Part shown: piece by piece, positions 1 through 64,000 of the stretch
Position numbering within the stretch: position 1 is the stretch's first letter
How the letters are laid out: each line of letters begins with the position of its first letter
Origin: Pseudothermotoga sp.
GTDB taxonomy: Bacteria; Thermotogota; Thermotogae; Thermotogales; DSM-5069
Direction: 5' to 3'
DNA length: 64,000 bases
Assembly (NCBI GenBank): GCA_025060105.1
Contig: JANXCS010000006.1
Location: 84,601-148,600 of the forward strand
Notes under the pieces: generated by a model
The model's input: only the letters and a program-made list of their open reading frames with translations
Database searches by the model: none
What the model was told of the DNA's origin: nothing
Made by a program: the position numbers and the translations under genes

Positions 1-1185
1 ATGGTGAACGAATTCATGAAACTGAATCCGGACATCGAAGTGGAGGTACAATACGTCGGCAGCTACGAGGAGATCTTGGCGAAGACTGTGGCTGCTGTCA
101 AAGCAGGAACGCCACCTCATGTGGTTCAGTTGAACGAGATCAGCACACAGAAGATGATCGACAGCGGTGTGATCGTACCAGTGCAAGATTTCATAGACAA
201 AGATCCTACCTTCGACGTTGGTTTGTTCTTACCACAGGTTTTGAACTATTACCGTGTCGGTGGAAAACTCTATTCGATGCCTTGGAATACCTCCACACCG
301 TTGCTTTATTACAACAAGACACTGTTCAAAGAAGTTGGGCTTGATCCGAACGATCCACCCACCACGTTCAGTGAACTGATCGAAGCATGCAGAAAGCTTG
401 TGAAGAAGGATGAAAAGGGTAATATAGTCAGAACAGGAATCACTTGGCCTCTGTACTCTTGGTTCTTCGAACAATACATGGCTTTACAGAATCAACCTCT
501 CGTGGACAACAACAACGGGAGAACCGGAAAAGCCACTAAAGTTGTGTTCAACAACGATGCTGGTTTGCGGTTCTTTGAACTCTGGGATAAGCTCACTAAG
601 GAAGGGCTCATGATCAATACGAAGCGAGCGGATTGGACGGCTGCGAGACAGTTGTTCATATCACAAACTGTTGGTATGTTGATTTCCTCAACTTCTGATG
701 TTGCGTTACTCATGAATGAATCTAAGAAACAAGGTTTTGAACTTGGAACTGCATTCTTACCATTGCCGGATGGTGTACAGCGTGGTGGAGTCATCATAGG
801 TGGAGGTAGTTTATGGATCATCCAGCAGAAGAACAGATCGGAAGTTGAGGCAGCATGGAAACTCGTCAAGTACCTCGCAGAACCAGGACCACAGATAGTT
901 TGGCACAAAGCCACAGGTTATTATCCCATCAGAGTCGATGCAATACACACTCTCCATGTACAAGGTTATTATGCTGAAAATCCTCATCATTTGACGGCCA
1001 TGCTCCAACTACTCACCGGTGTACAAAATTACAACACTCAAGGGGCGATCATAGGAGCATTCCCCGAGGTTCGTGATGCTATAGAATCTGCCGCTGAAAA
1101 GATGATCTCTGGAGCTATGACGCCTAAGCAAGCTTTGTCTGAAGCCGAGAGGAACGCAAACAAAGCGATTAAAGAATACTTCTGA
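1..1185 (+). CDS. Sugar ABC transporter substrate-binding protein (5' end outside window)
   Basis: Extracytoplasmic binding protein that delivers a sugar or glycerol-phosphate-like ligand to the two permeases encoded next. The visible 394 codons begin inside the first lobe of a family 1 binding protein (UgpB/MalE type). There is no signal peptide, so the true start lies upstream of the window and the ATG at position 1 is only an internal methionine. Typical family features are a GTPPHVVQ stretch after the first helix, the hinge-proximal YYNKTLFKEVGLDP segment and a C-terminal region rich in Ala/Glu helices. It is followed by a hairpin and then, 41 bp on, the first permease, so it is the first or an early gene of the operon. 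The ligand cannot be deduced. Confidence 0.9.
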   Translation: MVNEFMKLNPDIEVEVQYVGSYEEILAKTVAAVKAGTPPHVVQLNEISTQKMIDSGVIVPVQDFIDKDPTFDVGLFLPQVLNYYRVGGKLYSMPWNTSTPLLYYNKTLFKEVGLDPNDPPTTFSELIEACRKLVKKDEKGNIVRTGITWPLYSWFFEQYMALQNQPLVDNNNGRTGKATKVVFNNDAGLRFFELWDKLTKEGLMINTKRADWTAARQLFISQTVGMLISSTSDVALLMNESKKQGFELGTAFLPLPDGVQRGGVIIGGGSLWIIQQKNRSEVEAAWKLVKYLAEPGPQIVWHKATGYYPIRVDAIHTLHVQGYYAENPHHLTAMLQLLTGVQNYNTQGAIIGAFPEVRDAIESAAEKMISGAMTPKQALSEAERNANKAIKEYF

Positions 1186-1189
1186 TCTC

Positions 1190-1208
1190 GGGCGGCCGCG
1201 TGCCGCCC
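1190..1208 (+). terminator. GC-rich intercistronic hairpin after the binding-protein gene
   Basis: A perfect 7-bp stem GGGCGGC/GCCGCCC with a 5-nt loop starts 4 nt after the stop codon. No strong T-tract follows (CTTTGG), so it is more likely an mRNA-stabilising or partial-termination element within the operon than a full terminator. Confidence 0.55.
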
Positions 1209-1226
1209 CTTTGGAGGTTGTCAAAA

Positions 1227-2096
1227 ATGAGAAAAAAACTGCTACCTTACGTTCTGCTTCTACCCACTTTTCTGATAATCGTTCTTTTCATATACCTTCC
1301 CGCTTATGAATCATTCGTGAACAGCTTCATGAGGATCTCTGTCTTTGGTAACAGGAGGATGTTTGTCGGTTTTAGAAATTACACAACGTTGTTCCAAGAT
1401 CCAGATTATCTCGCCGCGATTCGCTTCACGGTGATTTACACTCTCGTCACTGTTGTGATATCTATATTTTTGTCTTTCTTCCTCGCGCTCCTTTTGGATC
1501 AGAAAGTACCTGGTTCAAAGATATATAGAACTTTAATTTTTGCACCCTATGCCGTTTCTTACGCCATAGCTGGTGCCTTGTGGGGATTCTTACTCAACCC
1601 TGTTGTTGGACATGTGAACTATCTCGCTAGAATTTTTTTCGGTGTGCAAGCCAACTGGTTGACTGCTAGGCCCTATGCGATCTACGCACTCATTTTTGCT
1701 TCTGTGTGGAAAACTCTACCATTCAATGTGATTTTTTATCTAGCCGCACTGCAGAATATACCCTCAGAGCTCATTGAAGCGAGCATCATAGATGGTGCGA
1801 ATGCTTGGCGCAGGATCTGGGATCTGATCTTTCCGCTGGTTTCACCCATAACTTTTTACCTAGTTATAATGAGTATCATATCTGCCACTTTTCAATCGTT
1901 CGCGATCATCGACGTTATGACTAAGGGAGGTCCAGGGGGCTACACGACGAATTTGATTTATAAGCTCTACATGGACGGTTTCAGATTCCAAAAAATGGGA
2001 TTGGCAGCGGCTCAGAATACGATACTCTTTGTAATGATGATCGTTGTGACCTTTGTTTACTTCAAATATGGTCAGCAGAGGGTACATTATCAATGA
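1227..2096 (+). CDS. Sugar ABC transporter permease, UgpA/MalF type
   Basis: Inner-membrane permease of 289 residues with about six hydrophobic segments. The cytoplasmic EAA loop that docks the ATPase is visible as ELIEASIIDGANAWRRIWDLIFP around residues 185-205. The ATG at 1227 is chosen because GGAGG lies 8 nt upstream; the in-frame GTG at 1200 would lie inside the preceding hairpin. Another typical permease sequence, GGPGGYTTNLIYKLY, lies near the C-terminus. It pairs with the next permease (10 bp gap) and the upstream binding protein. No ATPase gene follows, so a shared MsmK/UgpC-type ATPase encoded elsewhere probably powers it (inference). Confidence 0.9.
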   Translation: MRKKLLPYVLLLPTFLIIVLFIYLPAYESFVNSFMRISVFGNRRMFVGFRNYTTLFQDPDYLAAIRFTVIYTLVTVVISIFLSFFLALLLDQKVPGSKIYRTLIFAPYAVSYAIAGALWGFLLNPVVGHVNYLARIFFGVQANWLTARPYAIYALIFASVWKTLPFNVIFYLAALQNIPSELIEASIIDGANAWRRIWDLIFPLVSPITFYLVIMSIISATFQSFAIIDVMTKGGPGGYTTNLIYKLYMDGFRFQKMGLAAAQNTILFVMMIVVTFVYFKYGQQRVHYQ

Positions 2097-2106
2097 GGTG
2101 AGAAAA

Positions 2107-2946
2107 ATGCGGCTTTCAACGAAGAAATTTACATTGACAGTCGTTTATGAGTTTCTTTTGATATTCGCAAGCCTTACAATGTTTGCACCAATACTTTTAG
2201 CACTGATAATGAGTATCCAGCCTCCCGAATTTGTTTTCTCTTATCCACCGAGGTTCTTGCCAAAGGGTTTCTTCGTTGAAAATTACTTTCAAGCTTTCAA
2301 AATTGTTCCCTTCGCGAGGATGATGTTGAACAGCCTATTGATCGCTGTTTCCATAACGTTTGGAAAGCTCATCACTGGAACTTTAGCAGCCTACGCTTAT
2401 TCGAACTTCCGCTTCAGAGGGTCGAGGGTGTCTTTCTATATTTTGCTCGCCACGCTTTTCATACCAGCTGAGATCGTTTTGATCGTTCCACTGTTTCAAA
2501 TCATCAGCAAACTTGGTTGGGTCAATACCTACTGGGCGATGATGATACCGTTCATGGCCAGTGCGACCAACACCTTTCTTTTGAGACAGCATTTTTTGAC
2601 TATACCGAAGGAGTTCAAAGATGCTGCGATGATAGATGGTGCCACCGCAATGCAATATTTGACGAAAATAGTTATTCCCCTGTCCCGTCCGATGCTCGCG
2701 GGTGCCAGTATAATAAACTTCACATACGCTTGGAACATGTACCTTTGGCCGATGATCGTAGCCATGGAGGATAGAATGAAAACGGTTCAGGTGGCGATCA
2801 ACATGATCATAAACGCCGAATCTTCAAACAATTGGGGTATCATCATGGCTGCGACTATCGTGGCGCTGATGCCAACTTTGCTGTTGTTTTTCTTCCTGCA
2901 AGATCTCTTCGTTAAATCGTTGACGGGAAGTGGAATAAAAGGTTGA
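2107..2946 (+). CDS. Sugar ABC transporter permease, UgpE/MalG type
   Basis: Second permease of the heterodimer, 279 residues, with six predicted membrane segments and an EAA loop (EFKDAAMIDGATAMQYLTKI, residues about 178-197). The start ATG at 2107 is preceded by GAGGTGAG overlapping the stop of the first permease, indicating translational coupling. The in-frame upstream methionines belong to the overlapping frame of the previous gene. The operon appears to end here: the next gene has its own promoter 41 bp downstream. Confidence 0.9.
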   Translation: MRLSTKKFTLTVVYEFLLIFASLTMFAPILLALIMSIQPPEFVFSYPPRFLPKGFFVENYFQAFKIVPFARMMLNSLLIAVSITFGKLITGTLAAYAYSNFRFRGSRVSFYILLATLFIPAEIVLIVPLFQIISKLGWVNTYWAMMIPFMASATNTFLLRQHFLTIPKEFKDAAMIDGATAMQYLTKIVIPLSRPMLAGASIINFTYAWNMYLWPMIVAMEDRMKTVQVAINMIINAESSNNWGIIMAATIVALMPTLLLFFFLQDLFVKSLTGSGIKG

Positions 2947-2986
2947 TGAGCTACAATTTGTAAAGATTTTCCTACAATTTTTCTCC

Positions 2987-3016
2987 TTGACCGAAGGACT
3001 GCCGTGCCTCTATAAT
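2987..3016 (+). promoter_or_regulatory. Sigma-70 type promoter of the oligopeptide ABC operon
   Basis: TTGACC (2987-2992) and TATAAT (3011-3016) are separated by 18 bp and lie 31 bp upstream of the ATG of the binding-protein gene. This is the best promoter match seen in the window. Confidence 0.75.
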
Positions 3017-3047
3017 AGTTTTCAACTAAACGTGAGGGGGTGAAAAC

Positions 3048-5138
3048 ATGAAAAAAGTACCTTTCTTGGTGCTAACTCTGCTTGCCTGCACGATCTTTGC
3101 GCAAATCAGTCTTCAGGAAGCTGCGCCTGTGATTCAAAAACTCGGAATTTTGCAAAAGATCGACGATTCGCCTCTTAGTTACGATGAATTTCGAGCGGCG
3201 GTAGCGAAGGCATTCCCGGGTAAAGAAAACTTGGTCAAAAAGGGTTCCGAACCTGTTCTGAGGAAAGATTTCATCTTGATTTTGGTGAAGGTACTCGGTC
3301 TTGAACAAGAGGCAGCTAAATTCAAAGAAATATGCACGCTCGCCAACGATGAAGATAAAGTTCCACCAGAATCGGTCGGAGCATTCACCCTCGCATTCAG
3401 AAGTGACAGACAACTTTTGGATTATCGTTATGGACACCTGCTCGAACCCTTCTCGCCCATCACGAAAGCCGAGGCTGCAAGATCTTTCTACATGGCCCTT
3501 TATCCACCGAAGCGGGGAGGAACAATAACGACGGCGGTTGTAGCTAACCCGAAAGGTTTCAACACGCTCTTCACTTCCTCTGGTTTGACTTGGACTATAT
3601 GCAACATCATTGGTGATGGCTACACCGGAACCGATGACAATGGGTTCTATCATCCAAGGATGATCAAAAGACTTCCAAGTTTAGAAAATGGTTTGATCAA
3701 GATCAATCCAAACGGATCGGTGAGCATAACCTTTGAGTTGAGGAAGGGTATGAAGTGGCACGATGGTCATCCTGTAACGGCACGCGATGCCAAATTCCAA
3801 TGGGAAGTGATGATTTCAGATGCACCCATCACATCGAACTATTTTGAAAAATTGGTCCAACGTGTGGACGTCATAGATGATTACACCTTCACGATACATC
3901 TGCCACATCCGGTACCTGGCATGGAGCTTGGTTCCTCAGTCTATGCGTATTACTACGGTTGGTTCCAGTTACCCGAGCACATCTTCAGAGAAGATTTCGA
4001 AAAGGCTAAAGCGACTGGCAAGTGGGATGAATTCGTGCAGAAAGTTATGTTCAATCCGATCATGACTGGTCCTTACAAGTTCAAAGAGTACGTCGAAGGC
4101 CAATACATAGTTTTGGAAGCTTTTGATGGATACTACATGGGTAGACCAAACATCGATCGAATAGTCATGAAAATCATACCAGATCAAGACGTGATATTCG
4201 CTTCTACTCTGAAGGGCGAGATCGATTTTGGAAGATACACACTCAATTTGCAGCAGAGTCTGCAACTTCAGAAAGAGAAAGGTGACATCTTCAACGTTTA
4301 CTTCACACCCAACGTGGCACTTTGGACGCTGGATTTGAATTTCAGAGATCCAAACGATCTGTCCAAACCACACCCACTGTTCTCAGATGTTAGAGTCAGG
4401 CAAGCCATGCTGTATGCGATCGATAGGCAACAACTTAACGAAGTTGTCTTCCAAGGTCTTGGTCGGATAGTAGATACGTGGATCACCGAGCTTCACATCA
4501 TGAGAGATGCTTTGAAGAGCAACAAGATAAAGAAGTATCCGTACGATCCAAAGAAAGCTGAGCAGTTGCTCACAGAAGCTGGATGGAAGAAGAACAGACA
4601 GGGTTTACTCGAAAAGGATGGAAAAATCTTTGAGTTCACGATGATCGCTGGAGCAGGTAACCCACAGACGGAGTTGATGGCCCAGCTCATTCAAGCGATG
4701 TTGAAAAAGGTTGGCATTTCGATGAAAATAGAATTGAAACCGCCGTTGGTGATTTGGGAAGAAGCTCCCATGGGTAAGTTCGACGCGTGGCTCACCGGTT
4801 GGGGATATGGGGTGAGCGATGAGGCGTTGAACTACTGGGGTAGCGACATGATTCCTTCTGAAGAGAACAACTGGGGTGGAACCAACTACACTGGTTGGTC
4901 TAATCCAAGGAACGATGAATTGATGCGACTGATGGCTAAGGAAGTCGATTACAAGAAGAGGGTACAACTTTACGAAGAACATTTCGCACTCTGGACGAAC
5001 GATTTACCAGTTCTACCACTCATTTCTGATCCTACCCCACATTTTGCTAAGAAATACATAAAGAGTTTCAATTCCACGTATGATAGCGGTCTTGGATGGA
5101 TCATTTACAACTGGTACATCGACACTGAACAACGCTGA
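3048..5138 (+). CDS. Oligopeptide/oligosaccharide-binding protein with SLH-like N-terminal extension
   Basis: Exported family 5 solute-binding protein (DppA/OppA type) of 696 residues. A signal peptide ends near CTIFAQ. Residues about 20-150 are extra to the family and resemble SLH repeats: a helix pair followed by LSYDEFRAAVAKAF, and a second unit ending FSPITKAEAARSF. The SBP_bac_5 domain begins at RGGTITTAVV (about residue 158) and carries the usual block GMKWHDGHPVTARDAKFQWE. In Thermotogales, DppA-type proteins often bind oligosaccharides rather than peptides (known for T. maritima), so the ligand is open. The peptidase gene downstream favours peptides. The gene has its own promoter and a strong GAGGGGGTG ribosome binding site. 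Confidence 0.85.
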   Translation: MKKVPFLVLTLLACTIFAQISLQEAAPVIQKLGILQKIDDSPLSYDEFRAAVAKAFPGKENLVKKGSEPVLRKDFILILVKVLGLEQEAAKFKEICTLANDEDKVPPESVGAFTLAFRSDRQLLDYRYGHLLEPFSPITKAEAARSFYMALYPPKRGGTITTAVVANPKGFNTLFTSSGLTWTICNIIGDGYTGTDDNGFYHPRMIKRLPSLENGLIKINPNGSVSITFELRKGMKWHDGHPVTARDAKFQWEVMISDAPITSNYFEKLVQRVDVIDDYTFTIHLPHPVPGMELGSSVYAYYYGWFQLPEHIFREDFEKAKATGKWDEFVQKVMFNPIMTGPYKFKEYVEGQYIVLEAFDGYYMGRPNIDRIVMKIIPDQDVIFASTLKGEIDFGRYTLNLQQSLQLQKEKGDIFNVYFTPNVALWTLDLNFRDPNDLSKPHPLFSDVRVRQAMLYAIDRQQLNEVVFQGLGRIVDTWITELHIMRDALKSNKIKKYPYDPKKAEQLLTEAGWKKNRQGLLEKDGKIFEFTMIAGAGNPQTELMAQLIQAMLKKVGISMKIELKPPLVIWEEAPMGKFDAWLTGWGYGVSDEALNYWGSDMIPSEENNWGGTNYTGWSNPRNDELMRLMAKEVDYKKRVQLYEEHFALWTNDLPVLPLISDPTPHFAKKYIKSFNSTYDSGLGWIIYNWYIDTEQR

Positions 5139-5164
5139 GGGGTGGCACAGGGCCACCCCTTTTT
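5139..5164 (+). terminator. Rho-independent terminator or attenuator after the binding-protein gene
   Basis: The stem GGGTGGC/GCCACCC with a 5-nt ACAGG loop (outer G/C pairs extend it) is followed by TTTTT. It sits between the binding-protein gene and the downstream peptidase/permease genes, so partial read-through would let the binding protein be made in excess. Confidence 0.75.
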
Positions 5165-5179
5165 CAGGGGGGAAGGTCG

Positions 5180-6544
5180 GTGTTTGAAAAATTGATCGAG
5201 AAGATCCCAGATTACAAGAGATTCTTCAGGGTCAAAGAATTTGATCAGCACACCGATGATCTTGTGAGGCACCATCCTGAAACAGTTGAAGTCTTTGTGG
5301 GAGGGTACTCGAGGAAAGGTCATCCAATAAAGGTCATCAAAATAGGTGAAGGTTCAAAGACAGCCCTTCTGTTCGGCTGTCCTCACCCCAACGAACCTAT
5401 AGGTGCTATGATGCTAGATTTTCTCTGTGAGGAACTCACCGTGAATGAGGATCTGAGAAACCATTTCGATTACACCTGGTACATCGTGAAAGTGATAGAT
5501 CCAGACGGTACTAAACTGAACGAAGGTTGGTTTTCGAATCCACAATCTATAAGATCCTACGCTGAGCATTTCTATAGACCACCTGGATATCTCCAAGTGG
5601 AATGGACGTTTCCTGTCGATTACAAAACGCTCCATTTCCACAACCCATTGCCAGAAACACAGGTGCTCATGAAACTCATCGAAAAGCATAAACCATCTTT
5701 CATGTACTCACTCCACAACGCGGGGTTCGGAGGTGTGTACTATTACATCTCGGATGATGCCCCAAACCTCTATGAAAATTTTCATCGGATTCCTCATGAA
5801 TTTGGGGTACCACTCGCCCTAGGGGAACCAGAAGTACCGTACTTGAAAGCTTTCGCTCGAGCCGTTTACAAACTTTCTCCTATCACGGAAGAGTACGATT
5901 ATTTGGAAAAACATTCCAACGTAGATCCAGCCATGATCATAAAAGCTGGAGCGAGTTCTGACGAATATGCTAGCAGAATAGCAGATACCTTTTCTTTGGT
6001 GTGTGAAGTACCATACTATTATGATCCAAGAATAGAAGATACTTCTGAAACGAATATGAGTAGAAAAGAATCGAGGCTCATATCTTGGGAAAGATCGAAG
6101 CAAAACTTGGAGTTCGTCAAGGAAAACTTTGAGCTCTGTCTGAGTAAGGTAGATGTCAGCTTTTCTCCATTCTGCGAAACGCTGAAAAACTACGTTGAAA
6201 CCGGTCCTAAGCATCTCGAAGCCGAGAGGAACTGGATAGAGACGGACCAACAACTGTTGAGGAGGGCCACGGTGGCAGAGGTCTTCGACAGTACGTGTGT
6301 AACGGTATTCTATCAGTGTTTAGTGCTGGGAATGCTTCGCAGGCTCTACAATGAGGCTTTAAACATCAAGCAAGATGAACATCTTTTAGAAAGAAAGCGC
6401 ATTATCGATACGAATTTTGATGAAAAGATAGAATATCTAGAAAAAAACTTGAACTATCGAGCCATCCCAATAAAACATTTGATTGCGATTCAGCTCCTCG
6501 CGGGGTTGTACACAGCTGACTATGTTCAGAACCTGCGGAGGTAA
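5180..6544 (+). CDS. M14-family zinc metallopeptidase (cytoplasmic), in a peptide ABC operon
   Basis: Probable zinc carboxypeptidase or peptide amidase. Metal ligands fit the M14 pattern: HPNE (HxxE, residues about 69-72), a later His in SLHNAGFGG (about 178) and the putative catalytic Glu in CEVPYYYDP (about 276). There is no signal peptide, so it should act on imported peptides. The C-terminal 150 residues are helical and not part of the core fold. The GTG start at 5180 follows GGGGGGAAGG. It is encoded inside the ABC operon, 4 bp before the first permease, so its substrate is probably the transported compound. M14 enzymes include the gamma-D-Glu-Dap amidase MpaA, so a murein peptide is one possibility (inference). 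Confidence 0.7.
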   Translation: MFEKLIEKIPDYKRFFRVKEFDQHTDDLVRHHPETVEVFVGGYSRKGHPIKVIKIGEGSKTALLFGCPHPNEPIGAMMLDFLCEELTVNEDLRNHFDYTWYIVKVIDPDGTKLNEGWFSNPQSIRSYAEHFYRPPGYLQVEWTFPVDYKTLHFHNPLPETQVLMKLIEKHKPSFMYSLHNAGFGGVYYYISDDAPNLYENFHRIPHEFGVPLALGEPEVPYLKAFARAVYKLSPITEEYDYLEKHSNVDPAMIIKAGASSDEYASRIADTFSLVCEVPYYYDPRIEDTSETNMSRKESRLISWERSKQNLEFVKENFELCLSKVDVSFSPFCETLKNYVETGPKHLEAERNWIETDQQLLRRATVAEVFDSTCVTVFYQCLVLGMLRRLYNEALNIKQDEHLLERKRIIDTNFDEKIEYLEKNLNYRAIPIKHLIAIQLLAGLYTADYVQNLRR

Positions 6545-6547
6545 AGC

Positions 6548-7534
6548 ATGAAACGCTATTTGATCGTAAGAATGATAGAGCTCGTACCCGTGTTCTTCTT
6601 GATCTCACTCATCGTCTTCATCATCTTGAACGCCATGCCAGGCGATCCCCTACTCTATGCGAGGATGGAAAATCCCAGGGCTGTTCTGAGAGATCCACAG
6701 AGGATAGCAGAGTTGAGAAAGTATTATCACTTGGATGATCCGCTACCGATAAGGTATGTGTTCTGGTTGATCAGTTTTTTGAAGGGTGATCTGGGTTATT
6801 CTTCCATGTACAAACAGCCTGTTTTACAGATAATTCTGAAAAGGCTACCACACACGTTGCTCCTAACGATCACCGCTTGGCTCATAGGTTTGATCGTCGC
6901 TTTTCCGATAGGAATCTATTCAGCCTTGAGAAAATATTCTTTCTTCGACTATTTCTTCACAGTACTTGCTTTCGTAGGTATTTCTCTGCCGACGTTCTGG
7001 TTCGCCTTGATGGGCATCATAGTTTTTTCTTTGTGGCTCAAGTGGTTCCCAATCTCAGGTGTTCAAACCTACGGTGTCACAGGTTTTTGGAATGTTTTTG
7101 TCGACAGGTTGAAGCACCTCGCACTGCCTTCACTAGTCCTCGGCTTGGTGCAGGTAGCTTACTGGGTTAGATACATAAGAACTGCCTTGCTCGAAGTGCT
7201 AGATCAAGACTACATAAGAACTGCCTATGCTAAAGGTGCGAATGAGCGTAGAGTAGTGTTGAAACACGCACTTCGGAACGCAATGATACCGATCATAACG
7301 ATCATAGCACTGGACATACCTTACTTTTTTGGAGGTGCACTCATAATCGAAACCGTTTTTGCGTGGCCAGGTATGGGTAGGTTGATCTACGAAGCCGTGC
7401 TGGCGAGCGATTACAATTTGGCAATAAACTGTCTCATGTTCATCGCCATTGTTACGCTGTTGAGCAATTTGCTTGCTGATGTGCTCTACGCCGTTGTCGA
7501 TCCAAGAATCAGACTCGGTGAAAAGGCGGTGTGA
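6548..7534 (+). CDS. Oligopeptide-type ABC permease, DppB/OppB family
   Basis: Membrane permease of 328 residues. It has the N-terminal hallmark segment (LISLIVFIILNAMPGDPL), six membrane spans, and the EAA-type loop RTAYAKGANERRVVLKHALRNA (in two halves, about residues 217-238) that contacts the ATPases. It begins 4 bp after the peptidase stop. The last codons overlap the possible GTG start of the next gene, so the permeases are translationally coupled. Confidence 0.92.
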   Translation: MKRYLIVRMIELVPVFFLISLIVFIILNAMPGDPLLYARMENPRAVLRDPQRIAELRKYYHLDDPLPIRYVFWLISFLKGDLGYSSMYKQPVLQIILKRLPHTLLLTITAWLIGLIVAFPIGIYSALRKYSFFDYFFTVLAFVGISLPTFWFALMGIIVFSLWLKWFPISGVQTYGVTGFWNVFVDRLKHLALPSLVLGLVQVAYWVRYIRTALLEVLDQDYIRTAYAKGANERRVVLKHALRNAMIPIITIIALDIPYFFGGALIIETVFAWPGMGRLIYEAVLASDYNLAINCLMFIAIVTLLSNLLADVLYAVVDPRIRLGEKAV

Positions 7535-7539
7535 TTTTG

Positions 7540-8478
7540 ATGATCTTGCCCATCAAGAAGAGAATAGAGCAGATCGAGGAGAACGCAGACTCACCTGTAC
7601 TGATTGGAACGTATTGGCAATTAGTCAAACGGAAGTTTTTGAGGCACAGACTCGCCATGTTTGGTCTGTTCTCCTTGATATTCGTCATGTTTTTCAGTTT
7701 CGTAGGGCCTCTGTTCACAAATTTATCTTACGAAGATATGAACCTTCTAGCCAGGTTTAGACCACCGTTCACTTTGAAAGAACATCCTTTCGGTACCGAT
7801 GAGCTTGGACGAGATGTGCTAGTTAGGCTCATGTATGGTGGTAGGATTTCACTGATCGTTGGTCTTGCAGCTTCCTTGATCTCGACAGCTTTAGGACTCG
7901 CTGTAGGTTTGGTCTCTGGTTACTTCGGAGGCCTTCTGGACAGACTCTTGATGAGATTCGTTGATGTGATGCTTTCTATACCTTTGTTCCCTGTGCTCCT
8001 TATCCTCACCATGGTTTTTGGACCGGGTATGAAGAACACGATAATCGTTCTTTCTATCTTTGGTTGGATGGGCGTTTCAAGGTTAGTGAGGGGAGTAGTT
8101 TTGTCTCTCAGAGAGAGTGAATACATAATGGCAGCTCGCGTGCTCGGAACTAGCAAAGTTAAAGTGCTTTTCAAACACATCTTACCAAACGTCGTACCAA
8201 TAACCATCGTCTCGATGACCTTGAACCTCTCCTATGCTATTCTTAGTGAATCCTCGTTGAGTTATCTTGGACTTGGAATTCAACCGCCCACACCTTCTTG
8301 GGGCAACATGCTTCAAAGGGCCATGAACTACATACTGACGCCGACGGTGACAGGTCGTATTGCATGGTGGCTCATTTTCTTTCCAGGTTTCATGATTTTC
8401 ATAACGGTTTTGAGTGTGAATTTTGTGGGAGATGGATTGAGAGATGCGCTCGATCCTAGATTCGTCAGCGAAATCTGA
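7540..8478 (+). CDS. Oligopeptide-type ABC permease, DppC/OppC family
   Basis: Second permease, 312 residues, with the N-terminal OppC-type region (a first span near VMFFSFVGPLF) and HPFGTDELGRDVLVRLMYG typical of the family. The EAA loop is AARVLGTSKVKVLFKHILPN. The ATG at 7540 is chosen because AAGGCGGTG, a good match to the anti-Shine-Dalgarno sequence, lies 8 nt upstream. A GTG at 7531 that overlaps the previous stop is the alternative, adding three residues. Confidence 0.9.
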   Translation: MILPIKKRIEQIEENADSPVLIGTYWQLVKRKFLRHRLAMFGLFSLIFVMFFSFVGPLFTNLSYEDMNLLARFRPPFTLKEHPFGTDELGRDVLVRLMYGGRISLIVGLAASLISTALGLAVGLVSGYFGGLLDRLLMRFVDVMLSIPLFPVLLILTMVFGPGMKNTIIVLSIFGWMGVSRLVRGVVLSLRESEYIMAARVLGTSKVKVLFKHILPNVVPITIVSMTLNLSYAILSESSLSYLGLGIQPPTPSWGNMLQRAMNYILTPTVTGRIAWWLIFFPGFMIFITVLSVNFVGDGLRDALDPRFVSEI

Positions 8479-8487
8479 GGTGATACA

Positions 8488-9462
8488 GTGCTTTTGAAGG
8501 TCGAAAAGTTGAAAGTCGGCTTCAAGACCAACTTTGGGAGGATAATCCCAGTTGACGACGTGAGCTTTGAGATGAGCACAGGCGAAGTGGTGGGACTCGT
8601 TGGTGAATCTGGTTGTGGCAAAACTGTGACAGCGTATTCGATCGTTAGATTGCTCCCGAAAAACGCTTTCATCGATACCGAATCGCACGTTTGGTTCGGC
8701 GGGATAGATTTGATATCTCTCTCCGAAGAAGAGCTCTACAAAGTTAGGGGAAAGGATATAGCGATGATATTCCAAGAACCGATGACTTCGCTCAACCCAG
8801 TTTTCACCGTAGGATGGCAAATCCAGGAGGTATACGAGTTGCACGAAAGGTTAGAGAGAGAAGAAGCGGAATTGAAAACCATAGATATGCTCAAGAAAGT
8901 CAAGATACCAGAACCAGAGAGAAGGTTTAAACATTATCCACACCAGTTTTCTGGAGGGATGAGACAACGGGTCATGATAGCGATGGCACTGGCATGTCGG
9001 CCGAAATTGCTCATCGCAGATGAACCAACCACTGCCCTTGACGTCACCATACAAGCACAGATTCTCAAGCTCATGCTCGAATTGAAAAAGCATTTTGGAA
9101 CATCGATCTTACTCATCACACACAACCTTGCCGTGGTTGCTGAAATGTGCGACAAAGTCGTAGTGATGTACGCAGGTCAAGTGATCGAAAAATCGAATGT
9201 ATTCGATTTGTTTGAAAATCCTCTTCATCCTTACACGAAGGCACTTTTGAGAGCCATACCAAAAATAGATCAACCTGGTAGATCTAAACTCATTTCCATA
9301 GAAGGTGTGGTGCCGCATCCTATGAGGTATCCCAAAGGATGTCGTTTTCACCCGAGATGCTCAGAAAAACTGCCCATTTGTTCACAAGAACCACCCCGTA
9401 GGATCGCAGTCAATCCTGACCATGAAGTGAAGTGTTGGCTTTACGATGTTGGGGGAAAATGA
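8488..9462 (+). CDS. Oligopeptide-type ABC ATPase, DppD/OppD family
   Basis: Cytoplasmic ATPase of 324 residues. Walker [10 protein letters not shown]-loop IFQEPMTSLNP, signature FSGGMRQRVMIAMAL, Walker B LLIADEPTTALD and switch His in LLITHNLAV are all intact. The C-terminal oligopeptide-transporter domain has the RFHPRC...C cysteine motif seen in this subfamily, which can hold an Fe-S cluster in some members. The GTG start at 8488 has GAGGTGATA just upstream. It overlaps the next ATPase by 4 nt (ATGA). Confidence 0.93.
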   Translation: MLLKVEKLKVGFKTNFGRIIPVDDVSFEMSTGEVVGLVGESGCGKTVTAYSIVRLLPKNAFIDTESHVWFGGIDLISLSEEELYKVRGKDIAMIFQEPMTSLNPVFTVGWQIQEVYELHERLEREEAELKTIDMLKKVKIPEPERRFKHYPHQFSGGMRQRVMIAMALACRPKLLIADEPTTALDVTIQAQILKLMLELKKHFGTSILLITHNLAVVAEMCDKVVVMYAGQVIEKSNVFDLFENPLHPYTKALLRAIPKIDQPGRSKLISIEGVVPHPMRYPKGCRFHPRCSEKLPICSQEPPRRIAVNPDHEVKCWLYDVGGK

Positions 9463-10430
9463 TAATGATGTTGTTGAAGCTCGATAAGTTGAGCAAGTGG
9501 TTCGTTTTGAAGAGAGGTCTTCTAGGAAAGTCTTACCTCAAAGCCGTTGACAACGTTTCTTTCGATCTCACGAAAGGTGAAATTTTTGGCCTGGTTGGTG
9601 AATCTGGTTGTGGAAAAACAACGCTGGGAAGATTGATCGTTCGTATCTACGAACCAACTTCAGGTAAGGTGATTTTTTACGACGATACCGCAGAAGTGGA
9701 TCTATTCAAACTGAGTGAAAAGCAGTTTCAACCGTATCGAAAGAAGATACAGATGATTTTTCAAGACCCTTACGGTTCGTTGAACCCACGACTCACTGTT
9801 TTTCAAATCGTTACGGAAGGGCTCGGTTCACAATACGCACTGAAGGAAAAAAGAGAGCTCGCACTGCAAGTACTGAGCGAAGTTGGTTTAAGACCGGAGC
9901 ATTTGATGAGATATCCTCACGAATTTTCAGGTGGTCAGAGGCAAAGAATAAGCATAGCTAGAGCACTCATACTGAAACCACAGCTCCTTGTGTGCGACGA
10001 ACCTGTTTCGGCACTCGATGTCTCTGTCCAAGCGCAAGTAATAAATTTACTCATGTCCTTGAAAGAGAGATACGGCTTGACTTACCTTTTCATCGCACAC
10101 GATCTTGCTGTTGTGAAACATGTCAGCGACAAAATAGGCATTATGTATCTTGGAAAAATTGTAGAAATAGCCAGAAGCGATGATATCTTCTCCAAGCCTT
10201 TGCATCCTTATACGAAAGCGCTCATATCGTCTGTCCCTATACCCAATCCGAAATTGAGGAAATTGCACATCGTAGAACCAATCCAAGGTGAGATCAGCTC
10301 TCCTATAGACCCACCGAACGCGTGTCTTTTCGCTCCAAGATGTCCGTATGCCATGAAAGTGTGTTTGGAACAGCCGCCAGAGCTCAAGGCTGTCGATGGT
10401 TCACACCGCGTAGCATGCTTCTTATATTAA
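9459..10430 (+). CDS. Oligopeptide-type ABC ATPase, DppF/OppF family
   Basis: Second ATPase, 323 residues. Motifs: Walker [11 protein letters not shown]-loop [12 protein letters not shown], signature [15 protein letters not shown], Walker [14 protein letters not shown]-loop LFIAHDLAV. The C-terminal domain has [14 protein letters not shown]. The ATG at 9459 overlaps the previous stop; ATGs at 9465 and 9468 have better spacing to the GGGGGAA box and are possible alternatives. It is the last gene of the operon. Its TAA (10428-10430) overlaps the TAA of the convergent serpin gene. Confidence 0.92.
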
Positions 10431-11590
10431 GGTTTCATCACCCTCCCCATGAACAGGATGACGTTGTTAGACTTTTCATAGATGAAGAACAAGAAAGGTC
10501 TGTCAACCTTGAAAATGATGGGAATTTTTGGGCCCATCTTGATCCCAATGATCACAGCCGTTGCGGCAGCTGCCTCCGTTCCTTCTTCGTTCACTTCAAC
10601 GAAAGCTTGATGGATGACATTTTGGATCTTCAGCATTTTAGTTCCGTCCATTTTGGAAAAATCAGCAGAATCGGTGAACGCGTCCACCATGCCCATCTTC
10701 GTTAAAACTTCCTTCAGGGAAAATCGCTGTTCCACTTTGAACCTCGGCAAATATACTTGTACTTCTAGGACTTCGAGACTCTGCAACCAGTGCATCAACT
10801 TCTGAAGTGAAAATCTTTTTTCAACGTCGCTCAATTTCACGCTCTTCTTTGGTAGAACGATCACCATGGAGAATCTCCCACCGGCGTATGGAAGCTGCAA
10901 GATTTGCGCCTCTTCATCTTCGAAATATTTGAACATAGCCGTCAATTTCATCATGTTCACTTCTACAGATGTGGTTTCATCGATATAGAAAAGATCCTTC
11001 TCGGTTCGTGATGGATCGAATGGAACTTCCCATACACCTTTGAAATAAATGGCGTTGGTGAGGATCAATCTGGTCAAGCTATCCACATCGTTTTCTGTGA
11101 TCATATCTTTGATCTTCTTGTCGGTTTTTTCTTCGATCCATGCGTTGATTTTTCGAACAGAATTTCCTAATTCATTCACAAAATCTACGATGTTGACTGG
11201 TGCCTTGTAGTATCTTTCCACCGCGTCGAGAAAAGATTGGAGCAATGGATAATTCTTCTGCAACCACAACGCGTTAGCAACAGAAAGCTTGTAATTTTGT
11301 GAAGGTTCATTGAGTGAAGCGATGAGTTTCGAAAAGCTTTCATGGATGTTTACATTCTCTTTGAAATGAAGCACTTGACCCATCTGTTCCGCCGTTTTAC
11401 CGTTTGCACCTAGATATGTCATGGCCAAGGCTGTGCTCAAACTGAACGGAGAAAAGAAAATGTTTCCATCCTTACTCGCCAACGTTTTGTACAGATCGAT
11501 TCCAAAGAGATTCACCGAATCTGATGCGTCGATTGCAAAACAGAGACCGAGCAACAAAAAACTTGCAAGCAGCAACCAAGTTTTTCTCAT
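10427..11590 (-). CDS. Exported serpin (serine protease inhibitor)
   Basis: Full-length serpin of 387 residues with an N-terminal signal peptide (LLLASFLLLGLCFA), so it should act outside the cytoplasm. Recognisable parts: the FSPFSLSTALAMTYLGANGKTAEQM start of the fold, LTNAIYFKGVWEVPFD in sheet A, and HQAFVEVNEEGTEAAAATAV, a classic inhibitory hinge with small residues at P14-P9. Aligned with antithrombin, the loop reads GTEAAAATAV-IIGIK-M, which puts Lys at P1 and predicts inhibition of a trypsin-like or Lys-specific protease (inference). The start at 11590 follows GGGAGG; an upstream in-frame extension lacks a ribosome site. It is co-transcribed with the hydrolase gene 32 bp upstream. Serpins are sporadic in bacteria but known in thermophiles (tengpin, thermopin). 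Confidence 0.93.
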   Translation of the reverse strand: MRKTWLLLASFLLLGLCFAIDASDSVNLFGIDLYKTLASKDGNIFFSPFSLSTALAMTYLGANGKTAEQMGQVLHFKENVNIHESFSKLIASLNEPSQNYKLSVANALWLQKNYPLLQSFLDAVERYYKAPVNIVDFVNELGNSVRKINAWIEEKTDKKIKDMITENDVDSLTRLILTNAIYFKGVWEVPFDPSRTEKDLFYIDETTSVEVNMMKLTAMFKYFEDEEAQILQLPYAGGRFSMVIVLPKKSVKLSDVEKRFSLQKLMHWLQSLEVLEVQVYLPRFKVEQRFSLKEVLTKMGMVDAFTDSADFSKMDGTKMLKIQNVIHQAFVEVNEEGTEAAAATAVIIGIKMGPKIPIIFKVDRPFLFFIYEKSNNVILFMGRVMKP

Positions 11591-11622
11591 GTGTTCTCTA
11601 TCCTCCCGAATCATAAGATAAT

Positions 11623-12534
11623 TCACGGTCGATTAGAAATCGATGAGAAAATGATACCTTCAATCGCTCTGGCCACAGCGTGAGGTTGATCGATCATCGG
11701 TAGATGTCCTGCATCCGGTATCACTAAAAGTTTGGCCTTGACAGCACTCAGTAAACATTCTGCACTCTTCAAAGGGGTCACTTCGTCTTTCTCCCCCCAA
11801 ATGATGAACGTAGGAACGGAAATTTTTCCAATGTTTTCTCTGAGTTGAGGCGTATCCTGATTTTCAGCCAAATTGAAGATGACTTCCATGGGGGTTTGAT
11901 AGGCGAGGTAGTAATTCTTCAGAAAATATTTCTCATCGAAGTTCTGCTCGTTTATCAGCATATCTTTGAAAACTTTTTTCTGGAAATTGTAATTCATAAA
12001 GATGAGTCTCAAACCGACTTTCGTGAAGATGTTGTTTGGAATAGAATTTCTTTCAGAAAGGCATATTGGGCTGTCGAGCAAAATCAAGGATTTCACTCTG
12101 GCTGGATCATCCAAAGCCAACCACATTGCGACTTCTGAACCCATCGAATGACCGAGTACATGGTAATGATCCAAATTCAGCTTTTCAGCCAGTTTTGCCA
12201 CTGTTTGTGCCATGTACCTTCTTGACAATGGTTTTTTGATATTTTTCTCGCTCAACCCAAAACCTGGTAAGTCAACGGCGATCAATGTGAGATCGTTTCT
12301 CAGCAGATCAAAAAGATACTCGAAATTCGTCGAGTTACCCATAAAACCGTGGATCAGGATCAAAACCTCAGGTCCGTCTCCCACCTTTTGGTAAGCTATT
12401 TTTAAACCGTCGATAGTTTCAAAATCGTAGAGCGATCGATCGAGAAACTTTTCTCCCTCCACCGCTTTCAAAGGGTCTATCGAGAGTAAAAAGATCACGG
12501 AGAAAACCACAGACCACAATAGAAACGCTTTCAT
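11623..12534 (-). CDS. Exported alpha/beta hydrolase
   Basis: Alpha/beta-hydrolase of 303 residues, possibly an esterase, lipase or peptidase. A hydrophobic N-terminal segment (LLWSVVFSVIFLLSI) indicates export or membrane anchoring. The oxyanion motif is LIHGFMGN. The triad is Ser in GHSMGS, Asp in WGEKDEVTP and His in AGHLPMID. The start at 12534 follows GGAGGGATAAG; the longer open frame upstream runs into the divergent promoter region of the Omp-alpha-like gene and is not supported. It shares a transcript with the serpin downstream. The substrate is unknown. Confidence 0.85.
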   Translation of the reverse strand: MKAFLLWSVVFSVIFLLSIDPLKAVEGEKFLDRSLYDFETIDGLKIAYQKVGDGPEVLILIHGFMGNSTNFEYLFDLLRNDLTLIAVDLPGFGLSEKNIKKPLSRRYMAQTVAKLAEKLNLDHYHVLGHSMGSEVAMWLALDDPARVKSLILLDSPICLSERNSIPNNIFTKVGLRLIFMNYNFQKKVFKDMLINEQNFDEKYFLKNYYLAYQTPMEVIFNLAENQDTPQLRENIGKISVPTFIIWGEKDEVTPLKSAECLLSAVKAKLLVIPDAGHLPMIDQPHAVARAIEGIIFSSISNRP

Positions 12535-12683
12535 CTTATCCCTCCATTCTCCAACTTCAAGACCAGCAAACTCATGAATATGTTCAACGAAATTTCGGCC
12601 AAACACAGCCGGTAGAATGCACTGTTCTCTTTGAGAAATAGAGTTTAGCGAATCAGTCCGAAAAACAGACATTGCTGTGGTAA

Positions 12684-12689
12684 TATAAT
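12684..12689 (+). promoter_or_regulatory. Candidate -10 element of the Omp-alpha-like gene
   Basis: A perfect TATAAT 33 bp upstream of the ATG, in the intergenic space shared with the divergent hydrolase gene. No good -35 box is visible at the usual distance, so this rests on the -10 and the GGAGGTGAGGTG ribosome site only. Confidence 0.4.
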
Positions 12690-12721
12690 TCAAGAAAGAA
12701 TTGTTCTTGGAGGTGAGGTGG

Positions 12722-13957
12722 ATGAAGAAAGCGTTCATTTTAGTCATGGTACTCGTTGCGGGTTTGATCTTTGCACAAGCGTTCTCCGATGTGCCTGTGA
12801 ACCACTGGGCATATGAAGCTGTGACTGAGCTTGCCAAGCTCGGTATCATCTCAGGAATGCCTGATGGTACGTTTCAGGGAAACAACCCGATGACTCGCTA
12901 CCAAGTCGCAGTCGCACTCAAAAAGCTCATAGACTATCTCACGAAGCGGATTTCAACTGCATCTCCAGCTGATCTACAGAATGCTTTGAGAAGAATATCT
13001 GCTCTGGAAGATCTAGTCAGCACAGCTATAAACAGGACTCAAAGACAAGGGGAACAGTTGGCTGTCACAGATCAAACTCTTCAAACTGTTTTGGCAGAAA
13101 TTTCCAATTTGAAATCCACTATAGTTGAGATCTCTCAGGTAAGAAGGGACTTGCCAACCATGATCGCTGCTTCTGAAAGCAAGATGATGACGATGTACAA
13201 TCAACTATCCTCGAAAGTAGCTGCAGTTGAGAAGAGTGTTTCTGAACTACAGGCTCAGATCTCTGCACAGATTATGTCGCAAGTCAAAGGCTCCATCGAT
13301 GCGGTCAACGCGAAAGTGAGCGAAATCGATGGTAAACTCAACTCACTTTCCAATACACTCTCTTCGAGGATAGATGCTCTGTCGAAATCGCTCGACTCGA
13401 CGAAGGCGGACTTAACGGCGCTGTCCAAGAGAGTCGATGGAGTGGAATCAAACCTGCAGGCTCTCACAACACTGAGAAAAGGTCTATCTGATCTTGAAGG
13501 TCGTGTTGCAGCGCTCGAAACAAAGGTTGCTTCCGATGTGGATGGTCTCAGAAAAGCATTGGACACAACCGCTCGTCAACTCGATGCGAGGTTGTCCTTG
13601 CTCGAAGGTCAAGTTGCTTCACTCGTCACGGACGTCGAGAAACTGAAGAAGGATGTCGCTGAAGCAACGAGCGCAGCAAAGAAAGTGGGTATTCTCGAAG
13701 GTAACGTTGGGACGTTGGCTGGCCAGATGACTTCACTGAGTCAGAAAGTGTCGCAGAACGAGCAGAACATTGCGAACCTATCCAAAAAGATCGACTCTAA
13801 ACCTTGGATGAGCGACATCGAAGCTACGACGGTTGATCTATCCAAGAAGATCAGCGATGCTTACAACATGGGTTTGATAGGTATAATCGTTGGAGCAGCT
13901 GGTGCGGTCCTTGGAATCATCGGTTTGATGATGGCCGGTGCCGGCGGAGCGCAATGA
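12722..13957 (+). CDS. Omp-alpha-like toga protein (SLH domain, coiled coil, C-terminal anchor)
   Basis: Structural envelope protein of 411 residues with the architecture of Thermotoga Omp-alpha. A signal peptide ends AGLIFAQA. One SLH repeat follows: FSDVPVNHWAYEAVTELAKL...GMPDGTF...MTRYQVAVAL, residues about 21-75. Then comes about 290 residues of heptad-like coiled coil rich in Leu/Ser/Lys/Asp, and finally a hydrophobic anchor with GIIVGAAGAVLGIIGLMM. In T. maritima such rods span the periplasm, with SLH binding the cell wall and the C-terminus in the toga (known). The ATG at 12722 follows GGAGGTGAGGTG. It is followed by a strong terminator, so it is probably monocistronic. Confidence 0.88.
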   Translation: MKKAFILVMVLVAGLIFAQAFSDVPVNHWAYEAVTELAKLGIISGMPDGTFQGNNPMTRYQVAVALKKLIDYLTKRISTASPADLQNALRRISALEDLVSTAINRTQRQGEQLAVTDQTLQTVLAEISNLKSTIVEISQVRRDLPTMIAASESKMMTMYNQLSSKVAAVEKSVSELQAQISAQIMSQVKGSIDAVNAKVSEIDGKLNSLSNTLSSRIDALSKSLDSTKADLTALSKRVDGVESNLQALTTLRKGLSDLEGRVAALETKVASDVDGLRKALDTTARQLDARLSLLEGQVASLVTDVEKLKKDVAEATSAAKKVGILEGNVGTLAGQMTSLSQKVSQNEQNIANLSKKIDSKPWMSDIEATTVDLSKKISDAYNMGLIGIIVGAAGAVLGIIGLMMAGAGGAQ

Positions 13958-13984
13958 GTTTTTGAATCTAATCGTGGTGTGAAA

Positions 13985-14008
13985 GGACCCCGTTTGGGGT
14001 CCTTTTTT
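13985..14008 (+). terminator. Rho-independent terminator of the Omp-alpha-like gene
   Basis: The perfect 7-bp stem GGACCCC/GGGGTCC has a 4-nt loop GTTT and is followed by six T. It lies 28 bp after the stop codon and 19 bp before the next start. Confidence 0.9.
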
Positions 14009-14026
14009 GTCGAGGGGGTAGGTTGT

Positions 14027-15136
14027 ATGATCGCTGTATGGTTTGCAGTTTTGTTCACATGGACGGTGTTGTTGGTGCTTTGGACTGTTCATATCTTCAG
14101 ATCGAGAGTGGGAACGAAATACGATGTTGTGCAAGATATAGTTAATCTCAAGGCTGAACTTGAACAGTTGAGAAGCTGGAGGGAATATCAGAAAAAGCTC
14201 GAAGATGAAAAGACTAACAGATTGACTGAAACTATTACTAACATCTACAAACTCTTCGAAGAGTTAAAGACTCGAACTGAAGTGACCGAGAGTGAGAGGG
14301 AAAAACGAGTAAAACAATTAGTTGATCAGATCAAAATTTTCTTGGAACAACAGCAAAAGCATGTAGAGATGTTTCTGATCGAACAAGGAAAAAGCAAGGA
14401 AGAGATAGAAAAAAGAAGAGATGCACAGTTACAAGATGTAAAGCGAACGATAGAAGAATTCGTGAAAACTATCTCAGGTACAAGAACGCGTGGTCGAACT
14501 GGAGAAAACATTTTGAAAGAGGTCATGAAAGAATCGATAAAGGTTGGGATTGTGAAGACGAATTTGAAAACTGGAAACGGTGAGGTCGAATTTGCTTGGG
14601 ATTTGGGGGATGGAAAGTACATTCCGATAGATTCAAAACTACCGGAGCTTGAGGAGATCATCGAACAACTTGAGAAGGCTGACATTTCAGAAAAAGAATC
14701 CTATCGAAAGTTGATATCCGATAAACTCAAAAAAGAGATCGAACGTGTCAAGAAATATCAGAACTGTCACAACACCATCGATAGTTGTATATTGGTGGTG
14801 CCAGATGCGGCATTGGATATTGCTCCAGAGCTCATGAATATCGGCAGAGGATCGAATGTTTATCTTTGTGGTTATAAAGATGTTTTCTTCGTGGCACACA
14901 CGATAGCTGAAAGATATCTTCAGCTCAAAGAGCAAGGAGATGTTGGAAGATACAAACAACTTGTGAATGGATTGCTGAAAGTTCTTGCGGAAATTGAGAA
15001 GAAAATCGACAGTATTGCGAAATCTAGCGATTCAATACGATCGAGTGTTGATAAAATCAGAGAAAATATAGCAAAGGCCAAGAGATTCGAAGATTTCCAA
15101 GAAACATTGGAAAAACAAAATGTTGAGGAAAGTTGA
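14027..15136 (+). CDS. rmuC: RmuC-family protein
   Basis: Membrane-anchored coiled-coil protein with an RmuC nuclease-like domain, 369 residues. An N-terminal span (VWFAVLFTWTVLLVLWTVHI) is followed by a coiled coil to about residue 150. The RmuC core comes next, with RTRGRTGENILKEV and the acidic/lysine motif IPIDSKLPELEEI, plus SCILVVPDAALDIAPE further on. RmuC in E. coli limits inversions at short repeats; the biochemical role is not settled. The ATG at 14027 follows GAGGGGG; the open frame extends upstream into the terminator and is not used. Confidence 0.85.
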   Translation: MIAVWFAVLFTWTVLLVLWTVHIFRSRVGTKYDVVQDIVNLKAELEQLRSWREYQKKLEDEKTNRLTETITNIYKLFEELKTRTEVTESEREKRVKQLVDQIKIFLEQQQKHVEMFLIEQGKSKEEIEKRRDAQLQDVKRTIEEFVKTISGTRTRGRTGENILKEVMKESIKVGIVKTNLKTGNGEVEFAWDLGDGKYIPIDSKLPELEEIIEQLEKADISEKESYRKLISDKLKKEIERVKKYQNCHNTIDSCILVVPDAALDIAPELMNIGRGSNVYLCGYKDVFFVAHTIAERYLQLKEQGDVGRYKQLVNGLLKVLAEIEKKIDSIAKSSDSIRSSVDKIRENIAKAKRFEDFQETLEKQNVEES

Positions 15137-15157
15137 TCCAAGGAGGGAGGTTTAACC

Positions 15158-15805
15158 ATGTTCGTCAAGGATATCATGACAACGAACGTCATCACTATAT
15201 CTCCGGAAGCAACATTTCACGAAGCGATGGAGATCATCAGGACTAAGGGTGTGAGGAGACTTCCTGTGGTCAAAGATGACAAAGTCGTTGGTATCGTCGC
15301 TGAGAAAGATTTATTGAAGGCCTCTCCATCTCAGGCGACGACTTTGGACGTGTGGGAGCTCACCACGCTGCTCGGTAAACTGAAGGTCAAACAAATCATG
15401 AAGAAAGACGTTGTCCATGTGCACCCGAACACACCGATAGAAGAAGCTGCTAAGATCATGGCAGACAGAAAAATAGGTTCACTTTTGGTGATGGAAGAAG
15501 AGAAGTTGGTTGGTATCATCACTGAGACTGACATATTCAAAATGTTCATCAACATGTTGGGAGCTCGTGAAAAAGGTTTCAGATACGTTTTCAAAGTTCA
15601 GAATGTTCCGGGCATCCTCGCAAGAATTTTGAATTTGATGTATCAATGTGGGGCAGATGTGATCGCCGTTAGCACGTATGAAAAATCGGATCAAGAGTAC
15701 AACGTCGTTGTGAAGGTCAAACTTTCGTTGAACAGAGAAAGCTTCGAAAAGAAACTGTTAGAGGGTATTCCAAACGTTTCCATCATCGATGTGAGACAAG
15801 ATTGA
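15158..15805 (+). CDS. CBS-domain pair with C-terminal ACT domain (AcuB-like)
   Basis: Cytoplasmic ligand-sensing protein of 215 residues. The first CBS motif starts VKDIMTTNVITISPEATFHEAMEI, the second VKQIMKKDVVHVHPNTPIEEAAKI. A C-terminal ACT-like domain begins at RYVFKVQNVPGILARILNLMYQ. The CBS pair probably binds an adenine nucleotide and the ACT an amino acid or similar (family knowledge). AcuB-type proteins have this order, but no acetoin genes are nearby, so the target is unknown. The ATG follows AGGGAGG, 21 bp after the RmuC-like gene, suggesting co-transcription. A hairpin follows. Confidence 0.85.
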   Translation: MFVKDIMTTNVITISPEATFHEAMEIIRTKGVRRLPVVKDDKVVGIVAEKDLLKASPSQATTLDVWELTTLLGKLKVKQIMKKDVVHVHPNTPIEEAAKIMADRKIGSLLVMEEEKLVGIITETDIFKMFINMLGAREKGFRYVFKVQNVPGILARILNLMYQCGADVIAVSTYEKSDQEYNVVVKVKLSLNRESFEKKLLEGIPNVSIIDVRQD

Positions 15806-15825
15806 AGGGGGCATGAGCCCCCTTC
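15804..15825. terminator. Bidirectional terminator between convergent genes
   Basis: An 8-9 bp stem GAAGGGGGC/GCCCCCTTC with a short ATGA loop overlaps the stop of the CBS/ACT gene and sits 5 bp from the stop of the convergent PEGA gene. T-runs are short on both sides, so strength is uncertain. Confidence 0.65.
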
Positions 15826-15829
15826 AGAT

Positions 15830-17659
15830 TTACTGAATCGGTCTGAGCGTGACGGAGACATTGACGGTTTTTCTATCCACCTTCAGTGTGAGAACTTCTG
15901 CGTAGTAACCGCCTTTGATCACCACAAGTTGATAAGTTCCATAGTCAAGATCGATTCTGAGCGGTGTGATACCTTTCAAATAACCGTTGATGTAAACGAG
16001 TGCGTTGGAAGGCGAGCTACTTATGCTTACAGTACCGATCCTGCTGACAGGTTCAAGTGTCAACCTCACAGTTTTTGTTTCATTCGGGGTAACTTGGACT
16101 TCCGTTGAGGCATCTTCATAGTCCGGCAGACTCGCAACGACTCTGTGTACAATGTTGGCATCGACTTCAACTCTCAAGCCTGATGGATCTGCAACGCCGA
16201 CGTACCTTCCATTCACGTAAATTGAAGCGTTCGGTGGAGTAGTATAAATGAGCAAAAAGCCGGTTCTGACGATCGGTGGCAATGTTATATCGATCCTCTT
16301 GGTCTCACCGGAAGCCACACTCACCGTCACCGTCGTATCCTGATAGCCATCCATCGTCGCGATGATCGTGTGTGGACCTGGATCAACTTGCACTGAAAGT
16401 CCTGTCGCTCTTGCGGTTCCAACGTAAGTTCCATCCACATAGATCGAGGCGCCAGCTGGATTGGTGAAAATGTTGAGTGTTCCTTTTCTCACAGCGGGAG
16501 CAAGGTTGAGCGTGACTGATCTTGTCTCACCTGGGCTCAACGTCACCGTCACAGAAGCATCTTGATAACCACTCATTCTGGCGACTATGTTGTAGGTGGC
16601 AGGGGTCAATGAAAGACTCAAACCTGCCGATGTTGTGGTTCCTCTATATTGAGTATTGATGTAGATCGATGCTCCTATGGGATTCGTGAACACGATCAAC
16701 GTGGCTCTTTCTGGACTGAGCGCCATGCTCACCGTTTTGGTCTCACCCAGGGCAATGGTGACCGATCTTTGCTCTGGTTCGTATCCTGGTCTGGTGGCGA
16801 GGATCGTGTGCGTACCAGGTTGAACTTCGATCTGCAGTGGGCTCACACCAACGTAGCTACCGTTCAGATAGATCTGCGCACCCGGTGGTGTTGTTTGGAT
16901 GTTGAGCATAGTCTTTCTCAGAAAGTTTGCTGTTACAACTATTGTTCTTCCTTCGGTGACGAAGAAAGTTTCAACTATGACTTGATCTTGTAGATAGAAG
17001 GTGGCGAAGTGTTGACCCTCATCGAGCTCGACTCGCGCTGGAGTTCTTCCAAGATATCTTCCATCAACATACACGTATGCGCCAGTTGGGTTAGATTCCA
17101 GTTGAACGACACCTGTTCTCGGAGCTCTGCCAACGTAGAAATAAGTTATATCGCTCGCCCATTCACCGGTGAGGTATGGCAAGATCTGTCTTTGAACATA
17201 ATTTTCTGGATCGGTCGTGAGTTCTGGGAAAGTTTGGGTGGTACCGAGCTCTCTCAATTGTTGGATGATGGGGATATAGCTGGTACTAGCGATGATTTGA
17301 ATGAACTCTTTACCCTCAGGTGGTGAAACTTTGAGAGAATAGGTTGTCGAGATGGGAAGCTTGTAAGTGACGTTCGGTGCGATGTAATTGTTCGTATCGT
17401 ACCTGTTCGGGAACAAAAGCGTGATCTTTCCATCGGGTCGAATATCGTAAATGACCACATAACAACTCTTGTTGGCTTTGAAAAAGATGTTGATCGATTC
17501 TCCAACCTGATAGACCGCTCCTTCAGGTTTATTGAGCCAAACTCTCACTTCAAGCTCACTAGGTTTTGGAACAATGATGATGTTTTTAAGCTGCATCTCT
17601 GCAAAGCTCATTGTTGCGATCAGTGAAACCAAAATTAAAATCCAAACCTTTTTGCTCAT
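15830..17659 (-). CDS. Exported DUF4384 protein with six PEGA repeats
   Basis: Surface or periplasmic protein of 609 residues. A signal peptide ends near ATMSFA. A DUF4384-like domain (about residues 30-180) contains VGESINIFFKANKSCYVVIYD and ITLLFPNRYDTNNYI (typical IxLLFPN block). Six PEGA repeats follow, each with a Y/I-V-D/N-G core: AYVYVDGRYLG, AQIYLNGSYVG, ASIYINTQYRG, ASIYVDGTYVG, ASIYVNGRYVG, ALVYINGYLKG. PEGA domains are usually linked to surface-layer or carbohydrate-associated proteins, with no known enzyme activity. The ATG at 17659 is 8 nt after AAGGGGGG; a GTG at 17677 overlapping the upstream stop lacks a site. It is coupled to the lipoprotein gene upstream. Confidence 0.85.
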   Translation of the reverse strand: MSKKVWILILVSLIATMSFAEMQLKNIIIVPKPSELEVRVWLNKPEGAVYQVGESINIFFKANKSCYVVIYDIRPDGKITLLFPNRYDTNNYIAPNVTYKLPISTTYSLKVSPPEGKEFIQIIASTSYIPIIQQLRELGTTQTFPELTTDPENYVQRQILPYLTGEWASDITYFYVGRAPRTGVVQLESNPTGAYVYVDGRYLGRTPARVELDEGQHFATFYLQDQVIVETFFVTEGRTIVVTANFLRKTMLNIQTTPPGAQIYLNGSYVGVSPLQIEVQPGTHTILATRPGYEPEQRSVTIALGETKTVSMALSPERATLIVFTNPIGASIYINTQYRGTTTSAGLSLSLTPATYNIVARMSGYQDASVTVTLSPGETRSVTLNLAPAVRKGTLNIFTNPAGASIYVDGTYVGTARATGLSVQVDPGPHTIIATMDGYQDTTVTVSVASGETKRIDITLPPIVRTGFLLIYTTPPNASIYVNGRYVGVADPSGLRVEVDANIVHRVVASLPDYEDASTEVQVTPNETKTVRLTLEPVSRIGTVSISSSPSNALVYINGYLKGITPLRIDLDYGTYQLVVIKGGYYAEVLTLKVDRKTVNVSVTLRPIQ

Positions 17660-17673
17660 CCAAATCCCCCCTT

Positions 17674-18324
17674 TCACGGCTCAATCACACGTGCCGCTGT
17701 AACTTTTCCACCTTCAATCTTGAAAAAGGCAAAACCCCTCAGCTGAGATGAAGATATATTCTTAGGTACTGTCAAATCCTGCCAGTTTGTTCTAAATTCG
17801 GCGCTTGTAACTCTATAAACACCATTTTCGTTGATGAATTGGACCAAGACATAACCACTGTTTGGAGTAATTAACACTTTCTCTTGTGTTCCTACGCCGA
17901 TCACTAAGTCCCACGTTGTACCAAAAAGATCGTTCGGCTCTAAGCGGAGCTTCAAATTACCACCTGTGATAGATTCGACCCGATCACGGATCTGTTCTTT
18001 GACATTCTGAAGGTTCGAATATGTATCGTAACTACCAACAAATTCATTGTTCAAAAATGCATACCTATCATTTGGGGTCACACTTTCTATACCACGATCA
18101 CTAAACAGTGCTGAACTTGGATACCAGAGCAATATGGTGTCTGTTCGAACGTTGTTACACCAGTTTGAAAGATCCTCTAGATTAGAGTTTCTCACTGGGC
18201 CTGCTTCAACTATGTTCAGAGGTGTTCCATACTTTGGAAGTGCTATCGGTGTACTGCAGGAGTAGATCAATAAGGCTGCGAGCGCCGTAACAATGATCAA
18301 CAGGACGTTTCTTTTTACCTTCAT
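17674..18324 (-). CDS. Hypothetical lipoprotein, partner of the PEGA protein
   Basis: Unrecognised protein of 216 residues. The N-terminus is a lipoprotein signal (basic MKVKRN, hydrophobic LLIIVTALAALLIYSC with Cys about residue 23), so it should be anchored to a membrane from the outside. The mature part has a helical ERxxxITGGNLKLRLEP-like stretch and a C-terminal beta-rich segment. No family motif was recognised. GGGGGTGAT precedes the ATG. The stop is 15 bp before the PEGA gene start, implying joint expression. Confidence 0.75.
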   Translation of the reverse strand: MKVKRNVLLIIVTALAALLIYSCSTPIALPKYGTPLNIVEAGPVRNSNLEDLSNWCNNVRTDTILLWYPSSALFSDRGIESVTPNDRYAFLNNEFVGSYDTYSNLQNVKEQIRDRVESITGGNLKLRLEPNDLFGTTWDLVIGVGTQEKVLITPNSGYVLVQFINENGVYRVTSAEFRTNWQDLTVPKNISSSQLRGFAFFKIEGGKVTAARVIEP

Positions 18325-18349
18325 ACCATCACCCCCATAGGTTAAAATT

Positions 18350-18371
18350 GAGAGGCGCGATCGCGCCTCTC
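18350..18371 (-). terminator. 22-bp perfect palindrome after htrA
   Basis: A perfect inverted repeat centred on CGCGATCGCG, including the first two bases of the htrA stop triplet. On the minus strand it is followed by AATTTTAACC, a weak U-rich tract. It may terminate or attenuate the obg-nadD-dus-htrA transcript, or act as a protein-binding site, since it lies only 26 bp upstream of the lipoprotein start. Confidence 0.6.
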
Positions 18372-19737
18372 AGTATGTGAAACTGTAAACGAGCCTGGCC
18401 ATCTTTCTGATGGCGAAGATCGCTACGAAATCTCCTTTTTTGATCTTTCCCACCACTTCGTTCCAATCGTTCGTGGACTTTATGGTGTATCTTTGACCGC
18501 TCACCGCAATTTGATCGATCACATCGCCTGGTTGCAAGCCAAGTGAACCTTTGTTCTGTCTTACGATCACACCGTTCACAGATGCAGCTATGGAGTAAGT
18601 TTCTCTGTCAGATGGGGTTATTTCACCCACCACAAGTCCGGCGAATTCTCTTGCAGCAGTGACCGATTGTGTTTGTTCGTCAGTGGAGGCACCGAGTTTG
18701 ACACTGAACTTCATTTCTCTTCCGTTTCTGTTCACGACGATTTCCACAATTTCTCCAGGCACACGACTGTGTATGAGTGAAACGAGTTCAGCATCACTGC
18801 TCACATCGACCCCATCGAACTTGATGACCACGTCGTTCTCCTTCAAACCGGCCTTTTCTGCCGGTGAACCTCCCAGGATCTGTACGATCAAGGCACCTTT
18901 GTTCACCTTCAATCCCAACGCTTTGGCGAGCTCGTTGGTCACGGTGGTCACTCTGACGCCGAGGAAAGCTTTTTGAGCCTTACCAGTTTGAACGAGCTGA
19001 TCGATGAAACGCTTCACCGTGTTGATGGGTATGGCGAAACCAAGGTTCACTGCCTGCTGTGGATTGATGATCGCCGTGTTGATACCTATCACTTGACCGT
19101 GTATGTTCAAAAGAGGTCCACCACTGTTACCTGGGTTGATCGCCGCGTCCGTTTGAATGAGGTTGGTATAGTAACCCGATCCATCTGGCTTCGGTATCCT
19201 CCTTCCAGTAGCGCTCACCACGCCTATGGTGACTGTGTGTTGAAAACCAAGAGGATTACCAATCGCGATGGCCCATTCACCTATCTTGACCTTGTCCGAA
19301 TCACCAAATTCAAGCACTGGAAGTTCTTTTTCAGCGTTGATCTTTATAACAGCGATGTCCAATTCTGCGTCTCCACCGATGTACTCAGCTTTGTAAGTAG
19401 AACCGTTCAGGAGTGTTACAGTGATCTCGACAGCACCACTCACGACATGTTCGTTGGTGAGTATGTAGCCAACTTTGTCGAAGATGAAGCCAGAGCCAAT
19501 ACTCGTGGTGCGCTGTGTTCCTCCGAACGGAGAGTAACCGAACCAGCGTCTGAAGAAATCCTCTATGAATGGATCGAAATACGGTGAGCTGACAGTCTTC
19601 ACCGCTTCAACTTTGACCACAGCTGGTGCACAGGCCTCAACCACTGCGACGATGGGGCTCTGGTAATCCGGATTGAGCAGTGCAAAAGTTGAAACTACCA
19701 CCACAAGTAGGCTCAACACCACGAACAGTTTTCTCAC
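18370..19737 (-). CDS. htrA: HtrA/Deg serine protease with two PDZ domains
   Basis: Envelope quality-control protease of 455 residues. An N-terminal signal (FVVLSLLVVVVSTFA) precedes the trypsin-like domain with triad His in LTNEHVVSGA (about 96), Asp in DAELDIAVIK (about 127) and Ser in NPGNSGGPL (about 205). PDZ1 begins near FLGVRVTTV and contains GGSPAEKAGLKENDVV. PDZ2 is near residues 365-450 (GSLGLQPGDVID). The start is taken as the GTG at 19737, 7 nt after GAGGAGGTG; the GTG at 19746 lies inside that site. It is the last gene of the obg-nadD-dus-htrA operon. It is an obvious candidate to live alongside the exported serpin, though Deg proteases are not classical serpin targets. Confidence 0.92.
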   Translation of the reverse strand: MRKLFVVLSLLVVVVSTFALLNPDYQSPIVAVVEACAPAVVKVEAVKTVSSPYFDPFIEDFFRRWFGYSPFGGTQRTTSIGSGFIFDKVGYILTNEHVVSGAVEITVTLLNGSTYKAEYIGGDAELDIAVIKINAEKELPVLEFGDSDKVKIGEWAIAIGNPLGFQHTVTIGVVSATGRRIPKPDGSGYYTNLIQTDAAINPGNSGGPLLNIHGQVIGINTAIINPQQAVNLGFAIPINTVKRFIDQLVQTGKAQKAFLGVRVTTVTNELAKALGLKVNKGALIVQILGGSPAEKAGLKENDVVIKFDGVDVSSDAELVSLIHSRVPGEIVEIVVNRNGREMKFSVKLGASTDEQTQSVTAAREFAGLVVGEITPSDRETYSIAASVNGVIVRQNKGSLGLQPGDVIDQIAVSGQRYTIKSTNDWNEVVGKIKKGDFVAIFAIRKMARLVYSFTY

Positions 19738-19755
19738 AGCGAACACCTCCTCGAA

Positions 19756-20704
19756 TCAAGCTTTGGCTCCATCTTCTTTGACGCTCATATTTTCCCCCGC
19801 GTTCATTAGAAAGTGATTAAAAAATTCCTGAATAGCGCGTTCTATAGACTCGAATTTTTCAAGTTTCATGAAAGCTTCTCTGAATTTCCTTGCGTTCGCA
19901 AAACCATGTGTGTACCCCATCACGAACTGCCTGAGTTTGTAGAAAGACTTCTCTCCTTCTTGTTCTCTCAGCATCCTTGTATGGAAAAGAAACATATCTC
20001 TTATCTCCTCAAAGCTAGGTTCACTTCCATGTTGGATTTCGAAGAATATCCAAGGTTTTCTCAAAACACCCCTGGCCACGATGGCAGCCTTCGATTTCGA
20101 AATTTCGAGTGCTTTTTTGATATCTTCAACTGTGAAAAGATCGCCACTGATCGCAGTGGGTACGTTCCATTTATCGAGTTGTAGGTTCCATTCGGCTTTA
20201 CCAGAGTACATCTGAACGGCTGTTCTTCCATGAACTTCCACACCATCCACCCCAGTAAAAATCAAAGTTTCCATGATCTTTTCAAGTTCGTTCTTTTCAA
20301 AACCAAGTCTCACTTTCACTGTCACAGGTTTTTCACAAGCATCTTTCATGGCTTTGACGATGTCTCCGAGTCGATTTAGATCTCTCAGCAACGCGGCACC
20401 GGCATTCTTTTTAACCACCTTCTTCACAGGACACGCGGCATTCAAATCGATCCAACTGGCACGATGTTGAATCTTCTTGGCAGCGAGGGCGAGTTTTCTT
20501 GGTTCAGATCCGTAGAGTTGAACGGCCGTGTCCTTTTCATCGACTGAAGGAAGCATTCTTTCGACAACGGTGAGTTGCAGTAAAACACTTTCGGCGCTGA
20601 TCATTTCGGTGAAAAAGAACTGTGCGCCCCACAATCTACACACAGTTCTGAAAGCCTTATCCGTTATGCCAGCCATGGGCGCGAGACCTACAGAGCCTGG
20701 ATAA

Positions 20705-20718
<14 letters not shown>
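19756..20718 (-). CDS. dus: tRNA-dihydrouridine synthase
   Basis: Flavoenzyme that reduces uridine in tRNA D-loops. The 320-residue TIM-barrel protein has the N-terminal LAPMAGITDKAFR motif, the catalytic-cysteine region DLNAACPVKKVVKKNAGAALL (Cys about 96; the family usually has GCP, here ACP), HGRTA in the FMN-binding region and VARGVLRKPWIF near the end of the barrel, followed by a helical domain. The ATG overlaps the end of nadD by 14 nt. Which U position it modifies cannot be told from sequence. Confidence 0.88.
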
Positions 20719-23934
<3,216 letters not shown>

Positions 23935-24353
23935 TCACTCGATCATACCTTGAACAAAAGTTGACCTAGCCGCTGCTTAGCTTTTAAAGTAACCCTGTTT
24001 ACGAAAGGTGAAAAATACACTTTTTAAAAACTCGTGTTGAGGTTTTTGGTTCATTGTTTGTCAAGTTTTTGATACTCCTCACTTGAGATCCATAAACACC
24101 CCATTGCACCAATTTTGTTACCATAACGCGATCAAAGCTTGCATTGAAAAACTGTTTGCACAGAAGATTCGACAATGAGTATCTTCTCATGTGATCAGCT
24201 TTTAACGCGAATTTCTTTCAATGTTCGCACTACGTTTGAATTGAAATTGCAAGAAATTTTAAGAAATCTTTCGATTAGGTGAGAAAACGAGCCATAAAAA
24301 TGAAAAACAACGCAAATCATTTGAATCTTACGAATGATTGGCAAAAGTGGGAT
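23935..24353. other. Gene-free stretch between dacB and the LacI gene
   Basis: About 420 bp of A/T-rich DNA up to the next promoter, the longest gap in the window. The only open frames are short, lack ribosome sites and show no recognisable motif. No tRNA, terminator with T-tract or repeat was found; GCGAA at about 24208 and TTCGC at about 24225 form a small inverted repeat. It may hold decayed sequence. Confidence 0.5.
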
Positions 24354-24382
24354 TTGTGTAATCTGAGAAAAATTGGTATATT
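24354..24382 (+). promoter_or_regulatory. Candidate promoter of the deacetylase/sugar ABC operon
   Basis: TTGTGT (24354-24359) and TATATT (24377-24382) with a 17-bp spacer, 56 bp upstream of the LacI start. An AACGTT hexamer at 24403-24408, just downstream of the expected transcription start, could be the core of an autoregulatory operator. Confidence 0.5.
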
Positions 24383-24438
24383 GTTGATGAACATATTGAG
24401 AAAACGTTAGACCTCTCATTAGAAAAGGAGAATGATCG

Positions 24439-25431
24439 TTGGCTAGTCTGAAAGATGTGGCAAATTTGGCCAACGTTTCGATCTCGACAGTTTCCAAGGT
24501 GCTCAATGGAAAAGGTCGCGTGAGCGAGGCGAAAAGGAAAGAGATACTGAAAATAGCGAGGCAACTCGGCTACACGCCAAACTACCACGCTCGAACGATG
24601 GCTCGGAGGACAAAGATTTTGACTATAGGTTTGATCGTGCCAGACATCATCAACCCATTTTTTGCAAGACTAACGCGTGGGGTTCAAAAAGCTTGTGGGG
24701 AAGATACGCTGGTCATCCTCATGGATTCGTTCAGAAACCTTGATAGAGAAGAGAAACTCATACGCAATGCGAGGTTTTTCGGTATAAATGGGATCATCAT
24801 AGGCAACTCTCGCGTGAACGATGACTTGGTGGAGGAAATTTCGAACTACATTCCCGTAGTCGTGTTCGACAAGTACTATGAGTTGGAGAACGTTGTTTCT
24901 ATAGTTTTGGACAACAACTATGGCGCGTACATGGCGACGAAGCATTTGATCGAAAACGGTTGTAAAAATATCGTGCATCTGGGTGGAACCCATGAACTTT
25001 ATGTTTCCTTAGAACGTGCTCGGGGTTATGAATCAGCCATGAAGGAGGCGGGTCTAAAGCCTTTGGTTCAACCTGTAGGTTATAACGAGTCAGCGGGTTA
25101 TCAGGGTATGAAGCGGTTGATCGAAACAGGAGAAAAGTTGGATGGGGTTTTTTGCATGAACGATCTTGTGGCCATAGGTGCCATGAGAGCTATCAAAGAA
25201 AAAGGATTGAGAATACCACAAGACGTGGCCGTCATAGGTTTCGACAACGATGAAGAACTCTGTGAGGTGGTGAATCCACCGTTGAGTTCGATACATCAAC
25301 CTGTGGAAGAAATGGGTGAAGTGGCTGCGAAATTGTTGTTCGAACTCATCAAAGGAAACTCAAAGGTCAAACGTTACGTGTTCGCTCCAAGGTTAGTCGT
25401 GAGGCAGTCAAGTTTGAGGGGTGAATCATGA
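24439..25431 (+). CDS. LacI-family transcriptional regulator
   Basis: Local repressor of 330 residues. The N-terminal helix-turn-helix is LKDVANLANVSISTVSKVLNGKGRVSE (two adjoining parts), followed by the hinge helix and a periplasmic-binding-protein-like sensor domain (TIGLIVPDIINPFFARLTRG; MNDLVAIGAMRAIKEKGLRIP; VIGFDNDEE). The TTG start at 24439 is 8 nt after AAAGGAG; the nearby ATG hits a stop at once. It is the first gene of the operon and overlaps the deacetylase gene by 4 nt, so it very likely controls the sugar locus and itself. Confidence 0.93.
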   Translation: MASLKDVANLANVSISTVSKVLNGKGRVSEAKRKEILKIARQLGYTPNYHARTMARRTKILTIGLIVPDIINPFFARLTRGVQKACGEDTLVILMDSFRNLDREEKLIRNARFFGINGIIIGNSRVNDDLVEEISNYIPVVVFDKYYELENVVSIVLDNNYGAYMATKHLIENGCKNIVHLGGTHELYVSLERARGYESAMKEAGLKPLVQPVGYNESAGYQGMKRLIETGEKLDGVFCMNDLVAIGAMRAIKEKGLRIPQDVAVIGFDNDEELCEVVNPPLSSIHQPVEEMGEVAAKLLFELIKGNSKVKRYVFAPRLVVRQSSLRGES

Positions 25432-26057
25432 AAAAAATTCTCATCGTTGGAGCCCACAGCGACGATCCAATCATAGGGGTCGGTGGTACCATACGGGAGC
25501 TGTCAAAACTCGGCAACAGTGTCACGGTTTTGAGTGTTTGCGGTGATAGGATAGAAGGTTACACTGAAGCGATTGAATTGCTCAGCGCTGAACCTGTGTA
25601 TTTCGATTTTTCTTACGCTCAGATAGATGAAGAGGACTTTTTCAAACGGCTCGAAGAGTTGATGAAAAAACTCAATCCAGACATCGTTTTTACCCACTGG
25701 TATTCCGAGATATTGTACGATCACGAAGTAGTTTCGAAGCACACCATCAAACTGGCTAGGAAGTTTGAAAAGGAGATCTATCTTTTCGAAATACCAGCTT
25801 CAAGTCAGGATTTTCAGTTCGATGTGGCAGTGGATGTGACGAGTTCTTATGAGTACAAGAGAAAGGCTATAGAAATGATGAAAAGTGCTTTCAAAGAGGA
25901 GGTCTTCGAGAAAGAAATAATGCCTTCGATCATTTTCCCTGCAGGCTTTAGGGGTATTCAAATTGGTTGTCCTTATGCCGAGGTGTTCAAGCATCTAGGT
26001 TCTAGATTTCCATTATCACCGTGCAGGAAGAAGCTTTTGGACCTTTCAAAACTTTGA
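25428..26057 (+). CDS. PIG-L/LmbE-family N-deacetylase
   Basis: Zinc-dependent de-N-acylase of 209 residues. The family signature appears as AHSDD (Zn ligands His and second Asp, residues about 9-13; usual form AHPDDE, here with Pro in place of the Glu) plus a C-terminal ligand in LYDHEVV (about 105). Family members remove acetyl from GlcNAc-inositol, diacetylchitobiose or bacillithiol precursors. There is no signal peptide, so it acts in the cytoplasm on an imported or phosphorylated compound. It overlaps lacI by 4 nt and is followed after 12 bp by a dehydrogenase, so the transported sugar is probably N-acylated (inference). Confidence 0.85.
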   Translation: MKKILIVGAHSDDPIIGVGGTIRELSKLGNSVTVLSVCGDRIEGYTEAIELLSAEPVYFDFSYAQIDEEDFFKRLEELMKKLNPDIVFTHWYSEILYDHEVVSKHTIKLARKFEKEIYLFEIPASSQDFQFDVAVDVTSSYEYKRKAIEMMKSAFKEEVFEKEIMPSIIFPAGFRGIQIGCPYAEVFKHLGSRFPLSPCRKKLLDLSKL

Positions 26058-26069
26058 GGAGGTGCTTCG

Positions 26070-27101
26070 ATGAAGAAATTAAAAGTTGGTATCGTGGGCG
26101 CTGGAAAAATCGCTGAGGTACTCCATGTTCCAAACACACTCCTCTCAGAGTATGCAGAGCTTGTGGCCATAGCTGATCCTAATCCGCAGAGACTCGAGTA
26201 CTTCAAGAAGAAGTTGGAAAGTCACCGTATCAATTTCTATGTTGACTACCGAGAGATGTTTCAAAAAGAAAGTATGGATGCTGTGATCGTTGCGGTTCCG
26301 AATACTTTGCACGCGGAGATTTCTATCGCTGCTTTAGAGAGTGGTAGGAACGTGCTTGTTGAAAAGCCTATGGCTACTAATTCTCAAGAGGCTTTAAAGA
26401 TGATCGAAGCAGCGAAGAAAAGCAAAAAAGTTTTGATGGTGAACCATTCACAAAGATTTTTTCCACACCATCAAAGAGCTAAGGAGGTGGTTCAGTCTGG
26501 CATACTCGGTGAAATAAGACTCGTCAAGACGATGTTTGGTCATGCGGGACCAGAGAATTGGTCGCCGAATGCCGCGTGGTTCTTCAATAAAGATGTGGCC
26601 ATGTTCGGTGCTTTGGGAGATCTGGGGGTACACAAGGTAGATTTGATCAGGTACATCACGGGACTAGACATTGTGCAGTGTGTTGGCCTAACCGCGACAC
26701 TTGAAAAACGTGCCTCAGTGGAAGATGTCGCGAGTGCGGTTTTGAAACTTTCGAACTCAGCCTTGGCCACACTCGATTCTAACTGGATAACTAAGGGGCT
26801 CGAAGAGAACTACTTTGTTGTCTACGGAGAGAAAGGCACAATGAAGGTTGGACAAACCGATCCAACGAAGATCGATATCTATCTCGACAGACCTTTCAGA
26901 ATGCACGGAGAAATAGTTCTAAAACCTCTATTCACTAATGAAGATCCTTACTGGAAGATGCCCATCATCGATCATTTCGCTAAAGTGTGTCTGGGGCTAG
27001 AAGAACCTATCGTTAAGCCAGAAGATGGGTACATCGCGGTGAAAGTTGTCGAGAAAATATTCGAATCTTATAAGAAAGGACAGGTAGTGAGCATCGAATG
27101 A
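26070..27101 (+). CDS. Gfo/Idh/MocA-family NAD(P)-dependent oxidoreductase
   Basis: Sugar or cyclitol dehydrogenase of 343 residues. The Rossmann glycine motif is VGIVGAGKIAEVLH, the EKP motif is VLVEKPMATN (about residues 90-99), and the C-terminal substrate domain includes ALGDLGVHKVDLIRYITG (Asp/His of the family). The substrate could be myo-inositol-like, an amino sugar or a keto-sugar. The ATG follows GGAGGTGC. It overlaps the ABC ATPase by 4 nt, showing it belongs to the uptake operon. Confidence 0.88.
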   Translation: MKKLKVGIVGAGKIAEVLHVPNTLLSEYAELVAIADPNPQRLEYFKKKLESHRINFYVDYREMFQKESMDAVIVAVPNTLHAEISIAALESGRNVLVEKPMATNSQEALKMIEAAKKSKKVLMVNHSQRFFPHHQRAKEVVQSGILGEIRLVKTMFGHAGPENWSPNAAWFFNKDVAMFGALGDLGVHKVDLIRYITGLDIVQCVGLTATLEKRASVEDVASAVLKLSNSALATLDSNWITKGLEENYFVVYGEKGTMKVGQTDPTKIDIYLDRPFRMHGEIVLKPLFTNEDPYWKMPIIDHFAKVCLGLEEPIVKPEDGYIAVKVVEKIFESYKKGQVVSIE

Positions 27102-28597
27102 GTGTGATTCTTTCAGCGAGAAACATTTGCATGGACTTTTCTGGTGTGAGAGTTCTTCATAACGTTGATGTGGACTTTTCACCGGCGAGGATATACGGCC
27201 TAGTCGGTGAGAACGGTGCCGGAAAGTCAACGCTGATGAGAATCTTATCGGGTTTTCTTCATCCGACCGAAGGTGAAGTTTATTTTGAGGGAAATAGAGT
27301 CCTACTCAATCCGTTGAAGGCCAAGTCATTGGGGATCATCTTGATACCGCAGGAGCTGAATCTCGTCGAAGGCTTGAGAGTTTACGAGAACATCTTTCTC
27401 GGTGATGAGATCAGGAAAGGATTTTTCATTTCCAAGAAAGCCATGATAGAAGAAACCAAGCGTTTAATATCGCAGCTCGAGCTGTCTATAGATCCCACAG
27501 CTTTCGTCTTCCAACTTTCCCCAGCTCAGAAGCAAATGGTGGAGATCATCAAAGCCATATCGAAGAGGGTGAAAGTACTCATCATGGATGAGCCAACATC
27601 ATCTTTAACGGATGAGGAAGTGTTGAAGCTCTTTCAAATAATGAGAAACATGAAGCAGCACGGTATAACGGTCATATTCATTTCCCACAGACTCAAGGAA
27701 GTTCGCCAAATCGCTGAGGAACTGATCGTGCTACGGGACGGGAGAAAAGTTTATCAAGGAGAGTTGCAGAACCTCACTGAAAAGCAAATAGCGGAGCTCA
27801 TGGTTGGTCGAAAGTTGGACGAGATGTTTCCGAGCAAACCCATCCCCGACCGCGAGGTAGTCCTTCAGGTGAAGGATCTTTCAACTGAGGACGGCAGAGT
27901 TAAGAAAGCAAGTTTTGAGCTTTATAAAGGTGAAATACTGGGTTTCTATGGCCTAGTAGGCTCAGGCAGAACGGAACTCATGGAAGCCTTGGTTGGTATC
28001 AGGAAAGTTTTATCGGGCGAGATACATCTGTTTGGTAAGAAAGTAGAAATTAAAGATCCCAAAACGGCAAAAAGATTTGGGTTGGTTTATCTTCCAGAGG
28101 ATAGAAAAAAAGCAGGAATCATCTCGGTTTTGGAGGCCTTCAAAAACACTACGATGATGTCTTTAGAAAAGTTTTCCAAACTCCTCTTGAAAACGAAGTA
28201 TGAAATTAGTGCTTTCAAAAATTATGAGAAAAGATTCAAGATCAAAGTACAAAGTCCATGGCAAACGGCCGGAACACTGAGCGGTGGTAATCAACAGAAA
28301 GTCGTCATATCCAAGTTGGTTGAAACGGGGGCAAGGATCTTCCTCTTCGACGAGCCAACACGAGGTGTAGATGTCAACGCGAGGCACCAAATTTATGAGA
28401 TCATGCACAACATGATCAAAGAGCTCGGTTGTAGCTTTGTCGTTGTGTCTTCAGATTTACCTGAAGTTATAGGACTTTGCAACAGAGTTTTGATCATGAG
28501 AAGTGGTGAGATCGTTGCCGAAGTGGCTGGTGAAGAACTGACTGAGAAAGAACTGATTTACCATGCAACCGGTGTGAAGGAGGTTGGTGTGTATTAA
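27098..28597 (+). CDS. Sugar ABC transporter ATPase, RbsA/MglA type
   Basis: Tandem-ATPase subunit of 499 residues. The first domain has intact Walker A (GENGAGKSTLMRILSG), signature (LSPAQKQMVEI) and Walker B (VLIMDEPTSSL). The second has the degenerate Walker A usual for this family (GLVGSGRTELMEAL), LSGGNQQKVVISKL and IFLFDEPTRGVD. It powers the permease encoded next for a pentose, inositol or similar substrate. The ATG overlaps the stop of the dehydrogenase. Confidence 0.93.
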   Translation: MSVILSARNICMDFSGVRVLHNVDVDFSPARIYGLVGENGAGKSTLMRILSGFLHPTEGEVYFEGNRVLLNPLKAKSLGIILIPQELNLVEGLRVYENIFLGDEIRKGFFISKKAMIEETKRLISQLELSIDPTAFVFQLSPAQKQMVEIIKAISKRVKVLIMDEPTSSLTDEEVLKLFQIMRNMKQHGITVIFISHRLKEVRQIAEELIVLRDGRKVYQGELQNLTEKQIAELMVGRKLDEMFPSKPIPDREVVLQVKDLSTEDGRVKKASFELYKGEILGFYGLVGSGRTELMEALVGIRKVLSGEIHLFGKKVEIKDPKTAKRFGLVYLPEDRKKAGIISVLEAFKNTTMMSLEKFSKLLLKTKYEISAFKNYEKRFKIKVQSPWQTAGTLSGGNQQKVVISKLVETGARIFLFDEPTRGVDVNARHQIYEIMHNMIKELGCSFVVVSSDLPEVIGLCNRVLIMRSGEIVAEVAGEELTEKELIYHATGVKEVGVY

Positions 28598-29531
28598 ATT
28601 CAAAAGCATCATTTCGAAATACATGATAGTCTTTGTACTACTCGGTTTGATGGTGTTTTCAGGGATCATTACACCTGCTTTCCTCAAACCGAGGAACATT
28701 CTCAATATCTTCTGGCAAACATCGTATGTAGGCATCATCGCGATAGGTATCACCTTCGTCATGATCGCCGGTGGAATAGATCTTTCGGTCGGATCAATGC
28801 TCGCACTGATGGGGGCTTTTGCGATCACCACGAGTAATAAACTCGGCGATAATCTTGGTTCAACCCTTGTTTCGATCCTTCTCACTTATGGGCTCGGTGC
28901 GCTACTTGGTTTAGGTATGGGACTTTTGACAACCAAAGGAAAGATTCCAGCGTTCATAACGACGCTTGGAGGCATGGCGATATACAGATCTTTGGTTTTG
29001 AATTTCGCCAACGGCGGAGTGTACATGAGCTTTTCTCGAACCTTCTCGAGTTTTGGAATGAAATTCATTGCAGGATTGCCATTGCCGATGGTTGTGTTCA
29101 TTGTTTATGCCATCCTGGCTCACATAGTGTTGGACAGGACAAGGTTCGGTAGGTACGTGTACGCAGTCGGTGCGAACGAAACGGCAGCCGTTTATTCAGC
29201 GATAAAAGTGGATTTGATCAGGACGATCACTTACGTTATCAGTGGCGTTTCGGTGGTCACATCGGCAGTTTTACTCTCTTCGATGATGGCATCGGTGAGT
29301 TCCTCATCCACTGGATCAGGTTTTGAGTTGGATGCGATCGCGGCGGCCGTGATCGGAGGAACGAGTTTGAGTGGAGGTAAAGGTACGATCTTTGGTACTT
29401 TCTTTGGAGCGTTGATCTTAGGTGTCGTGAACAACATGTTGGTGATGCTGAACGTCGCGGTATATCTCCAAGGTATGGTGAAAGGGCTCATCATCATCGC
29501 GGCGGTTTTACTTCAGAACATCAGAAAATGA
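28587..29531 (+). CDS. Sugar ABC transporter permease, RbsC type
   Basis: Membrane permease of about 314 residues with eight or more hydrophobic segments. The family signature GITFVMIAGGIDLSVGSMLALMGAF (two blocks) is near residues 53-75, and GGTSLSGGKGTIFGTFFGALILGVVNN near the C-terminus. The start is uncertain: GGAGG is at 28579-28583, so the GTG at 28587 is close, a TTG at 28584 closer, and an ATT at 28593 has the best spacing. It overlaps the end of the ATPase gene. Confidence 0.9.
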   Translation: MCIKFKSIISKYMIVFVLLGLMVFSGIITPAFLKPRNILNIFWQTSYVGIIAIGITFVMIAGGIDLSVGSMLALMGAFAITTSNKLGDNLGSTLVSILLTYGLGALLGLGMGLLTTKGKIPAFITTLGGMAIYRSLVLNFANGGVYMSFSRTFSSFGMKFIAGLPLPMVVFIVYAILAHIVLDRTRFGRYVYAVGANETAAVYSAIKVDLIRTITYVISGVSVVTSAVLLSSMMASVSSSSTGSGFELDAIAAAVIGGTSLSGGKGTIFGTFFGALILGVVNNMLVMLNVAVYLQGMVKGLIIIAAVLLQNIRK

Positions 29532-29567
29532 TCACCCCGTGAGGGGGAAAGAAAGGGAGGTGTTTGT

Positions 29568-30515
29568 ATGAAGAGGTTTCTGGTTGTATTGATGATCGTC
29601 ATGACACTCTTGAGCTTCGCCGCAAAGTTCAAGATCGGAGTCGCTATACCGGCGGCCGATCACGGTTGGACTGGTGGTATGGTCTGGTGGGCACAGTACG
29701 CCATCAAGCAGTACCAGAAAGATCCAGATTTAGAGTTCTACTTGGTGACGGCGAGAGAACCGAGCGAACAAATTGCTCAAGTTCAAGCACTCTTAGCGCG
29801 TGGAATCAACGCTTTGGTGATCAACCCATACGAGTCCGCACCACTCACACCGATCTGCGTTCAAGCGTTCAGACAAGGTATTTTCACGGTGATAGTTGAT
29901 AGGGGCATCGTCTCCGAAGAGTACAACGTTTATATCGCTGGTGATAACTACATGTACGGTTATCTAGCAGGTAAATACATCGCTGAAAAGCTGAAAGGTA
30001 AAGGCAATGTCGTCGTTATAAGGGGCATCCCTTCCACGATCGACGATGAAAGAGTCAAGGCGTTCAAGGATGCGATCGCACCTTATCCAGATATCAAGAT
30101 CATCGCTGAGCAACCAGGTTATTGGTCCAGAGAGAAAGCTTTCGAGGTTATGCAGACGCTGTTGACAAAATTCCCACAGATCGATGCAGTCTGGACTGGA
30201 GACGATGACATGCTCCATGGTGTGCTCATCGCACTCAGACAAGCCGGAAGGGATAAGAACATCGTTTTGGTGGGTGGTGCTTGTGAAAAGAATATCGTTA
30301 AAATGATCATGGATGGTCATCCACTGATCGAGGTTAACTTCACTTACCCACCGAACATGATCGCTACAGCCATCAATCTTGCGGTCATGGCATTGAGAGG
30401 TCAATCTTTGAATGGATTCTACCAGAAAGGAATTCCGAGAAAGATAATACTCTCCACAGAAACTGTCACGAGACAGAATGCGAAAGACTACTACTTCCCA
30501 GATTCAGTGTTCTAA
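29568..30515 (+). CDS. Sugar-binding protein, RbsB type
   Basis: Exported ligand-binding protein of 315 residues. A signal peptide (VVLMIVMTLLSFA) is followed by a class I periplasmic-binding fold: IGVAIPAADHGWTGG, then ALLARGINALVINPYES, IVDRG, and the hinge-2 region WTGDDDMLHGVLIAL. The ADHGW motif and the aromatic-rich site fit a monosaccharide or cyclitol. A strong AGGGAGGTG site precedes the ATG. A 10-bp-stem hairpin directly follows the gene. Confidence 0.92.
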   Translation: MKRFLVVLMIVMTLLSFAAKFKIGVAIPAADHGWTGGMVWWAQYAIKQYQKDPDLEFYLVTAREPSEQIAQVQALLARGINALVINPYESAPLTPICVQAFRQGIFTVIVDRGIVSEEYNVYIAGDNYMYGYLAGKYIAEKLKGKGNVVVIRGIPSTIDDERVKAFKDAIAPYPDIKIIAEQPGYWSREKAFEVMQTLLTKFPQIDAVWTGDDDMLHGVLIALRQAGRDKNIVLVGGACEKNIVKMIMDGHPLIEVNFTYPPNMIATAINLAVMALRGQSLNGFYQKGIPRKIILSTETVTRQNAKDYYFPDSVF

Positions 30516-30520
30516 AAAGT

Positions 30521-30544
30521 TGAGGCGGGCAACTGCCCGCCTCA
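30521..30544 (+). terminator. Strong hairpin after the sugar-binding-protein gene
   Basis: A perfect 10-bp stem TGAGGCGGGC/GCCCGCCTCA with loop AACT. Only GTTGTTTGG follows, so termination is probably partial and the epimerase gene 19 bp on can still be read. Confidence 0.65.
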
Positions 30545-30563
30545 GTTGTTTGGAGGTGTTCGA

Positions 30564-31481
30564 ATGAAGATAGGTTTCTTAACTGTGGCAATGGGTAACA
30601 CTAAGCTTGAAGAGATCGTTGAATGGTCGAGTAAGGTGGGTTTTGAAACGTTAGAGATCGCGACCTGGCCTCTCATCAATGAAAGAGACTTTTCCTCCAC
30701 GACGATAGATGTTGAAAAGTTTGATAAAAAGGAAGCAGAACGTGTGAAAGCTCTCTTTGAAAAACATGGTCTCACCGTGTCATCTTTGGCTTACTACGAC
30801 AACAATTTGGATGCAAACCTTGAAAAAAGAGCGAGAGTCAATCAGCATCTCAAAAAAGTTATAGACGCAGCACATTTTCTTGGTGTAGAGCTCGTAGGCA
30901 CTTTCATAGGGAGAGATATCACCAAGAGTGTTGAAGAAAACTTGAAAGAGTTTGAGAAGGTCTTCAAACCTTTGATAGCTTACGCGGAAAGCAAGAACGT
31001 AAGATTAATGATAGAAAATTGTCCGATGGTTGGTTGGCAAGCTGAAGAAAGGATAGGCAATATCTTCTACTCACCGGAACTTTGGAGAGAAATATTCAGG
31101 ATCACACCCGATTCTTTTGGAATCAACCTCGATCCATCGCATCTGTATTGGTTGGGCATAGATTATCTGAAGGTGGTGGAAGAATTCGCTAGTAGGATCT
31201 TCCATGTGCACGCGAAAGACGTGGAATTAAAGAGAAACATACTTCACGAGCAAAGTATCTTTGGTCACTATGGTACCAACGCACACGGAAAGAGTTGGTG
31301 GGTTTATAGATTGCCCGGTTTTGGAGAGATCGATTGGTCGAGTTTCATCACAAACCTCAAGAAAGTGGGGTACGACTTCGTCGTGAGTATAGAACACGAA
31401 GATCCAGTGTGGGGTGGAGATCTGGAGAAATCGAAAAAAGGTCTTTTGATGGGGTTGCATTTTCTTAAGAAGTTCGTTTGA
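30564..31481 (+). CDS. Xylose-isomerase-like TIM-barrel sugar isomerase/epimerase
   Basis: AP-endonuclease-2-fold sugar isomerase of 305 residues, related to IolE/IolI/UxaE-type enzymes. Metal-site residues are visible in RLMIENCP (Glu about 154), NLDPSHLYWLG (Asp and His about 190), HVHAKD (His about 217) and VSIEHEDP (Glu about 280). It probably acts on the product of the dehydrogenase. The ATG at 30564 follows GGAGGTG; the open frame reaches 18 nt further upstream without support. It is the last gene of the locus, followed by a clear terminator. Confidence 0.85.
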   Translation: MKIGFLTVAMGNTKLEEIVEWSSKVGFETLEIATWPLINERDFSSTTIDVEKFDKKEAERVKALFEKHGLTVSSLAYYDNNLDANLEKRARVNQHLKKVIDAAHFLGVELVGTFIGRDITKSVEENLKEFEKVFKPLIAYAESKNVRLMIENCPMVGWQAEERIGNIFYSPELWREIFRITPDSFGINLDPSHLYWLGIDYLKVVEEFASRIFHVHAKDVELKRNILHEQSIFGHYGTNAHGKSWWVYRLPGFGEIDWSSFITNLKKVGYDFVVSIEHEDPVWGGDLEKSKKGLLMGLHFLKKFV

Positions 31482-31500
31482 GTGAAAACAGATCTTTTTG

Positions 31501-31522
31501 CCCTCCTTCGGGAGGGTTTTTT
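31501..31522 (+). terminator. Rho-independent terminator of the sugar locus
   Basis: The stem CCCTCC/GGAGGG with a stable TTCG tetraloop is followed by six T, 19 bp after the epimerase stop. Confidence 0.92.
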
Positions 31523-31551
31523 CGTTGTAGAATGTTTTTGAGTGGTAAATT

Positions 31552-32004
31552 ATGTTCTTCGTTGACAGAATGTTGGGAAAACTCGCGAAAAAACTCAGAT
31601 TACTTGGTTTCGATACAGTTTATTCCTCACACATGTGTGAGGAAGAAATAATGCAACTTTGCAAAGAGACCGGAAGGATTTTGATAACTAAAGATAGAGA
31701 ATTGCTCAGGAAAGCAGTGGAACAAGGTATAAGATGTCTCTACGTAGCTTCGGACGATTGGAGGCAACAACTAGTGGAATTGTCGAAGAAAATTGATTTG
31801 AAAAGTTCAAAGAGAATGAGCAGATGTAGCCTGTGCAACGTTGAACTCATCAATGCCAATGAAGAGGAGATCAAAAAGAAAGTACCATTTTACGTTCAAC
31901 AAACGTGCAAAGATTTCTATCTTTGCCCTGCGTGTGGCAGAGTGTACTGGGCAGGTTCACATGTGGAGCACGCCGAGGAGACTTTCAGGAGGTTGGGACT
32001 CTGA
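31552..32004 (+). CDS. Mut7-C RNAse domain protein with zinc ribbon
   Basis: Small protein of 150 residues matching the Mut7-C (DUF82) family: a PIN-like N-terminal half (FFVDRMLGKLAKKLRLLGFD, then RILITKDRELL with the conserved acidic residues) and a C-terminal zinc ribbon (CSLCN...CPACGRVYW). The family is predicted to be an RNAse, but the substrate is unknown. GAGTGG precedes the ATG. It ends 17 bp before the histidine kinase. Confidence 0.85.
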   Translation: MFFVDRMLGKLAKKLRLLGFDTVYSSHMCEEEIMQLCKETGRILITKDRELLRKAVEQGIRCLYVASDDWRQQLVELSKKIDLKSSKRMSRCSLCNVELINANEEEIKKKVPFYVQQTCKDFYLCPACGRVYWAGSHVEHAEETFRRLGL

Positions 32005-32021
32005 GGTTCTTCGATCTTGTC

Positions 32022-34661
32022 ATGGAATTTCTCGAAAAAGGTTATGAAAGTCACGCAATGAACAAGCTTGTCAATTTGCTGTGTGAAGAGGCGCAAGCAG
32101 AATCTTGCGATATGTTCCTCTTTGAAGAATATAAATCGCTGTTCAGACTGGTTGGATCCACTCACAACCAAGAAAAGGTGGGCCAACTGAAATTGAGCCG
32201 GGACGAGCTTGAAAAATTTGAAGGTAATTTCTTTCTCGAGCATGGTGCGAGGATCGTCGGCGCACTAGTTCTGAAACGACCACAAAAGCCTGAAATGATG
32301 CCGAGCATACTGAGTGAACTGGCAAAAACTCTTTGGGTGGCGGAAAGAATCGTTTCAATGCACGAGAAAGCCAGGAAATACGAACTGCTGGGAGAATTGA
32401 CCGACGTGTTCTACAGTGCCAGTGAGCCGGACGGTTTACTCAAAGGCACCCTTTCTATAATGAAAAAAGCACTGAACGCAGAAGTAGTTCTGTATTTGCT
32501 TCGTACAGAGCAAGGTTACGTATTCAAAGATGCGGACGGTATGAGCAAAGATCAGTTGATCTACGATAAGTTACCTATGAATCACAACTTCATCGTGAAG
32601 GTAGAAAGGTCAACGGGCGGGATCATATTGACGAAGACGCAACTAGACTTTCTGGGGATCAAGGTGAAATCTGTCGTGGCGAGTGTGGCAAGATTAGAGG
32701 AAAACATTTTTGGCATTTTCGTTGCGATAAACAAGATTGCACCAAGTGGTTATCGCAGCAGATACAGTTTCGACGAGCTTGATTTGATGACTCTCGAAGA
32801 TATGGTGAAGAGATTTTGTTTAGCGTACACTAGGATTGAGTATCAACAAGATCTTCGTGATCGCATTGAAAGGCTGATCATGCACACCAAGGAGTACGAG
32901 AAACTCATACAACAACAGCAAGAGTACCTCAGGAAGATGGATCTTGTTCACAGCTTGAGTAATGCCATGAGATCCAGCTACGATCTTGTGAATGTGTACA
33001 AGACGTTGCTGTTGGGTCTGACCTCGGGTAGAGGTTTTGCTTTCAATAGGGCTTTACTTCTGATAAGAGATAGGAAAACGGACACACTCGTCGGAAAGAT
33101 GTGGATAGGACCGAAGGAAGATGAAGATATAGAAGCGATATGGAAGGAAGCGGAAAGACGTGCGGTCAGTTACGGTGATTTTTCCCAATATTTGCGTGAG
33201 GAAGCGCTCATGCTTGATTCGAGTGGAGGTTTAACCAAACTTATAGAAGGAAAGATGTTTCACTACAAAGATCATCCCATACTCGAGAGAGTGGTAGTAC
33301 GCAGAAGACTGATTCAAGTGACTCCGTCGTTGATAGAAAGTTTTGGTTCGGCCGTGCGTGATCTTGTGAACCTGTTGGGTGTGGATGAATTCCTCGTGGT
33401 GCCGTTGGTTGGTCGTTGGGACACTATAGGTGTTCTGATCCTTGACAACAAGTTCACGAGAAGGTCTGTGAGCGATGTAGATATTGAAGTTCTAAAAATC
33501 GTCGCGGACAGTGCTGGACTTGCTATAGAGAACGTGATGAACTACGAGGAGCTGAGGAAAAAAACTGAAAGTCTCGAAAAGCAGAAGAACATGATAGATT
33601 ATCTTCACAGATTCACGGAGAACATTCTTCAGAATCTCTCCACAGCCGTTGTGGTATTTGACAAAAATGGTCATATTCTTCAGTGTAACAGGATGTTTTC
33701 CCACATAGTGGGTTTACCGAGTGAAAGGCTCGTTGGAGAACATTACCTTGAGCTTGGACCAGTATTTCAAGATCTTTTTGGAATCGCAATGACTGTTCTT
33801 GAGAAACGTGAGGCAGTCAATCTTTCTGAATATCGCTTGGAAACTTCTCAAGGTGAGCTTTATCTCGATGTGAAATATTCCCCGCTTTGGGATCCGTCGG
33901 GCGGAAGTATCGTCGGTGTGATAGTCACTCTGGAGGATGTATCGCAGCGAGTGAAATTCGAACAGGAGCGAAAGGAGAGGGAAAAGCTCGCGTTACTCGG
34001 TGAAGTCGCAGCTCGTGTGGCACACGAACTTCGAAATCCTATAGCAGTGATCGGTGGGTTCATCAACAGGGCAAAAAAGAACCTTTCGAATCCGGAGACT
34101 GTGGAAAAGTATCTGAATGTCATATCCAAAGAAGTTGAGAACCTTGAAAGAATCGTGAACGAAATTTTAGAGTTCAGTAGGCCTTCAGTGGTTACGGAGT
34201 TCAAAGAGTTTGATATGAACGAGCTCATTGAAGAAGTCATCTACATCATGCAAGAGAAGGCGAGTAAGGCGAATGTTATAATAGAAACAAAGCTTTCGAA
34301 CGTGCCAAAAATCATTGCAGATCGCTCAAAATTGAAGAGAGTTCTCATAAATCTTGTTCAAAATGCCATAGAGGCTTCACCTCCAGGCGGTAAAATCGTG
34401 GTGAAATGTTTCTCTGAAGCCGATAAGCTCGTTGCATCAGTCTTCAACACTGGTGAGCCTCTCTCGGATAAAGAGCTGAAAAAGATTTTCATACCATTCT
34501 ACACGACCAAGACTCAGGGAACGGGTCTAGGCTTACCGATATGCAAAAAGATCATCGAAGATGAACACGGTGGGAGAATCTGGGCCGAGCCGAAAGCCAA
34601 TGGTATGGAGTTTTCATTCGAAATACCTTTGAAAGGGGGAAAGGAGAATGCCAAAAGGTAG
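32022..34661 (+). CDS. Soluble sensor histidine kinase (GAF-GAF-PAS-HisKA-HATPase)
   Basis: Cytoplasmic two-component kinase of 879 residues with no membrane segment. An uncharacterised N-terminus is followed by two GAF-like domains (about 118-285 and 307-510), a PAS domain starting near NLSTAVVVFDKNGHIL (about 535), HisKA with phospho-acceptor VAHELRNPI (His about 667), and the HATPase with NLVQNAIEASPPGG (N-box), GTGLGLPICKK (G2) and an intervening FIPFYTTK (F-box). The ATG at 32022 is the first reasonable start after the Mut7-C gene, but its ribosome site is weak (TGAGG 14 nt away). It overlaps its response regulator gene by 14 nt. The signal is unknown. Confidence 0.88.
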   Translation: MEFLEKGYESHAMNKLVNLLCEEAQAESCDMFLFEEYKSLFRLVGSTHNQEKVGQLKLSRDELEKFEGNFFLEHGARIVGALVLKRPQKPEMMPSILSELAKTLWVAERIVSMHEKARKYELLGELTDVFYSASEPDGLLKGTLSIMKKALNAEVVLYLLRTEQGYVFKDADGMSKDQLIYDKLPMNHNFIVKVERSTGGIILTKTQLDFLGIKVKSVVASVARLEENIFGIFVAINKIAPSGYRSRYSFDELDLMTLEDMVKRFCLAYTRIEYQQDLRDRIERLIMHTKEYEKLIQQQQEYLRKMDLVHSLSNAMRSSYDLVNVYKTLLLGLTSGRGFAFNRALLLIRDRKTDTLVGKMWIGPKEDEDIEAIWKEAERRAVSYGDFSQYLREEALMLDSSGGLTKLIEGKMFHYKDHPILERVVVRRRLIQVTPSLIESFGSAVRDLVNLLGVDEFLVVPLVGRWDTIGVLILDNKFTRRSVSDVDIEVLKIVADSAGLAIENVMNYEELRKKTESLEKQKNMIDYLHRFTENILQNLSTAVVVFDKNGHILQCNRMFSHIVGLPSERLVGEHYLELGPVFQDLFGIAMTVLEKREAVNLSEYRLETSQGELYLDVKYSPLWDPSGGSIVGVIVTLEDVSQRVKFEQERKEREKLALLGEVAARVAHELRNPIAVIGGFINRAKKNLSNPETVEKYLNVISKEVENLERIVNEILEFSRPSVVTEFKEFDMNELIEEVIYIMQEKASKANVIIETKLSNVPKIIADRSKLKRVLINLVQNAIEASPPGGKIVVKCFSEADKLVASVFNTGEPLSDKELKKIFIPFYTTKTQGTGLGLPICKKIIEDEHGGRIWAEPKANGMEFSFEIPLKGGKENAKR

Positions 34662-35007
34662 AATACTCATCGTGGATGATGAGGAAAATATAAGATTGCT
34701 CTTGAGCGAAGAACTCGCAGACGAGGGTTATGAGGTGGAAACTGCGGCAAATGGCGATGAATGCCTTGAAAAATTCGATAAAAAGAAGTTCGACCTCGTC
34801 GTTTTGGACATTGAAATGCCAGGAAAGAATGGTATCGAGGTTGCTGGCCAATTGAGAAAAGATCGACCGGGTTTGAAGATCGTACTCCTGACGGCTTATT
34901 CACATTACAAATATGACTTGGCTTCTTGGGCAGCCGATGCTTATGTAGTCAAATCGGCTGACTTGACGGAACTCAAGCACACAATTGAGGAACTGCTGAA
35001 GCTTTGA
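34648..35007 (+). CDS. Single-domain response regulator (CheY-like)
   Basis: Receiver domain of 119 residues with no output domain. The acidic pocket is VDDEE, the phospho-acceptor Asp is in [11 protein letters not shown] (about 55), Thr in LLTAYS and Lys in VVKSADL. The Lys-Ser replaces the usual KP(F), as in some stand-alone receivers. It is translated from a site inside the end of the kinase gene and so is its cognate partner. With no DNA-binding domain, it must act by protein contact or phosphorelay. Confidence 0.92.
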
Positions 35008-35020
35008 GGAGGTGCCGATT

Positions 35021-37753
35021 TTGGACTACAGAGAAACTCTAAACCTACCCAACACAGCCTTTCCGATGCGAGCCAACCTTGTTGAGAAAGAACCGAACAT
35101 ACTGGAGAAGTGGAAAAAGATCGACATTTATAGATACATTTTGAAAACACGTGAGAACCGCCCTACGTTCATCCTGCACGACGGTCCTCCCTATGCCAAC
35201 GGTGCCATACACATAGGAACAGCCATGAACAAGATTTTGAAGGACATGGTCATTCGATACAAAACGCTACGCGGTTTTCGTACCCCATATGTACCTGGTT
35301 GGGATACACATGGCTTACCGATAGAACATCGCGTGACTAGCATGTTGAAAGAGAAAGCAGAGAGAATGTCACCCCAAGAGATCAGAAGCGAATGTGAGAA
35401 ATTTGCAAGAGAGCAGATAGAAATTCAGAAGCGCCAATTTCAAAGACTTGGTGTCATAGGTGACTGGAATAATTATTATGCAACATTGGATCCAGAATAC
35501 GAGTATAGGGTGTACACAGTTTTCGAAAAATTCGTCGAAGAAGGATACGTCTACAGAGAAAAGAAGCCTGTTTTGTGGTGTTTAACGTGCGGGACTGCTC
35601 TGGCTCAGGCTGAGATAGAATATCACGACCATGTTTCTCCATCTATCTATGTGAAGTTCAAAATGAAGGATTCGGATGATTACATCGTTATTTGGACAAC
35701 CACACCTTGGACACTTCCAGGCAACACGGGTGTGGCTGTACATCCAGAGGAAAAATATGTGAAGTTGAAAGTCAACGCTGAGGTTTGGATAGTCGCCGAA
35801 AGGTTGTTAGAACAGTTTGTGAAGCAATTAGGTTTGAGAGAATACGAGGTGATCGACAGATTCAGTGGTCGTTCACTTGAAGGTAGGATCGTTCTCAATC
35901 CTCTGTTCGAGAGGAAATCAAAGGTCATTCTAGCAGACTTCGTCGATATGGAGACGGGTACAGGTTGTGTCCACATCGCACCGGGTCATGGTGAGGAAGA
36001 TTACGATTATGGTTATAAACTGTACGGACTCGACGTGCTTTCACCCGTTGATGAGAAAGGTCGCTTCACAGAAGAGGCTGGAAAGTACAAAGGATTGAAT
36101 GTCTTTGAAGCGAACAAATTGATCATAGAAGATCTCAAGAATATTGGAGCTTTGTTGCATGCCTCAACAACGATTCACTCTTATCCGCACTGTTGGAGAT
36201 GTAAAAACCCTGTGATTTTCAGAGCAACGGAGCAGTGGTTCATTTCTATAGATAAAAACGATCTGAGAAAGAGACTTTTAGAGCAAATAGAAAAGGTCAC
36301 ATGGATTCCCGAATGGGGTAAGAACAGGATCGCAGCGATGATCGAAGAAAGGCCAGATTGGTGTATTTCCAGACAAAGAGTTTGGGGTATCCCGATTCCC
36401 GCTTTCAAATGCAAATCCTGTGGTTATGTTAATTTGGATGTGAAGCTGATAAGGCATTTCGCGCAGATTGTGAGACGAAGGGGTACGAACGCCTGGTTCG
36501 AGTTGAACGAACGTGAGCTCTTGCCAGCTGGCTACACTTGCAAAAGTTGTGGTTCGAATCTTTTCGAGAAGACCAACGACACATTGGATGTTTGGATAGA
36601 TTCTGGAGCCTCGTTTGAAGCGGTGCTGAACGCTAGACCCGAGCTCGCCTTTCCTGCAGATATGTACCTTGAAGGAAGCGATCAGCACAGAGGTTGGTTC
36701 AATTCGTCGTTGGTATTGTCGGTTGTTAAGCATGATCAGCCTCCGTATAGAACAGTTCTGACGCATGGGTTCATTAAAGATGAAGAAGGAAAGAAAATGA
36801 GCAAGTCCCTCGGTAATGTTGTTGATCCACTCGAAGTTTGCTCGAAGTATGGTGCTGACGTGCTGAGGTTGTGGCTCGCGAGTAGCGATTATTTCAACGA
36901 CATAAGGATCAGTTACAACATTCTTATGCAACAAGTAGAAGTTTATAAGAAGATCAGAAACACGATCAGATATCTCCTGGGTAATTTGTACGATTTTTCG
37001 CCAAGGGATGTGGTACCTTACGAAAAACTCTTGCCAATCGATAAATGGGCTCTTGGAAGGTTGCAGCAAGTGATCAAGACAGTCACAGATGGCTATGAGA
37101 GTTATGAGATCTCCAGAGTTTACAACACACTTGTGAAGTATTGTTCTGTTGAACTGAGTGCGGTTTATCTGGACATAGTGAAAGACAGGTTGTACGTGGA
37201 AGGTAAGAATTCTTTGAAGAGGAGATCCGCCCAGACCGTTCTTAGGGAGATACTCAAGTCCTTGTTGGTGATGCTCTCACCGATCCTCACCTTCACTTGC
37301 GAAGAAGCTTATTCATATTTGTGTGAAGAAGATAGAAGATTCGAAACTATTCATGCTGAAGACTGGCCACAATACAAAGAAGAATGGGTGGACCATGAAC
37401 TCATGAAAGATTTTGAGAATCTGTTCGAAGTGAGGAACACAGCATTGAAGTCTCTCGAGGAAGCCAGACAAGCTGACATGATAGGTCATTCTCTGGATGC
37501 GAAACTCATACTGAGAGCTGGGGATGAAAAACTGTTGGAACTTCTTTACAAGTATAGAGAGATCCTGGAGGAATTCTTCATAGTTTCGCAGGTTGAGATT
37601 GAAAAAGTTGGAGAAAAACTTCAAGCGATCGTCAAGAAAGCAGATGGAGAAAAGTGTGAAAGATGTTGGAAGTATCACCCACTCACGAATAACGATGGTC
37701 GTTTCCCCGGAATCTGTCCAAGGTGTGTGACTGTGCTCGAGGGTGAGGGATAA
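35021..37753 (+). CDS. ileS: Isoleucyl-tRNA synthetase
   Basis: Class I synthetase of 910 residues that charges tRNA-Ile. The HIGH-type signature reads [17 protein letters not shown] (HIGT, a known variant). The CP1 editing domain has the [11 protein letters not shown] block. KMSKS is [11 protein letters not shown] (about residue 590). The C-terminal zinc finger is CERCWKY...CPRC. The TTG at 35021 is preferred, 6 nt after GAGGAGGTG; the GTG at 35012 lies inside that site. It overlaps pilT by 1 nt. Confidence 0.96.
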
Positions 37754-38811
37754 TGATCGATATCTACAGCCTCATTTCGGAGGCGTTCTCGAAAGGTGCC
37801 TCCGATGTCCATTTGTCGGTCGGGGTTCCTCCTATATACAGAATCGATGGGCTTTTGGAAGTTCAGAAGCATCACGGCGTTGTGAGTGCTAAAGATTTAG
37901 TTGATGCAGTTCAAAAACTGTTTGAAAAGCTTGGCATGACGAGGAACGATGACAAAAAGGAGATAGATTTTGCTTTCAGTGTCGAAGACAAAATAAGGGT
38001 CAGAGGCAATCTCTATCATGAGAGAAGGAATCCAGCCCTAGCACTCAGGTTGATCACGAGTAGGATCAGGACTTTCAGCGAGTTGGGATTACCTGAGATA
38101 CTAAAAGAATTCGTACAGAAGGATTCTGGCTTGATCTTGGTTGCTGGTCCCACCGGAAGTGGTAAATCGACCACGTTGGCAGCCATGATAGATCACATCA
38201 ACGAGAACTTTCCATACCACATAATCACGATCGAAGATCCCATCGAATACATTTTCACCAACAAAAAATCTGTTATCCATCAGAGGGAACTCGGTCAGGA
38301 CACAAACAGTTTTTACGACGGATTGAAATATGCTTTGAGACAAGATCCAGACGTCATACTCGTTGGTGAAATGAGGGACCTTGAGACTATGGCACTGGCA
38401 CTCACGGCGGCCGAGACGGGACATTTAGTTTTGAGCACTATACACACCAACAGTGCGGCGAGTGCTCCTGAGAGAGTTATAGACGTTTTTCCAGCACACC
38501 AGCAGAAACAAATAGCACTTCAACTTGCCAATACACTCGTTGCTGTGATATACCAGCGTTTGTTGAAAAAATCTTCAGGAAAAGGTGTCGTACCGATTTT
38601 AGAGATTCTCGTCGGAACAACGGCTGTAAAGAATCTCATACGGGAGAACAAACTTCACCAGATCGAATCGATCATGCAAGCGAGTGCAAAACAGGGTATG
38701 ATACTCTTCGATGACGCGCTTTTGAAGGCCTATTTCGCTGGACTGATAGACAAATCGCAAATTTACGAGTACTGTCGTAACCCTGACGATGTGAGGAGAA
38801 AGATAGGATGA
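37753..38811 (+). CDS. pilT: PilT-family retraction ATPase
   Basis: Hexameric ATPase of 352 residues that depolymerises type IV pili. Walker A is [10 protein letters not shown], the Asp box [13 protein letters not shown], Walker [15 protein letters not shown], the His box [13 protein letters not shown]. The N-terminal PAS-like domain has [17 protein letters not shown]. The ATG overlaps the ileS stop and the gene overlaps prfA by 4 nt. No other pilus gene is in the window. Confidence 0.93.
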
Positions 38812-39860
38812 AAGAACTCGTTCGATCCCTCGTGGAAAAAGCAAAAGATAGATTGCAAAAATTACAACACAAACTCGCTGAGCCAAGCATAGATGTTGAA
38901 GAGATGAAAAAACTCTCTATAGAATATTCTAAGCTCGAGGAAATAGTACAACTCTATGAAGAGTTAGAAGAAATCGAAAAAGAAATCGAATTCTGGCAAG
39001 AGATAATGCTCGAAGATAGCTCTGCAGAGAGAGAACTCATCAGGGTGAAACATGAGCACGAGCAGAAATTATCCCAGTTGATCTCTTTGCTTCTTCCAAG
39101 TAAAGACTACGATAGCATCATTATGGAGATAAGAGCTGGCACAGGAGGAGAAGAAGCCGCATTGTTCGCTGCAGATTTGTACAGGATGTACGCACGGTAT
39201 GCTGAACGAAAGGGTTGGGAGGTAGAACTTGCGGACTTCCATGACACGGGTTTGGGAGGTTTCAAAGAAGTAGTTTTGTTCATACGCGGAAAGTCTGTCT
39301 ACAAGCAATTGAAGTGGGAAAGTGGTGTACACAGAGTACAGAGAATCCCAGTGACAGAATCTTCTGGAAGGATACACACGTCCACCGCTACGGTGGCGAT
39401 TCTCCCAGAAGTGACATCGATCGATGTACAGATCGATCCAAAAGACTTGGAGATAGACACCTTCAAAGCTTCTGGGCACGGTGGTCAGTACGTGAACAAG
39501 ACAGAATCTGCCGTGAGAGTTGTGCACATTCCTACAGGTATAACGGTGAGTTGCCAAAGTGAAAGATCTCAACATCAAAACAGAGAAAAAGCCCTCGCTA
39601 TACTCAGAGCCAAACTCTTCCAGCTGAAACAGGAACAAATTCTAGAAGAGTTGTCCCAGCAGAGAAGGAGTCAGATAAAAACTGGAGAGAGAAGTGAAAA
39701 AATCAGGACTTACAACTTTCCACAGAACCGTGTTACTGACCACAGGATCGATTACACTAGCTACAGGTTGAAAGAAATACTCAACGGTGATTTGGACGAG
39801 ATAATCTCAAAACTGCTGGAGTTCGAACTCATTGAGAACGCAAAGAGAATACTAAGTTGA
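38808..39860 (+). CDS. prfA: Peptide chain release factor 1
   Basis: Class I release factor of 350 residues reading UAA/UAG. The peptide-anticodon motif is PVT ([13 protein letters not shown]), which identifies RF1 rather than RF2, and the peptidyl-transferase motif GGQ is in [18 protein letters not shown]. An acidic coiled N-terminal domain precedes [11 protein letters not shown]. It is the end of the ileS-pilT-prfA operon and overlaps the convergent flgJ-like gene by 9 nt. Confidence 0.96.
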
Positions 39861-40151
39861 CGCCTTACGACCCTCACCGTAAACTTTCTTTGCCAGCGTC
39901 CTGTAGATCATGTCGGTGAGAGAGGCTAGTTCATTCCTCGTAGCTTGCCTTGAATATTCGAATAGGACCATGTTCGTAAACCATTGTTCACCCAAGGTCC
40001 TTTTGAAAAGATTCGACTTCGGTATCGATTCGTACATTTTTCTGAAAACATCGTAGAATATCGTGGCAGTAAAATCCGCACACGCGTTCCACAGTTTGTC
40101 GGAATTTCTGTTGATGGAAGAAGTTGAAATGAGAGAAGTATTCTGAACCAA
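39852..40151 (-). CDS. flgJ: Flagellar rod-binding protein (FlgJ N-terminal domain)
   Basis: A protein of 99 residues with the rod-binding domain only and no muramidase domain: [22 protein letters not shown], a central [14 protein letters not shown], and [12 protein letters not shown]. It is a rod-cap-like chaperone for rod assembly in other bacteria. The TTG start at 40151 immediately follows the flgI stop, with GGTGGTGAT as ribosome site. Short FlgJ proteins lacking the hydrolase are common outside the gamma/beta-proteobacteria. Confidence 0.75.
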
Positions 40152-41141
40152 TCACATCACCACCAAATCAGCTAGTAGAACACCAGCTTTATGCATTGAC
40201 TGCAGTATCGCTATGATATCTTGCGGTGTGGCCCCAAGGCTCTTCAGTGCTGAGACTAACGCTCCAATCGTAGCCTCCGTTCCTTGTTCGGATAGTTTTC
40301 CGTTCCTTATTGTCACATTGAAAACCCCATAAGAGAGTGTGAAATCTAGGATTTTAACGTTGCCGCCAAAGACAACCGTACCTGTTTTCTCATTCACTAC
40401 AACCCTCGCAGGTTGATCCACTGAAACTTCTATTTCCTCGACGAGGGCTAAAAAGGATATCACATCGTCTTCGAAGGCAGAAGGAATATCTATCTTCACT
40501 GTGGAAGCATCTATAGCCTTGGCCAATTTTCTATCGAAGGTGGTATTTATGGCTTGTGCGACTCTTGCGGCTGTGGTGAAGTCAGGACGTTTGAGCAGGA
40601 GTGTGACTGCCTTAGATTGAGTGAATTCGAAGGGTATTTCCTTTTCTACTATCGCTCCAGAAGGGATAAAACCAACTACCTTGTATTTGGATTGTAGATT
40701 CGCTGAGACTTTTACATCCACCCCGCCGGTACTCACGCTACCCTGTGCAACTGCATAGACATTTCCATCCGCACCGAAGAGAGGCGTTTGTACTAAGATA
40801 CCTCCCTCTAAAGATTTTGCATCCGCTATTGAAGCGACGACAACATCTAGTCTCATACCTTCTTTAAAAAATGGAGGGATATCTGCGATCACCATCACCA
40901 TAGCACTGTTTCTTGTTCTGAGGTCATCAACGTTCATCGTTATACCGAGCGTTTTAGCTATGTTGCTGAGCAAGTTGGAGTTTATCTTACCGGAATCCCC
41001 TGTACCGTTGAGACCCACAACTATGCCCAAGCCGAACAGTTGATTGTCCCTCGCTCCTCTGAAAGTGGCGATATCTTTGATTCTGGTTGAACCAAAAACC
41101 AAGCTTGTCAAAGTCAGCAAAAAGATGAACACTTTTCTCAC
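40152..41141 (-). CDS. flgI: Flagellar P-ring protein FlgI
   Basis: Periplasmic bushing around the rod, 329 residues. A signal peptide (FIFLLTLTSLVFGS) is followed by the diagnostic TRIKDIATFRGARDNQLFGLGIVVGLNGTGDS, then ILVQTPLFGADGNVYAVAQGSVS and a C-terminal end in VSALKSLGATPQDIIAILQSMHKAGVL (joined blocks). GAGGTGGTG precedes the ATG. It is 10 bp downstream of flgH. Confidence 0.96.
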   Translation of the reverse strand: MRKVFIFLLTLTSLVFGSTRIKDIATFRGARDNQLFGLGIVVGLNGTGDSGKINSNLLSNIAKTLGITMNVDDLRTRNSAMVMVIADIPPFFKEGMRLDVVVASIADAKSLEGGILVQTPLFGADGNVYAVAQGSVSTGGVDVKVSANLQSKYKVVGFIPSGAIVEKEIPFEFTQSKAVTLLLKRPDFTTAARVAQAINTTFDRKLAKAIDASTVKIDIPSAFEDDVISFLALVEEIEVSVDQPARVVVNEKTGTVVFGGNVKILDFTLSYGVFNVTIRNGKLSEQGTEATIGALVSALKSLGATPQDIIAILQSMHKAGVLLADLVVM

Positions 41142-41151
41142 TCACACCACC

Positions 41152-41751
41152 TCACAGCAGGAACCTTGCGATGGCCGACAGAAAGACATCTAGCCAAGAT
41201 TGTTCGTTGGGTTTCTGCCTGAAGACCAATTGCCCGTTCACCCATATCTGACAGTTGGCTATCTTTGATGAATCGACCGTATTGTTCGAGGCTATATCAT
41301 CTGGTCTCACCGTTCCCCTGATGATCACTTCATTGAGCTGGTTACCCACCTTGAGCTGACGACTCCCTTCGATGACTAAATTTCCATTCTCGATGGCAAC
41401 CACAACAGCAGACATAGTCATGACGACATTCGTGCTCGCTTTGGCGCTCCTATCAGTTGCCGTGTTGTTGTTTATGGGTATGAATTTGGACAGATCGAAA
41501 TTAGTGATGTTCTTAACACTTCCCATGAACAGGTTCATCAAGGCTTTCTCTAAAGATTCATAACTGCTAGAAGTACTGAATTGGGGATTTTCTCGAACCA
41601 CAATGGTGACTATATCGCCCACCCTGCTCGCCTTCCTATCTGAAATGATGTACTTGAACTGGTTGTTGTTGGAGTTGTTCCACAGCGATGTACCAAGGCA
41701 AATTGTGGTGAGTAGGATCATCAAAAATGATATCTTTGATATCTTTCTCAT
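41152..41751 (-). CDS. flgH: Flagellar L-ring protein FlgH
   Basis: Outer-membrane ring protein of 199 residues. The core has the typical ASRVGDIVTIVVRENPQFST, ITMSAVV-like and GNLVIEGSRQLKVGNQLNEVIIRG blocks (family-wide). The usual lipoprotein box is not clear: the N-terminus ends LLTTICLGTS, where Ile precedes the Cys, so lipidation is doubtful. The ATG at 41751 follows GGAGGTT, 6 nt away. Presence of an L-ring fits a cell with an outer sheath. Confidence 0.93.
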   Translation of the reverse strand: MRKISKISFLMILLTTICLGTSLWNNSNNNQFKYIISDRKASRVGDIVTIVVRENPQFSTSSSYESLEKALMNLFMGSVKNITNFDLSKFIPINNNTATDRSAKASTNVVMTMSAVVVAIENGNLVIEGSRQLKVGNQLNEVIIRGTVRPDDIASNNTVDSSKIANCQIWVNGQLVFRQKPNEQSWLDVFLSAIARFLL

Positions 41752-41755
41752 ACTT

Positions 41756-42412
41756 TCAACCTCCAACGACGACCGTTAAATCTTCCTGAAGCAAACCGTT
41801 TATCATCACACCGCTCGAAACATTTCTGACAGAAATCTTTTCACCAATGTAAGCATCGTGCATAGCCCGCACCTGAGTCGTTACAAACACTGATCCAATT
41901 TGTACCTTCGCTGTGAGTAGTTGACCAGCTCTAACATCGGGAGGTTTCACTAGATATCTCGCATCTATGGGTTCACCCTGTCTGAACATCTTTCGAGCGA
42001 TTTTTCCGATCACCTCTTCCTGTTTTGTGCAATACTCGACCTTCAAACTTAAAAGATTGACCTTTCCCAACGTCACATCCTTCTCACTGAACGTTTCTCC
42101 GGATCTTATGGTTCTGCTAGCGAGCAAGACATTTGAAAAGATGGCTAGTTCACATTGAGCGCGCAGATAACCACAGAAAGTTCTCTCACGAAAGGTTTTG
42201 AAGAGGAAACTGAACATGCTACCAAAACGCGCGTGGGAGATCAACTGGACTTCATCGAATGAACTTGGGGTGCTCCTGATTTCGAAAGAGACAATCGTCA
42301 CATTTGGTCCAAAATTTTCTCTAGCGAACTTTTCTATCGCTTCAAAAACGACTTCATTCGCAAACAAAAAGAATGAAAAGCTGAATAGAATCAACACCAC
42401 AAGGTTCTTCAT
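41756..42412 (-). CDS. flgA: Flagellar P-ring assembly protein FlgA
   Basis: Periplasmic chaperone for P-ring assembly, 218 residues. After a signal peptide (LVVLILFSFSFFLFA) it has a variable N-terminal half and a C-terminal SAF-type domain (SRTIRSGETFSEKDVTLGKV, FRQGEPIDARYL, VRNVSSGVMINGLL). The ATG at 42412 is chosen with GGTGA 6 nt upstream; a GTG at 42421 is the alternative. It is the first gene of flgA-flgH-flgI-flgJ. Confidence 0.88.
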   Translation of the reverse strand: MKNLVVLILFSFSFFLFANEVVFEAIEKFARENFGPNVTIVSFEIRSTPSSFDEVQLISHARFGSMFSFLFKTFRERTFCGYLRAQCELAIFSNVLLASRTIRSGETFSEKDVTLGKVNLLSLKVEYCTKQEEVIGKIARKMFRQGEPIDARYLVKPPDVRAGQLLTAKVQIGSVFVTTQVRAMHDAYIGEKISVRNVSSGVMINGLLQEDLTVVVGG

Positions 42413-42455
42413 GGGCTTCACCGATTTATTATTTCTATGTCAGCGTATGGCAATC

Positions 42456-42480
42456 CTTGAATACTTTTGAAGCATTCAAG
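42456..42480. promoter_or_regulatory. 25-bp imperfect palindrome upstream of flgA
   Basis: CTTGAATAC and GCATTCAAG flank a 7-bp centre (8 of 9 pairs match). It lies 44-68 bp upstream of flgA, close to a possible minus-strand promoter (TTGCCA, 16 bp, TAATAA). It could be an operator or a leader hairpin. Confidence 0.35.
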
Positions 42481-42538
42481 TGGTTATAGAGAAGCAGCTC
42501 AGATTGAATCGATAGGTTCACATTTTTGAGGAGATCAA

Positions 42539-42697
42539 ATGAGCTTTATTGGCAGTGATTTGGAACAAAGCGTAAAATTGAATCGCAACACTTATGATGG
42601 TAAAAAAGTTTAATTTGATGGTTTGAAAGCTATCGCAAAACTTGGGTTATTCTTTGATGATCGTTCCACAAAGAGTGGTTTTTTGTTACAAACATAA
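42539..42697 (+). pseudogene. Possible decayed small gene with in-frame stop
   Basis: An ATG 4 nt after GAGGAG opens a 24-codon frame (starting MSFIGSDLEQ) that ends in TAA at 42611. The same frame continues open for 27 more codons with protein-like composition (FDGLKAIAKLGLFFDD) to a TAA at 42695. This may be a gene remnant with a nonsense mutation or a tiny peptide gene; no family was recognised. It occupies most of the otherwise empty 42413-42720 gap. Confidence 0.25.
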
Positions 42698-42720
42698 CTC
42701 AAACTTGACTTCAAGGTTCC

Positions 42721-43722
42721 TCAGCTTGATTCCCTCACGATCAGTTCGACATCCAGCACGAGATGTTTGGTCTTTTTTCTTCTATTTCTCATCTTCTCAA
42801 GCAACATCTTGAAACCATTGAAACCCAAGCCAAACCTATCAATTCTAACAGTTGTGAGTGCCGGACAGTAGTAAGAAGCAAACGTCACATCATCGTATCC
42901 AACAACTGATACATCTTCAGGTACTCTCTTACCTAAGTCTCTGAGTGCTCTGATCGCCCCAAAAGCGAACATATCATTATAGCAGAAAACCGCATCGAAG
43001 TCTAAACCTTTATCGAATGCCTGCTTTATACCTTGATAACCACCTTCCATGTTGGGCCCATGTGTGATTACTATATAATCCTCGGGCAGAATTATACCAG
43101 CCTCGCGTAAAGCTTTCCGGTAACCTTCACATCTCATTTGAGCAGCAGAGTTCTTTGGAGCAGAGTTTATTAGTAAGATCTTCTTTCTACCTTTTTCTAT
43201 AAGATGCTTTGTTGCAATATAACCCCCTTTTATTTCATCGCTGTGTATCTCATCTAAGTTCAAACCTTCCAAATGTCTTCCAACGATAACAATCGGAAAA
43301 TTCATTTCTGAAAGTTTTCTTAGATCTTTTGTTCCATCTCCTGTTGGTGTGATCAGAATACCTTCAACTCTATGTTCCATGAGCGTATAGATCGCTTCTT
43401 TTTGCTTTTCTAGATTCGTTTGAGTGTTCATAAGAATTAAGCGATAGCCATATTTTCGTGCAGCAGCTTCTATGCCTTCCAACACCTCAGCGAAAAAAAG
43501 GTTTGTTGTATCCTCAAGTACAACACCTACGATCTTGGTTTTACTGTTTCTCAAAGCCGAAGCCGTCACATTTTTGATGTAACCCAATTCCTTCGCGGCT
43601 TTCAACACGCGTTCTCTGGTTTCTTTGCTTATGTCTGGTTTGTTGTTCAAGACTTTTGATACGGTATTAACAGATACCATCGCGCGCTCAGCGATATCTC
43701 TCATGGTCACATACTTTTTCAT
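42721..43722 (-). CDS. LacI-family transcriptional regulator of the GH2 locus
   Basis: Repressor of 333 residues. The helix-turn-helix is MRDIAERAMVSVNTVSKVLNNKPDISK (joined parts) and the sensor domain is a periplasmic-binding fold (VGVVLEDTTNLFFAEVLEGI; CYNDMFAFGAIRALRDLGKRVP; VVGYDDVTFASYY). It is the last gene of a five-gene sugar operon. The palindrome at the operon promoter (49160-49177) is the likely binding site, so it probably represses its own operon until the substrate appears. Confidence 0.93.
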   Translation of the reverse strand: MKKYVTMRDIAERAMVSVNTVSKVLNNKPDISKETRERVLKAAKELGYIKNVTASALRNSKTKIVGVVLEDTTNLFFAEVLEGIEAAARKYGYRLILMNTQTNLEKQKEAIYTLMEHRVEGILITPTGDGTKDLRKLSEMNFPIVIVGRHLEGLNLDEIHSDEIKGGYIATKHLIEKGRKKILLINSAPKNSAAQMRCEGYRKALREAGIILPEDYIVITHGPNMEGGYQGIKQAFDKGLDFDAVFCYNDMFAFGAIRALRDLGKRVPEDVSVVGYDDVTFASYYCPALTTVRIDRFGLGFNGFKMLLEKMRNRRKKTKHLVLDVELIVRESS

Positions 43723-43744
43723 TGTTCATCACCTTATGGGTATT

Positions 43745-46102
43745 TTACAGTATAGATGCTATTAACGCTTCGGCCAAATCACATTCTTTTAAAGTTGTGA
43801 AGACCTCCCCACTTTCTTTTTTTGAATAGACAAGTGACCCAAACAAATACCCCCAGCCGAGCACTTTAGTTATAATGGAGCTTTCAAAATCAAAACTGTT
43901 ATTCTTTGCTATCAAAACATATGGTGTGGTTAATTCTCCTAAACCCCACAATAGAGCTGCTAAATTGCGATTCCTTTTTACATTGAAAAGTGTCAGAGCA
44001 CTTATCCAATCTCCATTGAAATCAAGAAATTCTTTGATTTTAGTACTTTCATGTATGCAAGTGAATTCCTCGTGTACAAATTCCTCATTGTTAACCCACA
44101 CAATTGGTATGTCGGGTTGCATTGGAGTAAGAACACAGACGGGGTAAAAATTTCTATTCAACATCTCACCATTTTGGAATATTTCAATTAGTAAGTTCTG
44201 TGTGGTTTTTTCTAAAACAGTCGAGATCTCACCGATCTCTTTCACGCAGAATGGTTCAACATTTATTTCGGTTTCATAGAGCTTTCTAGTTTCCGTACGC
44301 AGAACCAAATTTGCTGTAAGTTTCCTTATAGAACCGTTTGCAATGAAGATTTTCGCTTTATATTCTTCGCCCTCCAAGAGCAAAGACCTATGATTAAGTA
44401 AAATTGGAATAATTTCGTGGTTTAAGAATCTCAAGTATGGATAGAACCACTTAGGCATCCTGTTGTAATCAAGTAATCCATTCGCTTCCCATGCTATGTC
44501 TGAAAGTTCAGTTATGACATAACCGGTTATATTTCGTTCTAACCTGATATGTTCTATCTGGAATTTCAATCCAAGCAGTTGATGTAATTGTGCTTGATAA
44601 GTGAAATCATCTAGATTGTAGATTTTTGACAACTTCTCAATAGCTGAACTAGGTGAAGAATCTTCAAATTTCGTTCCCATAACGAGGATCGGAAAATTCA
44701 TCCACTTTCCTGTCCAAGTTTTAGGATCTGAGGTACCCCACACGCCGAACTCTGAAACCAGTTTTGGCAGCTTCTTATTCGGTGTTTCGAAGAATGTTTT
44801 ATAATCACCATTTGCGAAATCTTTTATTCTTCTTTTCCAAGTTTCGTTATGATAAGGGAAAGAATTGTAGAAGTGGTAATCATCAATATCGGAAACGACG
44901 TGATAATTCCAAGGACAGGCTGAATTGTCAACATAGATGCGTGTGGGATCAAGTTGCTTGGCCTTTTCATACATTTTTTTGACCCATTCACGATCTTCTT
45001 GTGGTGAGTTTTCAGTTAAATCGAGTCCCCAACTTTCATTGATCAAACTGAGCATGATGAAAGATGGATGGTTTGAAAATCTTTTCAAGGTATTTTCCAA
45101 AAGTTTTTCAAGATAAGCTTTCCCCAAACTATCCAGTTTTCTTGCGTAGGGTAAATCAATCCAAACCATAATGCCAAGTTCATCAGCCAAATCGAGATAG
45201 ATCTCATTCGGTATCTTGACATGACATCTAAGCAAATTAAGTCCCATTTCCTTGATTTTGAGAAATTCCGAAAGAACTCTCTCTCTGCTTGGAAGGATAT
45301 AGTGTGTATCCGAGTAGAAATTTTGATCTAGTGCTCCAAATAGATAAATAGGTTCACCGTTGAGCAAAACCTTGTCACCAACCGTTTCTATATATCTCAA
45401 GCCGAATTTCGTTTGAAAAACATCTTGACCATCTTCGAGTGAACGAATGAGTAACGTATACAACTTTGGCGATTGCAAGTTCCACGGCTCTGGGTTTGGA
45501 ATAGTTAAAAACAGATGGTTTTCCTTTGTTTCTCCTTTCAGGATCTCCTTTCCATTTGGATCGATCAAAGTGTAGCTGAGAGCATGATTTTTCCTGTCCG
45601 AGAAGGCAACTTTACATTCAACAGTTTTGAGATCTTTCTTGGGAAAAACTTGAACATGGTCTATGTGAACTTCTTCGACGATCCATAGTTCAACATCCTG
45701 AAGGATACCTGTAGCATTACCGTACCAGTCTTGTTTACCTGCAATCAGATTGGGGTTTGAACAAACGTCGAGATCTTTTACAATCAATCTTAAAAGATCG
45801 GTTCCGTCAAACCTGAGTTGGTCAGTTACATCGATCTTGAACGAATCATATCCACCTTCATGCTCAGTAACTCGCTTGTTGTTGATATAAATCGTTGCAG
45901 AGTGATCGATTCCATGAAAAACAAGAAAAATCCTCTTTCCCTGGAAGCCTCTAAGGTCGAGTTCTCTTTCGTAAATACCTGTCAAAGATATGGGGTTCGG
46001 GTAACTTTGAGTGCTTAATTCGATTTGATGCGGTAGATGCACCTTTCTCCATCTTTTTTCATCGATAGAAAAGTTCCAATTTTCGTTGATTTTCAATCTC
46101 AT
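43745..46102 (-). CDS. Glycoside hydrolase family 2 enzyme (beta-galactosidase/beta-glucuronidase-like)
   Basis: Cytoplasmic exo-glycosidase of 785 residues. The order is the GH2 jelly-roll sugar-binding domain (residues 1-170), an immunoglobulin-like domain (170-250), and the TIM barrel starting GLRYIETVGDKVLLNGEPIYLFG. The putative acid/base Glu is in SLINESWG (about 357) and the nucleophile Glu in LVSEFGVWG (about 450). The C-terminal 200 residues form extra beta domains. There is no signal peptide. It is encoded between its transporter and its regulator, so it should cleave the imported di- or oligosaccharide. Galactosidase, glucuronidase and mannosidase activities cannot be distinguished by eye. 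Confidence 0.88.
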   Translation of the reverse strand: MRLKINENWNFSIDEKRWRKVHLPHQIELSTQSYPNPISLTGIYERELDLRGFQGKRIFLVFHGIDHSATIYINNKRVTEHEGGYDSFKIDVTDQLRFDGTDLLRLIVKDLDVCSNPNLIAGKQDWYGNATGILQDVELWIVEEVHIDHVQVFPKKDLKTVECKVAFSDRKNHALSYTLIDPNGKEILKGETKENHLFLTIPNPEPWNLQSPKLYTLLIRSLEDGQDVFQTKFGLRYIETVGDKVLLNGEPIYLFGALDQNFYSDTHYILPSRERVLSEFLKIKEMGLNLLRCHVKIPNEIYLDLADELGIMVWIDLPYARKLDSLGKAYLEKLLENTLKRFSNHPSFIMLSLINESWGLDLTENSPQEDREWVKKMYEKAKQLDPTRIYVDNSACPWNYHVVSDIDDYHFYNSFPYHNETWKRRIKDFANGDYKTFFETPNKKLPKLVSEFGVWGTSDPKTWTGKWMNFPILVMGTKFEDSSPSSAIEKLSKIYNLDDFTYQAQLHQLLGLKFQIEHIRLERNITGYVITELSDIAWEANGLLDYNRMPKWFYPYLRFLNHEIIPILLNHRSLLLEGEEYKAKIFIANGSIRKLTANLVLRTETRKLYETEINVEPFCVKEIGEISTVLEKTTQNLLIEIFQNGEMLNRNFYPVCVLTPMQPDIPIVWVNNEEFVHEEFTCIHESTKIKEFLDFNGDWISALTLFNVKRNRNLAALLWGLGELTTPYVLIAKNNSFDFESSIITKVLGWGYLFGSLVYSKKESGEVFTTLKECDLAEALIASIL

Positions 46103-46115
46103 TCACCATCACCTC

Positions 46116-46922
46116 TCATCTTAAGCTGAGTATCACGCCTCGTGTGATGTATCTCTGCATAAAAAGGTATATAACGATCACTGGGAGAGAAGCGATCACG
46201 TTGGCTGCCATTATAGGACCATATCGTATATTTACATCAGAACCCGCTAAAGCCACTAGGCCAACAGGCAAAGTGTACATCTTTTCCGAAGTCATTATAA
46301 TCAAAGGCCAGAAGAAGTCGTTCCAAATCCAGGTAAAATGGAGTACCGCTACTGTCACAATAGCAGGAATAGACATAGGTAAGATTACCTTCAGCATTAT
46401 ATCCAGCTCTCCAGCTCCATCTAAGCGTGCTGCTTCTTCATAGTCTAGTGGGATCGCCTTCATGAACTGGGAGAGTATAAAAACGGCCATCGATGAAGGT
46501 AATGCTGGGATTATGATACCAAATAAATTGTTGACTAGCCCCATTTTCCTAACAATTAAGTAGAGAGGTATCGCAATTGCTTGGTTGGGTATCATGAAAC
46601 CTGTTAAAGATAGGATATACAACAGTTTCCTCCCTGGGAATTCCATTCGACTCAGTGCGTAAGCCGCAGGAATACAGACAAACAAAATGCCTAGAGTGGC
46701 TCCACTGGCGGACAATAAACTGTTTCTGAACCATGCACCGATTTTTGCTCTTTGTAGAACTATTTTGTAATTGTCTATAAACCAGATGCTGGGGATCCAT
46801 TTTCCAGCGAGTATGTCCTTTTCAGTTTGAAAGGAAGCGAAGGTCATCCAGATCAATGGTACCAAGTATAGAAATCCGATTAGTACTGCGAAGATCGTCA
46901 AAACCCACCTTTTTAAAGTCAT
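46116..46922 (-). CDS. Sugar ABC transporter permease, MalG type
   Basis: Membrane permease of 268 residues. Six spans and the EAA loop DYEEAARLDGAGELDIMLKV (about residues 169-188) place it in the MalG/UgpE group. It starts one base after the previous permease's stop (TAATATG), with GAGGAG in the end of that gene, so translation is coupled. Confidence 0.92.
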   Translation of the reverse strand: MTLKRWVLTIFAVLIGFLYLVPLIWMTFASFQTEKDILAGKWIPSIWFIDNYKIVLQRAKIGAWFRNSLLSASGATLGILFVCIPAAYALSRMEFPGRKLLYILSLTGFMIPNQAIAIPLYLIVRKMGLVNNLFGIIIPALPSSMAVFILSQFMKAIPLDYEEAARLDGAGELDIMLKVILPMSIPAIVTVAVLHFTWIWNDFFWPLIIMTSEKMYTLPVGLVALAGSDVNIRYGPIMAANVIASLPVIVIYLFMQRYITRGVILSLR

Positions 46923-46923
46923 A

Positions 46924-47811
46924 TTAAATCAACTCCTCTTTACCTGAAGCGATCATGAGACGAAGCTGCATGTATGCAAACACAAGCATAACCAAGAACA
47001 ACACGAAAGCCATGGCTTGGGCATAACCCATTCTAAAGTATCGAAATCCTTGCTCATATATGTACTGCATCAAAGTTCTCGTTCTTCCTGCTGGTCCTCC
47101 GCCGGTCATAATGAAAACCTGTCCGAATATCTGTAGCGAGGCTATTATTTGTGTAACAATAACCAGGACGTGCACTCGTTTGAGTAAGGGAAAGGTAATG
47201 TAAAGCATTTTTTGAAGGCCGCTTGCCCCATCTAGATTCGCTGCTTCATAATAAGAAGTAGGTATCTGTTGAAGACCTGCAAGGTACAGCACTATGCAAA
47301 ATCCTATGGTCCACCAAACAGTTGTTATAGAGACTGCCGGGGCAGCCCAAGTAGGATCGGCAAGCCAGTTTATGGGCTTTAAACCAAACAACTTCATTAC
47401 TCTACCAATGAGCCCGAAATATGGGTTGTACATCATGCCCCAAGTCAAGCAGACAACGGAGATGGTTAGTGTGTAGGGTAGATAGAACGCGCTTCGGAGA
47501 AATCCTTTGAAACGCACTTTCGAGTTTATGAGGATAGCTATCAGAAAAGAAAGCGTAAAGATTGGTGGAACGATTAATATGACGAAATAAACTGTATGCC
47601 ATAGAGAAGACCAGAAAACTTTATCAGAGAACATTCTTGTGAAATTTCCTAAGGCGATATATCTTGGTGTTCCGAATACATCCCACCTGTAGAAAACCAT
47701 CCTCACTGAGTTTACAAAAGGAATCAACTTGAAAACCATTAAAAGGACTCCGAAGGGTATGAACAAGAGGTAGGCTAATAAAGCATGCCTTTTTCTTCTA
47801 AACCTTATCAT
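46924..47811 (-). CDS. Sugar ABC transporter permease, MalF/UgpA type
   Basis: First permease of the pair, 295 residues, with six spans and the EAA loop SYYEAANLDGASGLQKMLYI (about 199-218). GAGGTGACC precedes the ATG. No ATPase gene is present in the locus, so a shared ATPase is expected. It lies downstream of a hairpin that follows the binding-protein gene. Confidence 0.92.
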   Translation of the reverse strand: MIRFRRKRHALLAYLLFIPFGVLLMVFKLIPFVNSVRMVFYRWDVFGTPRYIALGNFTRMFSDKVFWSSLWHTVYFVILIVPPIFTLSFLIAILINSKVRFKGFLRSAFYLPYTLTISVVCLTWGMMYNPYFGLIGRVMKLFGLKPINWLADPTWAAPAVSITTVWWTIGFCIVLYLAGLQQIPTSYYEAANLDGASGLQKMLYITFPLLKRVHVLVIVTQIIASLQIFGQVFIMTGGGPAGRTRTLMQYIYEQGFRYFRMGYAQAMAFVLFLVMLVFAYMQLRLMIASGKEELI

Positions 47812-47843
47812 TGATGGTCACCTCGCATAACGATCTTAAATAA

Positions 47844-47869
47844 TGGAGGGGGAATGTTTCCCCCCTCCA
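47844..47869 (-). terminator. Hairpin after the binding-protein gene of the GH2 locus
   Basis: On the minus strand, TGGAGGGGGG-AA pairs with TTCCCCCTCCA (11 pairs, one bulged G) with a three-base loop. The following TTATTTAAG is only weakly T-rich. It lies 33-58 bp after the stop and 33 bp before the permease start, and is probably a partial terminator or RNA-end stabiliser. Confidence 0.55.
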
Positions 47870-47901
47870 CATCTTCAGGATTTGCTTAGGTCAGGACACT
47901 C

Positions 47902-49125
47902 TCAGTCAATCACTTGTCTTACGAAATCAATGAGTTCTTTTGCGGCCGCATCCGGTGATTTCTGGCCAAGAATTACAGCTTCACCAATTTCCCACATTTT
48001 CTGCCTAATCTCCACCCAGCCACGAACACTCGGAGCTGGGACTAAAAATTCAGCTACCTGTGCGTAGTCTTTCCTCATTGGCAAACTCAAGAAAGCTTCA
48101 GATTTCAGAACACCTTTAAGAACAGGTAAATGTCCAGCTTTTGCCCACTCAGCAGTGCTTTTTGCAAACCATTCAATGAACTTCACCGAAGCTGCTATCT
48201 TTGTTGGGTCTTCCTTAGGTTTCTTTGGTATCACCCATGTGTGGCTGTCTGCCCATGTGAATGGTTTACTACCAGGTATTGCGGGTATACTCGTCACACC
48301 AAACTCAAAATCTTTGAGGGTAGGATAAACTGCCATTACCCAAACACCATTCAGATGGAATGGAGATTGATTGTTCTGAAAGAGCGATTCGGCCGTATCA
48401 TAGGTCATAGTTTTCATGATCCCACTCTTGTAGAGATTACTTATAAACTCGTAAGTTTTTTTGACTTTGTCAAAATCTAACTTTAAACTTTTTGTTTTGG
48501 CATCATAAATTTGTCCACCAAGTTGTGTGTAATAAGCGATGAAAAGCCTTTCCCCCATCATTGCACCTATCTCGCTAGTGATTCCCACTTCAAGTCCAAG
48601 TTTCTCTTTGGCTTGTTTTGCATAATTCAACAGTTCATCCCAAGTTTTAGGAACGAGGACCTCACCTTTCGCATTAACCAAACCAGCTTGTCTCAGCAAC
48701 TTCTTGTTGTAATAAAGTACCAAAGGATGTGTGTCAAACGGTATCGCGTAAAGTTTGCCGTCAAAGCGGGCTTTTTCAACTATTTCTGGTATGTAATCTT
48801 CTAGAACACTTTTGGATACATACTTATCGAGTGCCACCAAAGCGTCCCTTGAAGCGAAATCTGGGAGTACAGCTAGATGCATTACAGAAACGTCGGGTGG
48901 ATCTCCTGCCGAGATCGCAGTAATCAACTTGTTGTAAAGTTGGCCCCATTCTACAATTTGCTCAACGACTTCGATATCTGGATTCTCCGCATTGAACTTT
49001 TTGATGAGCTCAGTGACGAGAAATCCCTCTCCTCCTCCGAAGAACGTCCAAACAGTTATCGTTGTTTTTGCTGTGACTAAGGTAAAGAAAGTAAGCAGAA
49101 CTGTGACGATGAGCAACCTTCTCAT
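47902..49125 (-). CDS. Sugar ABC transporter substrate-binding protein
   Basis: Exported family 1 binding protein of 407 residues. The signal peptide LLIVTVLLTFFTLVTA is followed by ITVWTFFGGGEGFLVTELIKKFNAENPDI, the family hallmark region, DPPDVSVMHLAVLPDFAS, and a C-terminal RVWVEIRQKMW-like helix. The ATG at 49125 follows GGAGGTGTTC; the open frame reaches 9 codons further upstream into the promoter. It is the first gene of the operon, under the LacI operator. Confidence 0.92.
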   Translation of the reverse strand: MRRLLIVTVLLTFFTLVTAKTTITVWTFFGGGEGFLVTELIKKFNAENPDIEVVEQIVEWGQLYNKLITAISAGDPPDVSVMHLAVLPDFASRDALVALDKYVSKSVLEDYIPEIVEKARFDGKLYAIPFDTHPLVLYYNKKLLRQAGLVNAKGEVLVPKTWDELLNYAKQAKEKLGLEVGITSEIGAMMGERLFIAYYTQLGGQIYDAKTKSLKLDFDKVKKTYEFISNLYKSGIMKTMTYDTAESLFQNNQSPFHLNGVWVMAVYPTLKDFEFGVTSIPAIPGSKPFTWADSHTWVIPKKPKEDPTKIAASVKFIEWFAKSTAEWAKAGHLPVLKGVLKSEAFLSLPMRKDYAQVAEFLVPAPSVRGWVEIRQKMWEIGEAVILGQKSPDAAAKELIDFVRQVID

Positions 49126-49154
49126 ACGAACACCTCCTCCAAATGAGATCATCT

Positions 49155-49177
49155 ATTATAACGATAACATTAACGTT
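49155..49177 (-). promoter_or_regulatory. Operator and -10 box of the GH2 sugar operon
   Basis: The plus-strand sequence AACGATAACATTAACGTT (49160-49177) is an 18-bp imperfect palindrome with 14 of 18 symmetric positions, typical of LacI-family sites. It abuts TATAAT on the minus strand (49155-49160), 30-35 bp upstream of the binding-protein start, so a bound repressor would cover the promoter. The -35 region is poor, as in many regulated promoters. Confidence 0.65.
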
Positions 49178-49320
49178 CACCTAAAAACAAGGAAAGAAAA
49201 ACCTCGAAAAAGCAGGCTAAATAGAGAAAGGATAAATATTTATTGCAAATTTGACAAATTCACACCAAAATGGCGACATACGGTCACTAAAATGAGAAAT
49301 TTGGGAAAAACCCAATAGGT

Positions 49321-51966
49321 TCAATTGTTCGTTGAGCTTTTCTCAATCCTTCGTTCGAGAAGCTTTACAAGTTCGAACAACGGTATGATCATCACAGCTG
49401 CAAGAACGCTTACCAAGAGTTGATGTCCTGCTAGCGTGGCTGTTCCAAACACATTTTGAAGGCCAGGAACGTATATCACAGCTAAAAGTAGTGCGAACGA
49501 AACAACACAAGCCAAGACCAAACGCGGATTGTTTTTCACGCCTACTTTGATCAGTGAGTGCCTCAGAGACTTCGAATTGAGAGCGTGGAACAGCTGACCA
49601 GTGCACAACGTGAAGAACACCATGGTCCTTAAAAGCCTTATTTCATCGTGTTCCATAAGTGCCCAACCGTAAACAAAGAGCGTCAAAACGGAGAGTAGCA
49701 ATCCACCGATGAATATCTTTCTCAAAACCTCTCTGCTCATGATTCCTTCTTTCGGGTCTCTTGGGGGCCTTCTCATGACATCGGGTTCCGCTGGTTCAAC
49801 ACCTAGTGCGAGCGCAGGAAGACCGTCCGTGACCAAGTTCATCCATAGGATCTGGACAGGTATCAGAGGCAATGGCAAACGGAGTAAGATAGATATGAAT
49901 ATAGTTGCGACCTCGCTGATGTTGCAAGAAAGCAGATAATAGACGACTTTTCTTATGTTATCAAAGATCTTTCTTCCTTCTTCTATTGCAGCGACAATGC
50001 TGGCAAAGTTATCGTCAGTGAGGACCATATCGGAAGCATCCTTTGAAACGTCTGTTCCTGTTATACCCATGGCAACACCTATGTCTGCTCTCTTCAAAGC
50101 GGGAGCATCGTTCACACCATCTCCTGTCATGGCAACGATCTTACCTCTCTTTTTCAACGCTTCGACGATCTTCAGCTTGTCGCTCGGAGAAACCCTCGCG
50201 TAAACTTTTACATCTTCAACCACTTTCGCGAGTTCATCAGCATCCATTTCAATAAGCTCAACACCTGTCAGCACTTTTCCTTCCGAATCGAGTATTCCTA
50301 TTTCTCTCGCTATAGTTTGGGCTGTGGCTCTGTGGTCGCCAGTGATCATGATGACCTTTATTCCCGCAGTTTTGCACTTTTCGAGAGCTTCTTTCACCTC
50401 AGGTCTCGGAGGATCTATCATGCCGATGAGACCGAGGAAGATCAGGTCTTGTTCGAGTTCTTTGTACTCGTTTTCCTCAACATTTTTGTAAGCTACCGCA
50501 AGAACGCGCAAGCCATCTTGAGCCATGCGTTGGTTTGCTTGAAGAATCTCTATTTTATCCTTCTCCGTCAAATCGTTTATCTCTCCAGAAATCGATACAT
50601 ACTTTGTGCATCTGGCAACAACGATGTCTGGAGCACCTTTTGTGTAAGAGACGAAAGAAGCATTTCTCTTGTGAACCGTTGTCATCATCTTTCTATCGGA
50701 ATCGAATGGTATCTCGTACACTCTGGGCATCTCTTTTTCAAGTTCTTCTTTCTTCAATCCGAAATCCCATGCTGCAGCGGCTAGGGCGATTTCCGTTGGA
50801 TCACCTGAAGTGACTTTAGTGTTGCCTTTAAAAGCTATGAAAGCATCGTTACAAAGAGTAGCCGAGATCAGAGCTTCTTTCAAAGCGTTTGGAATTTGGT
50901 CAGACGGTTCGTGCTGTAGCCATTGATTTGGATGCAAGTAATATTTCACCACCGTCATCTCGTTCTTGGTGAGTGTACCAGTTTTGTCAGAGCAAATCAC
51001 GTTCACTGAGCCAAGCGCTTCCACTGCTTGCAATCTTCGTATGATCGCATGCCTCTTCACCATGTTGTACGTACCGAGCGCCAGCACGATTGTCACCACG
51101 GCAGGTAGGCCTTCGGGCACAGCAGCCACAGCCAAGCTCACCGATGTGAGAAACATTTCTAAGATCGGATTTCCTTCGATGATGCCAACGATGAAAACGA
51201 TTGCACAAATGGCGAGTATGATCAAACCTATTTGTTTACCAAGCTTCTCCAAATTCTTCTGTAGTGGTGTTTGCTCTTCTTCAAGTTCTGTCAGCATCTT
51301 TGCGATCTTTCCTATCTCGGTTTCGTTACCTGTAGCGGTCACCACGGCCTTGCCACGTCCTCTGCTCACTATGGTGCCCGAATAAACCATGTTCGTTCTA
51401 TCACCTATGGGTAGGTTCGGTTCATCTATAGGTTCAATCGATTTTTCAACAGGTTGAGATTCACCTGTGAGTGCTGCTTCACTCACGGAAAGGTTGACCG
51501 ATTCTATTAACCTGCCATCGGCAGGAACATAGTTGCCTGCCTCGAGAATGACAACATCGCCTGGTACAATTTCTCGAGATGGTACAGTTTGAACAACTCC
51601 ATCTCTCAAAACACGCGCAACTGGAGCAGCCATTTTTTTGAGAAGTTGAAGGGATTTTTCGGCTTTGGATTCTTGTATTGTGCTCAATGTAGCGTTCAGG
51701 AGAACTATGATCATGATGAGTATCGCGTCTACAGCTTCTCCAACGATGATAGATATACCAGCGGCGGCGAGCAGGATGATGATGAGAAAGTCTGTAAACT
51801 GTGAGAGAAACATTTGAAGGATTGTGCGTTTTTTCTTCTCTGCCAACTCGTTCGGCCCATACTGTTCAAGTCTTCTTTTTGCTTCTTCGCTTGAGAGACC
51901 TTTTTGCGGATCGACACCCAATTCTTGACACACTTGCCATGAACTTAATCTGTAGAATTCTTTCAA
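49321..51966 (-). CDS. P-type cation-transporting ATPase (Ca2+-ATPase type)
   Basis: Membrane pump of 881 residues of the P2 group (PMR1/SERCA-like). A cation-ATPase N-terminal domain has LSSEEAKRRLEQYGPNEL. The A domain has LTGES. The phosphorylation motif is CSDKTGTLTKNE (Asp about 327), with KGAPDIV in the nucleotide domain and GDGVNDAPAL in the hinge. Ten membrane spans are likely; M4 has AVPEGLPAVV, where PEGL supplies a Ca-type site. The TTG start at 51966 follows GGGGTGAT; the nearby ATG hits a stop. A perfect palindrome lies about 55 bp upstream. Confidence 0.92.
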   Translation of the reverse strand: MKEFYRLSSWQVCQELGVDPQKGLSSEEAKRRLEQYGPNELAEKKKRTILQMFLSQFTDFLIIILLAAAGISIIVGEAVDAILIMIIVLLNATLSTIQESKAEKSLQLLKKMAAPVARVLRDGVVQTVPSREIVPGDVVILEAGNYVPADGRLIESVNLSVSEAALTGESQPVEKSIEPIDEPNLPIGDRTNMVYSGTIVSRGRGKAVVTATGNETEIGKIAKMLTELEEEQTPLQKNLEKLGKQIGLIILAICAIVFIVGIIEGNPILEMFLTSVSLAVAAVPEGLPAVVTIVLALGTYNMVKRHAIIRRLQAVEALGSVNVICSDKTGTLTKNEMTVVKYYLHPNQWLQHEPSDQIPNALKEALISATLCNDAFIAFKGNTKVTSGDPTEIALAAAAWDFGLKKEELEKEMPRVYEIPFDSDRKMMTTVHKRNASFVSYTKGAPDIVVARCTKYVSISGEINDLTEKDKIEILQANQRMAQDGLRVLAVAYKNVEENEYKELEQDLIFLGLIGMIDPPRPEVKEALEKCKTAGIKVIMITGDHRATAQTIAREIGILDSEGKVLTGVELIEMDADELAKVVEDVKVYARVSPSDKLKIVEALKKRGKIVAMTGDGVNDAPALKRADIGVAMGITGTDVSKDASDMVLTDDNFASIVAAIEEGRKIFDNIRKVVYYLLSCNISEVATIFISILLRLPLPLIPVQILWMNLVTDGLPALALGVEPAEPDVMRRPPRDPKEGIMSREVLRKIFIGGLLLSVLTLFVYGWALMEHDEIRLLRTMVFFTLCTGQLFHALNSKSLRHSLIKVGVKNNPRLVLACVVSFALLLAVIYVPGLQNVFGTATLAGHQLLVSVLAAVMIIPLFELVKLLERRIEKSSTNN

Positions 51967-52018
51967 CTTTCCATCACCCCACAGCTCTTCTCTTAAAATA
52001 AAGTTTATCTCTCATGAG

Positions 52019-52035
52019 TTGCAAAAATTTTGCAA
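52019..52035. promoter_or_regulatory. Perfect 17-bp palindrome upstream of the P-type ATPase
   Basis: TTGCAAAA and TTTTGCAA flank one central base. On the minus strand its TTGCAA half can serve as -35 box with TTTATT or TTATTT 16-17 bp downstream, and the palindrome CTCATGAG adjoins it. This is the arrangement of a repressor site over a promoter. Confidence 0.5.
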
Positions 52036-52168
52036 TAAGCTATCCAACAGCCGAAAAGTATTTGTGAAGGAATACAAAGCTATCCTCACCGGTTTCGCTG
52101 AGAAATTTGTAAACACTATATTCGATGTTAAAGGCAAATTGGGGGAATTCAGACAGTGTTTTTCCTAG
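52019..52168 (+). other. Short open frame of unknown status
   Basis: A frame open from at least 51962 to a TAG at 52166-52168 reads as plausible protein (for example KVFVKEYKAILTGFAEKF) but has no ribosome binding site and no recognised family. It could be the tail of a decayed gene, or chance. Confidence 0.2.
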
Positions 52169-52187
52169 GCTTATTTAACCATCTCCA

Positions 52188-55100
52188 TCATTTTTGAGGA
52201 TCAACGAACACCGACAAGTAAAATGTCTTGTCTGTTGCATACACATTGTTGAGATTTTCGATCAATTTGAACAGAGAACTCAAAGCATCGGTGTAAGCTT
52301 CTTTTGCGAGCTCAGCCGGTATGTCGCCGACGAAATATTCCCATAGGAAAGCGGCAGCTGAACCTGGTGTTCTGCAAACTCTATATGCTAGGTCTTCACC
52401 GAAGAACCACGAATACACCTCAACACCAGCTGACCAAGTAATTTGTCCTGCTAGTACATGTGGAAAGAATACCGCCACTATGGATATTCCTGTGTCCAAT
52501 ACGTCCGCAGCCATTTTCTCACCGTAAGCTTGCTTCATGATGGGATCATCAACGGTGATGAACTTGTAAGAATCGTAACCGAATTCTACCACTCCAACCG
52601 CTATGGCAATACCAACTTGTGCTTTTTTGGATGAGAGTACCGCCAGTTTGGTAGCTTTACCAGAGTAACCAAAAACATCCTTCGCGATGTTGACCAACTC
52701 GGGGGTAGTACTCACCGCAGTTGAGATCGTTTTGAGTGCAAAATAACTCGCCTGGATGTAATCTCCCTGTTTGAATGCGACCCAAGCTTGATTGCCATCG
52801 GTGATCATCGATGCGATACCAGTAGCAACTTCTAGGGAAGATTTCGCAACGCCAAATTTTTTGGATCTCGCCCAATGATCGTTCGGTAGTTTCTCAAGAT
52901 CATCTACACGCTTGATTGACTTTACTGAGGTTTCAGTGAAGCTACAAACTTTCTTGCCAAGTTCGAGGCTTTTTAATGTGTATCTGGTCACATTTTGAAC
53001 GAGATCGATCACTGTATATCGAGACTCTTGCTGATCGTTTTTTTGAACAATCCCGAGTTGTTGTGAATTGATTTTTATATTCGTCGCTGCAGTTGTTGGT
53101 TTGTTGAGAGCGAAGGACCAAGAGATCTCGCTGTTGAGATCTTCAAAACTTGCGAGCTCTTCACACAGTACTTTGCTGTTTCCAAGAGCGTCTTTCAAGA
53201 AGACAGTTTCTCGCACGAGGCCATTAACATCCCACTTCAGCATCAATGGTTTGTATGAAACAGATTTTCCTTCCCTTTCTATCCAGATCGGCGTCAGCTT
53301 CAGATACGCTGAGTTACCTTTCATTTTCTCCCTTGGAAGTCGTACAACAACTCTGAAAAGTCCAGGCCGTTCAATCATCGCCACTGCAATACCTTCATGG
53401 AACGGAATGTTGTCATCTCTGTTGAGATCACCAGAGGTGTAAAACGAAAAAAGAAAGCCAGCTATCTTGTATCGTGAATCATTTTCGTAGCTGAGGCTAT
53501 CGTATGTGCTGTAATCAAAGAATTGAATCAGTATGTTCGTCTCATAACCTTGTGCGAATCTAACTGGGTACAGTAAGTATCGATAAAAACTACTTTGGGA
53601 AGGATAATACATCGCATCTTTGTTCTTCAAATGCACGATTCGAAAATCTGTGAGCCAATCGTAATAAAACCTGAATTCCATTGGGTGTAACATGTCTGAA
53701 GGAAAGATGCAACTGAATTCGGGTTTGTGATCTTGCTCCGATCCGTACGTATTTTGGTATCTACTGGTTTTATCCATCCTGTAGGTTATGAAATGCTCAT
53801 CTTTGAAAAGTTCATCGATGATTTTTCGATACGTTTCTTCATTCATTTTGCTTTTCCGTGTTCCTTGTTCTTCATAACGTTCGATCAATTTTGAATGAAG
53901 ATATTTTTCAACCCAGCCATCGAGTCCGAAGAAACACACCGCTTGTTCCAGGCGAATCATCCCTGGCTCTTGAAGTTCTTTCCAAATGGGTTCAGGTGGG
54001 TTCAACAAGACAGACAAATCTTCGTTATCTCGAGCTGCATCTGCGTCTGTATTTGTATTGTTGGGATCACTCCCAAACAAATTCTCAAGCCAATCTGTCA
54101 CCCCGTCTCCGTCACTATCCTTTGGGAGAACGTTCACCATGAACTCTCTCTTCGTATCCTGAAGTTGGACAAAGAGTTTATGAAGACCTGGTTCTGAAGG
54201 GGTATGCCAGATGTATCCGACTTGTCCTGGTTTGGTTGGTACATACCAATCGTTTTTCTCTAAACGTCCAGAGCTGACGGAGAGTATCGCTTGCGCGGGT
54301 GAGTAAGAAATCTCTATTTGACTGTCTGTATAAATGAGTTCAGGTAGGTTCAATTCCACCTCGAGTTCCTCGACATTCACATGAAATTCTTTCTTCACTG
54401 AACCAACTTGAAGTGTCAGTGTGTAGACACCGGCTTTCGCAGGAGTGAACCAGTGAGAATCTTCAATGAATCCTGCGTTAGCTGAGATCTTGGCGAAACT
54501 CGGGACATATTCGATCTTCACCTTGGTACTTACATATGCTGGTTTTTCTATGCTGAGTGAAGCTTCAAGCCATCCTTTGTTAGTTTTTGGGATACGAGCG
54601 ACCGTGATTGTGCCAGGCTGAGAAAGTTCCTTGAAAAGCAAAAACAAATCCTCAGCATCACACGCTCCAAAGTGAATAAACCCAACGCTGCTAGGTTCAA
54701 TCGCATAGAAGGCCAACAGTTCTCCTTGAGATTTGCTGAGAGAAAAGACACACGGACCGTGTTCATAAGCGCCCTTCATGTATATTTCTTCACGATCATT
54801 CACAAGAACTTGGTGTATTGATAAATCTTTGGATAATTTACGGTCTAAAAGTTTATTCAGTGAAGTCGTATCGAAAATCATGAACGATTGATCTGTGTAA
54901 CCCTGGCAGATCAGGATCAACCTTCCTGAGCCGTCCAGTTCGTGATGGAGGATTTGAACGTTCGAAAGCTTGTGTTCAGCAATCAAATCTCCGGACGCGT
55001 TGAACGTGAGCAGGATCAAATCAGTCATGAGACTATCGAACTCAGACGTCAATCCAACGACGAGAGAAGTATTTTTTCCAGAACTTTTCACGTGTTGAAA

Positions 55101-55928
55101 AAGAACTTTCCAGCGGGTTGATTCGAGTCCGAGATCTCTGGGTTCGTAGAACTTACACGTTCCAAGCTCCGTCAAGACTAAAAATCTGGTTGAACCTTGT
55201 TTCAGTTTAGGACTCTTAGCGAAGAGAATTGGAAATCCTTCAACAGTTATGTCTTGAAGATATAAATTTTCATCACGCAAGAATTTGATTTCTTCGTCGC
55301 CGAACTTTTTATCCTTCCATTGAATCTTTCCATCTTCAAGGCAGAAAAGTAAAGGTACCTCATTCTTTGCTTTTGGGTCGGCTTTTCCAAGATAAAGTAT
55401 TTTGTCCCCGACTAGTGCAATGAAATTTCCTTCTGGATGGGTCAACTTTTCTTGTTTCAAATCAAAAACATAAAACTCTGCAGCACTCTTAAAAAGTAGC
55501 TGTGTTTTGTACATCTGAAAAGGATAAATAGTGCCAAACTTCGCTATCGCTCGTTGAAGGTCGGTGGAAAGGTCTTTTCCAGTGCGAAGATCGAGAACAA
55601 CCAGACGAGGAGAGGAAACGGAACTTGAGGATTCTTCAACGAAGAGACAGAGCTTTTCGTCTACTATTCTTGCTTTCCATATATTCGTCAAAATCGATTT
55701 GTACTTTTTTTCCCACAGTAGTTTTTTATCAGTTTTGTTGTACACCTGAACCTTGTGAACTTCTTGATCTGTCAAAACAAGGACGACCACATTTTTATCG
55801 ATTAAGAAGTCAGTGACACCATCGCCGTACGTTTTAAACTGGACAAAATTATTGAGCGTATTTTCTTGATATGAAAACACTGTGATCATCGAGGTCAAGC
55901 AAATCATTAAAAGATAGAGTTTTTTCAC
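52188..55928 (-). CDS. Giant exported mosaic protein of unknown function
   Basis: A 1246-residue protein, not assigned to a known family. A signal peptide (LYLLMICLTSMITVFS) is followed by about 440 residues of repeated beta-strand units resembling a PQQ/WD-type propeller (for example VYNKTDKKLLWEKKY). Next come two similar Ig-like domains (about 465-600), each with an SxxSG/ANAG...W(F/Y)xPxKxG pattern; then a calcium-binding thrombospondin-3-like stretch DSDGDGVTDWLENLFGSDPN (about 605). The 600-residue C-terminal part is beta-rich and ends with helical, glycine-rich hydrophobic segments (GIAIAVGVVEF; ISIVAVFFPHVLAG). The GTG start follows GGGGGATAG. No co-transcribed partner is evident. Confidence 0.7.
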   Translation of the reverse strand: MKKLYLLMICLTSMITVFSYQENTLNNFVQFKTYGDGVTDFLIDKNVVVLVLTDQEVHKVQVYNKTDKKLLWEKKYKSILTNIWKARIVDEKLCLFVEESSSSVSSPRLVVLDLRTGKDLSTDLQRAIAKFGTIYPFQMYKTQLLFKSAAEFYVFDLKQEKLTHPEGNFIALVGDKILYLGKADPKAKNEVPLLFCLEDGKIQWKDKKFGDEEIKFLRDENLYLQDITVEGFPILFAKSPKLKQGSTRFLVLTELGTCKFYEPRDLGLESTRWKVLFQHVKSSGKNTSLVVGLTSEFDSLMTDLILLTFNASGDLIAEHKLSNVQILHHELDGSGRLILICQGYTDQSFMIFDTTSLNKLLDRKLSKDLSIHQVLVNDREEIYMKGAYEHGPCVFSLSKSQGELLAFYAIEPSSVGFIHFGACDAEDLFLLFKELSQPGTITVARIPKTNKGWLEASLSIEKPAYVSTKVKIEYVPSFAKISANAGFIEDSHWFTPAKAGVYTLTLQVGSVKKEFHVNVEELEVELNLPELIYTDSQIEISYSPAQAILSVSSGRLEKNDWYVPTKPGQVGYIWHTPSEPGLHKLFVQLQDTKREFMVNVLPKDSDGDGVTDWLENLFGSDPNNTNTDADAARDNEDLSVLLNPPEPIWKELQEPGMIRLEQAVCFFGLDGWVEKYLHSKLIERYEEQGTRKSKMNEETYRKIIDELFKDEHFITYRMDKTSRYQNTYGSEQDHKPEFSCIFPSDMLHPMEFRFYYDWLTDFRIVHLKNKDAMYYPSQSSFYRYLLYPVRFAQGYETNILIQFFDYSTYDSLSYENDSRYKIAGFLFSFYTSGDLNRDDNIPFHEGIAVAMIERPGLFRVVVRLPREKMKGNSAYLKLTPIWIEREGKSVSYKPLMLKWDVNGLVRETVFLKDALGNSKVLCEELASFEDLNSEISWSFALNKPTTAATNIKINSQQLGIVQKNDQQESRYTVIDLVQNVTRYTLKSLELGKKVCSFTETSVKSIKRVDDLEKLPNDHWARSKKFGVAKSSLEVATGIASMITDGNQAWVAFKQGDYIQASYFALKTISTAVSTTPELVNIAKDVFGYSGKATKLAVLSSKKAQVGIAIAVGVVEFGYDSYKFITVDDPIMKQAYGEKMAADVLDTGISIVAVFFPHVLAGQITWSAGVEVYSWFFGEDLAYRVCRTPGSAAAFLWEYFVGDIPAELAKEAYTDALSSLFKLIENLNNVYATDKTFYLSVFVDPQK

Positions 55929-56087
55929 CAGCTATCCCCCCATGAGAGCAAGAGGAAGCAAAACTTTATTACAACGATCTTGCTCAAAATGAATTTATGA
56001 CAGGATCGATTAGAATCCAATTAGAATTTTTCAGGGGAAATTTCTATCACGATGATCAGATAAAAGGTGAGAATGGAGGGTTGAACT

Positions 56088-57413
56088 GTGAAGAGACTTG
56101 GGATCGTTGGATTTGGTGCTGCAGCAATAGGTTTTCTGGAGGGCTTGATAGAAACGGGGAAAATTAACGATTACGAGATTACCGTATTCGAGAAGGGAAA
56201 AGATCACATGCACAACACAATTTCCGGTGTTCGTATGGACGGCAAAATCTTCATCAGTAGAGGCATGGGTGGTGAGCTGGATGTGCCGTTGGATATACAG
56301 TACAAGATCGTCGAGCTTTATTTAACCCACTCTGGTTACAAACCGACTTTGAGAGATAAGAGCAATTTCATCGAGTATCTCAAGTCGTTCGAGAGGAACG
56401 GAAGAAAGATAGAGTTCGGTGAATCTTTTTCCAGTGAAGAAGTTTATAAAAGATTCTACGATCACGGTTTCGAGCCAGTGAAAGCTTATTTCTTTCATCT
56501 CGGAACGGATGTGCTCAGAGAGACTAACAACAACTTGTTTGAATATTTCACTTTTTTCAAGAACATCCAATTTTTGTTCAACACGATTGTTGAAGATATT
56601 GAGCTTGGTCCAAAACACAAAGTTGTAGCAAACAAGGGTGAATTCACATTCGACGAGTTGGTCATCTCAGTTGGTCGAAGTGGGCACAAGTTGATGGATC
56701 GTATCAAGGAGAAGTATCCTCAACTTGTGAAAGAAAACTACTACGTTGATATAGGTATCAGATATGAACTCCCAAACCACGTGATGGAAGAGTTTTTCGA
56801 CATGTACGAAGTGAAAGTTAGGTACAGAACGAGAACAGGTTATATGTGTAGACTCTTTTGCCAAAATCCTTCCGGCAAAGTAACTTTGGAGAAGTACGAT
56901 GAATTCACAACAGTGAACGGTTATTCAGACACTTATCACAAAACTGATAACACTAATTTTGCTGTTTTGGTGACGACACGCTTTACAGAACCATTCAAAG
57001 ATCCAACAGGTTACGGAAAAAACCTTGCCAAGCTTGCGAACATACTGGCTGGTGATAAAGAAAAAGTCATCCTGCAAACTTATGGAGATTTCAAAGAGTA
57101 CAGAAGGACGAAGAGAATTGGGAGAGTATATCCCACGTTGAACGGAAACAGCTTCATTTTGGGAGATGCGAACCTTGTTTTTCCTTCCAAGATAAGGGAA
57201 TCTTTAGTTGATTTCATCGACAATCTCGATCGAGTCATCAAAGGCGTAGCTTATTTCGATAATCTCCTCTACGCAGTAGAAGTGAAATTCTATTCAAACA
57301 AATTCTGTAACGACATCGTCGAGAATTTGCACGTTATAGGTGATTGTAGCGGTTGGACCAGGTCCATCCAGTACGCTACCGCCATGGGTTACATGAGAGC
57401 TATTCAAAGTTGA
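56088..57413 (+). CDS. FAD-dependent dehydrogenase-like flavoprotein
   Basis: Cytoplasmic flavoprotein of 441 residues. The N-terminal dinucleotide motif is LGIVGFGAAAIGFLEGL with Glu in VFEKG. FDELVISVGRSGHKLMD is the second FAD-contact region, and the C-terminal VIGDCSGWTRSIQYATAMG is the third. The middle of the protein resembles the COG2509 group of uncharacterised FAD-dependent dehydrogenases. GTG start after GGAGGG. It stands alone, convergent with the transglutaminase-like gene (1 bp gap). Substrate unknown. Confidence 0.7.
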   Translation: MKRLGIVGFGAAAIGFLEGLIETGKINDYEITVFEKGKDHMHNTISGVRMDGKIFISRGMGGELDVPLDIQYKIVELYLTHSGYKPTLRDKSNFIEYLKSFERNGRKIEFGESFSSEEVYKRFYDHGFEPVKAYFFHLGTDVLRETNNNLFEYFTFFKNIQFLFNTIVEDIELGPKHKVVANKGEFTFDELVISVGRSGHKLMDRIKEKYPQLVKENYYVDIGIRYELPNHVMEEFFDMYEVKVRYRTRTGYMCRLFCQNPSGKVTLEKYDEFTTVNGYSDTYHKTDNTNFAVLVTTRFTEPFKDPTGYGKNLAKLANILAGDKEKVILQTYGDFKEYRRTKRIGRVYPTLNGNSFILGDANLVFPSKIRESLVDFIDNLDRVIKGVAYFDNLLYAVEVKFYSNKFCNDIVENLHVIGDCSGWTRSIQYATAMGYMRAIQS

Positions 57414-57414
57414 G

Positions 57415-59427
57415 TTACTCGCTTTTCTTCACTGTGAAAGTACCGGTCACGTTTGAACCAGGAATACTGTAATTGCCGGAGATCGTATTGCCTTGGATAG
57501 TTCCGTTGAAAACCACTGTGTAGGTCGTTGAATAATAATAAGACTCGATCTTCGCTGTGATTTTAACGCTGTTACCAGAAACGGTGCCTGTGAATTCACC
57601 TTCGTCCGATTCGTCGACATGAACGTCACCCTTTATATTGTTTCCAGATTGCTCGATGTAGAATTCCAATTTACCTTGCTGTCCTGTTATAGAATTTCTA
57701 TAATTTCCAACGAAATAGCCACTGATGTTAACACTCCTCTGTGGTTGTGGTGTGGGGGCTGGTGCTGGTGAAGGGTTCGTCGGCGTCGAGCCTGAAGGTC
57801 TTTGCTGAACCTGCTGGGTCGGTTGGGTTTGTTGAGTGCGCTGTGGCAGAGAATAGCCCCAGTCTTTCAAAATTGTTGAAGGAAGTGATGGAAGTTCAGG
57901 AGACAAAACCCCAACTCTTTGAAGTTCAATGGGGTCTACGACAAAGAACTTTCCAAATTCAAGTTTTGAAAGGTTTCGAGCGCCTGCCTCCACCGCTTCA
58001 TTGAAAGGTAAGCTCTTTCCAACAACCGGTCCCCCAATCCCAGTAGATTCTATCGGTAATATATCTCCCGAAGGTAGTTCAACTACGGGAAAGGCATGCC
58101 CAGGCACAACGACTATGTAGGTCTTCAAATCGACAGCTCTACAGACGGCAGCGAAAAGTATCGCAAGATCAATACAAGTTCCCGCTTTGTCTTTCAACAC
58201 ATCCCTCGGAAACTTTATGTCTTGCCCAGACGATGCGTATTCCACCAAGAAACCGGAGGGTGTTTGATAAGAAACCTTGTTGTGTATGAGAAGTTCGTAC
58301 AGTGCTCTACAGAAAGTTTCTGCATCTGAATCTCTAGAAGCTGCTGCTACTCCTCCTGCGTGCTGACTGACCATACCAGCGAAAGCTTTCACTGGTTCGT
58401 CCAGGTGTGTCACAAAAGCCGCAATCAGTGGGACATTGGAGAAGTTGTCAGCCCAAGCCCCAGTTCTTTCCTCCTCGGGCACGTTTGAAAATTCGAACTG
58501 ATTCACTCCAAGTATCTGGATTCTCTTGGTGATAGTATCAGAATAACTTTTACCTGATCTATCTTTGTAGGTGTACTTCACTTGCAAATCGATTGGTGTT
58601 TGCGATCTGAGCTGTGTGACGTTTGAAGAAATTATTGGATAGTACAAATCCACCACCGAACCGCTCGGTGGGACCACATCGTACACGTTCTCCGGTGACC
58701 AAGAAGTGTAGTCACCCAGCTTGTAAGATATCCTCAAGTCCACCACATCACCCTTGCCTTTGTTCGTGAAGATCGTTTTGGCTACCCAGTAGGCTCCGTT
58801 CGCCACGTCTGACATACCGTAAACTTTATAAAGTGCCGACATAATCCTAGGTTTCACTTTCACGTTGACTTCCGCACTAACGTTGCCGGAAAAGTTCTTT
58901 CTCTTTTGAACAAAAGAGAATATTCCAGTGGAAGAGTCATACTTGAAATCTGAACTATCTTTCGGAAGTTTTAACGTGAAAATAGTGAAGATTACTTCCT
59001 CAGAAGAGGCAGACTGAACGAGCACGAAAATAGCTTGAGTTTTACTATCGGTGTAGATCATTTCTGCATTCCGTCCAAGGAAGAACTCGCAACGTTGTCT
59101 TCTGTTGGCAACAGCACCGATCAATTTGGCACGGGCGGTTATAGAATTTTTTGCATCGTCGTAGCTGACAGTTGTGTCCCTCATTTCGAAAATGCTACTG
59201 AAAGTAGTCATGTTTCGGAGCAAAACATAAGGGTTGGGGTAAGCTGATTTCACCTGTATATAAAGAGCGCTCGTTGGGAACATCCATTTGAGATTCATGT
59301 CCATATCACCTTTTTCGTCGATTGTTCCCTCAGCGTAAATTTTAATCGTGTTGATCTTGGTCATCTGTATGGAGAAAACAGTTGTTAGCATCAATGCCAG
59401 TAAAATTACAAAAACAAACCTTTTCAC
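57415..59427 (-). CDS. Secreted transglutaminase-like domain protein
   Basis: Exported protein of 670 residues. A signal peptide (FVFVILLALMLTTVFS) precedes a long beta-rich N-terminal half. A transglutaminase-like cysteine-protease core includes Cys in DKAGTCIDLAILFAAVCRAV and His in VVPGHAFPVVE (about residues 430-470). A Pro/Gln/Thr-rich linker and a C-terminal beta-barrel-like domain (GYFVGNYRNSITGQQGKLEFYIEQSG) complete it. Such domains can be proteases, crosslinking enzymes or peptidoglycan amidases. The GTG at 59427 is chosen with GGGAGGTG upstream; the longer frame adds 7 residues before that site. Confidence 0.78.
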   Translation of the reverse strand: MKRFVFVILLALMLTTVFSIQMTKINTIKIYAEGTIDEKGDMDMNLKWMFPTSALYIQVKSAYPNPYVLLRNMTTFSSIFEMRDTTVSYDDAKNSITARAKLIGAVANRRQRCEFFLGRNAEMIYTDSKTQAIFVLVQSASSEEVIFTIFTLKLPKDSSDFKYDSSTGIFSFVQKRKNFSGNVSAEVNVKVKPRIMSALYKVYGMSDVANGAYWVAKTIFTNKGKGDVVDLRISYKLGDYTSWSPENVYDVVPPSGSVVDLYYPIISSNVTQLRSQTPIDLQVKYTYKDRSGKSYSDTITKRIQILGVNQFEFSNVPEEERTGAWADNFSNVPLIAAFVTHLDEPVKAFAGMVSQHAGGVAAASRDSDAETFCRALYELLIHNKVSYQTPSGFLVEYASSGQDIKFPRDVLKDKAGTCIDLAILFAAVCRAVDLKTYIVVVPGHAFPVVELPSGDILPIESTGIGGPVVGKSLPFNEAVEAGARNLSKLEFGKFFVVDPIELQRVGVLSPELPSLPSTILKDWGYSLPQRTQQTQPTQQVQQRPSGSTPTNPSPAPAPTPQPQRSVNISGYFVGNYRNSITGQQGKLEFYIEQSGNNIKGDVHVDESDEGEFTGTVSGNSVKITAKIESYYYSTTYTVVFNGTIQGNTISGNYSIPGSNVTGTFTVKKSE

Positions 59428-59469
59428 AATCACACCTCCCGTAAGCAAATTGTTTGTGTTGTTTTAACT

Positions 59470-59475
59470 ATTATA
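59470..59475 (-). promoter_or_regulatory. Candidate -10 of the transglutaminase-like gene
   Basis: TATAAT on the minus strand, 43 bp upstream of the GTG start, in an A/T-rich intergenic region. The -35 (TTAAGG or similar) is poor. Confidence 0.35.
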
Positions 59476-59555
59476 TCATCTCCAACTTTTAAACCTTAAC
59501 TTGTAGAATTCTGGTAGATCCTCAAATGGCGGGAAAAGTTTAGCGGTTTTACGCG

Positions 59556-60485
59556 TCACTTCACGTAGGTGTAAGCATCTTTCATTTTCACAAGAGAGCT
59601 TAGATGCTTAGAAACATACTGACCACAGTTACTACCGATGTTGTTTTCTTCAAGTTCACCCACACTGAGGATGACTTCAAATCCGTGTTCCACTAGACTT
59701 TTGACGAAGCTTGCGTGTGACTGAGGCATACCATTCGAAACGTCTACATCCGAAACAATGTTGTTTTTCACAGCGTTGTAGGTGGGATTCACTGGGGTTA
59801 TCTTGATCAAAAACTTGTCGGGAGAGAAAAGTTGAATGATTCTGCTTGATTCGACAATAGCTTGGCGGCTAAGCGCAAAGTTGAGCGTGATTTTCCTGTC
59901 ATCCTTTTCAACGAAATTTTCACCGAATTCTGCGATTTGTTCCAACGTCCATTTTCTCACAGGCATAAGTTCATCCCTTTGTCTTTCGTCTGTAGAGTGA
60001 ATAGAAAACTGTAACTGAAACCTGCCTCTGTAATAACGATTTTTCACATTCAGTAATTCTTCGAAGAATCTATCGCACCCTGCTGGAGCGATCGTTGACA
60101 CGGATGGTAAAAGATTGTCATACTTCGATAACTGCTCGAGTGCAATGAGCACCTCTTCATTCAAAGCAGGTTCACCAACCCTAGCGAACTGAACTTTGAA
60201 CTTTTTTGTTCTGACTATCCCTTCCGGAAAGAATTTCAGTACAAGAAAATCTATCTGTTCAAGGATCTCATCGGCAGTGAGTTTTCCTTTATAGAAGCCT
60301 CCAGCATCGCACATCTTGCAACCTACTGGGCATCCGTTCATGGTGGATACTATCAAGACCCACTTTTCACTGCGTGAAAGCGGTGGTTGCAAAGATTGAA
60401 CAAACTCAACGATATTGCCTCTGATCGTTTCACCCACATAAACACTCGCCAGATCAGTTTTTCCGTATTCAGCCAGAAGTTTCAT
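59556..60485 (-). CDS. RlmN/Cfr-like radical SAM enzyme
   Basis: A 309-residue radical SAM protein. The Fe-S motif is GCPVGCKMCDAGG (CxxxCxxC, about residues 52-59), followed by KGKLTADEILEQI as in RlmN. The C-terminus has IGSNCGQYVS, matching the catalytic methyl-Cys region (ACGQL) of RlmN/Cfr methyl synthases. It is shorter than RlmN (about 350-380) and lacks much of the N-terminal RNA-binding part, so it may modify a different RNA or another substrate (inference). The ATG at 60485 overlaps the flavoprotein stop (ATGA), so the two are made together. Confidence 0.82.
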   Translation of the reverse strand: MKLLAEYGKTDLASVYVGETIRGNIVEFVQSLQPPLSRSEKWVLIVSTMNGCPVGCKMCDAGGFYKGKLTADEILEQIDFLVLKFFPEGIVRTKKFKVQFARVGEPALNEEVLIALEQLSKYDNLLPSVSTIAPAGCDRFFEELLNVKNRYYRGRFQLQFSIHSTDERQRDELMPVRKWTLEQIAEFGENFVEKDDRKITLNFALSRQAIVESSRIIQLFSPDKFLIKITPVNPTYNAVKNNIVSDVDVSNGMPQSHASFVKSLVEHGFEVILSVGELEENNIGSNCGQYVSKHLSSLVKMKDAYTYVK

Positions 60486-61270
60486 TGCTCGTTCACCATC
60501 CTCATACACGCTTCGATAGCCTGACCGACTGCTATACTCATTTGACGAAACCCACCCGAAGCATCCCCAACGATGTACACATCATGTGTCTTCTCAGTCA
60601 CGAAACCAACGTTCGGCATTCTACCGATGCATATCAAAAGAGCATCGAAGTGGTAAGAAGTCTTGTTGGTTTTGATTATTAAATTCTGCTGTTGTCCAAC
60701 TTCAATTATAGGTTCTTTTTCATGGTAGACGATCGGAGAGTTCTTGGCAAGTTCAACGAGCCTAGGTAAGGCTCTGATCGTGCTGGATCTGTTGAAGATA
60801 TGAACATTTTTTACGCCTTTTTCCGCAGCTTTCAAAGCACCGTCGAAAGCAGCATCACCCGCACCATATATCGCCAGAGAATCCATACTTTTTGGCAAGT
60901 GTTTGAACTCGTACACCACTTTTTCACAAACTTCAAACTCGGTGATTCTCTTGGGTAACGTTCCACTCGCTACCAAAATTTTGTCGTACTCTTGCTCGAA
61001 GCTTTTTGTACGTAGTTTCTTACCCTTCACCTCCAAAACTTCTTCGTGAACGATTTCGATGGAAAAGTATCTCAAATTCCTCTGCAGCAGCTCAACGATT
61101 TTCTCACCAGGGCAAGGATCGAAGAAAGGTATATTCTCAACCCTCCAAGCATTCGCGATCAAACCTCCAACTTGATCTTTCTCGAACAGATCTAGTTGTA
61201 TTCCATACCTCTTCAAAAAAATTGCTGCGGCAACACCAGCTGGACCGGCCCCAACTATCGCAACGCGCAC
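60482..61270 (-). CDS. FAD/NAD(P)-dependent oxidoreductase, thioredoxin-reductase fold without CxxC
   Basis: Flavoprotein of 262 residues. The FAD motif is VAIVGAGPAGVAAA, the NAD(P) motif is AIYGAGDAAFDGALKAA and the C-terminal FAD contact is VYIVGDASGGFRQMSIAVGQAIE. The fold matches thioredoxin reductase, but the redox CxxC of the NADPH domain is absent: residues around 100-130 contain a single Cys in EVCEKVV. It must therefore pass electrons elsewhere. GTG start at 61270, 6 nt after GGAGGA and inside the end of the hydrolase gene. It overlaps the radical SAM gene by 4 nt and is a candidate electron donor to it. Confidence 0.82.
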   Translation of the reverse strand: MRVAIVGAGPAGVAAAIFLKRYGIQLDLFEKDQVGGLIANAWRVENIPFFDPCPGEKIVELLQRNLRYFSIEIVHEEVLEVKGKKLRTKSFEQEYDKILVASGTLPKRITEFEVCEKVVYEFKHLPKSMDSLAIYGAGDAAFDGALKAAEKGVKNVHIFNRSSTIRALPRLVELAKNSPIVYHEKEPIIEVGQQQNLIIKTNKTSYHFDALLICIGRMPNVGFVTEKTHDVYIVGDASGGFRQMSIAVGQAIEACMRMVNEQ

Positions 61271-61827
61271 AGCACTTCCTCCGTACTCGCAATTATCGCA
61301 AAACCATGTGCCAAATTTTTCAGTGATGAGAAATGATACCAATCTTCACGTTCATAACAAGCATCGCACACGACCACAACGTCAAAATTCCTAACGAACG
61401 CACTCCTGGCAGTGGTCTCGACACACAAATGTGTCCGCACACCAGTTATGAAAACTTGGTTCACGCCGTAGCTTCTCAAAATATCTTCTAACCTCGTGTT
61501 GTAAAAAGCATCGTACGTGTCTTTCTCTATCTTTATTGCACCCTCCAAACTGAGGCAAGGTTCGGCCTCGTACGGTTCGAGGTCATCGTTCCACCACTCT
61601 TTCATTCTCTGACTGTTCGAAACGTGAATTGTGAAAACAATGGGTAAACTCTTTCGGCGGAAAGTTTCCATTAAAGCTTGCAAATTGGATAGAATCTTTT
61701 CGACACCCGGTAAGTATGCCCTACCAGAAGGATGACAGAAGTACTTTTGAATATCAACGATGATCAAAGCAGGTGAAAGAATTTTCAAAGGGTGTCTTTG
61801 TCTCTCTTTCCAGAAGAATTGACTCAC
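61255..61827 (-). CDS. Isochorismatase-like cysteine hydrolase
   Basis: Amidase-type hydrolase of 190 residues. The triad is Asp in LIIVDIQKYF (about 24), Lys in IEKDTYDAF (about 102) and Cys in GVRTHLCVETTARSAF (about 135). Members include nicotinamidases and carbamoyl hydrolases; the metal-binding residues of PncA were not seen. The GTG start has AGGGGG directly upstream. It is the first gene of a coupled trio, overlapping the flavoprotein gene by 16 nt. Confidence 0.85.
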   Translation of the reverse strand: MSQFFWKERQRHPLKILSPALIIVDIQKYFCHPSGRAYLPGVEKILSNLQALMETFRRKSLPIVFTIHVSNSQRMKEWWNDDLEPYEAEPCLSLEGAIKIEKDTYDAFYNTRLEDILRSYGVNQVFITGVRTHLCVETTARSAFVRNFDVVVVCDACYEREDWYHFSSLKNLAHGFAIIASTEEVLCALR

Positions 61828-61877
61828 CCCCTACTTTCTTCAATGATTTCTGAGTTACAACATCTTTCGGAACGATT

Positions 61878-62903
61878 TTAGAAAAGTTCTTTCCTTTCAC
61901 TTATACTTGAGAACACCAAGTTGTGCAAAAGTATTCTCACTCTTGTTATCTCGTCTTCGTGTCTCTTTATGAACCCTTTATTGGTTAAAAATATAACGAA
62001 CAAACCATCTTCACGACACCAAATTGTGGTTCCTGTGAAACCACTGTGCCCGAAGGCTTTCTCCGTCAAGACATCACCGCTACTTGTGTTACTCGATGGA
62101 CACATCCAACCAAGATGCCTCTTGCCGTTGGATGCTTCCACAACCGTTTGCGTGAAGAGTCGTACCACCTGCCTTGGAACTATCTCACCTTTGAGCAAAG
62201 CACTCATAAATCTAAAGAGATCTTTCACGTTGGAAAACAGTCCAGCATTCCCGCTCACGCCCCCTAGATAATAAGCGAGTTCGTCATCTGGAAAACCGAC
62301 GAGCCTTTTTCCCTCCCTCTCAGAAGTTGGGGCAATGTCTTGATTTTGACCTGGTGAAAATTTTGTGTTTTGCATACCTAACGGTTCGAAAATATCATAG
62401 ACAAAATCATCGAAAGACCGCTGTGCTATTTTCTCAATTATTGCCATGAGTGTTATGAAATTCAAACAGGAATAGATGATCTTTTTTCCAGGTTCCTCGA
62501 TCGGCTGTATTTTCAAAATTTCTCCCAGCAGTTCTTTTCCTTTCAAGTATTTCCAGAGTTCCGAGTAAGGTTGCATGCCTGAAGTGTGCGATAAGAGTTG
62601 TTTTATCGTGATATCTGATTTTGGTTTTTCTGTGTTTATAAACCTTCCAACTGTGTCATACAAGTGCAGATAGCCTTCAGAAAAGAGTTTCATCACAGCT
62701 GTCGTTGTGGCCACAACTTTTGTTAAACTGGCAAGATCATAAATCGTATCGATGCTGGTTCTTCTTTCAAAATCGAGTGTTCCGTAAGCTTTTTCATAGA
62801 CGATTTCGTCTGGCCAGCCTATCAACAGCGTAGCTCCTGGGTAAATCTTGTTCAAATGTTCTTCCACGATTCTGTCGACGTTTCTGAACAACTTCTCACT
62901 CAT
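61878..62903 (-). CDS. Beta-lactamase-fold (class C) serine hydrolase
   Basis: Penicillin-recognising enzyme of 341 residues: SxxK in LASLTKVVA (Ser about 59), YxN as YSCLN (about 145), and HSG in AFGHSGFTG (about 262) replacing KTG, as in the esterase/D-aminopeptidase group. There is no signal peptide, so it is probably cytoplasmic and acts on an imported D-amino-acid peptide or ester. It is 6 bp downstream of oppF, in the same operon, which supports a peptide-derived substrate. Confidence 0.87.
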   Translation of the reverse strand: MSEKLFRNVDRIVEEHLNKIYPGATLLIGWPDEIVYEKAYGTLDFERRTSIDTIYDLASLTKVVATTTAVMKLFSEGYLHLYDTVGRFINTEKPKSDITIKQLLSHTSGMQPYSELWKYLKGKELLGEILKIQPIEEPGKKIIYSCLNFITLMAIIEKIAQRSFDDFVYDIFEPLGMQNTKFSPGQNQDIAPTSEREGKRLVGFPDDELAYYLGGVSGNAGLFSNVKDLFRFMSALLKGEIVPRQVVRLFTQTVVEASNGKRHLGWMCPSSNTSSGDVLTEKAFGHSGFTGTTIWCREDGLFVIFLTNKGFIKRHEDEITRVRILLHNLVFSSISERKELF

Positions 62904-62909
62904 TTCATT

Positions 62910-63878
62910 TCACCCCTTGTACAGAAAACAAGCAACCCTGTGATTCTCGCTTCCGTTCAATTGTGGTCTTTCCTTTTTGCAACGCTCGAACTTATAAAAA
63001 CACCTCGTAGAAAAGGCGCACCCAATGGGAGGATTCACTGGACTTGGAGGTTCTCCAAAAAGTCTCAATTTTGAAAGTTTTCTTTGGTTTGGATCCCAGC
63101 TCGGGACGGCTGACATGAGCGCTCTTGTGTAAGGATGAACAGGATTTTCAAAAATCTCTGTGGCATCACCTTCTTCCACTACATTCCCTAAATACATCAC
63201 GATCAGCTTGTTGCTCATATGATATACCAGATCGAGATTGTGGGAGATAAAAAGGTACGACATGTTGTATTCTTCTCTCAGTTCTTGAAGCAAATTCACT
63301 ATTTGGCTTTGCACAGAAACGTCCAATGCCGATGTGGGTTCATCGCAAACGATCAGTTTTGGTTTCAAGGCTATAGCCCTAGCTATAGCAATTCGTTGCC
63401 TTTGACCACCTGAAAACTCGTGTGGATAACGCGATAGATGTTCTCTATGGAGACCCACCTTTGCTAGAAGTTCCACAACGTAATCTTCCATCTCTTTTCT
63501 AGATTCGAACACTCTGTGTGCCTCTAGAGGCTCTCTCACCACGTCTGCTATGGTCATCCTCGGATCAAGTGAATTGAAAGGATCTTGAAATATCATCTGA
63601 ACCGTTCTTCGAAAGAGTTTTTCGATATTTTTCGAAGACCTTTTCGTCACATCCACACCTTGAAACTCCAATCTTCCAGAGGTTGGCTGAAGTATCCTCG
63701 CCACAATTCTCCCAAGTGTTGTCTTACCACAACCAGATTCGCCCACAACTCCTACAGTCTCGTTCTCATTTATGTCTAAGTTTATCTCCTCAAGCGCTCT
63801 GACCCAGCCTACGATCTGCAGAAAAACTCCGGCCCTAATGGGGAAATATTTTTTAACTTTTCTCAGCGAGATTATCAT
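62910..63878 (-). CDS. Oligopeptide ABC transporter ATPase, OppF/DppF family
   Basis: ATPase of 322 residues with Walker [11 protein letters not shown]-loop IFQDPFNSLDPR, signature [15 protein letters not shown], Walker B LIVCDEPTSALD and H-loop LFISHNLDL. The C-terminal domain has CAFSTRCFYKFERC. The ATG at 63878 overlaps the oppD stop (TGATG) and is 7 nt after AGGTG; an in-frame GTG lies one codon upstream. It is the partner of the truncated oppD at the window edge. Confidence 0.94.
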   Translation of the reverse strand: MIISLRKVKKYFPIRAGVFLQIVGWVRALEEINLDINENETVGVVGESGCGKTTLGRIVARILQPTSGRLEFQGVDVTKRSSKNIEKLFRRTVQMIFQDPFNSLDPRMTIADVVREPLEAHRVFESRKEMEDYVVELLAKVGLHREHLSRYPHEFSGGQRQRIAIARAIALKPKLIVCDEPTSALDVSVQSQIVNLLQELREEYNMSYLFISHNLDLVYHMSNKLIVMYLGNVVEEGDATEIFENPVHPYTRALMSAVPSWDPNQRKLSKLRLFGEPPSPVNPPIGCAFSTRCFYKFERCKKERPQLNGSENHRVACFLYKG

Positions 63879-64000
63879 CACATATCACCTTCATAAAGCC
63901 AGCAACAGACGGTGTGACCATTCATTTGTATTTCTTTTGGTTCCTTTTCTCGACACACTTCCATCATCTTGGGACACCTGGGGTGGAATCTGCAACCACT
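63878..64000 (-). CDS. Oligopeptide ABC transporter ATPase, OppD/DppD C-terminus (cut by window edge)
   Basis: The last 40 codons of an OppD-type ATPase, read on the minus strand from the window edge. They carry the cysteine motif CRFHPRCPKMMEVC and end with CCWLYEGDM. The stop overlaps the oppF start, showing an oppD-oppF operon that continues outside the window. Confidence 0.88.
   Translation of the reverse strand, partial: SGCRFHPRCPKMMEVCREKEPKEIQMNGHTVCCWLYEGDM

Follow-up and report, generated by a model that had tools for sequence, protein, structure and literature searches.

The 64,000-nucleotide stretch of Pseudothermotoga sp. DNA analysed here (the window) carries on its minus strand three overlapping genes, which encode an isochorismatase-like cysteine hydrolase (ISO), a flavoprotein (FLV) and a radical SAM protein that resembles RlmN but is shorter (RSAM). 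ISO (61827-61255) has a GTG start and codes for 190 amino acids; it shares 16 nt (61255..61270) with FLV (61270-60482, GTG start, 262 amino acids), which in turn overlaps RSAM by the 4 nt ATGA (60482..60485). RSAM occupies 60485-59556 and, read from its ATG, encodes 309 amino acids. An earlier note on this DNA had described three genes overlapping by 16 and 4 nt, and we find the same reading frames, coordinates and overlaps. The sequence GGAGGA lies 6 nt ahead of the GTG of FLV, for which the program-called reading frame starts further upstream at a TTG (61342). For RSAM the program called a GTG at 60509, an alternative to the ATG at whose position most of 24 relatives (alignment A1) begin.

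ISO matches PF00857 with 134.7 bits, its top match in the PDB is 3eef, an N-carbamoylsarcosine amidase-related protein (E 2.5e-18), and it scores under the cut-off for all six NCBIfam models listed. The Asp-Lys-Cys triad is intact: D25, K102 and C135 are invariant in the 25 rows of ISO alignment A4, and C135 is present in 80/80 sequences (here, and for FLV, rows of 150 amino acids or fewer were excluded from the column counts). FLV has the two-domain FAD/NADPH fold of thioredoxin reductase according to its Pfam match (PF07992, 68.7 bits), its predicted model (pLDDT 95.2) and a Foldseek search, in which the top matches are thioredoxin reductases with TM up to 0.86. That it lacks the redox-active CxxC, as the earlier note had claimed, is borne out by an alignment with thioredoxin reductase 4zn0, where the Cys-Ala-Ile-Cys stretch is replaced, and by the cysteine columns of 102 FLV sequences, the richest of which has cysteine in 45/102 and is the sole column reaching 30%. 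Its lack of CxxC would be compatible with the role of a thioredoxin reductase-like ferredoxin/flavodoxin-NADP reductase, an enzyme type that hands electrons from NAD(P)H to an Fe-S or flavin protein.

RSAM has a single radical SAM domain, as do the class A methylases, and its predicted model (pLDDT 93.2) finds its top fold matches in the RlmN-type structures 6fz6 and 3rfa (TM 0.69-0.70). Against TIGR00048 it scores 64 bits, where the cut-off is 290. Compared with RlmN the protein lacks about 60-70 N-terminal residues (in the GTG form, residue 24 aligns to position 84 of TIGR00048), and it starts where the beta-hairpin follows the HhH domain in RlmN. That N-terminal, RNA-binding HhH domain is absent, both because the TIGR00048 match begins only at position 84 and because the predicted model opens with beta-strands. 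The CX3CX2C motif for the [4Fe-4S] cluster (C52, C56 and C59; 60309..60332, minus strand) is found in 110/110 family members. So is C287 (59625..59627, minus strand), the equivalent of the methyl-carrier C355 of RlmN, which sits in the sequence SNCGQ; across the family the loop around this cysteine reads CGQ in 99 members, CGM in 6 and CGL in 5. E27 (60405..60407, minus strand), the equivalent of the RlmN residue E105 that serves as base for the carrier cysteine, is likewise present in 110/110 family members and in 25/25 RlmN sequences. The RlmN/Cfr-type C-terminal NCGQ and the short N-terminus that the earlier note had reported are therefore both real features of this protein.

The exception is the second catalytic cysteine. 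Where RlmN has its resolving C118, RSAM has I45 (60351..60353, minus strand), and the family as a whole has cysteine there in 0/110 members (I in 78, L in 17, M in 12, V in 2 and T in 1), as against 24 of the 25 RlmN rows, the remaining one being truncated and gapped at this point; the RlmN rows came from the set of 50 genomes described below (24) and from the window's own genome (one). No further cysteine column reaches 30% in the family alignment beyond the CX3CX2C motif and the carrier. Judged by these alignments, the catalytic cysteine pair of RSAM is reduced to one, and this is the main oddity of the protein, which the earlier note missed.

In a phylogenetic tree the RSAM family and RlmN fall on opposite sides of one branch (SH-aLRT 100), a very long one, with 41 family rows (every second of 80 loci, plus the window) facing 24 RlmN rows, the truncated one having been omitted. 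The genome from which the window comes (1.92 Mb, 99% complete) carries a separate, full-length rlmN scoring 389 bits, and rlmN is found above the cut-off in 24 of 50 other genomes with RSAM. RSAM thus does not lie inside RlmN in a genome devoid of a second rlmN. Since the family forms a clade of its own and the genome has another rlmN, a target outside the known RlmN/Cfr substrates is plausible. The earlier note had proposed this, and its interpretation stands in so far as the genes are conserved together and RSAM is apart from RlmN; it did not take in the loss of the cysteine pair. The nearest RSAM relatives that bear a name are from Pseudothermotoga; the automatic names given to the relatives are in part '23S rRNA (adenine2503-C2)-methyltransferase' (one source) and in part just 'radical SAM protein'.

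The three genes occur together. Among 103 genomes of the class Thermotogae, RSAM is present in 44 (E up to 1e-60), ISO in 45 (1e-40) and FLV in 45 (1e-50); both ISO and FLV are found in 44/44 of the genomes with RSAM, and each in one of the 59 genomes without it (ISO alone in G007; a weaker FLV, of 172 bits, in G004). One RSAM of the 44 is broken, that of G059, where both partner genes are intact. This co-occurrence corresponds to a Fisher p of about 2e-28, a value that overstates the independence of the observations because the genomes are related. In each of four genera (g4, g5, g8 and g13) one or more genomes lack all three genes while congeners have all three, and it follows that the trio has been lost or gained as a unit. 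The same association extends to 50 genomes with RSAM, none titled Thermotogota, which were drawn from the best 80 genome loci: ISO was found in 48 (1e-30) and FLV in 49 (1e-50). The misses are G142, for ISO, and G128, for both partners; the contig with the RSAM of G128 (L042) extends just 562 nt upstream. Many of these genomes are metagenome bins, so that absences and titles may be wrong. The partners need not be adjacent: RSAM stands alone in G109 and G120, with ISO and FLV next to each other on a different contig, ISO alone is on a contig other than that of RSAM in G105, G114, G119, G125, G146 and G148, and it is unlinked yet kept in several genomes of the class too (for example G066, G067, G068 and G070). 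As unlinked partners are still retained, the association is more than positional, and a mere chance neighbourhood of genes is rejected by the co-occurrence in the class and in the 50 other genomes.

Where the genes are linked their order is conserved. The best 80 of 454 RSAM relatives were retained as genome loci; of the 75 that have at least 1000 nt upstream, 73 carry FLV there on the strand of RSAM, and of the 71 with at least 1700 nt, 61 carry both ISO and FLV. In 29 further loci of the class, with 1500 nt upstream, FLV was seen in 27, and in the two misses (L084 and L085) FLV and ISO were located further upstream once more DNA was read (L113 and L114). The spacing that FLV and RSAM have in the window recurs (d = -3) in 34/75 genome loci, where the distance was taken to the beginning of the RSAM profile match and not to a checked start codon. 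The trio that the earlier note had treated as coupled is thus conserved together in relatives, in 44/44 genomes of the class and at 61/71 loci, and our best reading is that it forms one obligate three-protein system.

The best 80 loci of the 454 cover 17 named phyla (63 bacterial, 14 archaeal and 3 unassigned, many of them metagenome bins), and the order ISO-FLV-RSAM is common to two domains, Bacteria and Archaea. Over 74 loci the distance matrices of the three proteins are correlated (RSAM-FLV 0.72, RSAM-ISO 0.70, FLV-ISO 0.86); in 999 permutations of these matrices none gave a value above 0.17. In the RSAM tree the archaeal rows are scattered among bacterial rows, which would fit an exchange of the trio between bacteria and archaea. 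Elsewhere the trio is rare, occurring in 2/150 genomes in the class of G118 and in 2/294 in the phylum of G135 (the centre genome counted in each case). One genome of our set, G090, is probably that of Thermotoga maritima MSB8, in which the trio genes may be TM0133, TM0134 and TM0136. A search of the open-licence literature found nothing on this three-gene set or on the RSAM family, which is weak evidence of absence.

The surroundings of the trio offer little guidance to its function. Neighbours past the trio give no consistent pathway, and the surroundings of unlinked ISO copies (16 stretches) show no shared one. A FAD-dependent gene of the window (56088-57413) was considered as a fourth part and dropped, since a search of 1201 ORFs from 112 loci gave no match at E 1e-8. 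Deaminase-like genes, named by eye, were noted at three loci: one of the adenosine deaminase kind ahead of ISO at L034 and at L052, and one of the adenine deaminase kind after ISO-FLV at L225. With so few cases these neighbours are too weak a lead. No match to RSAM was found on plasmids at E 1e-20. A role in anti-phage defence found no support: PADLOC-DB gives no match for RSAM or ISO and FLV matches just 32 residues of LmuA (E 1.2e-5).

What the loss of one cysteine may mean depends on the chemistry of RlmN, as described in two papers (PMC9692996, PMC13001441). Class A radical methylases are presented there as two-conserved-cysteine enzymes (PMC9692996). In RlmN, E105 deprotonates C355, which carries the methyl group from SAM (PMC9692996); a second SAM gives a radical and thereby a methylene radical on C355, which adds to the base, and C118 then breaks the crosslink, probably acting as a base (PMC9692996, PMC13001441). 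Cfr requires C105 for resolution of the crosslink (PMC13001441), and variants of RlmN and Cfr without C118 or C105, respectively, stall as protein-RNA crosslinks (PMC9692996, PMC13001441). The reductant of the cysteinyl radical of RlmN is called 'currently unidentified' (PMC9692996).

The residues for the first half of the RlmN chemistry are, by alignment, present in RSAM. The reading that we favour, with somewhat less than even confidence, is that the trio is a co-inherited system in which RSAM likely methylates a carbon of its substrate by way of the single carrier cysteine, FLV is the predicted supplier of electrons from NAD(P)H and ISO is a predicted hydrolase of an amide-type bond. E27 would deprotonate C287, which a first SAM would methylate; cleavage of a second SAM at the [4Fe-4S] cluster would give the radical that activates the S-methyl group, and the activated group would add to an sp2 carbon as in RlmN. 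As there is no resolving cysteine, we infer that release and reset in RSAM must differ from those of RlmN. With less assurance, we suggest that product release and the re-reduction of C287 would rely on another base and on electrons that FLV would pass on, to the cluster or else to a thiyl radical at C287. Having no CxxC, FLV is the natural candidate for such an electron donor, and the donor role suggested for it in the earlier note is plausible. ISO, to judge by its family, would cut an amide, ureide or similar bond in the precursor or the product, but since it is located away from RSAM in several genomes, the two may have different substrates. A small-molecule target is the likely prediction for RSAM in preference to RNA, because the RNA-binding N-terminal domain is missing and small amides and ureas are the substrates of those ISO relatives that bear a name. 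A bolder form of the proposal, which we put forward only tentatively and consider on the whole rather unlikely, is that RSAM performs a one-cysteine, RlmN-type methylation of a free small molecule in which FLV replaces the resolving cysteine in both product release and carrier reset, the three enzymes making up a fixed pathway to an undescribed methylated metabolite that has been exchanged between bacteria and archaea.

The substrate could instead be an RNA: RSAM would then still methylate a base of tRNA or rRNA, be it adenosine or a different one, FLV would be the electron donor and ISO an auxiliary. The enzymes nearest to RSAM in sequence and in fold, RlmN and Cfr, methylate RNA, and RSAM retains the beta-hairpin that bears E105. 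We nevertheless regard an RNA target as unlikely: the HhH domain, to which PMC13001441 ascribes an important part in the RNA binding of Cfr and RlmN, is absent, the substrates of known isochorismatase-like hydrolases are small molecules, and the distribution of the trio is patchy, as the 2/150 and 2/294 counts given above illustrate. One candidate product was the 16S nucleoside N-330, unsolved and, according to PMC2584109, reported in Archaea and many Bacteria. RSAM was set aside as its maker, the trio being too rare for the distribution of N-330. Haloferax, in which N-330 was found, presumably belongs to the phylum searched around G135.

Another view is that RSAM is not a methylase at all, C287 acting as a hydrogen-atom donor or thiyl relay in some other radical reaction on a substrate that FLV and ISO prepare or finish. 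With C118 missing from 110/110 members, half of the class A machinery is gone; a hydrophobic residue takes its position in 109/110, and the branch that separates RSAM from RlmN is very long. Against the methylation favoured above it also counts that RlmN and Cfr variants without this cysteine stall as crosslinks, so that its natural absence could mean a different reaction. However, the CG[Q/M/L] loop and the glutamate that deprotonates the carrier are kept in 110/110, and a plain hydrogen donor would need neither, so that we think a non-methylating RSAM unlikely, if still to be taken seriously.

It is more doubtful that the trio is a piece of C1/Wood-Ljungdahl metabolism, for instance one that matures a protein or cofactor of the CODH/ACS-corrinoid pathway. 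ACS (PF03598) occurs in 18/50 of the non-Thermotogota genomes with RSAM, and in six of those 18 it shares a contig with RSAM at a distance of about 15 kb or less (G118, G124, G127, G147, G148 and G149; by record title four Chloroflexota, one Acetothermia and one Thermoplasmata), and at L028 the trio stands in one strand-run with RACo-, AcsE-, MetF- and CooC-like genes (named by eye). The linkage in 6/18 is real, but ACS was not found in 32/50 of the RSAM genomes, and in the class Thermotogae it was found in 0/103, so the pathway is not required, and a Wood-Ljungdahl requirement is rejected. A link to the cobamide lower ligand (2-methyladenine) was also rejected, CobS being found in 18/44 genomes of the class with the trio and in 24/59 others (p = 1), with none in the window's genome. 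That RSAM is an ordinary rlmN paralogue beside two unrelated metabolic genes, as the methyltransferase name given to relatives by one source would have it, is hardly credible and is rejected in view of the 44/44 co-occurrence, the gene order kept across phyla, the separate clade, the second rlmN, the score of 64 against 290 bits and the loss of C118.

A natural family that keeps the carrier but has no resolver, and that is accompanied by a flavoprotein and a hydrolase, opens the function of C118 and the origin of the electrons alike to direct testing. The trio also suggests that many uncultured lineages contain a methylated compound or macromolecule.

Several known systems can be set beside these proteins. 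Among viral contigs no relative of RSAM alignment A1 was confirmed; the phage RlmN-like family phrog_24834 and a split branch beside it are 29-36% identical to RSAM over the matched part. At the C118 position (both read by eye) the Versailles phage has Thr and Stenotrophomonas phage ANB28 has Cys, and four phage regions contain, by annotation, no hydrolase or flavoprotein gene of the trio kind. In the split branch the radical SAM ORF stops ahead of the strand that bears the carrier cysteine, and a separate ORF of about 40 codons bears ACGQL. The radical SAM ORF was found at 53 of 54 such loci; 0/53 have CGQ or CGN in their last 80 residues and 53/53 have Gly at the C118 position. The carrier ORF lies at most 700 nt downstream in 42 of the 53 and at a greater distance downstream in 8; for the other 3 no such ORF was found (39, 7 and 3 of the 49 distinct loci, four being second windows on the same contigs). 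The two carrier peptides compared with PHROG have no match there, and nothing was found on a split RlmN in the open-licence literature.

With RlmN, the class A methylase that makes m2A in 23S rRNA and tRNA, RSAM shares the CX3CX2C motif, the E105 beta-hairpin, the radical SAM barrel and the C-terminal CGQ loop with its carrier cysteine; it differs in lacking C118 and the HhH domain, in forming a separate clade and in having two partner genes. Cfr, the 23S rRNA m8A methylase, provides the top sequence match to RSAM among PDB chains (9p0p, E 2e-8), but Cfr has C105 and an HhH domain and RSAM has neither. FLV has the same FAD- and NAD(P)-binding fold as bacterial thioredoxin reductase without its redox CxxC. 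ISO, finally, has the Asp-Lys-Cys triad and the Pfam family in common with the isochorismatase-like hydrolases (the N-carbamoylsarcosine amidase-related 3eef, RutB, biuret hydrolase and nicotinamidase), from which it is set apart by its conserved WW and YDAF motifs.

A second cysteine stands beside the catalytic one in 69 of the 80 relatives of the isochorismatase-like cysteine hydrolase (ISO), and the window protein carries valine beside its catalytic cysteine (CV, C135-V136); the WW pair of ISO is invariant in all 25 rows of the alignment (A4). Judged from these sequence patterns, the adjacent cysteine and the WW pair may be a mark of substrate class.

ISO is preceded on the same strand by two genes (window 61878-63881), one for an OppF/DppF-like ABC ATPase and the other for a hydrolase of the serine beta-lactamase fold. 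The hydrolase gene stops 50 nt before ISO, and both genes may be cotranscribed with the trio of ISO, the thioredoxin-reductase-fold flavoprotein lacking CxxC (FLV) and the short RlmN-like radical SAM protein (RSAM). A 441-residue protein that is FAD-dependent and has PF21688 as its C-terminal domain, encoded on the opposite strand (window 56088-57413), had no match in a search of NCBIfam; it was considered as a fourth part of the system and rejected, with no hit at E 1e-8 among 1201 ORFs of 112 loci.

The RSAM gene of a same-genus genome, G059, is split into pieces approximately 76 kb apart (L129, L130), with intact FLV and ISO genes adjoining the N-terminal piece; the break is a rearrangement or an assembly fault. 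Among loci that we take to belong to relatives of the genus Thermotoga, FLV is separated from RSAM by a gene of the metallo-beta-lactamase fold in L083, L089, L095 and L115 (L115:8289-8870), and a TnpB-like transposon gene, named by eye, is inserted between the two in L114 (6519-7763).

The trio lies within or close to Wood-Ljungdahl gene clusters in some Chloroflexota, one Acetothermia genome and one Thermoplasmata genome (L028, L037, L039, L041, L055, L073 and L076; genomes G118, G124, G127, G147, G148 and G149), where its neighbours are CooC-, CODH-, AcsE-, MetF- and RACo-like genes, names assigned mostly by eye. At a Zixibacteria locus, immediately upstream of RSAM, a lipoyl synthase-like gene (L062:1682-2566) has an FLV-type gene on either side. 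ISO was not found in this genome, the sole case with FLV and without ISO among the 50 RSAM-carrying genomes checked.

Among RlmN-like radical SAM proteins, one phage branch, on viral contigs (L164:5839-6801, L165:5839-6761 and L167-L218), has the methyl-carrier cysteine, equivalent to C355 of RlmN, encoded on a separate ORF of about 40 residues in 50 of the 53 loci read, in some of them 0.3-1.8 kb distant. This ORF possibly encodes a detached methyl-carrier peptide. The position of C118, the resolving cysteine of RlmN, is occupied by glycine in all 53 loci read.
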